The translations under genes and the position numbers were made by a program. 50,807 nucleotides of DNA. Origin: Clostridia bacterium. GTDB taxonomy: Bacteria > Bacillota > Clostridia > Oscillospirales > Acutalibacteraceae. The notes under the pieces are model-generated. The model ran no database searches, was not told the DNA's origin, and worked only from the letters and a program-made list of their open reading frames with translations. Shown one piece after another: positions 1 to 50,807 of the stretch; position 1 is the first letter of the stretch; every line of letters starts with the position of its first letter. The stretch is from contig JAFXAK010000026.1 of assembly GCA_017517135.1 (NCBI GenBank), positions 1 through 50,807 on the forward strand, in the 5' to 3' direction.

Positions 1-300
1 ATGCTATAAGCAAACCTCGCCCTCGGCGTACCTTTGTACGCTGTCGGGGAAACCAAAAACAACACTTTTGTGTTGTTTTTGCTCGGTTTACTCATTCTGC
101 GCATTTTTTCCTGCCCCCTAAAAAGCCAGGCTGTAAAAAAACTTTCGTTTTTTTACAGCCCCGCAAGACCGCCAACATATCCAATATACCAAATTTTTAT
201 ATGCTTGTCAATACTTTATTGGCACTTGTAAATAAAATCTACGGTTTAAATAAGAAAATTTAGTAAAAGTTGTATAAAAAATCAATTGCAATATGCGAAA
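1..300. repeat. cluster of palindromes, no gene
   Basis: No convincing gene is seen in this stretch. It holds three successive inverted repeats: a GC-richer one around 22-50 (GGCGTAC..GTACGC), an AAAAACAACAC/GTGTTGTTTTT hairpin at about 56-82, and a perfect 14-bp stem GGCTGTAAAAAAAC/GTTTTTTTACAGCC at 129-160 with a TTTC loop. The short ORF reading through it has no SD and follows the palindromes. The most likely reading is the edge of an intergenic repeat element, with the last stem able to act as a terminator on either strand. Confidence 0.55.
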
Positions 301-325
301 ATTTATGGTAAATTATAATCACAGA

Positions 326-760
326 AAGGGAACGGTGATACCAATGTACAGGTAAAGCTCAAAGGTTCTGAAAAAAAAACAGAACCGAAAAAATCCTTCA
401 TCTGAAAAAGCTTCCGAAGAAAAACAAAGCTTGATAAAAAACATAAATAAATCGGAGGATTTTTCAAAAATAAGAAGGAACCCCTTATTCCGCAGGAAGA
501 GAGGTACACAAAATGATGTTAGATACAAAAATCGGAGAACCGATAACTTTCTGATTACATAGAGAGGGTGATACCAAAGAACAGGTTATAAAAGACCTTA
601 CCGTAAGTTTTAAGAAGATTCCAGCATAAAAGAGGATCCCGCATTCGGGAAAAAAGATGTAGAAAAAAGAGTGTAACGGAAAATCAGAAAAAACAGAAAA
701 CGGAAAGGTGTCATTCAAAACCAAGAAAGAGAGGTACATAAAAAGATGTTAGATATCAAG
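326..760 (+). repeat. tandem pair of about 230-bp cassettes with conserved edges
   Basis: Two copies of a cassette lie in tandem. The left edge GGTGATACCAA occurs at 334 and 567. The right edge GAGGTACA followed by a GATGTTAGATA block occurs at 501 and 731. Offsets are 233 and 230 bases, and the A-rich middles have diverged. Each right edge puts an SD-like GAGAGG before a very short frame (beginning MLDTK and MLDIK, 9-13 codons). Perfect small hairpins lie inside: GGTTCTG/CAGAACC near 365-387 and ATCGG/CCGAT near 530-543. A TATAAT at 314-319 lies just upstream and a strong terminator follows at 770-830. It could be a structured RNA, a pair of tiny-peptide cassettes, or decayed repeats; I do not recognise it. 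Confidence 0.5.
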
Positions 761-769
761 AATGAACAG

Positions 770-830
770 AAATAACCCTTGGCCGGGGAAAATGTGTGAA
801 GAAACATTCGGTCAAGGGTTATTTCGTTTT
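770..830 (+). terminator. rho-independent terminator
   Basis: A 15-bp stem, AAATAACCCTTGGCC paired with GGTCAAGGGTTATTT (one G-U pair), is followed by a short T run. It closes the cassette region upstream and suggests that region is transcribed on the plus strand. Confidence 0.8.
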
Positions 831-856
831 TAAAGGCTTATTTTTTTTGACATTTC

Positions 857-878
857 AGCCCACAGGGCTTTTTTTTTG
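857..878 (+). terminator. short terminator hairpin
   Basis: AGCCC-ACA-GGGCT is followed by a run of T. It is a small stem with a strong U tract, just before the transporter promoter. Confidence 0.55.
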
Positions 879-891
879 TTTTAAAATATGT

Positions 892-920
892 TTGCAGTTA
901 CATAATATATATGTTAAAAT
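892..920 (+). promoter_or_regulatory. sigma-A-like promoter for the MFS gene
   Basis: TTGCAG and TAAAAT are separated by 17 bp, about 30 bases upstream of the transporter start codon. Confidence 0.55.
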
Positions 921-952
921 ATTTTTAATATCATTAAACTGCGGAGGCTCGT

Positions 953-2404
953 ATGAAGAAAAAGGAATTAACTCCCGAAAAGCAGGCTAAAGTGCAGCTG
1001 AGACGGGAAAAGGAAATCAGAAAATGGGAAAAGGAGAAGTCAAGGAGGAAGCCTTCCAATTACTTCTGGTATCTTGTGCTCATAATCTCTCTTATTTACG
1101 CTACCGACGAAATCGCATCACAGATAGGCACACTTATGAAAACGGAAATTGCAACCGACCTGTTTGCGAGTGACAACTCTATAGGTATACTCGACATCAT
1201 TTCCGTTCTGACCGTTCCTTTCCAGGCTCTGGGACTTTTATACCGTCCCCTTGCCGACAAGTGGGGCAGAAAAAGATTTCTTATTATAAATACTATCGGT
1301 ATGAGCTTCGGCTTATTTGTTGTTTTCCTTTCGGGCAACATTCCGATTTATGTTATAGGTGCGTGTCTTGTGCAGTTCTTCATCCCTCACGATATGCATG
1401 TTGTGTATATAATGGAGTCTGCCCCCTCAAAGCACAGAGCGAGAACCTACTCCTCGATAAAATTCTTTGCAAATATGTCGGTTATGCTCGTACCCCTTTT
1501 AAGAAGAATGCTTATGCAAGAGGCTTCGCAGTGGAGAAATGTATATCTCATTCCTGCCATTGTGGGTATAGTAACAAGCCTTGTGGCTCTTTTAATGGCA
1601 AGAGAGCCCGATACATTTATTGATTCCCGTCTTCGTTACCTGAGACTTACCGATGCCGAGCGAAAGGCAGAGAAAGAGAAAAAGTCTGCAGAAAATGCAC
1701 AGGGCGGTCTTATCACGGCTCTGAAATTTGCAATGCAGCACAAGCAGCTTCGCTGGCTTTATATTGTGTCCGCACTCGCAAATATCGGCTTCTACGGCTC
1801 AATAAATTATTCCGCTATTCTCTCCTACGGATATGCACAGAATTTCGTTGACAACGGACAGTTCGCTGCACTCGACAACGAGGTTATGAATGCCGTAAGC
1901 ATAGGCCCCGTTACTGCCGCTTTGTTCTTATTCCCCGTAGGATGTGCCGTGGCTCAGGTTATAATGGGCTTTATTTCAGACTGGAAGGGCAGAAAAACAG
2001 CCGCAATAGTAACGGCTGCAGACTGTCTTGTGACCTTTGTTCTCTTCTCAATAGGAGCAAGACTCGGCTGGAACTCTTATCTTGTAGGCTTCCTTTGCGG
2101 TGCGGCTATAGGCAGCTACTACTCCGCAAACGATGTTCTGATTATGATGATAAGCGAATCCTCTCCCACAAATCTTCGTTCCTCAACAATGTCCGCACAG
2201 TTTATAGTTACGGCAATCGGTGTTGCAGTATCTTATACAATAAGTATTCCCCTTGTTACAATTTTCGGCAACACACTTACAAGTCTTGTTTGTCTGTGTC
2301 TCCTCGTCCCCGGCTTCATCGCCGCACTCGTTGCCCTTGTTAAGAAGACACACGACACAAAGGGCGTGGACCTTGATACGGTTACAGGCTGCGAATGGGA
2401 CTGA
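953..2404 (+). CDS. MFS family transporter, probably sugar
   Basis: A polytopic inner-membrane transporter of 483 residues, the usual MFS length. The N-terminal 35 residues are strongly basic and cytoplasmic, then about 12 membrane segments follow. The loop after the second segment reads PLADKWGRKR, the MFS family signature; the equivalent loop in the second half (FISDWKGRKT) repeats it, showing the two-bundle fold. A charged central loop (about 225-250, KAEKEKKSAEN) separates the halves. The start is supported by GCGGAGG upstream. The next gene downstream on the same strand is a xylulokinase, so a pentose or related sugar is a reasonable substrate, but that is inferred from context only. A repeat-filled gap of about 290 bases separates the two, so co-transcription is not certain. 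Confidence 0.85.
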   Translation: MKKKELTPEKQAKVQLRREKEIRKWEKEKSRRKPSNYFWYLVLIISLIYATDEIASQIGTLMKTEIATDLFASDNSIGILDIISVLTVPFQALGLLYRPLADKWGRKRFLIINTIGMSFGLFVVFLSGNIPIYVIGACLVQFFIPHDMHVVYIMESAPSKHRARTYSSIKFFANMSVMLVPLLRRMLMQEASQWRNVYLIPAIVGIVTSLVALLMAREPDTFIDSRLRYLRLTDAERKAEKEKKSAENAQGGLITALKFAMQHKQLRWLYIVSALANIGFYGSINYSAILSYGYAQNFVDNGQFAALDNEVMNAVSIGPVTAALFLFPVGCAVAQVIMGFISDWKGRKTAAIVTAADCLVTFVLFSIGARLGWNSYLVGFLCGAAIGSYYSANDVLIMMISESSPTNLRSSTMSAQFIVTAIGVAVSYTISIPLVTIFGNTLTSLVCLCLLVPGFIAALVALVKKTHDTKGVDLDTVTGCEWD

Positions 2405-2460
2405 ATTTGAGGTAATAGGTAATAGGTAATAGTGAAGAAGTGAGGAAGACGCGTTGCGTC
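2405..2460 (+). repeat. half-copy of GAAGACGC MITE-like repeat
   Basis: A GTAATAG direct repeat and GTGAAGAAGTGAGGAAGACGC followed by a short GACGC/GCGTC palindrome. The arm matches the right arm of the complete copy at 32632-32746 in the opposite orientation, so this is a partial copy of the same family. Confidence 0.65.
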
Positions 2461-2505
2461 TTGATTATATTTCCGTTTTTGCAAGCAATAAACAGGTTCG
2501 TCATG

Positions 2506-2645
2506 GTAGGGAACGATGCCCACATCGTTCCGCAATAGGCAAATTCTAACTTTTACAAACCAATTTATTGTCACTAAAAACCAAATGTGAACAATGGAAA
2601 GTTACATTTTCCTTATACCGGAACGATGTGGGCATCGTTCCCTAC
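2506..2645. repeat. inverted repeat pair built on GAACGATGNNNNCATCGTTC
   Basis: The left copy (2507-2532) and right copy (2619-2644) are exact inverted copies of each other, each itself a hairpin (GAACGATG..CATCGTTC). About 86 bases lie between. The right-hand part resembles 9288-9355 (shared pattern AAATGTG-ACAA-GG-AA-TTACA-TT-CC-TATA) and its flank resembles 8338-8385, so this is a dispersed small element. It lies between the transporter and xylulokinase. Confidence 0.65.
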
Positions 2646-2695
2646 AGGTACAGACCTTTGGTTTCAGAAAAAAAACAACTTCAGAGGTAAATATT

Positions 2696-4171
2696 ATGAG
2701 TTATTATATAGGAATAGATCTCGGCACATCTGCTACTAAGTTCATTCTGATGGATGAAAACGGCAGTATCAAAAACAGCGTTTCAAAGGAATACCCCATT
2801 GAATTCCCTGCCCCCGGGTACTCACAGCAGAATCCCGAGGACTGGAAAAAGGCTTTATTTGAGGGTATCCCCGAGCTTTTAGACGGCTTTGACAGCTCTC
2901 TTGTAAAGGGAATAGGCACGGGCGGACAGATGCACGGACTTGTTGTGCTTGACAAAAACGACAATGTGATCCGTCCCGCAATTCTCTGGAATGACGGCAG
3001 AACGGCAAAGCAGACCGAATATCTCAATGAGGTTATAGGCAAGGAAAAGCTTTCGGAATATACGGCAAACATTGCCTTTGCGGGCTTCACGGCTCCCAAA
3101 ATCTTATGGATGAAGGAAAACGAAGCGGAGCTTTTCAGCCGTATTTCAAAAATAATGCTCCCCAAGGATTATATAAACTATATTCTCACGGGCGTTCACG
3201 CCTGTGACTATTCGGATGCATCGGGTATGCTTTTGCTCGATGTTGAAAACAGATGCTGGTCAGAACAAATGCTTGATATCTGTTCCGTAAAAGAAGAACA
3301 GCTCCCCACACTTTTTGAAAGCTATGAATGTATCGGCTGTGTAAAGGAAGATATAGCAAAGCTTCTGTCACTCCCCTCGGGTGTTGCGGTGGCAGCAGGC
3401 GCGGGGGACAATGCCGCAGCGGCTATAGGCACGGGAACAGTCGGCAGCGGCGGATGTAACATAAGCCTCGGCACATCGGGTACTGTATTTATCTCCTCCG
3501 AAAAATTCGGTGTTGACAGCTTCAATTCTCTCCATTCCTTTGCCCACGCAGACGGCGGATATCACCTTATGGGCTGTATACTCTCTGCCGCCTCCTGCAA
3601 CAAGTGGTTTATGGAGGAAATATGCAAGACAAAGGAATACAAAACCGAGCAGAGCGGTATAACAGACGATATGCTCGGCAACAATAATGTATTTTTCCTG
3701 CCCTATCTTATGGGAGAGAGAAGCCCCATAAACGATACAGATGCGAGAGGTACATTTATCGGTATGACACTCAACACATCCAGAGAGGATATGCTCTTGG
3801 CGGTCTTGGAGGGTGTTGCCTTCGCATTGAGAGACTGTGTTGAAATAGCAAGAAGCTTAGGTGTCAACATAAGCTCCTCAAAAATCTGCGGAGGCGGTGC
3901 GGCAAGTAAGCTGTGGAAAAAGATAATCGCAAATGTGCTTAACATAGAAATTATGTCCCTTGAATCCGAGCAAGGCCCCTCAATGGGCGGTGCAATGCTC
4001 GCAATGGTGGCAAGCGGCGAATATGATAACATAAAATCAGTTTGCGAAAAATTCACAAAAATTGCCGAAGTCACAAAGCCCGAAAAAGACCTTGCAGACA
4101 GATACGAAAAACAGTACCGGAAATTCAGAAAAATCTATCCGTCACTCAAAGAGCTGTTCAAAAACATATAA
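2696..4171 (+). CDS. xylB: xylulokinase (FGGY carbohydrate kinase)
   Basis: Phosphorylates D-xylulose to xylulose 5-phosphate with ATP, feeding the pentose phosphate pathway; cytoplasmic. The 491-residue protein begins with the FGGY phosphate-binding motif YIGIDLGTSATKF, carries GTGGQMHGLVVLD (substrate loop typical of XylB), a second phosphate loop NISLGTSGTVF near 265-280, and the C-terminal nucleotide-binding GGGAASKLWKKI. The frame is open from 2594, but the ATG at 2696 has AGAGG upstream and puts the conserved motif at residue 4 as in relatives, so the shorter start is used. The transporter upstream fits a sugar-uptake unit. L-ribulokinase-like or other FGGY substrates cannot be fully excluded by eye. 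Confidence 0.9.
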   Translation: MSYYIGIDLGTSATKFILMDENGSIKNSVSKEYPIEFPAPGYSQQNPEDWKKALFEGIPELLDGFDSSLVKGIGTGGQMHGLVVLDKNDNVIRPAILWNDGRTAKQTEYLNEVIGKEKLSEYTANIAFAGFTAPKILWMKENEAELFSRISKIMLPKDYINYILTGVHACDYSDASGMLLLDVENRCWSEQMLDICSVKEEQLPTLFESYECIGCVKEDIAKLLSLPSGVAVAAGAGDNAAAAIGTGTVGSGGCNISLGTSGTVFISSEKFGVDSFNSLHSFAHADGGYHLMGCILSAASCNKWFMEEICKTKEYKTEQSGITDDMLGNNNVFFLPYLMGERSPINDTDARGTFIGMTLNTSREDMLLAVLEGVAFALRDCVEIARSLGVNISSSKICGGGAASKLWKKIIANVLNIEIMSLESEQGPSMGGAMLAMVASGEYDNIKSVCEKFTKIAEVTKPEKDLADRYEKQYRKFRKIYPSLKELFKNI

Positions 4172-4214
4172 ATTTTATAAAATCAAAAAAAATCTCGGGA
4201 AATTAAAAAATCTC

Positions 4215-4244
4215 TTGACATTAAAGGGCTTCGTGTGGTACAAT
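4215..4244 (+). promoter_or_regulatory. promoter of rpmG-secE-nusG operon
   Basis: Consensus TTGACA and TACAAT with an 18-bp spacer, about 100 bases upstream of rpmG. A small CCTC/GAGG hairpin with a T run follows at about 4251-4273 and could be a weak leader structure. Confidence 0.8.
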
Positions 4245-4341
4245 ACCTGTACCTCTGCGAGGGCTCTTTTTTTGTGCCCGGAAATTCCGAAATATAAGCG
4301 GAAATGTATCAGAGGGAGGCTAACTAAATGGAGGTGCCGTT

Positions 4342-4491
4342 ATGAGAGTTAAAATTACTCTTGCTTGTACAGAGTGCAAACAGCGCAATTACAACACAAT
4401 GAAGAACAAGAAGAACTCACCCGACAGACTGGAGATGAACAAGTACTGCAGATTCTGCAGAAAGCACACTCTCCACAGAGAAACCAAGTAA
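4342..4491 (+). CDS. rpmG: 50S ribosomal protein L33
   Basis: A 49-residue ribosomal protein of the large subunit. The sequence [17 protein letters not shown] at the N-terminus and YCRFCRKHT near residues 36-43 give two CxxC pairs, i.e. the zinc-binding (C+) form of L33, with the C-terminal HTLHRETK typical of the family. GGAGG lies 8-12 bases upstream of the ATG. It is the first gene of the rpmG-secE-nusG unit, the usual bacterial order. Confidence 0.95.
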
Positions 4492-4559
4492 TTTGAAAGA
4501 AGCAGAGTGTCTTAAAGGACGCTCGCGTTTTCTTGCTTTCACGAAAGGAATGAGAGAAA

Positions 4560-5093
4560 ATGGCTGAAAAGAAACAACCTACCGACAAGAATGAGCTTAA
4601 GGCTCTCAAGGAAGCTGAAAAAGCTGCCAAGAAGGCTAAGCAGGAAAGAATCAAAGCCAGCAAGCCCAAAAAAGAAGGTACGGTATTTTCACGCGCCGGA
4701 AAATCAGTTTCTAAGTTCTTCAAGGATTTCGTAGGTACTTGTAAAAAAGTCGTATGGCCCGCAGCTCCCGAGGTTCTCAAGAACAGTGCAATCGTTCTTG
4801 CAGTTATCGCGGTAGTCGGTCTTGTAATCTTCGGCTTTGACCAGGGACTTACTGCTCTGTTCGGTCTCGGAACAGATGTCGCTGTTGAAATGGGCGAACA
4901 GTTTGCAGACGAAACAACAACAGCTGCTTCAACGGAAACAACAACCGCTGCTGAAACCACAACAGCAGACAGTGAAGAAACAACCGATGATGCAGAAGAA
5001 ACAACAGCAGAGGAAACAACTGCTGAAGAGACAACTGTTGAAGAAACAACTGAAGAAGAAGAAACAACATCAGAAGAAACAACTGCTGAATAA
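4560..5093 (+). CDS. secE: preprotein translocase subunit SecE with long Thr/Glu tail
   Basis: Essential small subunit of the SecYEG channel. Residues 1-45 are Lys/Ala-rich and cytoplasmic. Residues about 45-70 contain the amphipathic SecE helix with FVGTCKKVVWPAAPEVLKN (the family's conserved KKVxWPxxxE), followed by one membrane segment at about 76-95. Normal one-TM bacterial SecE stops near here at 60-110 residues; this protein continues to 177 with a tail from about 110 made almost entirely of Thr, Glu, Ala and Asp (repeats of EETTAEETT). By SecE topology (N-in, C-out) the tail would face outside. Context (rpmG upstream, nusG 29 bases downstream) makes the identity certain; the tail's role is unknown. 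Confidence 0.93.
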   Translation: MAEKKQPTDKNELKALKEAEKAAKKAKQERIKASKPKKEGTVFSRAGKSVSKFFKDFVGTCKKVVWPAAPEVLKNSAIVLAVIAVVGLVIFGFDQGLTALFGLGTDVAVEMGEQFADETTTAASTETTTAAETTTADSEETTDDAEETTAEETTAEETTVEETTEEEETTSEETTAE

Positions 5094-5122
5094 GCAGCAA
5101 AGCAGGCTACGGGAGGAAAACC

Positions 5123-5680
5123 ATGTTTGAAGAGTATAAGTGGTATATTGTCCACACACACACAAACTGTGAAGACAAGGTAGCTGAGAACATCATCAGA
5201 GCTGCCGAAAACCGTAATATGCGTGACCAGATACTTGAGGTTTGCGTTCCCACAGAAACAGAAACCGTAATTGAGAACGATAAAAGAAAAGAAAAAGTTC
5301 ACAAATTATTTCCCGGCTATGTTCTTGTGAAGCTTGCAGTGGCCTATGATGAAAAAGCACAGGAAAAAAAGATGACAGACGAGGTCTGGTACATTGTAAG
5401 AAACACACGCTTTGTTACAGGATTTGTAGGCCCCGGAGGAAGACCCGTTCCTCTCACCGAGAAAGAGGTTCTCGCACTCGGTGTTGAAAAGAGAACTGTC
5501 ACCGTTGGTTATGAGGTTGGGGATCTCGTAACAGTAATCGGCGGTTCGTTTGACGGATTCTCAGGTGTTGTTGATAATATTGATATTGAAAACGACACGG
5601 TACGCGTTATCATTTCAATGATGGGACGCGACACTCCCCTTGAGCTCGGACTTGATCAGGTTGAGTCCGCAGTTGATTAA
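5123..5680 (+). CDS. nusG: transcription termination/antitermination protein NusG
   Basis: RNA polymerase-associated elongation factor that binds the beta' clamp helices and couples to Rho or ribosomes. 185 residues. The N-terminal NGN domain begins KWYIVHTHTNCEDKVAENI and contains the FPGYVLVK strand and VWYIVRNTRFVTGFVGPGGRPVPL; the C-terminal KOW domain begins near 127 with VGDLVTVIGGSFDGFSGVV. GGGAGGAAAA precedes the ATG. Expressed with rpmG and secE and read on towards rplK, which lies 105 bases downstream behind an L1 operator. Confidence 0.96.
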   Translation: MFEEYKWYIVHTHTNCEDKVAENIIRAAENRNMRDQILEVCVPTETETVIENDKRKEKVHKLFPGYVLVKLAVAYDEKAQEKKMTDEVWYIVRNTRFVTGFVGPGGRPVPLTEKEVLALGVEKRTVTVGYEVGDLVTVIGGSFDGFSGVVDNIDIENDTVRVIISMMGRDTPLELGLDQVESAVD

Positions 5681-5724
5681 TTTACGGTAATTAGCCTTAG
5701 GGCTTCTTATGGCACTTAGGTGCC

Positions 5725-5764
5725 GTGGGAGGATACAAATATCTGATGTATCCGCCACTACCAC
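5725..5764 (+). promoter_or_regulatory. L1 translational operator, mimic of the 23S rRNA L1 site
   Basis: The rplK leader reads GTGGGAGG .. TACCAC, the same flanking words as the L1-binding stem in helices 76-77 of 23S rRNA, with an inner GGATAC/GTATCC stem. A GGCAC-TTAG-GTGCC hairpin precedes it (5711-5724). Free L1, encoded two genes downstream, is expected to bind here and repress rplK-rplA translation, as known for L1-regulated L11 operons. Confidence 0.75.
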
Positions 5765-5785
5765 ATTTTTTTTGGAGGTGCAATT

Positions 5786-6211
5786 ATGGCACAAAAAGTA
5801 ACAGGCTTTATTAAGCTTCAGATTCCTGCAGGTAAGGCAACTCCCTCTCCCCCTGTAGGTCCCGCACTTGGTCAGCACGGTGTGAACATTATGGCGTTCA
5901 CAAAGGAATTCAATGAAAGAACAAAGAACGATATGGGACTTATCATCCCTGTTGTTATCACAGTTTACGCTGACCGTTCATTCACATTCATCACAAAGAC
6001 TCCTCCTGCAGCTGTTCTTATCAAGAAGGCTTGCGGAATCGAAAGCGGTTCAGGTGTTCCCAACAAGAACAAGGTAGCAAGCATCACAACAGAACAGGTC
6101 AGAAAAATTGCAGAACAGAAAATGCCCGACCTTAACGCAGCAAGTGTTGAAGCAGCTATGAGTATGATAGCCGGTACAGCTCGCAGCATGGGCGTTACTG
6201 TTGTTGACTGA
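5786..6211 (+). CDS. rplK: 50S ribosomal protein L11
   Basis: Large-subunit protein of the GTPase-associated centre, bound to 23S rRNA next to L10/L12. 141 residues, the standard length. The N-terminal domain has [29 protein letters not shown] with the conserved Pro-rich switch, and the C-terminal RNA-binding domain has [14 protein letters not shown] and the closing [17 protein letters not shown] precedes the ATG by 6 bases. Co-transcribed with rplA, 19 bases downstream. Confidence 0.97.
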
Positions 6212-6230
6212 GCAGCGGAGGTAATAGAAA

Positions 6231-6935
6231 ATGAAACACGGTAAAAAGTATGTTGACAGCTTAAAGAATGTTGACAGAGAAAAGCTTTATGATGCAAACG
6301 AAGCTCTTGCAGTTGCAGTTGCAAATGCAAAGGCAAAGTTTGATGAAACAGTTGAAGTACATGTTCGTCTCGGTGTTGACTCCCGTCACGCAGACCAGCA
6401 GGTAAGAGGCGCTGTTGTTCTTCCCAACGGCACAGGCCGTAAAGTAAGAGTTGCTGTTTTCGCTAAGGGCGACGAAGCAAAGGCTGCTGAAGAAGCAGGT
6501 GCAGAAATCGTTGGTGCAGAAGACCTCGTTGCAAGAATCCAGGGCGAAGGCTTTATGGATTTCGATGTATGTATCGCTGCTCCCAATATGATGGGCCTTG
6601 TTGGCCGTCTCGGTAAGGTTCTCGGTCCCCGCGGACTTATGCCCAGCCCCAAGGCAGGTACTGTAACTCCCGATGTTGCTAAGGCTGTTGCTGAAGCAAA
6701 GGCAGGTAAGATCGAGTACAGACTTGACAAGACAAACATCATCCATTGCCCCATCGGTAAGGTTTCATTCGGTGCTGAAAAGCTCTATGAAAACTATGCT
6801 ACTCTCCTTGATGCAGTTATCAAGGCTAAGCCCGCTGCTGCTAAAGGTCAGTACATCCGTTCTTGCGTAGTAACATCCACAATGGGTGTTGGTATCCGCA
6901 TCAATCCTAACAGAGTTCTCTCTGTTAATGAGTAA
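6231..6935 (+). CDS. rplA: 50S ribosomal protein L1
   Basis: Forms the L1 stalk that handles E-site tRNA and acts as a translational repressor of its own operon. 234 residues, usual length. Recognised by [19 protein letters not shown] at the start, [20 protein letters not shown], the central domain with [26 protein letters not shown], and [12 protein letters not shown] good SD (GGAGGTAATAG) lies before the ATG. A terminator follows directly at 6951, so rplA ends the rplK unit; the probable target for its repression is the operator at 5725-5764. Confidence 0.97.
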
Positions 6936-6950
6936 AAAACTCTTTTTCAT

Positions 6951-6980
6951 TGCCCGTATCCCCGATACGGGCAGTTTTTT
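6951..6980 (+). terminator. rho-independent terminator after rplA
   Basis: GCCCGTATC-CCC-GATACGGGC (9-bp perfect stem) followed by AG and seven T. Confidence 0.93.
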
Positions 6981-7024
6981 TGCAAAAATAATGCAAAAAA
7001 ATTATTTTAAAATATAAAAAACTC

Positions 7025-7053
7025 TTGACAAGTATACATTGTTATAGTATAAT
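7025..7053 (+). promoter_or_regulatory. promoter of rplJ-rplL
   Basis: Perfect TTGACA and TATAAT boxes with a 17-bp spacer, about 160 bases upstream of rplJ and just before the L10 leader. Confidence 0.9.
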
Positions 7054-7059
7054 CCCATT

Positions 7060-7190
7060 GTTGCTGTTCTAAAGACAGCAGGTGCATTTTATGCGTAAGG
7101 TTATTACCGCCTGCCGAGGAAAAGTAAAACAATTTTATTTGAGTGTTGTTTTATGCCTTCTCGTGCCAAGCGGGAAGGCATATTTTAATT
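7060..7190 (+). ncRNA. ribosomal L10 leader with attenuator
   Basis: The 5' leader of rplJ-rplL holds AGACAGCAGGTGC, a short hairpin region and ACCGCCTGCCGAGGA, the pattern of the Firmicutes L10 leader bound by the L10(L12)4 complex. At 7153-7181 a stem ATGCCTTCTCG/CGGGAAGGCAT is followed by TATTTTAATTTT and can serve as the regulated terminator. Confidence 0.8.
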
Positions 7191-7211
7191 TTATAAGGCA
7201 GGTGAAATTAT

Positions 7212-7784
7212 TTGCCAAGCGTAAAAGTTTTAGAAGCAAAGAAAGCACAGGTTGAAGTTCTTAAGGAGAAGTTCTCATCCGCAGTTGCAGGTGTAGTTGT
7301 TGACTATAAGGGTACATCAGTTGCTGATGATACTAAGCTTCGTAAGGAGCTCAGAGAAGCAGGCGTTGATTATGTTGTTGCTAAAAACACACTTATCCGT
7401 CTTGCAGTAGAAGGCACAGCTCTTGCAGAAATGGACGAACAGCTCAACGGAACAACAGCTGTTGCTACCAGCACAGAAGATTATGTTGCTGCTGCAAAAA
7501 TCCTTTCCAAGTTCGCTGAAAAGCATGAAAACTTCAAAATCAAGGCAGGTTTCCTTGATGGCGAACTCATTTCTCTTGAAAAGCTCGAGTCTCTTGCAAA
7601 GCTTCCCTCAAAGGAACAGCTCCTTTGTACTGTACTTTTTGCATTCCAGGCTCCTATGGCATCTTTTGCTCGTGCTATCCAGGCTATCATCGATAAGGGT
7701 GGCGAAGCAACAGAAGCTCCCGCAGCTGAAGAAGCTGCAGCAGAAGCTCCCGCAGAAGCTCCTGCAACAGAAGCTGCTGAATAA
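7212..7784 (+). CDS. rplJ: 50S ribosomal protein L10
   Basis: Anchors L7/L12 dimers to the ribosome stalk and represses its own operon through the leader upstream. 190 residues, start codon TTG preceded by AGGTGA. The N-terminal RNA-binding half shows AGVVVDYKGTSVADDTKLRKELREAGVDYVVAKNTL; the C-terminal helix that binds L12 is near 130-155. After it comes a 28-residue Ala/Glu/Pro tail (GGEATEAPAAEEAAAEAPAE...) that most L10 proteins lack or have much shorter; function unknown. Followed by rplL after 52 bases. Confidence 0.96.
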   Translation: MPSVKVLEAKKAQVEVLKEKFSSAVAGVVVDYKGTSVADDTKLRKELREAGVDYVVAKNTLIRLAVEGTALAEMDEQLNGTTAVATSTEDYVAAAKILSKFAEKHENFKIKAGFLDGELISLEKLESLAKLPSKEQLLCTVLFAFQAPMASFARAIQAIIDKGGEATEAPAAEEAAAEAPAEAPATEAAE

Positions 7785-7836
7785 GCCGCTTTCATTACAT
7801 TAAACAAAAATCAATTATTATTGGAGGAAAATTAAA

Positions 7837-8217
7837 ATGGCATCTGAAAAGATTACTGCTATTGTTGATGAAGTTGCTGCTCTTTCAGTTCTTGAACTTG
7901 CAGAACTTGTTAAAGAAGTTGAAGAAAGATTTGGCGTAAGCGCTGCTGCTGCAGTTGCAGTTGCTGCTCCCGCTGCCGGCGAAGCTGCTGCTGTTGAAGA
8001 AAAGACAGAATTCGATGTAGTTCTTGAATCCTTCGACGCTGCTGCTAAGATCAAGGTTATCAAGGCTGTTAGAGAACTCACAGGTCTCGGTCTTGCTGAA
8101 GCTAAGGCTGCTGTTGAAGCTGCTCCCAAGGCTCTCAAGGAAGGCATTTCCAAGGAAGACGCTGAAGCTGCTAAGGCTAAGCTCGAAGAAGCTGGCGCTA
8201 AGGTTACAGTTAAATAA
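7837..8217 (+). CDS. rplL: 50S ribosomal protein L7/L12
   Basis: Multicopy stalk protein that recruits translational GTPases. 126 residues. N-terminal dimerisation domain ([29 protein letters not shown]), a flexible Ala-rich hinge (about 35-52), and the C-terminal factor-binding domain with [21 protein letters not shown] and the [21 protein letters not shown] stretch. GGAGGAAAATTAAA precedes the ATG. Highly biased codon use matches a strongly expressed gene. A perfect terminator follows. Confidence 0.97.
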
Positions 8218-8239
8218 TTTTGGCTTAAACGCTGTAAAG

Positions 8240-8273
8240 CCCTCATCTGTAATACAGATGAGGGTGTTTTTTT
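8240..8273 (+). terminator. rho-independent terminator after rplL
   Basis: CCCTCATCTGT-AAT-ACAGATGAGGG, an 11-bp perfect stem, followed by TGTTTTTTT. Confidence 0.95.
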
Positions 8274-8376
8274 CAGGAAGTTGTGATTTTGCGTTCCTTG
8301 CCATTTATAAACCGAACTTTGCAGAAAATTTCTTAAGTTTCCGTCCCATACAGGGGCATACCTTAGGTTTCAGCAG

Positions 8377-8404
8377 ATAAAAAAGGCACTGTAAAACAGC
8401 ACCT
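8377..8404 (-). terminator. terminator for the YjdF-like membrane gene
   Basis: On the minus strand AAGGTGCTGT-TTT-ACAGTGCCTT (two G-U pairs) runs into TTTTTT. It lies 26 bases beyond the stop codon of the gene at 8430-9179. The flank resembles the repeat at 2637-2672. Confidence 0.7.
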
Positions 8405-8429
8405 TAAAATATGTATATTCAATTAATTC

Positions 8430-9179
8430 TTACACCGTAACGGCTTGTTTCTCAACGAGCTGTGCTTTTTTCTGTTCTTTTTTATGAAGATATACTGCAA
8501 GCACTATTGATGCAAATATATTGCCTATGAATGCTAAAAGCATATCCACATTTGTGTCAAAAACAGCAAACTGACCTTCATTCTGAACACCGAGACCGAA
8601 AATTTTAAAAAACAGCATATCGGGATCGGGTGTAATGTTATATGCCTGATTACAGGAGCCTGCCCAGTAATAATCAGCAAAAAACTCAACTAACTCCCAG
8701 ATAACAACTGCGGCATAGGAAAAGCCTGCAGCAGCAAAGGATCTGACGAGAACGGGAATTTTGTCATCCTTTTTCAGGAAAACATTTATCAGCTCATTGC
8801 CGATAAACACCACCACGGCACCCGCAAGCAGATGTAAAAACTTATCCCAGTTTGAAATCTTATGATTGAACGAAAGCCCCTGACCGCACAGAGAGCCTAA
8901 GCATATAAGAATGTTGAGCATTGTCTGTGTTCTGTAGGAAAGTCTGCAAATAAGCTTTTTCGGAAAAAGTATCAGCCTGACAAGGGGAATTGTAAAGGTA
9001 GCAACAATATTCAATGTAACAAGATAGATATTGATGTTTTCGGGATCGTTTATTTTCATATATATGATAACGCCCACCATAAAAAACCTGAGCAGCCACC
9101 AGCTTATGTATTCAACAATATTAAGGTCCTCTTTAAGTGCTTTTATTTCACCGAGAAAAAAGTTTTTTATTTTATCCAT
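8430..9179 (-). CDS. integral membrane protein, YjdF/DUF2238-like
   Basis: An uncharacterised polytopic membrane protein of 249 residues with about six membrane segments. The pattern NWDKFLHLLAGAVVV .. VVIWELVEFFADYYW .. FDTNVDMLLAFIGNI (His, Glu and Asp inside or near membrane segments) resembles the WDxxxH/WExxE/DTxxDM pattern of YjdF (DUF2238) proteins. No biochemical role is established for that family that I can rely on. The C-terminus is Lys-rich and cytoplasmic. Single gene with its own terminator; no operon partner. Confidence 0.6.
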   Translation of the reverse strand: MDKIKNFFLGEIKALKEDLNIVEYISWWLLRFFMVGVIIYMKINDPENINIYLVTLNIVATFTIPLVRLILFPKKLICRLSYRTQTMLNILICLGSLCGQGLSFNHKISNWDKFLHLLAGAVVVFIGNELINVFLKKDDKIPVLVRSFAAAGFSYAAVVIWELVEFFADYYWAGSCNQAYNITPDPDMLFFKIFGLGVQNEGQFAVFDTNVDMLLAFIGNIFASIVLAVYLHKKEQKKAQLVEKQAVTV

Positions 9180-9287
9180 TTCCCAGTACTCCGTTTCAAT
9201 ATTTATTAAGTCACAAACATGCTAACATAATATGTCGAAAAAATAAACGAATATTACAAATCTTTAATCAATTTATTTTTTTTCGAA

Positions 9288-9400
9288 AAACAAAATGTGT
9301 ACAACGGGAAATTACACTTCCTATATAACGGGACGCAGTGAGCAGCGTCCCCTACCATGACGAAGACGAAGCTTTTGTGGGAATCGTCCCATACCTGCCG
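9288..9400. repeat. dispersed repeat related to 2580-2650
   Basis: Positions 9288-9355 line up with 2580-2650 (AAATGTG-ACAA-GG-AAATTACA-TTCC-TATA, then a GGACGC..GCGTCC hairpin in place of GAACGATG..CATCGTTC, then CCCTAC). The same framework carrying different palindromic heads suggests a family of small mobile or recombining repeats. Confidence 0.55.
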
Positions 9401-9404
9401 ATAC

Positions 9405-9438
9405 AAAAATAAGGACTTCAGAGAAATCCGAAGTCCTT
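9405..9438 (-). terminator. terminator of the minus-strand phage/DUF308 unit
   Basis: On the minus strand AAGGACTTC-(11 nt)-GAAGTCCTT is followed by ATTTTTG, just after the gene at 9446-10009. Confidence 0.85.
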
Positions 9439-9445
9439 GCGGTAA

Positions 9446-10009
9446 TTAAGTATTTTTTATATTCCGTTCAACAAATCTCAGCACAGCCTTTGTAATACCC
9501 GAAAGCATAATTGACACACCCGAAAGCACGGAGAAAATTTCGCCGTATACAAAGGGGCGGACGATAACAACTGCCGCAAGGGCTGCCGCCAAAATATTTA
9601 CAATCAGAAAAACAAGAGCTGTCTTTTTTCCGTTTTTCATAAGCGAACGGGATTTTTTACAGGCAAAAACTGCGTTTGCAACTCCGACACAGCCCGGAAT
9701 CAGAGGAATTACGGAAACGGGAGTTTTTGCAAAGAGCAGAAAGGCTATACCGCTGAGAATAAAGCTCATACCGAAGGGGAAATCCCACCATTTTGCCTTG
9801 TTCTGCAAATCTCTCACAAAAAATACGATTATTTCAATAACACCCGCAATTCCGAGGGCAAGTCCCACAGCCTTGCTCAGCGTTGCAACACTCATCTGAC
9901 GGAAAAGCACAAACATAAGTCCGCATACTGAAATAAATATGTTCAGCGCGATATATGCACCGTTGCTGTGCCGTATTGAATTCAGGTCTATTTTTTTCAA
10001 ACCCAGCAT
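9446..10009 (-). CDS. small membrane protein, DUF308/HdeD-like
   Basis: 187 residues with six hydrophobic segments arranged as three hairpins, each about 20-25 residues, separated by short charged turns (VFFVRDLQNKAKWWDF; FACKKSRSLMKNGKK). That repeated paired-helix layout with small-residue-rich helices (GLALGIAGVIEII, GVSIMLSGITKAV) is typical of DUF308/HdeD-type proteins. It ends just before a terminator and starts about 54 bases after the Prp-like protease gene on the same strand, so it may be co-transcribed with the phage module. Function not known; family assignment is by pattern only. Confidence 0.55.
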   Translation of the reverse strand: MLGLKKIDLNSIRHSNGAYIALNIFISVCGLMFVLFRQMSVATLSKAVGLALGIAGVIEIIVFFVRDLQNKAKWWDFPFGMSFILSGIAFLLFAKTPVSVIPLIPGCVGVANAVFACKKSRSLMKNGKKTALVFLIVNILAAALAAVVIVRPFVYGEIFSVLSGVSIMLSGITKAVLRFVERNIKNT

Positions 10010-10062
10010 TTTTTTATCACCGTTCTTATTCTACCACCAAAAACGGAAAAATGCAAATATAT

Positions 10063-10380
10063 TTATTTCCCTACATATATTCTGCAGTTTTCGGGATAAG
10101 CTTTTGCAATGAACTCAAATCCGCACAGCACGGTTTTATAACATTCTTCAGCTTTTCCGGTCAATGTAAAATGCAGAACAAGTGTACCGTCTGAAACACG
10201 GCATTTTTTTATTTCGGTCTGCTTTTTACTTTCCAATTCGCTGATTCTTCCGAGCAAGGCTGCACACAGAGCTGAAATTCCCGCACAGACTATGTCTCTG
10301 CCTTTTTCGGCAAAGTCTGCGTGTCCCGTACACGAAAAGCACAGAATATTGTCTGTCTGAGAGATTTTTATGCTTGTCAT
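10063..10380 (-). CDS. Prp-family cysteine protease (phage-associated copy)
   Basis: 105 residues. Prp is a small cysteine protease that trims the N-terminal extension of ribosomal protein L27, and related enzymes process capsid or scaffold proteins in some Firmicutes phages. The catalytic pair is intact: His20 in CTGHADFAEKG and Cys32 in RDIVCAGISAL. The gene is not beside rplU/rpmA as the housekeeping prp is; its ATG overlaps the portal stop codon (ATGA), so it is translationally coupled to the portal gene, the place of a prohead protease in a packaging module. Which substrate it cuts here cannot be read from the sequence. Confidence 0.85.
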   Translation of the reverse strand: MTSIKISQTDNILCFSCTGHADFAEKGRDIVCAGISALCAALLGRISELESKKQTEIKKCRVSDGTLVLHFTLTGKAEECYKTVLCGFEFIAKAYPENCRIYVGK

Positions 10381-12128
10381 ATACCGCTTCTTTTTGCCGC
10401 TTCGATTTTCAGCCTGAGGGCTTCTTCGGAGGTCGGGTTGACAAATGACGATTCAGAAACAGGCTGTGAGAGTGCAGGATTATACCTTTTGCCGTTTTCC
10501 TCAATAATGTGCATAAGCTTTTCCTTGTTTTCAATGTCAATAAGCTGCAGACAGGCAAGACTTTCAATGCTTTTCTCGGGATTGAAGAAGCCCATTGAAT
10601 AGAAATTGAGAGCATCATTGTTCTGAGCGGCTCTTGAATATTCATTCTGCTTATGAGCCTTTATCACAACATCGAAAGCGGGCAGTCTTTCTCCAAGCTC
10701 TATACCGAACTGAGTGCCGAGGGAAACGGGACGGATAGCGGAGTTATCGTAGTCACAGAATGTCCACTCGCCGTTGTCTCCGAGAATACGCATACTGCGG
10801 GGGATGGAATAAAACTGTCTGATAAGCTCAATACAAAGCGTGCAGACCTGAGAAAATGCACGGTAGGTTGCATTTATCATATCACGGGAAATCTTGTTGC
10901 CCGATTCCTGTAAAAGACTTATAGCCGCACCCGAGGTAACACCGCCCGAGGTGCTTCCCTGAGAGAAATCGCGGTTTGCGCTTGTTTCCTTCAGTTCGTT
11001 TATCTTGTTGTTGAGAATGGTGACATATATTGAAGACAGAGGATTGACGGAAATCTCCCTGAGAGAGTCTTCACCCAAAGAGGAACCGCTCACATGCACA
11101 AAGTCCTTATCAAAATCTGCAAATTCCTTTTCGTTTACTGCTCCGTCGGTACGGGTGAAATATCTTCTTTTTGAAGCCATACGGGCATTTTTAAGAATCT
11201 GCGTGTTGAGTATGTCAATTTCCTCCTGTGCGGGCTTCATAACATCAATAAAGCCGAAGCCTATGGGAGTGCCCTCCTCCTTGAAAAGAGGATCGAAGAC
11301 AAAGGGATAAAGTCCGTGGTCGTACCAGCCCGTATCCCTTAATTCCTCGTCGTTTTCCGAAGCATACAATACGCAGTCATTTACAAACTTGCAGTAGTGA
11401 AGAAGCGTTTTCCCGTTTACATTCTTCTTGTAATACCAGTCAACAACAGAGGACTTGTCGGAGGTGTCAACAGAAGAATCATAGCTGTAGAGAGACACAT
11501 CCTGAGAGGGTGCAGAGAGCTTTCCCTCAAGGAAAGGATAAGTGTCAAGCAGGATATCATTGTCAACAAGCTCCATATGGAAGAGATTACGGCTTTTCTG
11601 TATATCCCTGACACCCGGCTCCCAGAAGAGATTGAGAAGGTCAATCTGCTTTATGTCAATGTCCCCTATACCGCCCGAGGCTTCGGGATTCCATAATACG
11701 GAATAAACGGCTGTTCCCGTTTTGAGCTTGTAAAAAGCCGCATCGGAATATACGCTCTCCCAGGAGCAGCGGTCAAATATAACGGGGAGTATGCTTGTGA
11801 GCTGTTCTGCGGAAGCGGTGTCTGACTTCTCGCGGGGAAGCACCGTACAGCCGGGGATTGAGTCCATAAAATCAGCGTGCTTGTTGAGTATGGAGTTGAA
11901 AAGCCAGGCGGTGGGCTTTATGTTCTGAGAATCCTTTTCTCTGAGCTGCTCCCAATGTCTCATTCTGAACCAGCGTTCATTGTCGGTTATTCTCGCTTCA
12001 AGCCTTGCCTTTGCGGATTTGTACTGCGAGAGAATTTCAGCCGCCTTTGCTATTTCTTCCTTACCGATAATAAGCTCTTCGGCTGTGTCTGTATTTTCGG
12101 GTTTTTCAGTTTTTATGTTTTCGTTCAT
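10377..12128 (-). CDS. phage portal protein
   Basis: 583 residues. Portal proteins form the dodecameric ring through which DNA is packaged. Seen here: a basic/acidic N-terminus, WFRMRHWEQLRE followed by KPTAWLFNSILNKHADFMDSIPG (the start of the portal clip/wing fold), a long central beta region, and a C-terminal crown helix near 340-430 with NARMASKRRYF .. SQGSTSGGVTSGAAISLLQESGNKI, typical of P22/HK97-type portal proteins in Firmicutes prophages. AAAGGA precedes the ATG. It starts 12 bases after the terminase stop codon and overlaps the protease gene by four bases. The frame is intact over its full length. Confidence 0.85.
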   Translation of the reverse strand: MNENIKTEKPENTDTAEELIIGKEEIAKAAEILSQYKSAKARLEARITDNERWFRMRHWEQLREKDSQNIKPTAWLFNSILNKHADFMDSIPGCTVLPREKSDTASAEQLTSILPVIFDRCSWESVYSDAAFYKLKTGTAVYSVLWNPEASGGIGDIDIKQIDLLNLFWEPGVRDIQKSRNLFHMELVDNDILLDTYPFLEGKLSAPSQDVSLYSYDSSVDTSDKSSVVDWYYKKNVNGKTLLHYCKFVNDCVLYASENDEELRDTGWYDHGLYPFVFDPLFKEEGTPIGFGFIDVMKPAQEEIDILNTQILKNARMASKRRYFTRTDGAVNEKEFADFDKDFVHVSGSSLGEDSLREISVNPLSSIYVTILNNKINELKETSANRDFSQGSTSGGVTSGAAISLLQESGNKISRDMINATYRAFSQVCTLCIELIRQFYSIPRSMRILGDNGEWTFCDYDNSAIRPVSLGTQFGIELGERLPAFDVVIKAHKQNEYSRAAQNNDALNFYSMGFFNPEKSIESLACLQLIDIENKEKLMHIIEENGKRYNPALSQPVSESSFVNPTSEEALRLKIEAAKRSGI

Positions 12129-12140
12129 AGTTAGTCCTTT

Positions 12141-13526
12141 CTATTTATATGAATACTTTTCGTAGAGATTCAACGGATCGTCAAGCGGTATGCTTTTCTG
12201 TGTTGTTCTTTTCGGAGTAATCGGTCTTGACATACAGAAATATCTGAATGAATCGGCAAAATGGTCCTCCTGAGAGGTGTCAAGGTCCTCGGGGATGCTT
12301 TCGGAGAACTGCAGAAGCGGCAGAGTGCGGATAGCGTGCTTACAGGTGTTGAAAAAATACACCATCGGAAAGCCGTCTTCATCAAAGGACATACGGTAAT
12401 GGCATTGCATCCAACCGGGTATTCGTTTGTTATCGCCTTTTGAAAAATAAACAAGATTTCTGTCGGCAAAATCAATTATTGCCTCACCTCTCGACACATC
12501 CCATATGGACGGATCCGCAACACCCGTTATCTGCTTACCTTTGAGCCAGCGGTGTGTGCTTTCAATACGGTGTATCTCGGAGAAAATCTTGTCGGGATGC
12601 CATTTCACCCCCTCGTTAGGAGTGGCTGTGCCGCCGTAAAGCTGTAAAATAAGATAGGCTCTGCCGTCATAATCTACCGCCCACCAGTCACAGGAAAAGG
12701 GCTTTGCAAAGCCGAAGTCAAAGCTTCTCACAACAGTCCAGTCCTTGGGTATCTCAAAAGGCTCTATAACATGGGTAAATTTCCTGTCCTTGTAATGCTC
12801 GGGGATATCTCTGAACTCCTCAAAGAACTGTCCGTCAAATATGTTCCAGTCTCCCTCAAGCCACGCCTTTCTGAGTTTGGGCGGTAAGGCTTTTAGCTGT
12901 GCTATATATTCGGGGTTGGTTTCCATAAGTGCCTTATTATCCGTAACCAAGGAACGGATAAAAGCATAATCCTCTCCGTTTTCGCTCTCTTTATATGCTC
13001 TGTCAACAAAGAGCCGCTTTACAAAGGAATGTCCCACGCCTCCGGGGTTACAGGTCAGATATATGCGTTTGGGAAAGCTGTTCACTCCTCGCACACAAGC
13101 CTTGAAGCGGTCAAAAAGCTCCTCGGAAAACTGCGTTGCCTCGTCTATAAAAAGAATGTCAACCTCTGTACCCTGATATTTGTCAATGTCGCTTTGTGTC
13201 TGGCAATGTCTGAAAAGAATAACCGAGCCGTTGGGAAAGGAAAGCTCCTTCGTGCTGTCCTTATAAACGGCAAAATCCCCTAAAAGCTGTCTGAGAGGCC
13301 CTATGTGGTTTGCCCTCAGCTCAGGGTAAGTCCGTCTGACTATCATAATCTTTATGCCGGGAAAGCCGAATGCAAGCAAGACGGCCTTTATTCTCACAGC
13401 CCAGCTCTTGCCGCCGCCTCTGGCTCCGCCGAATGCCACATAGCGGTGGGTGTCTGTGAGGAATTCTCTCTGCCTGTCGTTTGGGGACGGCAGAAAAAGC
13501 GTTTTATCGGGCAAGCTCTGACACAT
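12141..13526 (-). CDS. phage terminase large subunit (ATPase/nuclease)
   Basis: The motor that drives and cuts DNA during phage packaging. The frame is open from 13580, but the ATG at 13526 has GGAGGGAG directly upstream and is preferred (461 residues). N-terminal ATPase: Walker A GGARGGGKSW (about 33-42), Walker B DILFIDEAT (about 123-131), coupling motif LTCNPGGVGH. C-terminal RNase H-like nuclease: SFDFGFAKPFSC (first Asp), GVADPSIWD (second), and EDHFADSFRYFC (third). Both domains look intact. It overlaps the small upstream gene by about 23 bases and is followed by the portal gene after 12 bases. No capsid, tail, integrase or lysis genes are present nearby. Confidence 0.9.
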   Translation of the reverse strand: MCQSLPDKTLFLPSPNDRQREFLTDTHRYVAFGGARGGGKSWAVRIKAVLLAFGFPGIKIMIVRRTYPELRANHIGPLRQLLGDFAVYKDSTKELSFPNGSVILFRHCQTQSDIDKYQGTEVDILFIDEATQFSEELFDRFKACVRGVNSFPKRIYLTCNPGGVGHSFVKRLFVDRAYKESENGEDYAFIRSLVTDNKALMETNPEYIAQLKALPPKLRKAWLEGDWNIFDGQFFEEFRDIPEHYKDRKFTHVIEPFEIPKDWTVVRSFDFGFAKPFSCDWWAVDYDGRAYLILQLYGGTATPNEGVKWHPDKIFSEIHRIESTHRWLKGKQITGVADPSIWDVSRGEAIIDFADRNLVYFSKGDNKRIPGWMQCHYRMSFDEDGFPMVYFFNTCKHAIRTLPLLQFSESIPEDLDTSQEDHFADSFRYFCMSRPITPKRTTQKSIPLDDPLNLYEKYSYK

Positions 13527-13749
13527 CTCCCTCCATAATAATGCGTATGGTTTCACCCGTATCGGTGCTGTCCTTATCAAGGCTTGTATTTATTGCGATA
13601 ATCTCTTTAAGCACACAGCAAAGCTCCTTGAGCATTTTTGCATCCGTATCCTCTTTGCTTGCAAGACTTTTTCTGCAAAGATTGAATGCCGCCCTGCTCA
13701 CAAGATCTGCACTGCGGTTAAGATACCTACCGCGTACTTCCTTTTTCAT
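13504..13749 (-). CDS. small protein in small-terminase position
   Basis: 81 residues, charged and predicted helical, with no motif I recognise (starts MKKEVRGRYLNRSADL; contains KMLKELCCVLKEIIAIN). GGAG precedes the ATG. It is the first gene of the packaging module and overlaps the start of the large terminase. By position it could be a small terminase subunit or a remnant of one, but it is shorter than most and has no clear helix-turn-helix; this is inference from context. Confidence 0.6.
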   Translation of the reverse strand: MKKEVRGRYLNRSADLVSRAAFNLCRKSLASKEDTDAKMLKELCCVLKEIIAINTSLDKDSTDTGETIRIIMEGDVSELAR

Positions 13750-13832
13750 ATTTTCACTCCTTTCAAGGGGATTTTATAATTAAAATGCCAAAATTTCTCC
13801 CCGAAAGTGACGAAAATTGAAATTTAATAGTG

Positions 13833-13861
13833 TTGACTATATTTTCATAATGTTATATAAT
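13833..13861 (+). promoter_or_regulatory. promoter of the two-component system
   Basis: TTGACT and TATAAT separated by 17 bp, about 95 bases before the response-regulator start. A repeated GGAACACCG word (two copies within 13905-13940) lies in the leader and could be an operator or structural element. Confidence 0.75.
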
Positions 13862-13956
13862 TATATTGATTGTTTATAATTAATTTATTTACAGTCTCAG
13901 TCAGACGGAACACCGTCATATAAAAAGCGGAACACCGCAGAAAAGAAGGATCAAAA

Positions 13957-14643
13957 GTGAAAAAAATTATTGTTGCTGATGACGAAGAGCTTATCAGAAG
14001 ACTGGTGAGCGACTTCCTTGTCAATGAGGGCTATGAGCCCTTGCAGGCGGATGACGGTGATGTTGCCTTACGCCTTTTTGAAGAAAACCCCGACACGGCT
14101 TTACTCATTCTTGACATTATGATGCCTAATATGGACGGCTGGGAGGTATGCCGCAGAATCAGAGAAAAATCTGATGTGCCGATTATAATGCTCACCGCCC
14201 GTTCTCAGGAATACGACCAGCTCACCGCATTTGAGGCGGGTGCTGATGACTATGTAACAAAGCCCTGCTCATTGAGTGTGCTTATGAAAAGAGTGAGTGC
14301 GCTTCTTCGCAGAGGCAAGGCAAACACGGTTAATGAAAATATTATGTCTGTAGACGAGCTGTCCTTTGACGCTGCTGCACACGAGGTATGGCTCGGGGGT
14401 AAGAGCATAAGCCTTACTCTCAAGGAATATAATATTCTTCAGAAATTCCTCTCCTCTCCCGGAAAGGTATTCACAAGAGAACAGCTGCTTGCCGATATCT
14501 GGGGCTATGATTTTGACGGTGACGAAAGAACTGTCGATTCCCATGTTGCAAGACTCCGCACAAAGCTCGGCGAATGGGGAACCGTTCATATCAGAACCAT
14601 ATACGGTACGGGCTATAAATTTGAGGTAACAAAAAATGCCTGA
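13957..14643 (+). CDS. OmpR/PhoB-family response regulator
   Basis: DNA-binding transcription factor controlled by phosphorylation from the kinase encoded next. 228 residues, GTG start with AAGGA upstream. Receiver domain (1-120): acidic pocket ADDEE at 7-11, phospho-acceptor Asp53 in LLILDIMMP, Thr in MLTAR, and Lys in VTKPCS. C-terminal winged helix (about 130-226): SLTLKEYNILQKFLSSPGKVFTREQL, then DERTVDSHVARLRTKLG (recognition helix) and IRTIYGTGYKF. The target genes and signal are not evident; VanR/WalR-like regulators with this length are common in Clostridia. Confidence 0.93.
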   Translation: MKKIIVADDEELIRRLVSDFLVNEGYEPLQADDGDVALRLFEENPDTALLILDIMMPNMDGWEVCRRIREKSDVPIIMLTARSQEYDQLTAFEAGADDYVTKPCSLSVLMKRVSALLRRGKANTVNENIMSVDELSFDAAAHEVWLGGKSISLTLKEYNILQKFLSSPGKVFTREQLLADIWGYDFDGDERTVDSHVARLRTKLGEWGTVHIRTIYGTGYKFEVTKNA

Positions 14644-16153
14644 AATTGTTGAAAAAAAAAGACGAAGAAAAAGAAAGAAAAAGGGTATTGCGCAAAGCCT
14701 TGTAAGAGCGATTGCCTTTATTCTCTTTTTAACAATTCTTGTTCCCATTACGATATATAATCTTTTACCCGACTGGGCTTATTACATAACCCCCGGTACA
14801 AGACTGTGGTTTGCCGCAACAGAAATTACGGATTCATACGCTTCAAGAGATTTTATAGATACTCTGCACTCCGTTGAGAAAAGCTATGACTCGGTTATTG
14901 AAATTTTCAACGAGGATGACGAGCTGATTTACTCAACCTATGCAATGGTAGACTCTCTTCCTTATCCGCTGTCAAAGGCAAAGGTGCTTGACGAAAAATA
15001 CCGTCTTACATATGAGACCACAAGCGGTACCGTTGATGCGGGCGGTATGGGACTTGTGCTTAAAATGCACGATACGGGAAAAATCAATATAGACTTCCTT
15101 GTGTGCTATGCATATCTGCCTACAGGGGAGAGAGTGGAAATATGTATGCAGGTAAGCGTGCTTACCTCAAACTCACGAATAGACTTCATTGTAGTATTCA
15201 CCCTGATGATGTTCATTCTTGTGGGGGCAATGCTGGTAATTGCAAGCTATATACGCCGCTTTACCCGTCCTATATACAATCTCTGCGATATAACGGACTC
15301 TATGGCAAATCTTGATTTCTCACGAAAATGTCCGCCGACAAAGATAGACGAAATAAATCAGCTTGCCGAATCCGTAAACGAGATGTCAGACTCGCTTGAC
15401 ACGGCATTAAGGGACCTTAAGCAGAAGAACGAACAGCTTCTCAGGGATATTGAAAACGAAAAAACTATTGATAATCTGCGTCAGACATTTATTGCGGGTA
15501 TTTCACATGAGCTTAAAACTCCCATTGCCATAATTCAGGGCTATGCAGAGGGTGCAAAAATGTTCTATGAGGCAGGAAACAAGGAAACTGCCGTAAGCTA
15601 TTGCGATACTATAGAAGAAGAAGCAAAGCGAATGAACAATATGATAATGCGTTTGCTTGAAATCACCCGTTACGATTCAGGTGCCCACGAAATAAAAAGA
15701 GAAGACTTTTTTATCTCTCTTTTAGTACAGGACTGGGTAGAAAGAAATGCCGCCTTGCTTGAAGAAAAGCAGGTAAATATCGAAAATCTTATTCCTGCCG
15801 AAATTATGGGAAACGGTGATACGGTTATTCTTGAATCAATAGTGAATAACTATATATCAAATGCCATCTCCCATCTTGACGGTGAAAGAATTATAAGAAT
15901 TACTGCAGGAGAGACCGAAAACGGCAAATACAGAATTTCTGTATTCAACACGGGCAAGCACATTGCACAAAAGGATATAGACAAAATCTGGACCTCCTTC
16001 TACCGTGCAGACAAATCCCTTTCCCGTTCACAGGGCAGATTTGGCTTAGGACTTGCAATAGTTGCCTCAATTCAGAGGCTTCACGACGAGGAATACGGTG
16101 TTTACAACTCCGACGGCGGTGTTGTTTTCTGGTTTGATATTCAGAAGGCTTAA
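14636..16153 (+). CDS. sensor histidine kinase
   Basis: Membrane sensor that autophosphorylates and passes the phosphate to the regulator encoded just upstream, whose gene it overlaps by 8 bases. 505 residues: basic N-terminus, first membrane segment about 22-45, an extracytoplasmic sensing region about 45-185, a second membrane segment about 186-210, HAMP region, coiled-coil (about 250-285), HisKA with FIAGISHELKTPIAII (phospho-His in HELKTP), and the ATPase domain with the N box NNYISNAISHL, and the G box GRFGLGLAIV. The DxG (G1) motif near FNTGKHIA lacks the usual Asp, as in several Firmicutes kinases. The ligand is unknown. Confidence 0.92.
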   Translation: MPEIVEKKRRRKRKKKGIAQSLVRAIAFILFLTILVPITIYNLLPDWAYYITPGTRLWFAATEITDSYASRDFIDTLHSVEKSYDSVIEIFNEDDELIYSTYAMVDSLPYPLSKAKVLDEKYRLTYETTSGTVDAGGMGLVLKMHDTGKINIDFLVCYAYLPTGERVEICMQVSVLTSNSRIDFIVVFTLMMFILVGAMLVIASYIRRFTRPIYNLCDITDSMANLDFSRKCPPTKIDEINQLAESVNEMSDSLDTALRDLKQKNEQLLRDIENEKTIDNLRQTFIAGISHELKTPIAIIQGYAEGAKMFYEAGNKETAVSYCDTIEEEAKRMNNMIMRLLEITRYDSGAHEIKREDFFISLLVQDWVERNAALLEEKQVNIENLIPAEIMGNGDTVILESIVNNYISNAISHLDGERIIRITAGETENGKYRISVFNTGKHIAQKDIDKIWTSFYRADKSLSRSQGRFGLGLAIVASIQRLHDEEYGVYNSDGGVVFWFDIQKA

Positions 16154-16273
16154 AATATAAGAAAAAATCTTATGATTTATCAACCCCCTGCCCCCACTCT
16201 TGGGGGAAAGGTGTTTCTTGATATAAGCTAAATTGCTCACTTCGCGAGCAATTTCCTATATATTAAAAATTTA

Positions 16274-16312
16274 CCCCGATTTGTGCTGACTTCACAAATC
16301 GGGGCAGTTTTT
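16274..16312 (+). terminator. terminator after the two-component system
   Basis: CCCCGATTTGTG paired with CACAAATCGGGG (12-bp perfect stem), then CAGTTTTTTT. Confidence 0.93.
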
Positions 16313-16402
16313 TTCAGAGAAGCTTTTTTTTGTAAAAAAGGCTCGGTTTTGTGTAATTCATCCATATTTCGACAATTTTTATTAAAAAAATTGGTCAAAA
16401 TA

Positions 16403-16431
16403 TTGACTTGATAAAAGTGTTGTGATAGAAT
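16403..16431 (+). promoter_or_regulatory. promoter of the DUF4234 gene
   Basis: TTGACT and TAGAAT separated by 17 bp, about 50 bases upstream of the start codon. Confidence 0.75.
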
Positions 16432-16479
16432 GAATTTACTTCAATTAATAATTGAAAATATTTTTAAGGAGAAGAAATT

Positions 16480-16959
16480 ATGGAAAACAACAATGCAAAT
16501 CAGGCTCCCAATGTAACAGTAAATTATGTTGCAGGCGCAACGGAGAATCAGGCTAAGCCTGTAGGTCAGCTTAAAACAAACAGAGGTCTTTTGAAGTTCA
16601 TTCTGTTAACATTTATCACCTTCGGTATTTATGCACTTGTAGAATATTCTTCAATCTCAAACGATATCAATGTTATCGCAAGCAGATATGACGGCAAGAA
16701 GACTATGCACTTCTGCTTACTCGCATTTATCGTTGCTCCTATCACTCTCGGAATCGGCGCAATCGTATGGATGCACAATATTTCCGCAAGAATCGGCAAT
16801 GAGCTAAAGAGAAGAAACATCGGCTACGGCTTCGGTGCAGCAGATTTCTGGCTCTGGAATGTTCTCGGTTCACTTATTCTTGTTGGTCCCCTTGTTTATA
16901 TGCACAAGCTTCTTAATGCTATGAACAAGCTTTCAGAGGACTACAACGTTAACGGCTAA
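16480..16959 (+). CDS. DUF4234 membrane protein
   Basis: 159 residues. A soluble Asn/Gln/Ala-rich N-terminus (1-40) is followed by RGLLKFILLTFITFGIYALVEY, the hallmark beginning of DUF4234 proteins, a short loop (SNDINVIASRYDGKK), a second membrane segment near 65-85 (FCLLAFIVAPITLGIGAIVWM), IGNELKRRNIGYGFGAADFWLWNVLG, and a last segment near 130-145. AAGGAGAAG precedes the ATG. The family is widespread in gut Firmicutes and has no assigned function that I know. It is a single-gene unit between its own promoter and terminator. Confidence 0.85.
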   Translation: MENNNANQAPNVTVNYVAGATENQAKPVGQLKTNRGLLKFILLTFITFGIYALVEYSSISNDINVIASRYDGKKTMHFCLLAFIVAPITLGIGAIVWMHNISARIGNELKRRNIGYGFGAADFWLWNVLGSLILVGPLVYMHKLLNAMNKLSEDYNVNG

Positions 16960-16980
16960 GATTAGAAAGGTATAAAAAAA

Positions 16981-17008
16981 GAGGTAATCTGTGGTTACCT
17001 CTTTTTTA
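16981..17008 (+). terminator. terminator after the DUF4234 gene
   Basis: GAGGTAA-TCTGTGG-TTACCTC followed by seven T; the A run before it lets it also work on the opposite strand, for the convergent lipoprotein gene. Confidence 0.9.
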
Positions 17009-17016
17009 GTGCTATT

Positions 17017-17090
17017 TTCACTTCGTGAAAGTGATATTGCAAACTTCGTTTGCAGTGATATCATTGCCTGACGCAATAGTGATATTGAAA
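17017..17090. repeat. array of CTTCG-type hairpins joined by GTGATAT
   Basis: Three short palindromes in a row: TTTCAC-TTC-GTGAAA, TGCAAAC-TTC-GTTTGCA, and ATTGC-CTGAC-GCAAT, each followed by GTGATAT. The same style occurs at 16231-16253 and 18238-18257. It looks like a modular repeat that can fold as a ladder of hairpins on either strand. Confidence 0.65.
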
Positions 17091-17128
17091 CTTTCAGCTT
17101 CAGTTATATTTTATTTGCCTGCAAATGA

Positions 17129-18118
17129 CTACCAGATCAAATCCCACATTTCGGTCTGTGAGCCTACTATTCTTGCGCTGCCTGTGATTCCCAGACCTGT
17201 GCCGGTACCTGAGGAATCGAGATTTACCCTATAGGTGACCTTGTCAACCATTCCGTTCGGGAGAATATATGCGTCTATCTCCGTACCCGTATAGCCTATA
17301 TCGGCTTCGGTGATTTTGAGTATACTGAAGCTGTAATCATCTGTATTGAGATAACCGATACAGCCCGCATTGTACTGCGGCTTTCCGCCCATACCCGTAT
17401 GCTCTTCAACAAGCACAAGGTAAATATGAATAAGTCCGTTTTCTTCTCTGATCTCGGCTCTTGCAACACCGCTTGCGGGCAGAACACAGTCACCCGTTTC
17501 GGGAACAAGCATCGGGATTGCTTCACCGTCCTCGTCAACCGACATACCGTTGTTGTATGAATATGTTGTGTCCGACGGCTTGACAACAAGAGCTAAAAGA
17601 TTGTTTACACAGTATGTTACCAGGTCTCCGCCTACACATTCCTTAACCTCAAAATCGAAGCTTTCCGTGTGATGTACATTTATAGGTGCGGTGTATCTCT
17701 TTGTTTTGTTTACCGCGGTAACAAAGGTATCGCAAATCTGTTCCTTTGTGAATGTACTGTAATCAACAGCAGGTGTCTGAACGGTTGTTTCGGGTGCTGC
17801 GGTCACGGGGGGAACAGTTGTTGTTTCGGGTGCAGCAGTCACGGGAGGTACTGTTGTTGTTTCGGGTGCAGCAGTCACGGGAGGTACTGTTGTTGTTTCG
17901 GGTGCCAAAGTCACGGTAGGAGCTGTTGTGCTTTCGGGGACGGGTGTCACCTGAACCGCCGTTGTGCTTTCGGGGACAGATGATACCTGCAAAGCAGTTG
18001 TGATTTCGGCAGAATCGGTTGTTGAGAGTATATCGGAGACATATCTGACATTACAGCCTGTAAGGAATATAAATAATACGCTCAGTAAAAGAGCAACTGT
18101 TATTTTTATGTTTTTCAT
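17129..18118 (-). CDS. secreted lipoprotein with Thr/Pro repeat linker
   Basis: 329 residues. A signal peptide ends in the lipobox LTGC (Cys22), so the mature protein is membrane-anchored outside the cell. Residues about 38-115 are a low-complexity spacer containing a 12-residue unit (VPPVTAAPETTT) repeated almost identically three times, with older variants before it; the DNA shows a matching 36-bp tandem repeat near 17797-17905. The globular domain (about 120-329) begins YSTFTKEQICDTFVTAVNKTK and contains three cysteines (161, 170, 211) plus one at 253; no known domain recognised. Likely the spacer crosses the peptidoglycan. The repeat length may vary between strains. Confidence 0.8.
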   Translation of the reverse strand: MKNIKITVALLLSVLFIFLTGCNVRYVSDILSTTDSAEITTALQVSSVPESTTAVQVTPVPESTTAPTVTLAPETTTVPPVTAAPETTTVPPVTAAPETTTVPPVTAAPETTVQTPAVDYSTFTKEQICDTFVTAVNKTKRYTAPINVHHTESFDFEVKECVGGDLVTYCVNNLLALVVKPSDTTYSYNNGMSVDEDGEAIPMLVPETGDCVLPASGVARAEIREENGLIHIYLVLVEEHTGMGGKPQYNAGCIGYLNTDDYSFSILKITEADIGYTGTEIDAYILPNGMVDKVTYRVNLDSSGTGTGLGITGSARIVGSQTEMWDLIW

Positions 18119-18237
18119 TTATGAATCACCTTGATATTGTTATATGGTACATAATATTATCTCAAAAAACTCAACAAAATACAAGACCTATGTAGGAAAA
18201 AAATCTGATAAATATTTGGAGATTTTTGGTAAGTGTT

Positions 18238-18257
18238 ATTGCAGACTTTGTCTGCAG
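18238..18257. repeat. TTGCAGAC/GTCTGCAG hairpin repeat
   Basis: A palindrome TGCAGAC-TTT-GTCTGCA in the gap between the lipoprotein and pyridoxal kinase genes, of the same design as the array at 17017-17090. Nothing else is evident in 18119-18370. Confidence 0.5.
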
Positions 18258-18370
18258 ACATTCTGCCCATCTGTCCATCTGGTTATATGAAAATCTATTA
18301 TTCTGGATATTTATTTATCACCAAAAATGCAATAATATATTAAAAAACAGATTTTTTCGGGGTGATTTAA

Positions 18371-19204
18371 ATGTCATACAAAAGAGTTCTCACAATTCAG
18401 GATATTTCCTGTCTCGGCCAATGCTCGCTTACGGTTGCATTGCCGATAATTTCTGCCTGCGGTGTTGAAGCGTGTATACTGCCCTCGTCGGTGCTTTCCA
18501 CTCACACGGGCGGCTTTACGGGCTTTACCTTCCGCGACCTCACAGACGATATGCCCGCTATCAAAGAGCATTGGGTTAAAGAAAACATAAAATTTGATGC
18601 ATTCTATACAGGTTATCTGGGAAGTGCGAAGCAGATTGAATATGTAAAGGATATTTTCGGGGCAACAAAGAAAGAAAACAGCATAAAAATAGTTGATCCC
18701 GCAATGGCAGACAACGGCAAGCTGTACACGGGCTTTGATATGGCTTTTGTTGAAGAGATGAAAAAGCTGTGTGCAGAGGCAGATTTTGTTATTCCTAACC
18801 TTACAGAAGCGTGCTTCCTCACAGGAAGTGAATATAAGGAGCAGTATGACAAGGAATATATTGTTGATATCCTCGGAAAGCTGAGCGCATTGGGCTGCAA
18901 GAATGTTATTTTCACAGGTGTTTCATATACAGAAAAAACAACAGGTGTTGTTATATATGAAAACGGGGAATATACATATTACGAGCACGAAAAGCTCCCC
19001 AGAGGCTGGCACGGTACGGGAGATGTGTATGCTTCCGTATTTACGGGGGCGTTGCTGAAAGGTAAAACAGCCGTTGAAGCCGCAACACTCGCCGCAGATT
19101 TCGCCCTTGAGTGTATCAAGGAAACATCCGACAATGAACCCGACCATTGGTACGGTGTTGCATTTGAAAAGGTTCTCGGCAAGCTCATAAACGCTCTTGC
19201 ATAA
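18371..19204 (+). CDS. pyridoxal/pyridoxamine kinase
   Basis: Phosphorylates vitamin B6 vitamers with ATP in the salvage route to pyridoxal 5-phosphate; cytoplasmic, ribokinase/ThiD fold. 277 residues, close to PdxK/PdxY length. Seen: KRVLTIQDISCLGQCSLTVALPI at the N-terminus (conserved in pyridoxamine kinases), STHTGGFTGFTF, GYLGSAKQIEYV, DPAMADNGKLYTGF (Asp of the DPVMGD-type loop), PNLTEACFLTG, and the anion-hole motif HGTGDVYASVFTG near 214-226 with the catalytic Asp. GGGGTGA precedes the ATG. Single gene with its own terminator. Confidence 0.88.
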   Translation: MSYKRVLTIQDISCLGQCSLTVALPIISACGVEACILPSSVLSTHTGGFTGFTFRDLTDDMPAIKEHWVKENIKFDAFYTGYLGSAKQIEYVKDIFGATKKENSIKIVDPAMADNGKLYTGFDMAFVEEMKKLCAEADFVIPNLTEACFLTGSEYKEQYDKEYIVDILGKLSALGCKNVIFTGVSYTEKTTGVVIYENGEYTYYEHEKLPRGWHGTGDVYASVFTGALLKGKTAVEAATLAADFALECIKETSDNEPDHWYGVAFEKVLGKLINALA

Positions 19205-19225
19205 GTAAAATACAATAATATTAAA

Positions 19226-19268
19226 AGAGAGATGCAGAACACGAATTGTTGCATCTCTCTCTTTTTTT
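19226..19268. terminator. bidirectional terminator
   Basis: AGAGAGATGCA-(13 nt)-TGCATCTCTCT followed by CTTTTTTT on plus; the A-rich left flank gives a weaker U tract on minus. It lies between two convergent genes. Confidence 0.88.
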
Positions 19269-19283
19269 GAAAAAATTTTTACA

Positions 19284-21050
19284 TTACCGTGCAAGCTCGT
19301 TTCTTAAAAACTCTATATTTGACTGCAGGGTTTCACCCGAAACGAAGATATAATCCTTATGCGGATTTTCGCCTAAGGGGTATTTTTTGAGGTTCTGTGT
19401 CAACGCGGATTTGTTTTCGTTGAAAAGGGTATCTATAACACCGTCAAAGGAATAAATGCTTTGTATTTTCTTTGAACAGCTGTTTTTTGTGTTCTCGCAA
19501 AGTGTTCTGAATTCCTCGTATTCCCAAAGCTTTCCGAGCCATTCGTTAATTTCAGTAACATCAATTTTCTGCTTGAGTGTACTGTTGGAGCAAGTCACGG
19601 TGAAAGAGGTCATACTGCCTGCACAAAGCTTGCCGTTTTTGATGTAATAATATACTTCATAAGCTGTTTTATCTGTGACATAGAACATATCGCTTAAAAT
19701 TTTGAGCCTTGCAAAGGTGTTTACATCTGCTTTTTCACAGATTTCCTTATATGTGCCGTTTTCGAGTGTCTGTTCAAAATCAAGCACATAGGGTTTTATA
19801 TCCTCGGGGAGCTTTGCGGTGTCAAAGGTATTGTTCACAACAAAGCCGATATCGGGCTGAGCGATATATCCGCCCTCGCACAGAAGATAAATCCCCTTGC
19901 TTTCACCGTCTGTTATCAGCTCACAATAGGCAAAATCGGGGACTGCCTCAACACCTAAAAGGTGTGCCGAGGAAAAACCGAGTGCCGTTCTCATAAATGT
20001 GGGATCAGTACCCTCAGACAAAAGCACAAGACTGTTTCTTTCGTTTGAAGAAAGCAAGGCGGTGCTTTCTCCTAAGGAAACAACATAATTTTTCTTTTGT
20101 GTGCCTGTTTCAATTTCGGTTATCTTTGAGTTATCAGCAACGGACATCGTACCCTTCGGTGTTACGAAAACCGCTTCACCGTCTGAATTTACATATAAAA
20201 CACAGTAATCTTTGGTATTGAGTGTCAGCTTATCAAGTGCATCATTGAGCTGCTTTGCATAGCTGTCCGCTTCATCCTGACTGAGCTTGTTATATGCTTT
20301 GACACCGTACACAACGCTGTCAAGCCGTTTTACAATATCCTCTATTATTTTTGCATTTTCACCGTCATAATAAAGCAAAAGATTATCAGGAATTCTGTCA
20401 AGAGCCGCATCCAGCGCAGAGAAATCAACCCTGTCTGTTTTGTAGACATATGCACATACGGTACATTCATAGTATCTGTACAAATTCTTCTCGCTTACAA
20501 CAAATGTATGTCCGGGAGAGGAGATGTCTTCCTGCACCTTGTATGAGCAGTATTTACAGGTAAGAGTCTGCTTGCCGCCGTTCAGACAGTCGGGCTTTTG
20601 TGTGATAAGAGGTGCAGAGAAAATATGCTCATCGGTAACTGTGAGCTGTACCTCCCGGCTTGTCACACTCTCACCGTATTTATCCGTTACAATACAGCGG
20701 TAAACACTCTCATTCATACCGTCAAAAATCGCAAGGGACAGCTCGGGAGAGCTTTCCTTGTTTATATCGGTCCACATATCCTTATCGTTTTTTGTCTGCC
20801 AAAGATATGTAAGCTTATTGCCCTTTGCTTCTATGCTGAAAACGGCTGTATATCCGTTCTCGGCTGTAACAGATTCGGGCTGCGTGACTATTTCAAGAGG
20901 GATTTTTTCTTCGCTGAAATGCCTGTACAGGAAAAAGGCGCACAGTATTACAGCCGCCGCAATAACAACAGCCGAGATACAAGTGAGAAATTTTCCTGAT
21001 TTCTTTTTCATACTGAAATATGGTAACAGAGCTGCTGAATGTTTTTTCAA
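19284..21050 (-). CDS. exported CotH-like protein with Ig, Cys-rich and FIVAR domains
   Basis: 588 residues. One membrane segment near 21-43 and no lipobox, so probably anchored with the rest outside. Order seen: Ig-like domain about 50-137 (EIVTQPESVTAENGYTAVFS, YRCIVTDKYG); a Cys-rich module about 153-205 (CLNGGKQTLTCKYC, SSPGHTF, ECTVC) of the type common in clostridial surface proteins; a FIVAR-like helical domain about 208-278; and a CotH-kinase-like domain from about 283, with LVLLSEGTDPTFMRTALGFSSA and DGESKGIYLLCE matching the CotH core. The downstream catalytic region looks degenerate. The frame starts at a TTG with AAAGGA 11 bases upstream; the ATG at 21011 is an alternative. Confidence 0.65.
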   Translation of the reverse strand: MKKHSAALLPYFSMKKKSGKFLTCISAVVIAAAVILCAFFLYRHFSEEKIPLEIVTQPESVTAENGYTAVFSIEAKGNKLTYLWQTKNDKDMWTDINKESSPELSLAIFDGMNESVYRCIVTDKYGESVTSREVQLTVTDEHIFSAPLITQKPDCLNGGKQTLTCKYCSYKVQEDISSPGHTFVVSEKNLYRYYECTVCAYVYKTDRVDFSALDAALDRIPDNLLLYYDGENAKIIEDIVKRLDSVVYGVKAYNKLSQDEADSYAKQLNDALDKLTLNTKDYCVLYVNSDGEAVFVTPKGTMSVADNSKITEIETGTQKKNYVVSLGESTALLSSNERNSLVLLSEGTDPTFMRTALGFSSAHLLGVEAVPDFAYCELITDGESKGIYLLCEGGYIAQPDIGFVVNNTFDTAKLPEDIKPYVLDFEQTLENGTYKEICEKADVNTFARLKILSDMFYVTDKTAYEVYYYIKNGKLCAGSMTSFTVTCSNSTLKQKIDVTEINEWLGKLWEYEEFRTLCENTKNSCSKKIQSIYSFDGVIDTLFNENKSALTQNLKKYPLGENPHKDYIFVSGETLQSNIEFLRNELAR

Positions 21051-21140
21051 CAGAGCTTGTATCCTTTCTTTTTTTGTTTTTCTTTACAAAGGAGAAGCAG
21101 CAGCGGATTTATGCGGATTTTTGCGAAAAATCACGAAAAA

Positions 21141-21689
21141 TCAGACTGCACGGAATTCCTTTTCGTTTCTTGTCTTAGGCTCGGGGCTTTCAGCTCCGTG
21201 ACCTACCGCTACGGAAATAACAAATTCCCAGTTTTCGTCAACGCCCATATACTTTTTCCACTTCTTGCCGTTTTCGTGGTCCATAAGTGCTCCGAGGCTT
21301 CCTATGATACAGCTGTCAAGCCCCAAAGCCTTTGCGGCAATGGCAATATTCTCAACCATTATACCGCCGTCCATATTCGCCTTGTGGTCGGCAAATATAA
21401 CAAACAATGCAGGTGCACCCTGATATACGGGGTTTACATCCCAACGGGTGTATGCAGGAGTGTCCCAGCCGACGGTATTTTTGAAATCGGTGTTGATTTC
21501 GTCTAAGGTTTTTTCGTCTGCTACAACTCTTACAACATTTGGCTGCTTGTTTCTCGCACTGGGAGCCCACATAGCACACGCTAAAAGAGTGTTTATTTCC
21601 TCTTCGGTGAGCTTTTCCTTTGTGTATGAACGGACTGTTCTTCTTGATAAAATCAGGTCTATTGTTTCATTGTGAATTATGTTATCCAT
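21141..21689 (-). CDS. nitroreductase-family flavoprotein
   Basis: An FMN-dependent NAD(P)H oxidoreductase of the nitroreductase fold; the substrate cannot be told from sequence. 182 residues, normal size. Seen: SRRTVRSYTKEKLTEEEINTLL (FMN phosphate-binding SRRxxR), MWAPSARNKQPNVVRVV (the conserved APSAxNxQPW-like motif), GIMVENIAIAAKALGLDSCIIGS (FMN-contacting helix) and the C-terminal VISVAVGHGAESP. GGAGGTAAGAG lies before the ATG inside the end of the upstream lipoprotein gene, which overlaps it by 8 bases, so the two are translationally coupled. Confidence 0.88.
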   Translation of the reverse strand: MDNIIHNETIDLILSRRTVRSYTKEKLTEEEINTLLACAMWAPSARNKQPNVVRVVADEKTLDEINTDFKNTVGWDTPAYTRWDVNPVYQGAPALFVIFADHKANMDGGIMVENIAIAAKALGLDSCIIGSLGALMDHENGKKWKKYMGVDENWEFVISVAVGHGAESPEPKTRNEKEFRAV

Positions 21690-22650
21690 TTTCTCTTACC
21701 TCCAGTATGTCTTTATAGCATTTCTGAATAAGCTTTGTGTTTCTTATTGCGGTATATTCATTGCACATAATATTTATCTGTCTCTGTAACGGCTCCTCGG
21801 TGAGTATTTTCAGACATTCATAACGGTAGTTTTCAAAAAGCTCGTCGGTGCCGAGAAGCTCAACACGGTACAGCAGATATATGTAATCGTCAAACAAGCA
21901 TACTCCTGCCTGACCTTCCTCTATTCCGAGCACGGCTTCATAGAAGCCTGCGGGATAATGCAGGTCTCCCTGAGTTATAACCTGAGTATTCAATGTCTGC
22001 TCTACTATCTGGTCGGTCTCTGCAAGAGAAGCATACATAATTTCTATGCTCGTTCCCTTTTTTATCTGTTGGACAGCGTGCTCATAGCGTTCGTATATGA
22101 CACTCTGTTCCTCGGGAGTGTATTCTATCATATTGCCGTAAACATCGCTTGTGTAGAGATATCCTTTTATAAGCTTGAAGGCAACATAGTTTTCGCTGAA
22201 ATAGGCCTTCAGGTCTTCCTCGGGAAAGGGTGTTGCACCGTCGGTATCAAAATAGAAAAGTCGGAGCTTTTCGGTGTATGCTTCATTCAGATGTATTTTC
22301 AGAAATGTTTCCTTAGAAACACCGGCATTCTGATAATATGCTCCGAAAACATCCCAAAGTGCATTGACCTTTTCAGACACCGCATATTCCTCGGCAGGAG
22401 TAAGAGACAAGCTGTGCAACTCAAAGGTGGTGTTAAGGGCAACATAACGGATACACTTTTCCGTTACGATTTCAATTATTTCATCACGGTCTGCCTCGGG
22501 ATTGTCCGATATGGCGGTGTCAAGAAAATATCTGAAAATTTCCTCGTTTATCCCCGTACCGTTGACGGTTATAGGATAATTCTGTGCAGTTGTACACGAA
22601 CAGAGACTTAAAAGCAATATTAAAACTAAGGCAAGTGCTGTCTTTCTCAT
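21682..22650 (-). CDS. PrsA/SurA-like lipoprotein (foldase-type)
   Basis: 322 residues. Signal peptide with a lipobox-like LCSC (Cys19). The mature part begins PITVNGTGINEEIFRYFLDTA, the pattern seen at the start of SurA/PrsA N-terminal chaperone domains (a strand then a helix of the type 'VNGxxIxxxxFxxxL'). A parvulin core is not obvious: the central region (about 150-265) has QVITQGDLHYPAGFYEAVLGIEEGQAG, which resembles the end of a parvulin domain, so it may be a degenerate PPIase. Expected role: helping exported proteins fold at the outer face of the membrane; inferred only. Overlaps the nitroreductase gene. Confidence 0.6.
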   Translation of the reverse strand: MRKTALALVLILLLSLCSCTTAQNYPITVNGTGINEEIFRYFLDTAISDNPEADRDEIIEIVTEKCIRYVALNTTFELHSLSLTPAEEYAVSEKVNALWDVFGAYYQNAGVSKETFLKIHLNEAYTEKLRLFYFDTDGATPFPEEDLKAYFSENYVAFKLIKGYLYTSDVYGNMIEYTPEEQSVIYERYEHAVQQIKKGTSIEIMYASLAETDQIVEQTLNTQVITQGDLHYPAGFYEAVLGIEEGQAGVCLFDDYIYLLYRVELLGTDELFENYRYECLKILTEEPLQRQINIMCNEYTAIRNTKLIQKCYKDILEVRENG

Positions 22651-22744
22651 TTAACACATTTCCTTTATATATATTTCTTCTATTACATTTTACAGTAAAT
22701 AAAAAAGTTTTTCAATAGATAAATTCCGGAGTAATTGCAGTATT

Positions 22745-22790
22745 ATGTCAAAAAAATTGCCCATGCCCGAAAAGCATAAGCAATTTATTT
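22745..22790 (-). terminator. terminator of the 22.8-24.2 kb membrane gene
   Basis: On the minus strand AAATTGC..ATGC-loop-GCAT..GCAATTT then TTTT, just after the stop codon; two mismatched pairs interrupt the stem. Confidence 0.7.
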
Positions 22791-22798
22791 TTTATTAT

Positions 22799-24151
22799 TT
22801 ATTCTTTGTTCTTTATTTTTCTTTGTGAGAAACACCAGCCGAGAACTGCAACGAAAGAGATAATAACCATAACCGTGTGCAGTCTGTTTATATCTTTGTA
22901 GCACGGCTCGTCGCCCATTACCATATACACAATAAAGGTGAATACAGCAAATGCAGGGAGCATTACCTTTGAAAAATTGAACATATCTGTGTTTTTAAGG
23001 TTAAAGCCCCACTTGTAATTGATAAGCGTAACGCTGACTATTGCAACGAGTACTGCCATAATTGTGAAGAAAATTGCGAAGTCTGTTTCGTCGTTTCTTA
23101 CCATAATAGGTCTTGCAATCGAAAAGCCTATAACAAAAACAGAGCTTAATATGAATAAAAGCACCTGCTGAAGCTTCTCGGGGACAAAATCAAAGGTAAT
23201 TTCAGGCACATCCTCGCGTTTTTTCATAAATACAAGCACCGCTGTGATGATTACACCGGCAATGAAGCCCGTGAAATATTCCCAACAGCTCCATGCAGCG
23301 ATAAATTCGGAGAATAAAGGCTCGCCCTCCATATGATATCCGCCGTTTGCGAAATAGAAGAACAGATCGGAAACGGTGATTGAAAATGCAAAAGCACCCG
23401 ACACAACTGCACCGATTTTAGCGGCTACCTTATCCTTTGTGATAAATCGCACCGCAAGCAATGCACTGATACATCTTATTGCAGAGGAAATTGTGATGAT
23501 TGATGCGAAATAATTTCTTCCGCCGTCTATTTTCTTAGCCCAGGATATACCGCCGAGATTTTTTACAAATGCCTCGTATGCACTCATATCGTAGCCGCTC
23601 GTTTTGAGTCCCTGCTCGAAAAGGGTTGCCGCCTCGGGCTGAATGAGATTTAATATCCAATGCGAAACAGTAAGCTCCGAGAGCAGATATGTACCGTAGA
23701 AAACAGCGAAAAGGATAACAAAATCCTTTATTTTCCATTGCTTGTCACTAAAGCCTCTGCCGAGCATAATACCGTAGATGGCAGCCATACCCAGTCCCGT
23801 GCAGAGCATTATGAACACAGCGGCTCCAACAGATGTATACACCGTACCGCCCGTTTCGTTTATCCAGGAGCTTTCTGAATACAAAACACCTGTTATCTGA
23901 TTTAAGAATGTTCCCCAGGCGGGAGAAGTGAGCATAAACGAGCCTACAGTCAGCGAAAACCAGCCGATATTCAATTTCTTTCGCTCACCCAGAAGCATAA
24001 TCACAAATAAAGTGTAAAGAAGTCCTGCAGAAAGAAGTCCCCACGACGAGCCCCAGCCGTGTGTACCTCTCACACGCCAGAGGAAACCCATCAGCAAGCC
24101 GCCGATGAGGATGGACACTATTTTCTGTACATTTGATTCAGACTTTTCCAT
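22799..24151 (-). CDS. polytopic membrane protein of unknown function
   Basis: About 450 residues with 11-12 predicted membrane segments. I do not recognise the family. A striking conserved-looking motif opens it: GFLWRVRGTHGWGSSWGLLSAG, directly after the first helix start, with paired Trp/Gly residues as in a substrate or lipid site; further on are SDLFFYFANGGYHMEGEPLF and WSCWEYFTGFIAGV. There is no ABC, MFS or transporter signature. The frame opens two codons earlier, but GGGG lies 7 bases before the ATG at 24151, which is preferred. It stands alone between a MITE-like repeat and a terminator. Confidence 0.7.
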   Translation of the reverse strand: MEKSESNVQKIVSILIGGLLMGFLWRVRGTHGWGSSWGLLSAGLLYTLFVIMLLGERKKLNIGWFSLTVGSFMLTSPAWGTFLNQITGVLYSESSWINETGGTVYTSVGAAVFIMLCTGLGMAAIYGIMLGRGFSDKQWKIKDFVILFAVFYGTYLLSELTVSHWILNLIQPEAATLFEQGLKTSGYDMSAYEAFVKNLGGISWAKKIDGGRNYFASIITISSAIRCISALLAVRFITKDKVAAKIGAVVSGAFAFSITVSDLFFYFANGGYHMEGEPLFSEFIAAWSCWEYFTGFIAGVIITAVLVFMKKREDVPEITFDFVPEKLQQVLLFILSSVFVIGFSIARPIMVRNDETDFAIFFTIMAVLVAIVSVTLINYKWGFNLKNTDMFNFSKVMLPAFAVFTFIVYMVMGDEPCYKDINRLHTVMVIISFVAVLGWCFSQRKIKNKE

Positions 24152-24170
24152 ATTCATACCCCTTTTTTAT

Positions 24171-24312
24171 ATTAATGAATAATGAAGACGCAAGGCTAAT
24201 GAATAATGAAGAATGAATAATGTCGGAAGACGCTTCGCGTCTTAATCTTAAAATGCCGACCGCAGGTCCCGCAATTATTCATTATTCATTATTCAATATT
24301 CATTATTCATTA
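24171..24312. repeat. MITE-like repeat, GAAGACGC core with AATGAATAATGAA arms
   Basis: The arms are multiple AATGAATAATGAA on the left and TTCATTATTCATT on the right, making terminal inverted repeats. The core (24224-24270) reads GGAAGACGCTTCGCGTCTT, then TTAAAATGCCGACCGCAGGT. The core matches that of 32632-32746 almost base for base although the arms differ. Confidence 0.75.
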
Positions 24313-24325
24313 AATAAACAACATC

Positions 24326-24352
24326 AGGGCTGTCACACCGACAACCCTGTTG
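24326..24352 (-). terminator. terminator of serS
   Basis: On the minus strand CAGGGTTGTC-GGTGT-GACAGCCCTG (one G-U pair) followed by ATGTTGTTTATTT, starting 13 bases past the serS stop codon. Confidence 0.75.
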
Positions 24353-24364
24353 AACAAAATATAA

Positions 24365-25651
24365 TTATTTCTTAGGCAGAATCTTTTCCTTACCGCCCAT
24401 ATAAGGACGCAGGGCTACGGGGATATTGACACTGCCGTCTTCGTTGAGGTTATTTTCAAGGAATGCGATAAGCATTCTGGGGGGAGCAACAACTGTGTTG
24501 TTGAGAGTGTGAGCAAGATACTTCTTATCCTTGCCGTTTACTCTTATCTTGAGTCTTCTTGCCTGAGCATCCCCCAGATTTGAGCAGGAGCCTACTTCAA
24601 AATACTTCTTCTGTCTGGGAGACCACGCTTCAACATCCACGGACTTAACCTTGAGGTCTGCAAGGTCACCTGAACAGCATTCGAGTGTTCTTACGGGTAT
24701 GTCGAGTGAGCGGAAAAGGTCAACTGTGTTCTGCCAGAGCTTATCAAACCACATTTTGCTGTCCTCAGGCTTACAAACAACTATCATTTCCTGCTTTTCA
24801 AACTGATGTATACGGTAAACGCCTCTCTCCTCAATGCCGTGAGCACCCTTTTCCTTTCTGAAGCAGGGTGAATAGCTTGTGAGAGCATAGGGAAGCTCCT
24901 CTTCGGGTATAATTGTGTCAATAAATTTACCTATCATTGAGTGTTCGCTTGTACCGATAAGGAAAAGGTCTTCGCCCTCGATTTTATACATCATAGCTTC
25001 CATTTCTGCAAAGCTCATAACGCCTGTAACAACATCGCTTCTGATCATAAAGGGAGGAATACAGTAGGTAAAGCCTCTGTCAATCATAAAATCTCTTGCA
25101 TAGGAGATAACTGCAGAGTGAATTCTCGCAATATCACCCATAAGATAATAGAAGCCGTTACCTGCAACTCTTCTTGCGCTGTCAAGGTCAATACCGTTGA
25201 AGCGTTCCATTATATCTGTGTGATAAGGAATTTCAAATTCGGGGACAACAGGCTCACCGTAACGCTGAACCTCAACATTTTCGCTGTCATCCTTGCCTAT
25301 CGGCACAGATTCGTCAATGATGTTGGGAATTATCATCATTATCTTTGTGATTTTTTCCTGAAGCTCAACCTCTTTTGCCTCTGCTGCGGCCAAAGCCTCG
25401 GACTGTGCATTTACGAGTGCCTTCATTTCTTCGGCTTCTTCCTTTTTGCCCTGAGCCATCAAAGCACCTATCTGCTTTGAATATTTGTTTCCTGACGCAC
25501 GAAGAGAGTCGGCTTCTGTTTTATTTTGTCTGCTTTCCTTGTCGAGAGCTATAACCTCGTCAACTAATTCAAGCTTCTTATCCTGGAACTTTTTGCGGAT
25601 ATTTTCCTTTACTGCTTCGGGATTTTCTCTTAAAAATCTGATATCTATCAT
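24365..25651 (-). CDS. serS: seryl-tRNA synthetase
   Basis: Charges tRNA-Ser (and tRNA-Sec) with serine; cytoplasmic homodimer. 428 residues, standard length. N-terminal coiled-coil arm about 25-105 (heptad-rich DEVIALDKESRQNKTEADSLRASGNKYSKQIG .. KEVELQEKI) that recognises the tRNA long arm; class II catalytic core with motif 2 CFRKEKGAHGIEERGVYRIHQFEK and motif 3 near PRMLIAFLENN, and SVDVEAWSPRQKKYFEVGSCSNLGDAQARRL. GGAG precedes the ATG. Followed by its own terminator; upstream is parB on the same strand. Confidence 0.97.
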   Translation of the reverse strand: MIDIRFLRENPEAVKENIRKKFQDKKLELVDEVIALDKESRQNKTEADSLRASGNKYSKQIGALMAQGKKEEAEEMKALVNAQSEALAAAEAKEVELQEKITKIMMIIPNIIDESVPIGKDDSENVEVQRYGEPVVPEFEIPYHTDIMERFNGIDLDSARRVAGNGFYYLMGDIARIHSAVISYARDFMIDRGFTYCIPPFMIRSDVVTGVMSFAEMEAMMYKIEGEDLFLIGTSEHSMIGKFIDTIIPEEELPYALTSYSPCFRKEKGAHGIEERGVYRIHQFEKQEMIVVCKPEDSKMWFDKLWQNTVDLFRSLDIPVRTLECCSGDLADLKVKSVDVEAWSPRQKKYFEVGSCSNLGDAQARRLKIRVNGKDKKYLAHTLNNTVVAPPRMLIAFLENNLNEDGSVNIPVALRPYMGGKEKILPKK

Positions 25652-25696
25652 AATTACATCTCCTGTAAAGTATTTATTACCATATTATGGTTATTT

Positions 25697-26554
25697 TTAA
25701 TCTTCATTAAAAAGCTTTGCCAATTTTTTGAGGTCGTCCTCGTCAAAAAACTCAATTTCTATCTTACCGCCCTTTTTGGCATTTATAACAGAAACCTTGC
25801 GGCTTAAAACTGAGGACAATGCAAGCTCTACCTCGTCAAAGAACTTATCTCTTCTGGGCTTGACCTTAGGTGAAGCGGGAACCTTATTGAGAGCCTTTAC
25901 AAGTGCTTCGGTCTGACGGACTGAAAGCTTTTCCTCGATAACCTTTTTTGCGGCATCGGAAAGCATTTCCTTGTCTTTAAGACCTAAAAGTGTTCTTGCA
26001 TGACCTGCGGAAAGCTCATTTTCAGAAACTAATTTAGCAACATCCTTGGGTAAAGCAAGCAATCTGAGAGCGTTTGCTATTGCGGGACGGGACTTTGAAA
26101 GCTTTTCGGCTGCTTCCTCCTGAGTGAAGCCGAATTCATCCATAAGTCTTTTTATACCTGCTGCTTCTTCTATTGCATTGAGGTCCTCTCGTTGTAAATT
26201 TTCAATAAGAGCAATGGCTGCTGCCTCTTCCTCGGACAGGGATTTCACCACAACGGGTATCTCCCTGAGCCCTGCTCTCTTTGCGGCACGCCAACGGCGT
26301 TCACCTGCAACAATTTTGTATGAGCCGTCAGACATAGGACGGACTAAAAGCGGCTGTAAAACACCGAATTCACGGATACTTGCCTCTAATTCACCCAAAG
26401 CCGCTTCGTCAAAACGGGTTCTGGGCTGATTTGAGTCGGGCTCAATATCGCTTATCGGTAAGGTTACAGCAGTATTATCAGAAATGGCTTCGGAAGAATT
26501 TTCGATAAAAAGAGTATCGTAACCTCTGCCTAAGCCCCCTTTTTTTGCTGCCAT
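25697..26554 (-). CDS. parB: chromosome-partitioning protein ParB (Spo0J)
   Basis: CTP-dependent DNA clamp that loads at parS and organises the origin region with ParA and SMC. 285 residues from the ATG at 26554, which has GGAGG before it (the frame opens eight codons earlier). N-terminal CTP-binding domain with PISDIEPDSNQPRTRFDE, GVLQPLLVRP and GERRWRAAKRAGL, then ENLQREDLNAIEEA; helix-turn-helix with GFTQEEAAEKLSKSRPAIANALRLLALP; C-terminal dimerisation region Lys-rich. A typical AAKKGGLGRGYDTLF N-terminus contains the LGRG motif that stimulates ParA ATPase. Cognate parS sites are at 27463 and 29621. Confidence 0.96.
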   Translation of the reverse strand: MAAKKGGLGRGYDTLFIENSSEAISDNTAVTLPISDIEPDSNQPRTRFDEAALGELEASIREFGVLQPLLVRPMSDGSYKIVAGERRWRAAKRAGLREIPVVVKSLSEEEAAAIALIENLQREDLNAIEEAAGIKRLMDEFGFTQEEAAEKLSKSRPAIANALRLLALPKDVAKLVSENELSAGHARTLLGLKDKEMLSDAAKKVIEEKLSVRQTEALVKALNKVPASPKVKPRRDKFFDEVELALSSVLSRKVSVINAKKGGKIEIEFFDEDDLKKLAKLFNED

Positions 26555-26602
26555 TTTCTTTCCTCCTGTATTTTTCATAAAAAAATGTGTTTAGATACCC
26601 TA

Positions 26603-27364
26603 TTACTGCTTTGATAAAAATTCGTCTGCCAAGGCATCGTAGGCTATGGCACCCTTTGAGGATTTATCAAAGTAAATTATCGGCTGACCGAAGCTCGGAG
26701 CCTCGGAAAGACGGACATTTCTGGGAATTGTTGTCGAATATACCTTTTTTGGGAAGAATTTTTTGACTTCCTCAACAACCTGCTGAGTGAGATTAAGTCT
26801 GCCGTCAAACATTGTGAGCAGAACACCCTCAAGCTCAATGTAAGGATTATACAGTCTTTTTATGTTTCTGACCGTTGACATAAGCTGTGAAAGACCTTCA
26901 AGTGCATAATATTCACACTGAATCGGCACAAGGAAGGTATCTGCGGCGGTAAGGGCATTGAGAGTTATAAGCCCCAGGGACGGCGGACAGTCTAAAAAAA
27001 TGTAATCATAGTCGTTCCATACACCCGCAAGAGCGTTTTTCAGCAGACTTTCACGGTTTTTCATATCAATTATTTCAAGGTCTGCACCGGCAAGGTTCAT
27101 ATTTGAAACAATCAGGTCAACATTCTTAAAAGCCGTATGCACAACGGCATTTGCGGCTGTTGCTTCTCCTACTATAACATCATAGGAGGAATGGGCTGTT
27201 TTTCTTTTATCTATACCGAAGCCGCTTGTTGAATTGCCCTGAGGATCAATGTCGGCAAGCAGAACCTTTTTACCCTTTGCACCCAGGCATGCGGCAAGGT
27301 TTACGGCTGTGGTTGTTTTACCCACACCGCCCTTCTGGTTAAGAACAGCAACTGTTTTTGCCAT
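26603..27364 (-). CDS. parA: ParA (Soj) ATPase
   Basis: Deviant Walker ATPase that binds DNA non-specifically, segregates the origin with ParB and controls DnaA. 253 residues. AKTVAVLNQKGGVGKTTTAVNLAACLG is the deviant Walker A with the signature Lys; DIDPQGNSTSGFG follows, DYIFLDCPPSLGLITLNAL is Walker B and its Asp, and the C-terminal LSEAPSFGQPIIYFDKSSKGAIAYDALADEF matches Soj. AAGGAG precedes the ATG. It lies 48 bases upstream of parB, same operon. Confidence 0.97.
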   Translation of the reverse strand: MAKTVAVLNQKGGVGKTTTAVNLAACLGAKGKKVLLADIDPQGNSTSGFGIDKRKTAHSSYDVIVGEATAANAVVHTAFKNVDLIVSNMNLAGADLEIIDMKNRESLLKNALAGVWNDYDYIFLDCPPSLGLITLNALTAADTFLVPIQCEYYALEGLSQLMSTVRNIKRLYNPYIELEGVLLTMFDGRLNLTQQVVEEVKKFFPKKVYSTTIPRNVRLSEAPSFGQPIIYFDKSSKGAIAYDALADEFLSKQ

Positions 27365-27462
27365 TTTGAACTCCTTATATATTAATTACAAATAATTATT
27401 TTATTTATTAAGTATAACAAAGTAAATACCAAAAATCAAGCGTTTTACAGACTGTTTTTAAT

Positions 27463-27480
27463 ATGTTTCACGTGAAACAT
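27463..27480. promoter_or_regulatory. parS centromere site 1
   Basis: A perfect 18-bp palindrome ATGTTTCACGTGAAACAT, the canonical bacterial parS with one extra pair. It lies between the parA and second parB genes. Confidence 0.97.
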
Positions 27481-27497
27481 CGGTATAAACGAACAGA

Positions 27498-27535
27498 CAG
27501 CCCTCTGTAAAGAGAACTGTCTGTCCGTTTGGATG
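27498..27535 (-). terminator. candidate terminator of the noc-like gene
   Basis: On minus: GACAGACAG-(17 nt)-CTGTCTGTTC, followed by GTTT. The stem is good but the U run is weak. Confidence 0.45.
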
Positions 27536-27608
27536 TGGGGTGTGAAAGAGAAAGATATGGGCTGTATGATAAAAGGGTGGTTAGCCCTGATATCCGGTTT
27601 TAACGGTT

Positions 27609-28403
27609 TTACCCGATTTTCGGAATGATTATGCGGTATTCTATGCTGTTTTCATCCTCTGTTTTATCTGAAAGTGCATCAATGCCGCTTTTCTGCATAG
27701 TATCTATTGCGTGTTCAACCGTGTTTACAAATATGTTTATATCCTTGAAAAGCTTTATCGGCTCGGGCTTTGCGGATTTTTCTCCCGTAATTTCACGGCT
27801 TCGTTCAAGTGTCTGTGAAACGGTAAGCCTTTCATTGATAACAGCTGTTAAAAGCTTTTGTCTGTCTGCTTCGCTCTGAAGCCGTAAAAAGGCTCTTGCG
27901 TGCTTTTCTGTCAGTCCGTTTTCAAGCATTTCCTTGCGCATTTCAAGTGAAATTGATAATAAACGGGTTTTATTCATCAGATACAGCTCTGATTTTCCTA
28001 AAATGTCTGATATTTCACCGAGGGTAAAGCAGAATACATTTGAGAGCTTGTCTATCAGGGCGGCTTCCTCGAAGAAATTGAGGTCGCTTCGTTGCATATT
28101 CTCCGTTACCGTCATTAAAGCGGCTTTTCTTATTTCATTTGAGAAAAGAACACAGGGCACACGGACAAGTCCTGCCAACTTTGCGGCTCTGAGTCTTCGT
28201 TCACCCGAAATGAGCTGATATGTACCGTCTTTTTTATCGCAGACACTCAGAGGCTGTATAATACCTAACTCCCCTATTGATGCCGCAAGCTCATTCAGAG
28301 CCTGTTCACAGTAATATGTTCTCGGACGGAAAGGATTGGAATGAATATCCTCAATAGGTATAAACAATATTCTTGCTCCTGTTTTAACTGCCTTCCGTTT
28401 CAT
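27609..28403 (-). CDS. second ParB-family protein (Noc-like)
   Basis: 264 residues with a full ParB fold: N-terminal PIEDIHSNPFRPRTYYCEQAL, GIIQPLSV, GERRLRAAKLAGLVRVP and TENMQRSDLNFFEEA (CTP site), then a helix-turn-helix (FTLGEISDILGKSELYLMNKTRLL). The N-terminus has only about a dozen residues before the fold and lacks the amphipathic membrane-targeting helix of Bacillus Noc. The position between parA and rsmG is that of noc, so nucleoid occlusion is possible, but it may instead be a ParB paralogue for parS. AAGGTGA precedes the ATG. No copy of the Bacillus Noc site was noticed in the window. Confidence 0.85.
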   Translation of the reverse strand: MKRKAVKTGARILFIPIEDIHSNPFRPRTYYCEQALNELAASIGELGIIQPLSVCDKKDGTYQLISGERRLRAAKLAGLVRVPCVLFSNEIRKAALMTVTENMQRSDLNFFEEAALIDKLSNVFCFTLGEISDILGKSELYLMNKTRLLSISLEMRKEMLENGLTEKHARAFLRLQSEADRQKLLTAVINERLTVSQTLERSREITGEKSAKPEPIKLFKDINIFVNTVEHAIDTMQKSGIDALSDKTEDENSIEYRIIIPKIG

Positions 28404-28414
28404 ATATCCGTCAC

Positions 28415-28473
28415 CTTAAAAAAATAACTGCGGTATCAGCTTGTCCTGAACACAAGCTAAGAATACCACAGTC
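28415..28473 (-). terminator. terminator after rsmG
   Basis: On minus: CTGTGGTAT..TAGCTTGT-loop-ACAAGCT..ATACCGCAG then TTATTTTTTT, a long stem with small internal bulges. Confidence 0.85.
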
Positions 28474-28525
28474 AAAGTGAATAATTTAGGCTATTCGGTT
28501 GTCGAAAATAATTTTTTTATACTTT

Positions 28526-29239
28526 TTATAAGGGCTTTTTTGAAATCTGTGCAGCATTTCGGGGGTATTTCGGCAGAGTGGATGAAATTTTTTCAAAAAC
28601 AATTATTTCTCTCATAGAGCCGTCAGGGATAGTATATATCTCTTTTCTTCTCATTTTTGCTCCGAGAGTACCCGCTGCACACAAGCCCTTATGCTCTTCC
28701 TCATCTGACAGCACCGCCTTGAGAGGTGCAAACACACCGCCCGTCTTTACAAGCGGAACACAGTATTCGGACAAAACATTAAGACTTGCAACCGCCCTTG
28801 CGGTAACAATATCGAATTTTTCTCTGTATAAGCTGTTTTTTCCCGCATCCTCTGCTCTTGTTGTTACTATTTCTGCTTCAAGCCCCAATTCCTTTACGAG
28901 AAATCTTATAAAGTCAAGCTTTTTATTGATGGAATCGAACAGAGTTACTTTAAGCTTCGGATTGTATATAAGCATAACCGCGCCGGGAAAACCTGCCCCC
29001 GTACCCACATCACAAAGCTTTTTGCCGTCGGAAAGGTCAACATACCTTGTAAGGCAAAGGCTGTCAACAAAATGCTTGTTTACAATCCCGTCGGGATCCG
29101 TTATAGCGGTAAGGTTGACCTTTTCATTATAATCTATAAGCATTTTTGCATATTTATCAAGACGGTCAACCGCTTCAGCGCTTATTTCTATATTCAGCTC
29201 ATTACAGCCTCTGAGCAAAAGTTCCTTTGATATAGTCAT
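28526..29239 (-). CDS. rsmG: 16S rRNA m7G527 methyltransferase RsmG
   Basis: Methylates G527 of 16S rRNA with SAM. About 237 residues from the ATG at 29239, which has GTGAGGAAATT upstream (an in-frame TTG five codons earlier is less likely). SAM-binding loop LCDVGTGAGFPGAVMLI; preceded by KVNLTAITDPDGIVNKHFVDSL, a family hallmark; later VTARAVASLNVLSEYCVPLVKTGGVFAPLK. The C-terminus is Arg/Lys-rich. It starts just after the mnmG stop codon and is in one operon with it and the ParB/ParA genes. Confidence 0.95.
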   Translation of the reverse strand: MTISKELLLRGCNELNIEISAEAVDRLDKYAKMLIDYNEKVNLTAITDPDGIVNKHFVDSLCLTRYVDLSDGKKLCDVGTGAGFPGAVMLIYNPKLKVTLFDSINKKLDFIRFLVKELGLEAEIVTTRAEDAGKNSLYREKFDIVTARAVASLNVLSEYCVPLVKTGGVFAPLKAVLSDEEEHKGLCAAGTLGAKMRRKEIYTIPDGSMREIIVFEKISSTLPKYPRNAAQISKKPL

Positions 29240-29246
29240 AATTTCC

Positions 29247-31118
29247 TCACGCAAGTTTATTTTTTGAAAGATAGATAAGTAAAACGGAAATATCCGCAGG
29301 GCTTACGCCCGAAATTCTCGAAGCCTGACCGATATTGAGCGGTCTTATCCTTTCAAGCTTTTCCATAGCCTCAAGACGGAGATTTATAACATCACGGTAA
29401 TTTATATCCTCGGGGATGAGCTTTACCTCTAATCTCTGCATTTCCGCAATCTGAGCATATTGTCTTTTTATATATCCCTCGTATTTGAGGTCAATTTCAA
29501 CCTGCTCGAATACCTCTATGGGCAGTTCAGGTCTGTTTTTATCAAAGGGTGTAAGAACGGCATAGTTGAGCTGCGGTCTTCTTATAAGGTCTGCAAGCTT
29601 ACAGCCCGTTGAAAGCGGTGATGTTTCACGTGAAACAAGCATCTCGTTTATTTCGGAATTGGGCGCGATAACCGTTTTTTCGGTTCTTTCGCGTTCAATT
29701 CTCATAAGCTCTAACTTTTCGAGCAATTTATTATACTTTTCTTCAGAAACAAGCCCCAATTCTCTGCCGTATTTCATAAGGCGTATATCTGCATTGTCCT
29801 GACGGAGTACAAGACGGTACTCTGAACGGGAGGTCATCATACGGTAAGGCTCATTACAGCCCTTTGTAACGAGGTCGTCTATAAGAGTTCCTATATACGA
29901 ACTTGCTCTGTCAAGCACAAAGGGCTCTTTTCCCTGTACCTTCAAAGCGGCATTTATACCTGCCACAAGTCCCTGTGCCGCTGCTTCCTCGTATCCGCTT
30001 GAGCCGTTAAACTGCCCTGCTCCGTAAAGATAAGGAATATCATTGAATTCAAGCGTTGATTTGAGATTGAGAGGATTTACACAGTCGTATTCTATTGCAT
30101 AAGCGTTTCGCATTATCTTGCAGTTTTCAAGTCCCTTTATGCTGTGCACAAAAGCCTCCTGAACATCAACGGGCAAGGAGGAGGACAGGCCCTGAAGATA
30201 CATTTCCTCAGTTTCAAGGCCGCAAGGCTCAATAAAAATCTGATGTCTTTCTTTTTCCGCAAAACGGACAATCTTATCCTCTATGCTCGGACAGTATCTC
30301 GGGCCTACACCCTCAATTTTACCGCCGTACAAGGGAGAGCGTGACAGATTTTCCATAATTATCCGCTTTGTTTCATCATTTGTATATGTAACATAGCATT
30401 CGAGCTTGTTTTCGGGGAGCTTCTCATTTGAAAAAGAGAACGGCACTACCCTCTCGTCACCGTACTGGGGCTCAAGCTCGGAGAAATCAACGCTTCTGCG
30501 GTTTACTCTCGAGGGAGTTCCCGTCTTGAAGCGGCGAAGCTCAACAGCCATATTTCTCAGAGAATCGGAAAGACCTATTGCGGGGAACATTCCGTCGGGA
30601 CCGCTTGAATACACCTTGTCGCCTACATAAATTTTGCCGTCAAGGAAGGTACCCGTAGCAATAACAACAGCCTTTGCCTTATAAACACAGTCAAGCTGTG
30701 TTTTCATTTCCCACAAATCATCTTTTTTTATAAGGGAAACAATCTCAGCCTGAACAACATCAAGTCCGTCCTGTTTTTCAAGAGCGTGCTTCATATACTT
30801 GCTGTATTCTCTTCTGTCTATCTGTGCTCTCAGAGAATGTACCGCAGGTCCCTTGCCGAGATTCAGTATACGGCTCTGCAGAGTGTTCGCATCTGCCGCA
30901 ACACCCATTTCGCCCCCGAGAGCATCTATTTCTCTCACAAGATGTCCTTTTGATGTTCCGCCTATGGACGGATTACACGCTAAATTGCCTATCCAGTCAA
31001 GATTTATTGTAAAGCACACGGTCTGACAGCCGAGCCTTGCCGAAGCTAAAGCCGCTTCAATTCCTGCGTGTCCCGCACCGATAACCGCAACATCATATTG
31101 TCCTGCAAAATAATCCAT
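29247..31118 (-). CDS. mnmG: tRNA uridine 5-carboxymethylaminomethyl modification enzyme MnmG (GidA)
   Basis: With MnmE, makes the cmnm5 modification of U34 in tRNAs using FAD, NADH and folate. 623 residues from the ATG at 31118 (GGGGA upstream), matching relatives that begin with AGQYDVAVIGAGHAG; the frame opens 13 codons earlier at 31157. Seen: FAD dinucleotide fold VIGAGHAGIEAALASARLG; CNPSIGGTSKGHLVREIDALGGEMG; RGPRYCPSIEDKIVRF-type block near 270 (here VGPRYCPSIED); GLVAGINAAL; and the C-terminal helical domain that binds MnmE. A parS site lies inside the gene. Confidence 0.96.
   Translation of the reverse strand: MDYFAGQYDVAVIGAGHAGIEAALASARLGCQTVCFTINLDWIGNLACNPSIGGTSKGHLVREIDALGGEMGVAADANTLQSRILNLGKGPAVHSLRAQIDRREYSKYMKHALEKQDGLDVVQAEIVSLIKKDDLWEMKTQLDCVYKAKAVVIATGTFLDGKIYVGDKVYSSGPDGMFPAIGLSDSLRNMAVELRRFKTGTPSRVNRRSVDFSELEPQYGDERVVPFSFSNEKLPENKLECYVTYTNDETKRIIMENLSRSPLYGGKIEGVGPRYCPSIEDKIVRFAEKERHQIFIEPCGLETEEMYLQGLSSSLPVDVQEAFVHSIKGLENCKIMRNAYAIEYDCVNPLNLKSTLEFNDIPYLYGAGQFNGSSGYEEAAAQGLVAGINAALKVQGKEPFVLDRASSYIGTLIDDLVTKGCNEPYRMMTSRSEYRLVLRQDNADIRLMKYGRELGLVSEEKYNKLLEKLELMRIERERTEKTVIAPNSEINEMLVSRETSPLSTGCKLADLIRRPQLNYAVLTPFDKNRPELPIEVFEQVEIDLKYEGYIKRQYAQIAEMQRLEVKLIPEDINYRDVINLRLEAMEKLERIRPLNIGQASRISGVSPADISVLLIYLSKNKLA
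29622..29637. promoter_or_regulatory. parS centromere site 2, inside mnmG
   Basis: Perfect TGTTTCACGTGAAACA within the coding sequence, read on minus as Val-Ser-Arg-Glu-Thr codons. ParB loads at such 16-mers even inside genes. Confidence 0.97.
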
Positions 31119-31198
31119 AATTTTTCCCCGATAAAACAATACTACATAATTTTTCAATTTATATTATCATAAAAAAACAAAGAACGCAATAATTAACA

Positions 31199-31227
31199 TT
31201 GATGTTGCAGCAATTATATGATAAAAT
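31199..31227 (+). promoter_or_regulatory. candidate promoter of mnmE
   Basis: TTGATG and TAAAAT with a 17-bp spacer, about 36 bases before the start codon. Confidence 0.5.
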
Positions 31228-31262
31228 ATTTTAATATATACTGTTTACTAAGGAGAGTTATT

Positions 31263-32624
31263 ATGTCCACGATAGCAGCTATAGCAACACCCAATGCCAC
31301 GGGCGGAATAGGAATAATCCGTATTTCGGGTGAGGATGCGATAAATATAACCGAAAAATGCTTTAAGAGTATTTCGGGAAAGCCCGTAAGCGGTATGAAG
31401 GGCTACACCGCCGCATACGGAACTGTTTTTGACAGCGACTCAGATATTGACCACGCTGTTGTTATAATCTACAGAGCGCCCAAAAGCTATACCGGTGAGA
31501 ATGTTGCGGAAATCTGCTGTCACGGCGGACTTTATATAATGCAGAAGGTGCTGCGGCTTGTTTTTTCTCTCGGTGCAGTTCCCGCCGCCCCGGGTGAATT
31601 TACAAAACGGGCATTCCTCAACAATAAAATGGACTTAGCACAGGCTGAGAGCGTTATGAACATAATTTCCGCACAGGGCGAAAGCTCTCTGAATGCGGCA
31701 AGAAACACATTAAAGGGAAATCTTAGCAAGAGAATTGACACTATAGCTTCATCGCTCGTAACTGCCGCAGGTGCTCTTGCTGCGTGGGCAGACTACCCCG
31801 ACGAGGATATACCTGCCGTTGAAAACGGAGAATTACTTAAAACTATAGAAAATGCACTCTCAGAGCTTGATGCCCTTATCTCACGCTACGATTCGGGCAA
31901 GGCTGTGACAGAGGGTGTGAATACGGTTATCTGCGGAAAGCCTAATGTAGGCAAGTCCACACTTATGAATCTTCTCACAGGCTATACCCGTTCAATAGTA
32001 ACCTCAACGGCAGGCACAACAAGAGATGTAATTGAGGAGACTGTACGGGTGGGAAATATCGTTCTGCGTCTTGCAGACACCGCGGGTGTCAGAGAGACCG
32101 AAGACGAGATTGAAAGCATCGGTGTTGATATAGCAAAGGAAAAGGTAAGCAATGCAGACCTTGTGCTTGCAGTATTCGATGTATCCCGTGAAAAGGATGA
32201 AGAAGACGAGGAGATACTAAAGCTTTGTGAAAACAAAACGGCTGTTGCGATAATAAACAAAACCGACCTTCCCGCTGTTTTCAGCGAAGAAGAAATTTCA
32301 GAATATATCCCCACAGTAATAAATCTTTCGGCTAAAAATGAAAAAGACTGCTCAAAGCTCGAAGAGGCTCTGAACAGCGTTCTGGGCACCGAGGGACTTG
32401 ACTTCACTCAGGAGCTTTTAGCAAATGAAAGACAGCGCCGGTGCTGTATCAATGCAAGAGATAATCTCTCTGAAGCAAAATTCGCCCTTCTCTCGGGACT
32501 TACCGTTGATGCGGTAAATGTAAATATCGACTGTGCCGTACAGGAGCTTTTCACCCTCACGGGCAGGAAAGCGAGTGAAGAAATCGTCAACGAGGTCTTC
32601 ACAAAATTCTGCGTAGGAAAGTAA
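31263..32624 (+). CDS. mnmE: tRNA modification GTPase MnmE (TrmE)
   Basis: GTPase partner of MnmG. 453 residues from the ATG at 31263 (GGAG upstream), matching relatives that begin with TIAAIATP; the frame opens 15 codons earlier. Folate-binding N-domain with IATPNATGGIGIIRISG, YTGENVAEICCHGG and PGEFTKRAFLNNKMDLAQAE; G domain with GKPNVGKSTLMNLL (G1), TAGTTRDVIEE (G2), ADTAGVRETEDEIES (G3), NKTDLP (G4); C-terminal FCVGK, the conserved catalytic Cys. Unlike usual gene order it is divergent from mnmG rather than in one operon. Confidence 0.96.
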   Translation: MSTIAAIATPNATGGIGIIRISGEDAINITEKCFKSISGKPVSGMKGYTAAYGTVFDSDSDIDHAVVIIYRAPKSYTGENVAEICCHGGLYIMQKVLRLVFSLGAVPAAPGEFTKRAFLNNKMDLAQAESVMNIISAQGESSLNAARNTLKGNLSKRIDTIASSLVTAAGALAAWADYPDEDIPAVENGELLKTIENALSELDALISRYDSGKAVTEGVNTVICGKPNVGKSTLMNLLTGYTRSIVTSTAGTTRDVIEETVRVGNIVLRLADTAGVRETEDEIESIGVDIAKEKVSNADLVLAVFDVSREKDEEDEEILKLCENKTAVAIINKTDLPAVFSEEEISEYIPTVINLSAKNEKDCSKLEEALNSVLGTEGLDFTQELLANERQRRCCINARDNLSEAKFALLSGLTVDAVNVNIDCAVQELFTLTGRKASEEIVNEVFTKFCVGK

Positions 32625-32631
32625 AATTAAA

Positions 32632-32746
32632 GTAAAAAGTAATAGTGAATAGTGAAAAAGTGCGGAAGACGCTTCGCGTCTTGGATTTTAAAATGCCAAC
32701 CGCAGGTTCCTCACTTCTTCACTATTACCTCTTACATATTACTTCA
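32632..32746. repeat. MITE-like repeat, GAAGACGC core with GTAATAGTGAA arms
   Basis: Terminal inverted repeats: AAGTAATAGTGAATAGTGAA on the left, TTCACTATTACCTCTTACAT on the right. Core at about 32662-32710 with GGAAGACGCTTCGCGTCTT and TTTAAAATGCCAACCGCAGG, the same as in 24171-24312 while the arms differ. It lies between mnmE and the gene at 32785. Confidence 0.78.
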
Positions 32747-32784
32747 ACCCCCCGTCTTCCTCGCTTTTACTGTTTATTATTACT

Positions 32785-33054
32785 TTAAAAAATAGCAGAA
32801 ATTATGGCTGCTGCGACCGCTCCGGCAGAGGCTGAAAGAAAGATTTTTACCGCTTCGCCTTTGCCTTTTTTTCTTTTTTTATGCTTCGTTGACGGAGGCT
32901 CAGATGTGTCCTTTATAAGTGCATCCGCCTTGCTTCTGAGCTTTGCTTCACCCAGTCCGTAAAACTCGGGTTTAACAAAAAATAACACCCTTTCAAAGTA
33001 CACGCTCTCGGGCTGAGAGACCTCCACAACCTGTCTGTTAACACCTTTCAACAT
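32785..33054 (-). CDS. small conserved protein with C-terminal membrane segment
   Basis: 89 residues from the ATG at 33054, which has GAGGAAAAG upstream (the frame opens 21 codons earlier at 33117). It starts MLKGVNRQVVEVSQPESVYFERVLFFVKPEFYG, which looks well conserved in character (an aromatic/Glu-rich hairpin), is followed by a basic linker (KHKKRKKGKGE) and ends with a small-residue membrane helix (AVKIFLSASAGAVAAAIISAIF). No function known to me. It is next to mnmE in a convergent arrangement; the DNA upstream is the gene-free 33.1-33.48 kb stretch. Confidence 0.65.
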   Translation of the reverse strand: MLKGVNRQVVEVSQPESVYFERVLFFVKPEFYGLGEAKLRSKADALIKDTSEPPSTKHKKRKKGKGEAVKIFLSASAGAVAAAIISAIF

Positions 33055-33117
33055 ATGCTTTTCCTCTTTTATTTTGATTACAATACAATTTTTATCCGCC
33101 GAGATAAAATTATTCAT

Positions 33118-33482
33118 TTCAGCTTAAAAAAGCCTTGTCAAGTGCGTTTTGCCATAAATGTTAACAAAAAAAGTGCAAGGCTTTTATACAATTTAAATGT
33201 AAGTGCTTTTATACTCATTGTATAATGTTGAAAACTTGAAAATTGTTAAAAAGTATGTTCAAAATGTTAATAACTTACGGCAAAATACCTTGATAAGCCT
33301 TGTTTTTAACACTAAAAAGTTATGAACATCGGAAGATTGTTAAATATTTAACATATACAGCTTGTTGTCTTACCTTTCTTGTTATACAAAATGGATATAT
33401 TTTTTAAATAAAATTTACCGAAAATTTTATTTAAAATCACAAATAGCCTTTTTTGGCAAAAAAAGCTTTTTCGGGAGAAAAA
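33118..33482. other. gene-free AT-rich stretch with a cluster of TTTTNAACA nonamers
   Basis: No gene is seen in these 365 bases. Nonamers related to TT(A/T)TNAACA: reverse-strand copies at 33226, 33244, 33256, 33265 and 33338; forward copies at 33303, 33320 (TTATGAACA) and 33345. The last two pairs form a perfect palindrome TGTTAAATATTTAACA (33338-33353). The same nonamer class occurs between dnaN and dnaA. It could be a DnaA-binding cluster (part of the origin or a titration site), inference only; no canonical TTATCCACA is present. Confidence 0.5.
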
Positions 33483-34304
33483 ATGAACATAACACAGCAT
33501 AAACAATATGTAGAAGTAAGCGGCTTCGGTCAGATTAATTTAGAATTAACCCTTGATTGCGGTCAGGCGTTCAGATGGGAACGCTTACCCGACGGCTCCT
33601 TTTTCGGCATTGCCGATTCAAGGGAAACAAGGGTAAAAAAAGAGGGAAATTCTCTCTTATTTTTTAACACGGCAATTGAGGATGTTGAAAATTTCTGGAT
33701 AAATTATTTTGACCTCGCAGAAGATTATGAGCGTATTTTAGAGCGTTTATGCAGGGACGAAAAAATATGCTTTGCACACTCTGCCTACGGCACGATAAGG
33801 CTTCTCAATCAGGAGCCTTTCGAGACACTTTGCTCCTTTATAATTTCCGCCTGCAACAATATTCCGAGGATAAAAACAATAGTAAAAACGCTTAGTGAGA
33901 GCTTCGGTGAGAAAACAGAAAACGGCTTTGCCTTTCCGTCAGCTGAGGTGATGGCTTCCCTTAACGAAGACGATTTATCCGTAATCCGTGCCGGCTACAG
34001 AGTACCCTATCTTCTTGATGCCGCAAGGAAGACTGCAAGCGGTGAAATTGATTTTGACAAAATCAGAGGCTTATCCGAGGACGAAGCACGGCGCGAGCTT
34101 ATGAAGATAAACGGTGTGGGAAAAAAGGTGGCAGACTGTACTCTTCTTTTCTCTCTGGGATTTAAGGACTGCTACCCCGTTGACCGCCACATTGCAAGAG
34201 CCGAAACTCTCCTCTACCCCGACGGCTTGCCCGACTTTTTTTCAGGCAACAAGGGCCTTGCCCAGCAGTATATTTTCCATTACCAGAGGACTTATACAAA
34301 ATAG
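33483..34304 (+). CDS. 8-oxoguanine DNA glycosylase (Ogg1-type)
   Basis: Bifunctional base-excision repair glycosylase/AP lyase removing 8-oxoG. 273 residues from the ATG at 33483 (GGGAGAAAAA upstream; an in-frame TTG at 33453 is less likely). N-terminal beta domain with LDCGQAFRWERLPDGSFFG; helical HhH-GPD domain with NQEPFETLCSFIISACNNIPRIKTIVKTL; hairpin-helix-hairpin INGVGKKVADCTLLFSL with catalytic Lys215 and PVDRHI with Asp234, equivalent to Lys249/Asp268 of human OGG1. Single gene; a new promoter follows for the SGNH gene. Confidence 0.93.
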   Translation: MNITQHKQYVEVSGFGQINLELTLDCGQAFRWERLPDGSFFGIADSRETRVKKEGNSLLFFNTAIEDVENFWINYFDLAEDYERILERLCRDEKICFAHSAYGTIRLLNQEPFETLCSFIISACNNIPRIKTIVKTLSESFGEKTENGFAFPSAEVMASLNEDDLSVIRAGYRVPYLLDAARKTASGEIDFDKIRGLSEDEARRELMKINGVGKKVADCTLLFSLGFKDCYPVDRHIARAETLLYPDGLPDFFSGNKGLAQQYIFHYQRTYTK

Positions 34305-34325
34305 ATAAAAATATTTAAAAACAAG

Positions 34326-34354
34326 TTGCATTGTTATTATATTTTGTTTATAAT
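34326..34354 (+). promoter_or_regulatory. promoter of the SGNH esterase gene
   Basis: TTGCAT and TATAAT with a 17-bp spacer, about 55 bases before the start codon. Confidence 0.7.
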
Positions 34355-34408
34355 GAGTTTATATATATTTATTTTTTATTAAAAACCTTGTTAAAGGGGA
34401 AGAATCAA

Positions 34409-36253
34409 ATGAAAACAGTAAAAAAGCTTTTATCTCTCATTATTGTATTGAGCATATTTTTGTCGTCGGGCATTTTGTTCTCGGCTTTGCCTGAGGCTGA
34501 CGCTTCTTCGGGCACATGGCTTACCGCCTGGACAACAAGTATGGTCAACGGCTCAATAAAGCTCGGAGATACCTTGGCTTTCAATGATTTTATTCCTGCA
34601 AAAAGCACAATAAGAACGGAGCTTACCGTAACAACTGCAGGCACAAAGCTGAGACTTAAATTCTCAAACGAATACTCAATCACAGACATAACTCTTGACG
34701 AGGTATCCGTTGCAAAAACACTCGGCTCGGGAGAAGCCAAGATAGTTGACGGAACTCAGACTGCCGTAACCTTCAACGGCGGTGAAACTTCCGTAACAGT
34801 AAAAAGAGGCGAAACCGTCTGGTCTGACGAAATAGACTTTGAAACAGCCGCACTCGAAAAAATCAGTGTCAGCGTATTCTTCAGGAATATGACCTACATA
34901 ACAACAGGCGGTCTTGCACACGCTGAAACATATCTTGATACGAGCAATCTTCTTAATTTCCTCACAGGCAAATCATTTGTAAATTCCCCCTCTCTCAATT
35001 CCCCGAGCGAAATCAACATCTCCTCAGGCGGTATGACATATCATGTAACACCCTTCCTTTGCGCTATTGATTCACTTTCTCACGAAAAAAATGCCGCAAC
35101 TGCCGTTTTCATCGGTGACTCAACCTTGGTAAACAACACACATCTCTATTTTGCAGAAAAGCTTGTTAAAAACGGTATAACAAATATCTCCGTTGTAAAC
35201 GAGGCAATCATTGCAAATAAGGTTCTCTCGGGCGGCAGCGGACTTATCGGTAATCTTTACGGTGATTCACTTCTTTCCCGCTTTGAAAGAGACGCTCTGA
35301 ATTTAAGCGGTGTAAAATACATATTTATAAAAGAAGGTCTTAACGACATTATTCATCAGTATTCAAAATCAATGTCCCCGAACACTCTCAAATGCTCCAC
35401 GGACGATATTATTGCAGGCTACATACAGCTTATAAATGCTGCCCACGAAAGAGGAATAAAGGTTTATTTCTTCACAAAATCAGCCTGGAAGGGCTACGAA
35501 AGAGCATTCTTAGGACAGACGGGCGACCTCGTCTGGTCACAGGAAGCACAGGACAAGTGTGACGAGCTTGACAAATGGATAAAAACAAATAAACTGGCAG
35601 ACGGCTATATTGATGTTTCTCCCCTTGCAAACCCCTCAGACACATATGCACTCTGCCCGTCCTTTACTCCCGACGGTGCACATCTTACGGACTTGGCTTC
35701 AATAGCTGTTGCAGACCTTATTCCCCTTAAATATGTCGGTGTAAAATCAGATGTAAAGCTGACATCAGCCGAGATTAATTCTGTTGATCCCTATAAGGAA
35801 AAAAATCAGATTATTTCACAGATGAACTCAAAGCCCGAAACCACCACCAAGGCACCTGAAAACACAACTCAGAAGCCCGAAAACACAACAGCAGCACCTG
35901 AAAACACAACGGCTGCTCCCGAAAATACTACTACAGCTGTACCGGAAAACACAACAGCTGTTGTTCCCCCATATATCACGGAAAGCACAACGGCTGTTAC
36001 TGATACTCCCGTAATAATTGTACCCGAAACCGAGGCTACCGTGCCTTACGAGGAAAGCACAACTCTCCCGCCCGCAAATCAGAATACAAGCTTTAATCCC
36101 TCAGGCAGTCAGTCACAGAATACAAACACCATCGGCAACGGCGGTCCTATAGTAATTATGCTTATACTCTTCTTTGTTGTTATTATTGCAGGCGCTGTTG
36201 TGCTTGTAACAGTAAGCCGCAGAAAAGAAGAAGAAAAAGAAACTCAGTGGTAA
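34409..36253 (+). CDS. surface SGNH/GDSL hydrolase with Thr-rich stalk and C-terminal membrane anchor
   Basis: 614 residues from the ATG at 34409 (AAAGGGGA upstream); the frame opens 26 codons earlier. Signal peptide 1-32. Residues about 33-220 form a beta-rich domain as in two-domain carbohydrate esterases. SGNH catalytic domain about 225-450: GDST (nucleophile Ser238), GLND block at 310-313, and DGAH with Asp422/His425. Then a Thr/Pro stalk about 475-560 (PENTTAAPENTT repeats) and a membrane helix about 580-602 with a charged tail RRKEEEKE. Likely a cell-attached esterase deacetylating sugars or glycans outside; no LPXTG. The sugar operon follows 40 bases downstream. Confidence 0.82.
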   Translation: MKTVKKLLSLIIVLSIFLSSGILFSALPEADASSGTWLTAWTTSMVNGSIKLGDTLAFNDFIPAKSTIRTELTVTTAGTKLRLKFSNEYSITDITLDEVSVAKTLGSGEAKIVDGTQTAVTFNGGETSVTVKRGETVWSDEIDFETAALEKISVSVFFRNMTYITTGGLAHAETYLDTSNLLNFLTGKSFVNSPSLNSPSEINISSGGMTYHVTPFLCAIDSLSHEKNAATAVFIGDSTLVNNTHLYFAEKLVKNGITNISVVNEAIIANKVLSGGSGLIGNLYGDSLLSRFERDALNLSGVKYIFIKEGLNDIIHQYSKSMSPNTLKCSTDDIIAGYIQLINAAHERGIKVYFFTKSAWKGYERAFLGQTGDLVWSQEAQDKCDELDKWIKTNKLADGYIDVSPLANPSDTYALCPSFTPDGAHLTDLASIAVADLIPLKYVGVKSDVKLTSAEINSVDPYKEKNQIISQMNSKPETTTKAPENTTQKPENTTAAPENTTAAPENTTTAVPENTTAVVPPYITESTTAVTDTPVIIVPETEATVPYEESTTLPPANQNTSFNPSGSQSQNTNTIGNGGPIVIMLILFFVVIIAGAVVLVTVSRRKEEEKETQW

Positions 36254-36295
36254 CTCAAGCGACAGCTTAAAATTATTTATAAAGGAGAAAAGACT

Positions 36296-37615
36296 ATGAA
36301 GGTAACTTTTATGGGTGCAGGAAGCACGGTTTTCGCAAAAAATGTTTTAGGTGATGTTATGACAACACCTGCTCTTCGTGAGTGTGAAATCGCACTTTAC
36401 GATATTGACGGCGAAAGACTTGAAGAATCATATATTATGATCACCGCGCTCAACCGTAATATAAATGAAAACAGAGCAGTTGTCACAAAGCACCTCGGTG
36501 TTGAAAACAGAAAGGAAGCTTTAAGAAACGCTGATTTCGTTGTAAATGCAATTCAGGTAGGTCTCTATGAGCCCTGTACCGTTATTGACTTTGAGGTACC
36601 GAAAAAATACGGTCTTCGTCAGACAATAGCAGACTCAAACGGTATCGGCGGTATTTTCAGAGCGCTGAGAACAATCCCCGTGCTCAAGGATTTCACCGAC
36701 GATATGACGGAGGTCTGCCCCAACGCATATTTCCTTAACTACACAAACCCCATGGCACAGCTTGCAGGCTACCTCGGAAGATACACCGGTATTAAGTCAG
36801 TCGGTCTCTGCCACTCCGTTCAGGGCTGTTCAAGAGGACTTCTTAATGACCTCGGCATTGAATACAAAGAGCCTATCAGAGAAAAAATTGCAGGTATCAA
36901 CCATATGGGCTGGCTGCTTGAATTAGAGGATGCAGACGGAAACGACCTTTATCCCGAAATCAGAAAGAGAGCTATAGATGTACTCAACAGCGGAAACAAA
37001 GAACATCACGACCTTGTAAGATACGAATACATCAGACGCTTCGGTCACTACTGCACAGAATCAAGCGAGCACAATGCAGAATACAATAATTTCTTTATAA
37101 AATCAAAATATCCCGAGCTTATAGAGAGATATAATATTCCGCTTGACGAATATCCCAGACGCTGTATACATCAGATTGCCCGCTGGAAGGAAGACAAGCT
37201 CAAATATCTCAATGACGAGGTAAACCACGAGCGTTCAAAGGAATACGCTTCCTACATAATGGAAGCTATCATTACAGACAATGCATATAAAATCGGCGGT
37301 AATGTTATAAACAACGGTCTTATCACAAACCTTCCCGACGAGGCCTGCGTTGAGGTTGCCTGTCTTGTAAACAAGAACGGTATTCAGCCTTGCTTCCAGG
37401 GTGCTTTGCCTCCCCAGCTTGCCGCAATGAATATGCTCAACATCAATGTTCAGCTTCTCACAATTGAGGCTGCCGTTACTCTTAAAAAGGATGCTATTTA
37501 TCAGGCAGCATTGCTTGATCCCCACACCTCGAGCGAGCTTTCCATTGACGAAATTATCAACCTTTGTGACGACCTCATTGAGGCTCACGGTGATTATCTC
37601 CCCAAATATCACTGA
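36296..37615 (+). CDS. alpha-galactosidase/alpha-glucosidase, GH4
   Basis: NAD- and Mn-dependent glycoside hydrolase of family 4; cytoplasmic. 439 residues. NAD fold at the start (FMGAGSTVFAKNVLGD); DADFVVNAI-like ADFVVNAIQVG; FLNYTNPMAQL; and the metal/substrate motif LCHSVQG (Cys172) with NHMGW (His203). The CHSVQG form is the one of the alpha-galactosidase (MelA) branch rather than CNVP of 6-phospho-enzymes, so the alpha-galactosidase reading is preferred. Strong SD AAAGGAGAA. First of a tightly spaced operon with a phosphohexomutase and an epimerase. Confidence 0.85.
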   Translation: MKVTFMGAGSTVFAKNVLGDVMTTPALRECEIALYDIDGERLEESYIMITALNRNINENRAVVTKHLGVENRKEALRNADFVVNAIQVGLYEPCTVIDFEVPKKYGLRQTIADSNGIGGIFRALRTIPVLKDFTDDMTEVCPNAYFLNYTNPMAQLAGYLGRYTGIKSVGLCHSVQGCSRGLLNDLGIEYKEPIREKIAGINHMGWLLELEDADGNDLYPEIRKRAIDVLNSGNKEHHDLVRYEYIRRFGHYCTESSEHNAEYNNFFIKSKYPELIERYNIPLDEYPRRCIHQIARWKEDKLKYLNDEVNHERSKEYASYIMEAIITDNAYKIGGNVINNGLITNLPDEACVEVACLVNKNGIQPCFQGALPPQLAAMNMLNINVQLLTIEAAVTLKKDAIYQAALLDPHTSSELSIDEIINLCDDLIEAHGDYLPKYH

Positions 37616-37633
37616 TAAAAGAGGGCTTATAAA

Positions 37634-39139
37634 ATGTCATTATTAAAGCTTAAAAGCGGTACCGATATAAGGGGCACCGCTATAGGTGAAAATATACAGC
37701 TCACTAATGAGGCTATACAGAAAATAACTGTTGCTTTTGTAGGATATATTTCCGAAAAGCTTGGTATTGAAGCAGAAAATTTAACTGTATGCGTAGGTCA
37801 CGATTCGCGTATTTCCGCAAACAGAATAAAAAGTGCGATTACAGGCGTTCTCAATGCTCTTAATGTAAAAGCACTTGACTGCTCCCTTTCGTCAACTCCC
37901 GCTATGTTTATGACAACCGTAGAGGGCTTGTGCAACGCAGCGATACAGATAACCGCAAGCCACCACCCGTCAGACAAGAACGGACTTAAATTCTTCACCC
38001 GAAACGGCTGTCTTGAAAGTGAGGATATCGGAAATATTCTCACCATAGCAGAAAATGCCGTTGTTCCCGCTTCAGGAGATACTACGGCTCAGAAAATTGA
38101 CTTTATGTCAAGATACTCCGAAATTCTGAGAGATAAAATCAAAAAGGAAGTAAATGCTTCCGACTACGAAAAGCCTCTTGACGGCTTTCATATCGTTGTT
38201 GATGCGGGTAACGGTGCCGGCGGATTTTTCGCTACCGATGTCCTCGAAAAGCTCGGTGCAGACATCACCGGCAGTCAGTTTTTAGAGCCTGACGGAAATT
38301 TCCCGAATCATATTCCCAACCCCGAAAACGAGGTTGCAATGTCTTTCATATCAAGGGCTGTAACGGAGAATAATGCCGATTTAGGCGTTATCTTTGATAC
38401 GGATGTTGACAGAGCCGCCTGTGTTGATGCCTCAGGCAATGAAATCAACCGTAATTCACTTATTGCACTCTCATCGGTTATGGCTTTGGAGGGTAACGAG
38501 GGCGGTACTATCGTAACAGACTCCGTTACAAGTGACGGCTTGAAGGAATTTATTGAAAATTCTCTCTCCGGTAAGCACTACCGCTACAAAAGAGGCTATA
38601 AGAATGTTATAAACAAGGCTATAGAATTAAATAAGCAGGGTATAAACTGTCCGCTTGCAATAGAGACCTCGGGACATGCCGCTTTGAGGGAAAATTATTT
38701 CCTTGATGACGGTGCTTATCTTATGACAAAGATAATAATTCTTGCCGCGAAGCTCAGAAAAGAAGGCAAAACCGTTGATATGCTCTTAAAAGACCTTAAA
38801 AAGCCGCTTGAAGAAAAGGAAATGCGCTTTAAGATAGAGCTTGAAGACTTTAAGCCCTGCGGTGAAAAGGTTATAAGCGATTTAGAGGAATACTGCAAAG
38901 GCTTTTCGTTCCTTACTCCTGCCGACGATAACCGCGAGGGCTTCAGAGTGTCCTTTGATAAAGAACACGGCAACGGCTGGCTTCTTTTAAGAATGAGTGT
39001 ACACGATCCCATTCTGCCTCTTAATATTGAAAGCAACGAAGAAGGTGGAGTAATAAAAATTGCGGAATTTTTCTATAATTTTATAAAAGAAAAGGGAAAC
39101 CTTGATATTTCAGCAATTAAAAAATTTCTTGATAAATAA
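37634..39139 (+). CDS. phosphoglucomutase/phosphomannomutase (alpha-phosphohexomutase)
   Basis: Moves phosphate between C1 and C6 of hexoses. 501 residues. Domain 1 contains the phosphoserine loop AIQITASHHPSDKNGLKFF (Ser109); domain 2 contains the Mg loop DTDVDRAACVD (255-264); domain 3 has the sugar loop IETSGHAALRENYFLDDGAYL; domain 4 has a phosphate loop near DNREGFRVSF. It lies 18 bases after the GH4 gene, joining released hexose phosphates to glycolysis or to sugar-nucleotide synthesis. Substrate preference (glucose or mannose) is uncertain. Confidence 0.9.
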   Translation: MSLLKLKSGTDIRGTAIGENIQLTNEAIQKITVAFVGYISEKLGIEAENLTVCVGHDSRISANRIKSAITGVLNALNVKALDCSLSSTPAMFMTTVEGLCNAAIQITASHHPSDKNGLKFFTRNGCLESEDIGNILTIAENAVVPASGDTTAQKIDFMSRYSEILRDKIKKEVNASDYEKPLDGFHIVVDAGNGAGGFFATDVLEKLGADITGSQFLEPDGNFPNHIPNPENEVAMSFISRAVTENNADLGVIFDTDVDRAACVDASGNEINRNSLIALSSVMALEGNEGGTIVTDSVTSDGLKEFIENSLSGKHYRYKRGYKNVINKAIELNKQGINCPLAIETSGHAALRENYFLDDGAYLMTKIIILAAKLRKEGKTVDMLLKDLKKPLEEKEMRFKIELEDFKPCGEKVISDLEEYCKGFSFLTPADDNREGFRVSFDKEHGNGWLLLRMSVHDPILPLNIESNEEGGVIKIAEFFYNFIKEKGNLDISAIKKFLDK

Positions 39140-39151
39140 AGGAGAAAAGAT

Positions 39152-40000
39152 ATGTATAACTTTCCCATAGGTGTAATCATCAACAGCTTCCGTACCGATA
39201 TAAAGACTGCCGTTCTTAAGGCAGCAGAGGTCGGTGCAAACGGAATACAGGTTTATTCAACAAGAGGCGAAATGGCTCCCGAGAATATGTCCCCTGCTGC
39301 AAGAAGAGAGTTTCTTGACTTGGTAAAATCAAACGGTCTTACAATCTCCGCACTCTGCGGAGACCTCGGCTGCGGCTTCTTCAGACCCGAAAGAAACCCC
39401 GAGCTTATTGAAAAATCAAAGAGAATACTTGATTTGGCAAAGGACCTTGAAACAGATATAGTAACAACACACATCGGTGTTGTTCCAGAGGATCCTTCTC
39501 ATCCCAGATATGCTATTATGCAGGAGGCATGCGGACAGCTTGCTGAGTATGCAGACAGCATCAACGCTCACTTTGCCGTTGAAACAGGGCCCGAAACCAG
39601 CCTTGTACTTAAAAATTTCCTTGATTCACTCCACTCAAAGGGTGTTTCCGTAAACCTTGATCCCGCAAACCTTGTTATGGTAACAGGCGATGATCCCGTA
39701 GGTGCCGTTCACAATCTCAAGGATTATATTGTTCACACCCACGCAAAGGACGGCGTAAGACATTTCTATAAAAACCCCGATTATATCTACGGCATTGAGG
39801 ATGAACCCATAGTAACAGGCGACTCCTTCACAGAGGTACCCTTAGGCGAAGGCGGAGTATGCTTCCCCAAGTACCTCAAGGCACTCGAAGAAATCGGCTA
39901 CAAGGGCTTCCTTACCATAGAAAGAGAAGTAGGCGACAATCCCGAAAGAGATATAAGAAAAGCAGTTGAATTCCTTAAAGAGGTTATGAAAAATTATTAA
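39152..40000 (+). CDS. sugar phosphate isomerase/epimerase (xylose-isomerase-like TIM barrel)
   Basis: 282 residues. AP-endonuclease-2/xylose-isomerase-like barrel with metal ligands: HIGVVPEDPSH, FAVETGPE, SVNLDPANLVM, VHTHAKDGVRHF, and the C-terminal IEREVGDNPERDI. Such proteins isomerise or epimerise sugars, sugar acids or inositols; the exact reaction is not evident. Strong SD AAAGGAGAA. Spaced 12 bases after the mutase, so it is the third gene of the operon and presumably acts on the same substrate chain. Confidence 0.85.
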   Translation: MYNFPIGVIINSFRTDIKTAVLKAAEVGANGIQVYSTRGEMAPENMSPAARREFLDLVKSNGLTISALCGDLGCGFFRPERNPELIEKSKRILDLAKDLETDIVTTHIGVVPEDPSHPRYAIMQEACGQLAEYADSINAHFAVETGPETSLVLKNFLDSLHSKGVSVNLDPANLVMVTGDDPVGAVHNLKDYIVHTHAKDGVRHFYKNPDYIYGIEDEPIVTGDSFTEVPLGEGGVCFPKYLKALEEIGYKGFLTIEREVGDNPERDIRKAVEFLKEVMKNY

Positions 40001-40012
40001 TAATGTATAATG

Positions 40013-40049
40013 AAAAGGGTGCTGTAAAAATTTTTTACGGCACCTTTTG
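40013..40049 (+). terminator. terminator of the sugar operon
   Basis: AAAAGGGTGCTGTAAAAA pairs with TTTTTTACGGCACCTTTT, a long stem with one or two wobble pairs, ending in a T run. Confidence 0.85.
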
Positions 40050-40098
40050 TTGAATAATTCATTTAATATACTACAAACAATAAATTTAAAAAATTATC

Positions 40099-40127
40099 TT
40101 GAATTTTTTTATTTAATAACATATAAT
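40099..40127 (+). promoter_or_regulatory. promoter of the antitoxin gene
   Basis: TTGAAT and TATAAT with a 17-bp spacer, 50 bases upstream of the AbrB gene. Confidence 0.65.
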
Positions 40128-40176
40128 AATATTGTAAGAAAATCAGAAATTCAGAAAATAAAAGTGGTGACTTTAT

Positions 40177-40443
40177 ATGTTAGCAGAAATCAGAGGTCGT
40201 TCTCAGATTACAATACCGTCAGAAATCATCAAAAAATTGGGAATTACCGAGGGTGATAAATTTGACATTATAGAAAAAGACGGCGGCATATTCCTTTGTC
40301 CGGTTGTGGTATACCCCAAAGATAAAATATTGAAAATCGCAAAACTGATAAAGGATTCCGAAAACGGGATTTCTTTACAGGAGGGATTTGATACTGTTGA
40401 AAATATGTTTGCAGATATGGGGATAAATATAGATAATGTATAA
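40177..40443 (+). CDS. AbrB/MazE-type antitoxin
   Basis: 88 residues. SpoVT/AbrB swapped-hairpin DNA-binding fold at 1-50: MLAEIRGRSQITIPSEIIKKLGITEGDKFDII, then a helical C-terminal half that normally binds and masks a toxin. It overlaps by 8 bases a short frame that looks like the start of a RelE/ParE-like toxin, so it is probably the antitoxin of a toxin-antitoxin pair that also represses its own promoter. The antitoxin frame is intact. Confidence 0.82.
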   Translation: MLAEIRGRSQITIPSEIIKKLGITEGDKFDIIEKDGGIFLCPVVVYPKDKILKIAKLIKDSENGISLQEGFDTVENMFADMGINIDNV

Positions 40444-40576
40444 ATTAAAATACACAAAGGATTTTGAAAAAAATCTGAAATCGCTCACACAACAAGAACA
40501 GAAATTAGTTGCAAACAAATTAAAATTGTTAATTCAGAATCCGTTTTTTCACTATTTAAAGCTTGTAAAATTATAA
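40436..40576 (+). pseudogene. truncated RelE/ParE-type toxin
   Basis: 46 codons starting MYKLKYTKDFEKNLKSLTQ, the typical beta-strand and helix that begin RelE/YafQ/ParE toxins (usually 80-100 residues), followed by KLLIQNPFFHYLKLVKL and a stop. The region after PFF, where the GxH/Arg-rich catalytic strands should be, is missing. Short but in-frame; the rest was probably lost by deletion down to the terminator at 40597. Toxic activity is not expected. Confidence 0.7.
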
Positions 40577-40596
40577 TGTTTTTTTCAATTCATCAT

Positions 40597-40636
40597 AAAA
40601 AATCCGATTAAGAAATTGCTTAACCGGATTTTTTTT
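40597..40636. terminator. bidirectional terminator
   Basis: AAAATCCGATTAAG pairs with CTTAACCGGATTTT, then TTTTT on plus; an A run on the other side gives a U tract on minus. Lies between convergent transcripts. Confidence 0.85.
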
Positions 40637-40641
40637 ATTCA

Positions 40642-41781
40642 TTATGGCTTTGCTGAGCCTGTGTTGCCTGTTCTTCTCATAATATCTATTGCCGTTACTC
40701 TGTTTTCGGCAAGCTCGATATTTGATTCACCGTAAATTGTTTCGTGAAGCTCCTTTGCTGCGGCGGGATAGTCAACAATCCATACCCAGGCATAACCTCT
40801 GTAGTCCATTCTGTGCTCTAATGACGGCACGGACTGTGAAATAATTTCATAATTATACCATTTATTAATGAGAGCCTGTGTTGCATAGGAAATAAGCTGA
40901 ACGGATGAGCAGTCTGTTTTTACATATTCAAACAGCGTTTCAATAACCTCTGCAACCTCGCTTACGGAAAGCTCCTGAGTTCTCTTTATAAGAGAGCTTA
41001 TGAACATTCTCTGTCTTCTTGTACGGCTTACATCTCCGTCGGCATCGCATTTTCTGATTCTGCAGAACATAAGAGCCTGCTCACCGTTGAGATGTACATT
41101 TTCACCGCTCGGACAGTCAAGTCCCACAGCCTTTGCTTCATAGGGCTGAACGGTAATATCAACACCGCCTATTAAATCAACTATCTTCACAAATGATGTG
41201 AAATTAACGCTCACATAGTGGTCAATAGCTATTTTATAGTCGTTCTGCAGTGTTTCTATAAGCTTTTTAGCACCGCCGTTTGCATATGCGGCATTGATTT
41301 TTGCATATTTATCACCGTATGAGCTGTTTATATAAGTGTAGCTGTCACGGAAGAAGGATGTCAGAAAGATTTTCTTTGTTTCCTTGTTAAGGGACATCAT
41401 CATTATAACATCGGAATTTCTGCCGCCCTTATCAACACCTATAATAAGGAAATTGACAACATTTTTGCTCTTCATAAGCCCGTTTTCGCCCATAGTAGCC
41501 CATTTTTTGAGAAGTGTTGACAAATCCTTGGCATTTCTCAGCTCATTGAGAGTTTCAATGTCCCCGTCCTCGGGGAAAAGAGAGCTGTCGTCCTCGATAT
41601 CGTCTTCAACTATATCAATGAAGCCTGTTCCTTCATCCTCATTGAAAACATCCTCTTCAAAGTCAAGCATAGAGCCTACCTTGATTCCTACAGCCAAAAC
41701 CAATACAAGACAAAGCACAGCTAATATTTTAGCTACGGTTTTTATAGTGCTTTTTTTCTTCTTTTTCTTTTTTACTGCCAT
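40642..41781 (-). CDS. LytR-CpsA-Psr (LCP) family protein
   Basis: Membrane-anchored enzyme that attaches teichoic-acid or capsule polymers to peptidoglycan on the outer face. 379 residues: Lys-rich cytoplasmic start, one membrane segment at about 16-36, an acidic stretch (about 42-75), then the LCP domain from about 105 with NFLIIGVDKGGRNSDVIMMMSLN (pyrophosphate-binding Asp/Arg), SFFRDSYTYI, INAAYANGGAKKLIETLQ, VNFTSFVKIVDLIGGVDI and the RIRKCDADGDVSRTRRQRMFI motif. It ends the dnaA-gyrA gene line, 22 bases downstream of gyrA. Confidence 0.9.
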   Translation of the reverse strand: MAVKKKKKKKSTIKTVAKILAVLCLVLVLAVGIKVGSMLDFEEDVFNEDEGTGFIDIVEDDIEDDSSLFPEDGDIETLNELRNAKDLSTLLKKWATMGENGLMKSKNVVNFLIIGVDKGGRNSDVIMMMSLNKETKKIFLTSFFRDSYTYINSSYGDKYAKINAAYANGGAKKLIETLQNDYKIAIDHYVSVNFTSFVKIVDLIGGVDITVQPYEAKAVGLDCPSGENVHLNGEQALMFCRIRKCDADGDVSRTRRQRMFISSLIKRTQELSVSEVAEVIETLFEYVKTDCSSVQLISYATQALINKWYNYEIISQSVPSLEHRMDYRGYAWVWIVDYPAAAKELHETIYGESNIELAENRVTAIDIMRRTGNTGSAKP

Positions 41782-41802
41782 TTTTCTTTCCCACCCCTAA
41801 AA

Positions 41803-44346
41803 TTACTGCTCGTCCTGAGCTGTTTCCTGCTCGTTTTCATCCTCGGGATTATCGGGGAGAGCATCAGCAGGCTCATCTTCTGATTTAAGAGTGCTGGTCA
41901 GAGTTATAACCTTATCGTTTTCTCCGAGGCGCATTACCCTTACGCCCTTTGACGGTCTTGCACATTCTCTGATATCTGTAACAGCAAGACGGATAATAAG
42001 TCCCTCAGAGGAAATGAGAATTACATCCTCGTCATCATATACAACCTTGACTGCACAAACAAGACCGTATTTTTCGGTACGGTAGTTCATTGAGCCGAAG
42101 CCGCCTCTTGTCTGAACTCTGTAGTCGGAGAAATCACTCTTTCTGCCGTTACCGGTTTCGCTTACGGTGAGTACCTTTCCGCCCTTTTCCTCGTCAAGTA
42201 TTTCCATACCGACAACGCAGTCATCGTCATACTTGAAGGAAATAGCCTTAACGCCTCTTGCAGTTCTGCCTATAACTCTTGCATCCTCTTCGTTGAATCT
42301 GATACCGAGTCCGCGTCTTGTTGCAACAAAGAGGTCATTTTTACCTGTTGTGAGCTTAACGCTGCGGAGAATATCACCCTCGTCAAGATTAATGGCAATA
42401 ATACCGTTCTTTCTTATATTATTGAAGGCTGAAAGCTCTGTTCGTTTAATAATACCGTGAGCCGTACACATACAAAGATACATATCCTCGGCATCTTTAG
42501 GTATCATTATCATAGCGGAAACCTTTTCGTCACTTTCAATGGGCAGAATGTTTACAAGATTCATACCCTTGCTTATACGGCTTCCCTCGGGAATTTCATA
42601 GCCCTTTATCTTATATGCCTTACCCTTTGTTGTGAAGAACATAACGCTGTCGTGAGTGGAGCAGGTAAACATAGTATTAACAACATCTTCTTCGCGTCTT
42701 GTTATACCAATCTTACCCTTACCGCCCTTCTTCTGAACATTATATTCGTCTGCCGCCATTCTCTTGATATAACCCATTTCGGTCATAGTAAGAACGCAGG
42801 TTTCCTCGGGAATAAGGTCTTCAATATCAACCTCACCGCTGACATTTACAATTTCTGTTCTTCTTGCATCATCATAACGGCCTCTTACCTCGAGTGCTTC
42901 TTCCTTAACGAGTGCGAGCACATTTTCGTGAGAGCTTAAAATTCTGAGGAATTCTGCTATCTTTTCCTGTAAAGCAGCCATTTCCTCTTCTATCTTGAGT
43001 CTTTCAAGACCTGTCAGCTGTCCTAAACGCATCTGAACGATGTGATTTGCCTGAATTTCATCAAAGTCAAAGCGTGCCATAAGGTTTTCCTTACCTTCCT
43101 GAACGCTCTTTGATGCACGGAGAATTTTTATAACCTCGTCAATAACATCCAATGCCTTAAGCAGACCTTCGAGTATATGTGCTCTGTCCTGAGCCTTTTT
43201 GAGGTCAAAACGGGTTCTTCTTTCAATAACCTGACACTGATGGTCAATATAATGCTCAAGAATCTGCTTGAGATTAAGTACCTTAGGCTCGCCGTTTACG
43301 AGGGCAAGCATTATAATACCGAAGGTTGTCTGCAGCTGTGTGAAGCTGAAAAGCTGATTGAGCACAACCTGAGGATTTGCATCTCTTTTAAGGTCAATAA
43401 CTATCTTCATATCGCCTCTTGAAGAATAGTCATTTATATCCGAAATACCTTCTATTTTCTTATCCTTATGAAGGTCGGCAATAGACTCGATAAGTCTTGC
43501 CTTGTTTACCGTATAGGGAATTTCGGTAACAACAATAGAATATCTGCCGTTTTTGTTTTCAACAATTTCACATTTTGCTCTGACAGCTATTTTACCTCTG
43601 CCCGTTGCATATGCAGCTCTGATACCTGCTCTGCCCATAATCATACCGTATGTGGGGAAATCAGGTCCCTTGATATGCTCCATAAGCTCTTCAACACCCG
43701 CATCGGGGTTATCAATAAGACAGCACATACCGTCTATAAGCTCGCCTATGTTGTGAGGAGGGATATTTGTTGCCATACCTACGGCAATACCCATTGAGCC
43801 GTTTGCAAGGATATTCGGAAATCTTGAGGGCAGAACAACGGGTTCTTTGAGTCTGTCGTCATAGTTGCCCGTAAAATCAACGGTATCCTTATCAATATCT
43901 GTGAGCATTTCAAGCGAAATCTTGCTCATTCTTGATTCTGTATAACGGTATGCAGCAGGCGGATCACCGTCTATTGAACCGAAGTTACCGTGACCGTCAA
44001 CAAGAGTGTATCTCATAGAGAAGCTCTGTGCAAGTCTTACCATAGCATCATAAACAGATGCGTCACCGTGGGGATGATAACGGCCCAGAACTGAGCCTAC
44101 GGTGTCTGCACACTTACGGTATTCCTTATCGGGCATAAGATTATTTTCATACATCGTGTAAAGAATACGGCGGTGTACGGGCTTTAAGCCGTCCCTTACA
44201 TCGGGAAGCGCTCTCTGTGTTATAACCGACATTGAATAATCGAGGAAGGATTTTCTCATTTCCTTATCGAGGTCTACCTCAATAAGTGTTCCCAACTGAT
44301 TATTTTCCTGCTCGGGCTGATTTATCATATTTTCATCATTTGACAT
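41803..44346 (-). CDS. gyrA: DNA gyrase subunit A
   Basis: Breakage-reunion subunit of gyrase, which supercoils DNA with GyrB. 847 residues. Winged helix/QRDR at 91-100 reads [10 protein letters not shown], so the position equal to E. coli Ser83 is Ala here (Ser follows, Asp87-equivalent present). Catalytic Tyr135 in AAYRYTE (Met is usual before the Arg, Tyr here). C-terminal beta pinwheel contains QKKGGKG, the GyrA box, which separates gyrase from topoisomerase IV. Acidic C-terminal tail. Follows gyrB by 23 bases, same operon. Start with GGGAGGAACAG. Confidence 0.96.
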
Positions 44347-44369
44347 TTTCTGTTCCTCCCAAAAAGGAA

Positions 44370-46364
44370 TTATATATCGAGATTCTGAACGAATTTAGCG
44401 TTCTTTTCAATGAAATCTCTTCTCGGCTCAACCTTGTCACCCATAAGAATACTGAAGGTTTCGTCCGCTTCTATAGCATCCTCAAGACGGACCTTGAGCA
44501 TTGTTCTGACAGCAGGGTCCATTGTTGTTTCCCAGAGCTGCTCGGGGTCCATTTCACCGAGACCTTTATATCTCTGTATTGAATAGCCTGTTCCGAGCTT
44601 TTCTATTATTTCGTCTCTCTGCTCATCAGAATAAGCATAATGATGCTTTTTATTCTTTGTAAGTCTGTAAAGAGGGGGCTGTGCTATATAAATGTGTCCG
44701 TTATCAATGAGAGGTCTCATATAACGGAAGAAGAAGGTTAAAAGAAGAGTTCTGATATGTGCACCGTCAACATCGGCATCCGCCATAATAACAACCTTGT
44801 GATATCTCAGCTTCGTGATATCAAAGTCCTCTCCTATTCCCGTACCGAGAGAAAGAACAACGGGAATGAGCTTTTCGTTTCCGATAACCTTATCTATTCT
44901 TGATTTTTCAACATTGAGCATCTTACCCCAGAGAGGAAGTATTGCCTGAGTTGTTCTGTCTCTGCCTTCCTTTGCAGAGCCGCCCGCAGAGTCACCCTCT
45001 ACGATGAATATTTCACAGTTTTCGGGGTTCTTGTCTGTGCAGTCATAAAGCTTACCGGGAAGTGAATTTCCCTCAAGTGCGGATTTTCTTCTTGCAAGCT
45101 CCTTAGCCTTTCTTGCTGCCTCTCTTGCTCTTGCGGCATCAAGGGCTTTATTGAATATAGTTCTTGCAACAGACGGATTTTCTTCAAAATATGTTGAAAG
45201 CTTTTCATATACCATTGACTGCACAAGCTGTGTGATGTCTGTATTACCGAGCTTACCCTTTGTCTGTCCTTCAAATTCTGCTTCCGTAAGCTTAACGCTG
45301 ATAACAGCGGTAAGACCTTCTCTTACATCCTCACCCGAAAGATTTTTGTCTCCCTCTTTGATGAAGTTATATTTTCTGCCGTAATCGTTGAAAACTCTTG
45401 TAAGAGCGTTCTTGAAGCCTGTTTCGTGAGTACCGCCGTCTATGGTACGGACATTGTTTGCGAAGCTTAATATAATTTCATTATAGCTGTCGTTATACAT
45501 AATCGAAACTTCCGCGCTTCTGTCACCTTTTACGGTTGAAAAATGAATGGGAGTATCGTGTACGGGGGTAAGTCCTCTGCTTTCGTTTATATATGTTGAG
45601 AAGCTTGAAATACCGCCGTCAAAGCAAAAAACCTCTTCTGTTATGTTTTCAGCATCTCTTGAATCTGTCAGAGTGATTTTAAGACCTGCATTAAGGAATG
45701 CCTGTTCTCTTATTCTTCTCTGCAGAGTTTCATATTCATAAACTGTGGTTTCCGTGAATACCTCGGGATCAGCCTTGAATCTTATAAGAGTTCCCGTTTC
45801 TTCGGTATCTCCTATTACTTCAAGCTCACTCGCAATAGCACCTCTTTCAAAACGCTGACGGTGAATGTGTCCGTTCTGGCTTACCTCAACCTCAAGCCAT
45901 TCGGAAAGAGCGTTAACAACGGATGAACCAACACCGTGAAGACCGCCCGATACCTTATAGCCGCTGCCGCCGAATTTACCGCCTGCGTGAAGCACCGTAA
46001 GAACAACCGTTACGGCAGGCATACCCTGCTTTTCGTTTATATCAACGGGAATTCCTCGTCCGTTATCTCTTACGGTAATAATATCCCCCGGGAGAATTTC
46101 AACCTCAATATGAGTACAATAGCCTGCAAGAGCTTCGTCTATTGAGTTGTCGAGAATTTCGTAAACGAGGTGATGAAGTCCTCTGGGGCCTGTTGAGCCG
46201 ATATACATACCCGGTCTTTTTCTTACAGCCTCAAGTCCTTCAAGAACCTGAATCTGGTTGGCATCGTATGTTTCACTTACAGCTGTGTCCATCTGCTCAT
46301 TCATTTCAACAGAATTTACAGTCTCCTCCAAACCCTCATTCACTTCTTTTTTGGTATTTTCCAT
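44370..46364 (-). CDS. gyrB: DNA gyrase subunit B
   Basis: ATPase subunit of gyrase. 664 residues with an acidic N-terminal extension of about 33 residues before [30 protein letters not shown] ATPase: [15 protein letters not shown] (N box), [35 protein letters not shown]. Transducer, then TOPRIM with [18 protein letters not shown] and [20 protein letters not shown]-terminal [33 protein letters not shown] precedes the start. The length (about 640 without extension) is standard. Confidence 0.97.
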
Positions 46365-46406
46365 TTTATTTTATCCTCCCATAGGGTAATAATCAGAAAA
46401 GTATTT

Positions 46407-46661
46407 TTATATACCTTTGCTTCGCTTGATTACGGTTGAAGCCGATAACTGCGAAATATATATTTTTTGTGTGCCGTTTTTACCGGTACATAATACAAAA
46501 GATTTAGGCAATTCAAAGGAAACGGTTTTTGCCTCCCCTTTTTTTTCAGCCTTACTTAAAAAGTCTCTTGTTCTTTGCGAAACTGTTGATGTATCAAGGT
46601 CAAAAACACCGATTATTTCTTTATCTCTTATAACGGCATCCGTGCCTAAATCTATATACAT
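46407..46661 (-). CDS. extracellular matrix regulator RemB-like (DUF370)
   Basis: 84 residues. Matches the DUF370 family (RemB/YaaB position): MYIDLGTDAVIRDKEIIGVFDLDTST .. RDFLSKAEKKGE .. KSFVLCTGKNGTQKIYISQLSASTVIKRS. In Bacilli the RemA/RemB group regulates biofilm matrix genes. The ATG overlaps the recF stop (TGATG), with AAAGGAGAA inside recF, so translation is coupled. A TTG one codon earlier is possible. The recF-remB-gyrB order is a conserved Firmicutes arrangement. Confidence 0.88.
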   Translation of the reverse strand: MYIDLGTDAVIRDKEIIGVFDLDTSTVSQRTRDFLSKAEKKGEAKTVSFELPKSFVLCTGKNGTQKIYISQLSASTVIKRSKGI

Positions 46662-47734
46662 CAAACAATTTCTCCTTTTGATATATTAAAGGTTTTTCCG
46701 CCGAGCATCCTTAAAACTGCAGACGGATCGCAGCAGGTTATAAACACCTGACGGTCTTTTATGTGATTTAATATATAATCCTGCCTTAAAACATCAAGCT
46801 CACTCATAACATCGTCAAGTAAAATAACGGGCTTTTCGCCGGTTTCTTTTTCTATGACCGCAGCCTCGCCCAATTTAAGTGCTAAAGCACAAGAGCGCTG
46901 CTGTCCCTGTGAGCCGAAGCTTCTTGCCGAAAAACCGTTGAGTAATATCTCAATATCGTCTCTGTGCGGCCCTGCAAGGGTTATTTTATTGAGAATATCC
47001 TCCCGTCTTTTTTCTTTTAATATGTCGGATAAGGTCTTTTCGTTTCTTTCGTCGGACTTTTTGACATAATTAAAAGATATTTCCTCTCTTCCCGAGGAAA
47101 GACCGCCGTAGATATCAACAATAAAGGGTGTCAGGGTGCTGAGATATTCCTTTCGCCAGTCAATAACAGCCTGTCCGGAAACGGATATTTTCTCGTCTAT
47201 AATATCGAGCATATCATAAAGCTGTGCATTCACCGAAATATCTTTAAGAATAACATTTCTCTGCTGCAGCAGTCTGTTATATTCGCTGAGTATTCTTGCG
47301 TAATTAGGCTTTAACTGACATATTGCGGCATCTATAAATTTTCTTCTTTCAGAAGGACCGTCTTTTATAACGGACATAAATGACGGAGAAAAAATAACCG
47401 TATTGAATTTACCCATCATAGCGGTGGGCGAGGGGAGAGTAACACCGTTGAGTGTTGCAGCTCTTTTGTTTATTACGGTAATTTCCGCTTTCTGATTTCT
47501 TGAAAAGGCTTCAAAATCAAGCTTCAGCTTCGAGAAATTATTACCGAAGCCCACAAGCTCCCTGTCCTTTGCTCCTCTGAAGCTTTTAAGACCGCTGAAA
47601 AGCCATATTCCCTCAAGAATATTGGTTTTCCCCTGTGCATTTTCGCCGTAGATTATATTTACCGCGCTGTCAGGCTCAATACACATCTCATTTATGTTTC
47701 TGAAGCCCTTTAATTCGATTTTATTTACTTTCAT
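46661..47734 (-). CDS. recF: DNA replication and repair protein RecF
   Basis: SMC-like ATPase loading RecA at gaps via RecO/RecR. 357 residues. Walker A IYGENAQGKTNILEGIWL near 28-46; RRKFIDAAICQLKPNYARILSEYNRLLQQRN (family signature); ABC signature region FGSQGQQRSCALALKLGEA; Walker B PVILLDDVMSELDVLRQDYIL; and ITCCDPSAVL. It overlaps the upstream S4 gene by 14 bases, with no strong SD of its own, so it is probably translationally coupled. Confidence 0.95.
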   Translation of the reverse strand: MKVNKIELKGFRNINEMCIEPDSAVNIIYGENAQGKTNILEGIWLFSGLKSFRGAKDRELVGFGNNFSKLKLDFEAFSRNQKAEITVINKRAATLNGVTLPSPTAMMGKFNTVIFSPSFMSVIKDGPSERRKFIDAAICQLKPNYARILSEYNRLLQQRNVILKDISVNAQLYDMLDIIDEKISVSGQAVIDWRKEYLSTLTPFIVDIYGGLSSGREEISFNYVKKSDERNEKTLSDILKEKRREDILNKITLAGPHRDDIEILLNGFSARSFGSQGQQRSCALALKLGEAAVIEKETGEKPVILLDDVMSELDVLRQDYILNHIKDRQVFITCCDPSAVLRMLGGKTFNISKGEIV

Positions 47735-47981
47735 TAAGACTAACTATTAAAAATCTCTGATTTCTGTATTCAAAATTATCTCCGGGGAAAAGCTTTTTAC
47801 CTCTTACAAGGCACTTTTCACCGTTTACCTTTATTCTTTCTTCCTCAATAAGAATTTTAGCGTGTCCGCCCGTTGAAGCAATGTTACTGAGCTTCAATGC
47901 GGAATCAAGCTTTATAAATTCCGTTTTTATAGGAAGCTCATTTTCTTCTATTTCAAGAAGCCTTACTTTAATCTTTTTCAC
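47721..47981 (-). CDS. yaaA: S4-domain protein YaaA
   Basis: 86 residues, GTG start. An RNA-binding S4-like domain, with LDSALKLSNIASTGGHAKILIEEERIKVNGEKCLVRGKKLFPGD the family core. In Firmicutes it always lies between dnaN and recF; its role is not settled (ribosome-related suggested). Shares an operon with dnaN and recF; the recF start lies inside it. Confidence 0.92.
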   Translation of the reverse strand: MKKIKVRLLEIEENELPIKTEFIKLDSALKLSNIASTGGHAKILIEEERIKVNGEKCLVRGKKLFPGDNFEYRNQRFLIVSLNESK

Positions 47982-48002
47982 TTTTATTTCTCTTTTCTTT
48001 TA

Positions 48003-49112
48003 TCAGTCATTCTTTATTCTTACGGGAAGAATAAGATAAAGGAAATTTTCTCCGTCGGGCGGTAAAATTATAGCGGGAGCTAAGGGGCCGTTAAGATTTA
48101 TAAGCACCTCATCCGTTTCGCACGAGCGAAGAGCATCAAGCATAAATCTGTTGTTGAAGCCGATTTCAGTCCTTTTACCGTCTGTTGAAGCCTCAATTCT
48201 GTCATTAGAGCTTCCCAGAGCCGTAACTGCGGAAATTTTTATAATATCCTCATCAAAAATAAATCTTATGGGACTTCTCGTTTTTTCGGTTATTATTATT
48301 GAAGCTCTTTCAATACATTCAATAAGCTTTTTTGTGTTAACTCTTACCGTTGCGGATTTTGCGGAGGGGATAGCGGAACGGTAATCGAGAAAATCACCCT
48401 CAAGCAGACGGGAAATAAGGCTGTAGTCTCCGATATTGAAAATAATATGACGGCGGCCGATGCTTATTTTAATAAAGTTATCCTCATCATTTATAAGCTT
48501 TATAACCTCTGCAAGAGTTTTTGCGGGAACAACAAAGGAGATATCATTTCCCGAATAATCCGTAAATTCATTTCTTATTGCAAGTCTGTAGCCGTCTAAA
48601 GCTACGAGCTTTATCTGACCTGCGGTAATTTCAAACTTTATACCTCTGTGAACAGCCTTTGAATCGTCAACAGACACGGCAAAGATAGTCTGTCTTACCA
48701 TATCCTTGAGAACACTCTGAGAAACCGTAAAGGGAACCTCGTCCGTTATTTTAGGAAGCTCGGGGTATTCATCGGGATTCATGCTTATAATTGTGTATTC
48801 AACATTTCCGCTCTTTATAGTACATACATTCTTATCATCACAGTCTATAACAACATTTTCCTCGGGAAGATGCTTTAATATGTCACAAAGAGTTTTAGCG
48901 TTAAGAACAACAGCACCGCCTCTTTCAATGCGTACATTCATTGATGTTGTGATACCGAGGTCAAGATCAAAACCGCTCAGTTCTATTTTTGATTCTCCGG
49001 TTGTTTTAATAAGAATACCCTCTATATGCGGCATAACAGCCTTTGCAGGTACACATCTTTGTACATTAAGACAAACATTGGTAAGTGCCTGAGTGTTACA
49101 AATTATTCTCAT
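48003..49112 (-). CDS. dnaN: DNA polymerase III sliding clamp (beta subunit)
   Basis: Ring-shaped processivity clamp of the replicase. 369 residues, three repeated clamp folds. Recognised by position, length and patterns: NVQRCVPAKAVMPHIEGILIKTTG, FVVPAKTLAEVIKLINDED, GDFLDYRSAIPSAKSATVRVNTKKLIECIERASI, FNNRFMLDALRSCETDEVLINLNGPLAPAIILPPDGENFLYLILPVR (C-terminal hydrophobic pocket). GGAGGATATCGG precedes the ATG. It is 300 bases downstream of dnaA; the gap holds the candidate origin. Confidence 0.96.
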   Translation of the reverse strand: MRIICNTQALTNVCLNVQRCVPAKAVMPHIEGILIKTTGESKIELSGFDLDLGITTSMNVRIERGGAVVLNAKTLCDILKHLPEENVVIDCDDKNVCTIKSGNVEYTIISMNPDEYPELPKITDEVPFTVSQSVLKDMVRQTIFAVSVDDSKAVHRGIKFEITAGQIKLVALDGYRLAIRNEFTDYSGNDISFVVPAKTLAEVIKLINDEDNFIKISIGRRHIIFNIGDYSLISRLLEGDFLDYRSAIPSAKSATVRVNTKKLIECIERASIIITEKTRSPIRFIFDEDIIKISAVTALGSSNDRIEASTDGKRTEIGFNNRFMLDALRSCETDEVLINLNGPLAPAIILPPDGENFLYLILPVRIKND

Positions 49113-49412
49113 CCGATATCCTCCGTTCGGTTTTTAACCTTTTTTTCTTAATTGAAATGAAATTTTCCCCCCTCACAGGGGTAAGGATTGTTTTAAAAAT
49201 AGTAGTAGTAGTAGGGGCTGTTGAAATTGTTTAAAAGTCCGGTAAGCATTGATATTACTGAAAAATTTAACCGTTTTTCAGTTTTGATAAAATTTTGATA
49301 AAATTTTAATTCAACAATTCTTTTTTTCAGAATGTTTACAATGTTGAAAAAGAGATGTTGAAAAGTGAAAACTTGTTCAAAACTTTCCTATAATTTCCTG
49401 CTTTTTTTGATG
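49113..49412. other. oriC: candidate origin unwinding region between dnaA and dnaN
   Basis: No gene lies here. On plus it holds five consecutive TAG triplets (49200-49214), identical to the DnaA-trio pattern that DnaA uses to open origins, a GGGGC patch after them, two back-to-back nonamer-like words at 49219-49227 (TGTTGAAAT) and 49228-49236 (TGTTTAAAA), long AT-rich runs (49261-49330), and further TGTTGAAAA copies at 49342 and 49356 and TGTTCAAAA at 49374. No TTATCCACA was found. In Bacillus the dnaA-dnaN gap is the unwinding site, which supports the reading. The promoter of dnaN should also lie here. Confidence 0.65.
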
Positions 49413-50741
49413 TTATTTTTCCTGAAATTCCTTGATTGTGTTTATGACAAGAAGCTTCACGGAAGCACTTTCCTGCATTTTTTCCTCTGCACATTTAAGA
49501 GAATGCAGAACTGTTGAGTGGTTTTTATCGAAAATTTCTCCGATTTCCTTAAGAGTTAAATCTGTTACTTCTTTTATAACATACATAGAAATCTGTCTTG
49601 CAAGAGTGATTTTAGCCTGTCTTTTATCAGATTTTATATCTGCCAAGGTAACATTGTATGTCTGGGCAATTCTTTCCATTATTTTATCGGTTATAACGGA
49701 AATCGGCTGATTGTCGGTTGTTATATCCTTGATTATGTTCTGAACCTGCTCAATTGTTACGGGTGTGCCGTATGCCTTGCTCATAGCGTCAATCTTTTTA
49801 ACCGTACCCTCAAGCTGACGGATATTGTTTTTGATTTTCTGAGCTATGTATTCTGTAACAGAATCGCTGAGCCTTATGCCTAACTGTTCGCATTTTCTTT
49901 TTATGATTGCTTTTCTTGTGTCTATGTCAGGCGGCTGAATATCAGCTATAACACCCTGCTCGAAACGGGTTCTCAGTCTCTCATCAAGACCTGCCATTTC
50001 TTTGGGAGGAATATCGGATGTGATAACAATCTGCTTTCCTGCCTGCTGGAGAACATTGAAGGTGTGGAAAAATTCCTCCTGTACGGATTCACCGCGCTGA
50101 ATTATCTGGATATCATCCATCAAAAGAGCATCTACATTTCTGTACTTATTATGGAAGTGATCCATATTCTTGTTGTAGATATCCTTAACAAGCTCATTCA
50201 TAAAGTTTTCACCGGTGGTGTAAATAAGAATTGCATCGGGATTCTGTGCTTTGAGCTTGTTATAAACAGCGAGCATAAGATGTGTTTTTCCCAATCCGCT
50301 TCTTCCGTATATGAGAAGAGGATTGTATTTTGTGCCGGGCTCCTCGCAAACACCTCTTGCAACATTGTATGCAAAGGTATTTGATTTTCCTACTATGAAA
50401 TTATCAAATGTAAAGCCTGAAAAAGCATTCTGTGACTCTTTATTTTCAGGTTCTGATTTATTTTCTTTTTTATCTGAAGAATTGTCTGATATAGTTTTAT
50501 CAACTATTATATCAATTTCAACGGGGAAGCCTAAAACCTGCTCGAAGCCGTCTTTTATAATACCTGAAAATTTATCCTGTATTATAGATTTCTTATAGTC
50601 CGCACTTACAAGGAAAACAACCGTGTCATTTTCAAATTTTATAAATTCCAAGGGTGCAAACCATATATTATAAAGAGGCTGTGCAACCTGAGCTTTGCAG
50701 ATATTCAGTACCTCTTTCCATACATCGTTAAAAGTATCCAT
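49413..50741 (-). CDS. dnaA: chromosomal replication initiator DnaA
   Basis: Binds DnaA boxes and opens the origin in the ATP form. 442 residues. Domain I 1-80 (WKEVLNICKAQVAQPLYNIWFAPLEFI), short linker about 85-107, AAA+ domain about 110-325 with FTFDNFIVGKSNTFAYNVA, Walker A YGRSGLGKTH (145-154), Walker B LLMDDIQ, sensor I ITSDIPPKEM and the Box VII Arg in DERLRTRF; domain IV helix-turn-helix about 345-442. The DNA-recognition loop reads DKNHST (405-410) instead of the usual GRDHTT. AGGAG precedes the ATG; only 66 bases upstream are in the window. Confidence 0.96.
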   Translation of the reverse strand: MDTFNDVWKEVLNICKAQVAQPLYNIWFAPLEFIKFENDTVVFLVSADYKKSIIQDKFSGIIKDGFEQVLGFPVEIDIIVDKTISDNSSDKKENKSEPENKESQNAFSGFTFDNFIVGKSNTFAYNVARGVCEEPGTKYNPLLIYGRSGLGKTHLMLAVYNKLKAQNPDAILIYTTGENFMNELVKDIYNKNMDHFHNKYRNVDALLMDDIQIIQRGESVQEEFFHTFNVLQQAGKQIVITSDIPPKEMAGLDERLRTRFEQGVIADIQPPDIDTRKAIIKRKCEQLGIRLSDSVTEYIAQKIKNNIRQLEGTVKKIDAMSKAYGTPVTIEQVQNIIKDITTDNQPISVITDKIMERIAQTYNVTLADIKSDKRQAKITLARQISMYVIKEVTDLTLKEIGEIFDKNHSTVLHSLKCAEEKMQESASVKLLVINTIKEFQEK

Positions 50742-50807
50742 ATTCTTTCTCCTGAAGCTTATTATTATTAAAAAAATTAAATCTTATATTAAAGAAAATA
50801 TTTAAAT

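Follow-up and report, generated by a model that had tools for sequence, protein, structure and literature searches.

The window, a contig of 50,807 nt that is complete in itself, carries dnaA on its minus strand, with dnaN, an S4-domain gene and recF coming after it; the ORFs after recF we take to be gyrB and gyrA. The DnaA_N, Bac_DnaA and Bac_DnaA_C (PF08299) domains all score above the Pfam cut-off in the dnaA product, identifying it as a DnaA, and a genome-wide profile search returned one DnaA_C match in the window's genome. The protein aligns with the B. subtilis DnaA chain of 8btg across residues 1-418. A sequence-only reading of this DNA had claimed that the loop that recognizes DnaA boxes departs from its usual form, and translation confirms this: the segment encodes F-D-K-N-H-S-T, so that the loop reads FDKNHSTV in the window DnaA compared with GGRDHTTV in B. 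subtilis (in the alignment, IGEIFDKNHSTVLHS and IGEEFGGRDHTTVIHA). K406-N407-H408 align to R-D-H in B. subtilis DnaA (8btg) and to K-D-H in Aquifex DnaA (1l8q), and Asn407 occupies the position of E. coli Asp433. In place of the Asp-His dyad at 433-434, the window DnaA thus has Asn407-His408. Asp at 433 is typical of DnaA and is not required for membership, being found in 273 of 366 DnaAs. At the Pro423 equivalent the window DnaA has Lys. E. coli numbers follow in part those given in the accessible text of PMC7561715.

Table 1. Features of the window, in positions counted from its first nucleotide
Feature	Position	Strand	Basis
dnaA, 442 aa	49413..50741	minus	Pfam domains and alignment to known DnaAs
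Recognition loop F404-T410 (FDKNHST)	49512..49532	minus	reverse complement translated
Asn407 codon (E. coli Asp433 equivalent), covarying residue	49521..49523	minus	alignment and covariation scans
dnaA-dnaN intergenic gap, putative unwinding part of oriC	49113..49412	minus	sequence and layout score
Box TTTTGAACA	49374..49382	minus	box search
Box TTTTCAACA	49356..49364	minus	box search
Box TTTTCAACA	49342..49350	minus	box search
Distal box of putative BUS, TTTTAAACA	49228..49236	minus	box search and layout score
Proximal box of putative BUS, ATTTCAACA	49219..49227	minus	layout score
GC cluster GCCCC, separating box from trios	49214..49218	minus	sequence and layout score
DnaA-trio repeat TACTACTACTACTA	49200..49213	minus	sequence and layout score
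dnaN, downstream neighbour of dnaA	48003..49112	minus	TIGR00663
Second array, four boxes at 33226, 33244, 33256 and 33265 (A6 in all four)	33226..33273	minus	box search
Second array, two boxes at 33303 and 33320	33303..33328	plus	box search

The nonamers with A in place of the usual C that had been claimed for this DNA are also real. TTTTNAACA occurs four times within the 300-bp dnaA-dnaN gap and 23 times over the whole window, where 6.8 are expected and none of 100 shuffles reaches 23. The canonical form TTWTNCACA, by contrast, is absent from 49113-49412 and occurs four times in the whole window against 5.8 expected; no cluster of it lies beside dnaA, upstream of which the contig holds just 66 bp. 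Genome-wide (G000), TTTTCAACA is found 252 times compared with 27 for the reversed pattern, about nine times as often, an excess that perhaps stems in part from the frequent codon string GTT-GAA-AA. Because TTTTCAACA is so common, only its clustered intergenic copies carry weight. Below, C6, A6 and G6 denote the letter at base 6.

Within the gap, the two BUS-like boxes, the GC cluster and the trio repeat abut end to end on the dnaA strand, from 49236 down to 49200, in the arrangement of a basal unwinding system (BUS). Our own layout score, which demands tandem co-oriented boxes, a GC spacer and trios and uses bases 1-4 and 7-9, gives the window gap 20.5, the 99% threshold from shuffles being 16.05, and 235 of 334 dnaA-dnaN gaps exceed their 99% threshold. 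As the score ignores bases 5 and 6, it could serve as a ruler for reading the trio-adjacent boxes of each genome. The window belongs with the Asn genomes, and its A6 boxes stand in a putative two-box, GC and DnaA-trio unwinding layout. Folding of the origin-strand DNA gave nothing notable (z -1.0), and the top 8-mers listed for the 300 bp upstream of dnaA in the genus contain no box-like word.

The comparison covered 366 distinct DnaAs, after removal of 10 duplicate proteins: 27 from the window's genus, 140 from the rest of its family (together the 167 rows of f1, hereafter the family) and 199 others, namely 94 from the order, 29 from the class and 76 from named genomes. Each search contributed its best-scoring loci, at most 30, so that canonical loops are over-represented in the class and order rows; all family-search matches were included except the partial match G169, and the order sample of 72 stretches and 27 new loci holds the best-scoring among the matches listed. 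A dnaA-dnaN gap below 60 bp led to 32 of the 366 rows being dropped, and of the 334 left, 99 did not reach the threshold for anchoring. The tree, a FastTree of DnaA minus domain IV, contains 364 rows, two being too short. L002 and L027 are two different DnaAs in one assembly (genome G025); L002, probably a contaminant from another lineage, was still tallied with the Asp rows of the genus.

Residue 433 in the family is Asp in 102 rows, Asn in 32, His in 21, Thr in 6, Lys in 4, and Ser and Gln in 1 each; in the 199 other sampled rows it is Asp in 171, His in 17 and Asn in 11. All 29 class rows have Asp, though as best-scoring matches they are biased to canonical loops. Over all 364 rows, the tree requires a minimum of 35 Asp/non-Asp changes, counted without direction. 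For the family the minimum is 16, or 10 if His is set aside, and for the other rows it is 20. The notion of a lineage-specific origin code is not borne out by this recurrence, nor by the use of His, Thr, Lys, Ser and Gln as well. A search of the class with KNH[SA]TV, a pattern that misses RNH and KNHTT loops, matched 21 of 391 genomes, and the window's own protein was the sole DnaA among the matches. None of the 140 family rows from beyond the genus has Pro at the Pro423 equivalent, and in 43 of them Arg399 is K, Q, H or N. His434 (window residue 408) is Tyr in 17 of the same rows, and the box letters of these show no clear change.

At base 6 the residue classes part. Anchored boxes with C6 occur in 119 of 167 Asp genomes versus 4 of 40 genomes with Asn, Thr, Lys or Ser, and those with G6 in 1 of 167 versus 18 of 40; C6 is absent from all anchored boxes of the 22 anchored Asn-loop family genomes. 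Unanchored counts in the family give, for Asp genomes, 94 C6 against 10.9 expected and 4 G6 against 7.5, and for Asn genomes 3 C6 against 3.6 and 11 G6 against 3.0. Because the anchoring score uses bases 1-4 and 7-9 and omits bases 5 and 6, we recounted the family gaps with one box base free at a time, compared with shuffled sequence, which is a partial repair. Base 6 in this count is A 158, C 80, T 6 and G 3 for Asp; A 75, G 9, C 3 and T 2 for Asn; A 22, G 6, T 3 and C 2 for Thr/Lys/Ser/Gln; and A 49, C 27, G 5 and T 2 for His. The telling changes are the loss of C6 and the appearance of G6, not A6.

Supported branches of the tree provide 13 independent pairs. As a mean of 200 pairings, G6 follows the predicted direction in 6.5, the opposite in 0.0 and is equal in 6.5 (median p 0.031, range 0.008-0.063); for C6 loss the values are 6.4, 0.5 and 6.1 (median p 0.039, range 0.004-0.375), half of the pairs thus being without a box difference. 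Pagel-type tests of correlated evolution gave likelihood ratios (LR) of 39 with G6 and 31 with C6 for the non-Asp class, and of 33 and 21 for Asn alone, values from our own script in which some fitted rates lie at their bounds and which few events can inflate. When DnaA columns were scanned against the nine box positions, Asn407 with base 6 was the top pair after APC correction and Asn407 was 7th of 421 columns for base 6 without it, in a scan that favours bases 5 and 6, the boxes having been scored on bases 1-4 and 7-9. In a tree-corrected scan of 379 DnaA columns, Asn407 came narrowly first for G6 (2.47, with T258 next at 2.33); for C6 loss it fell outside the top eight, which S414, E424 and I389 lead.

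Exceptions to the pairing lie mostly outside the family, where C6 occurs in 6 of the 11 Asn genomes that have sites. The four C6 exceptions among Asn, Thr, Lys and Ser genomes comprise L335 and L356, on poor boxes, and L361 and L362, which are clear; L335 has in addition one TTGTCCACA elsewhere in its gap. Of the 27 anchored His genomes, 13 have C6 and 4 have G6; His genomes were kept apart from the non-Asp class because their C6 pairs and tests were not significant and their G6 p was 0.043. S414, the A440 equivalent, was considered as a cause of C6 versus A6 in Asp genomes and set aside, having no clear effect (with Ser, C 35, A 34 and T 1; with Ala, C 122, A 81, T 4 and G 1).

Base 5 in the one-base-free family count is mostly C with Asp (140/241), Asn (51/87) and His (49/81). 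With Thr, Lys, Ser or Gln it is never C, and is G in 13 (0.3 expected), A in 12 and T in 5, G5 numbering 10 with Asp. The anchored boxes of Thr/Lys/Ser genomes alone show a weaker effect (C 4, G 5, A 6 and T 5), and the effect comes from few lineages (5 pairs, not significant); the base 5 shift is a lead. Genomes of this class, whose pooled counts show the move from C to G or A in boxes of the dnaA-dnaN gap, include L013, L016, L044, L083, L106 and L117. The preferred letters at bases 4, 7 and 8 (T, A and C) do not differ between classes, T4 and A7 standing some 7 to 10 fold above expectation in each class.

A second box array lies about 16 kb from dnaA, upstream of an ogg-like glycosylase gene (Table 1), and may be a second origin part or a DnaA-titration or regulatory site. 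The ogg-like gene was matched in 9 of 27 genus genomes, of which 7 have four minus-strand boxes at spacings of 18, 12 and 9 and 2 have part of the array. A three-box pattern free at bases 5 and 6 was found in 44 of the family's 150 genomes and in 17 of the 27 from the genus, its reversed control in none. Excluding G045 and G121, which have the array and no DnaA match, and G169, base 6 in the arrays is C 50, A 46 and G 0 for Asp; C 1, A 91 and G 4 for Asn/Thr/Lys/Ser; and C 10 and A 5 for His. By genome, 20 of 28 Asp and 1 of 25 non-Asp genomes have C6 (Fisher p 5e-7, kinship ignored), and 0 of 28 and 4 of 25 have G6 (p 0.043, kinship ignored). Asn407 ranks 13th of 418 columns by raw association in this set, which offers four independent pairs only, so that the array repeats the direction of the effect and does not, taken alone, tell interaction from kinship. 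Next to the array, a 110-aa ORF (32785-33117) has no NCBIfam match.

One account of the window would be a specific pair in which Asn reads A at base 6, replacing Asp with C6 in one lineage. A6 is indeed the main letter in the Asn genomes of the family, and the sequence-only reading had proposed a link between the two. However, A6 sites outnumber C6 sites two to one in Asp genomes of the family, Asp members of the window's own genus (L014, L017 and L021) also carry TTTTNAACA, and the association of Asn with A6 on the tree is not significant (LR 5.25, p 0.26). We consider such a pair quite unlikely and reject it. The proposed pairing, Asn with A for C, was thus wrong in detail, A6 being common to Asp relatives; of the wider proposal that DnaA and its box changed jointly, the covariation with base 6 and the lack of C6 in the anchored Asn genomes of the family stand, and the idea that Asn means A does not.

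Shared ancestry or base composition might also have removed C6 and Asp from the same clades without any interaction, as could be argued from the several other DnaA columns that track C6 and from the few independent pairs of the array set. Against common descent stand the independent pairs and the correlated-evolution tests at the dnaA-dnaN gap. Intergenic GC does not account for the contrast at base 6: a gain of G6 is no AT effect, mean GC is 0.319 for Asp and 0.325 for non-Asp genomes, and the contrast persists in the GC-richest bin (C 90, A 13, T 2 and G 1 for Asp; A 14, G 10 and C 5 for non-Asp). This explanation is, in our judgement, unlikely. Still less do we favour relaxed selection, by which the reading surface of the family's DnaAs would have grown sloppy and its sites have drifted; the changes at the Pro423, Arg399 and His434 equivalents would suit it, whereas the boxes remain sharply defined at T4 and A7 in each class and the origin layout recurs across gaps. 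We hold it to be very unlikely.

The best explanation, to which we assign a probability of roughly 0.65, is that DnaA and oriC in the window form an ordinary pair with a recognition code rewritten at residue 433, a residue that would help to set box bases 5-6. Bases 5-6 vary in step with the residue class, base 6 doing so at two loci. At the level of sequence, the family shows a covariation code in which Asp and His go with C5 and with C or A at base 6, His admitting some G; Asn goes with C5 and with A, and some G, at base 6, C being at chance level; and Thr, Lys, Ser and Gln go with G or A at base 5 and A or G at base 6. This suggests that protein loop and origin sites evolved jointly, as a lock does with its key. 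We infer that residue 433 takes part in reading bases 5-6, probably by direct contact. Asp, as a hydrogen-bond acceptor, would favour the amino groups of C or A, and Asn, Thr, Ser and Lys would donate to purine N7, A suiting both modes. That A suits both would account for the presence of A6 in every class, for the scarcity of G6 in Asp genomes and for a switch that passes through no dead intermediate. Boxes may then have drifted from C6 to A6 under Asp, with DnaA changing later, and an A6 bridge would allow the change of an essential initiator, along with the many sites it reads on the chromosome, while replication continues. That residue 433 and bases 5-6 form an initiator code rewritten many times by one family, with A6 as this neutral bridge, we put at even odds. 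Counting against a role at base 6, D433 and L438 are reported, in the part of PMC8235120 available, to matter for base 7 and not 6. Base 7 is unchanged in the family, which would mean either that the side chain reaches across both base 6 and base 7 or that its replacement shifts the helix.

The DnaAs of E. coli, B. subtilis and C. difficile have a domain IV of the same family, likewise a helix-turn-helix reading 9-bp asymmetric boxes between dnaA and dnaN, whereas the window has Asn at Asp433, Lys at Pro423 and TTTTNAACA instead of TTWTNCACA. Altered helix-5 residues have likewise been proposed to accompany an altered box core, TTCAC, in Epsilonproteobacteria; the accessible portion of PMC5043019 gives T at base 5 in 33 of 33 boxes, names residues 435 and 438-439 as the proposed cause and calls the 433-434 dyad highly conservative. 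In the family, in contrast, residue 433 itself changes, along with bases 5-6. Among the matches listed in a literature search, mostly of non-subscription text, covariation of residue 433 with base 6 was absent from titles and the openings of abstracts, PMC5043019 being the nearest. With at least 16 changes at residue 433 over the sampled tree, or 10 without His, and changes in the sites to match, the family offers a natural experiment on the joint evolution of an essential DNA-reading protein and its sites, and origin finders based on TTATCCACA-like boxes may miss its origins.

The B. subtilis BUS, as described in the available parts of PMC8287927 and PMC10721633, consists of co-oriented boxes, a GC-rich spacer and 3'-GAT-5' trios. 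The window resembles it in its two co-oriented boxes, short GC spacer and 3'-GAT-5' trios, strand opening there being putative, and differs in that its boxes are of the A6 kind and the equivalent of the trio-reading Arg202 is His. B. subtilis Arg202 contacts the DnaA-trio guanine, according to the accessible text of PMC10721633. The window residue aligned with it is His197 (50151-50153); this equivalent is also His in 73 of the 140 family rows outside the genus, and the window trios are still GAT.
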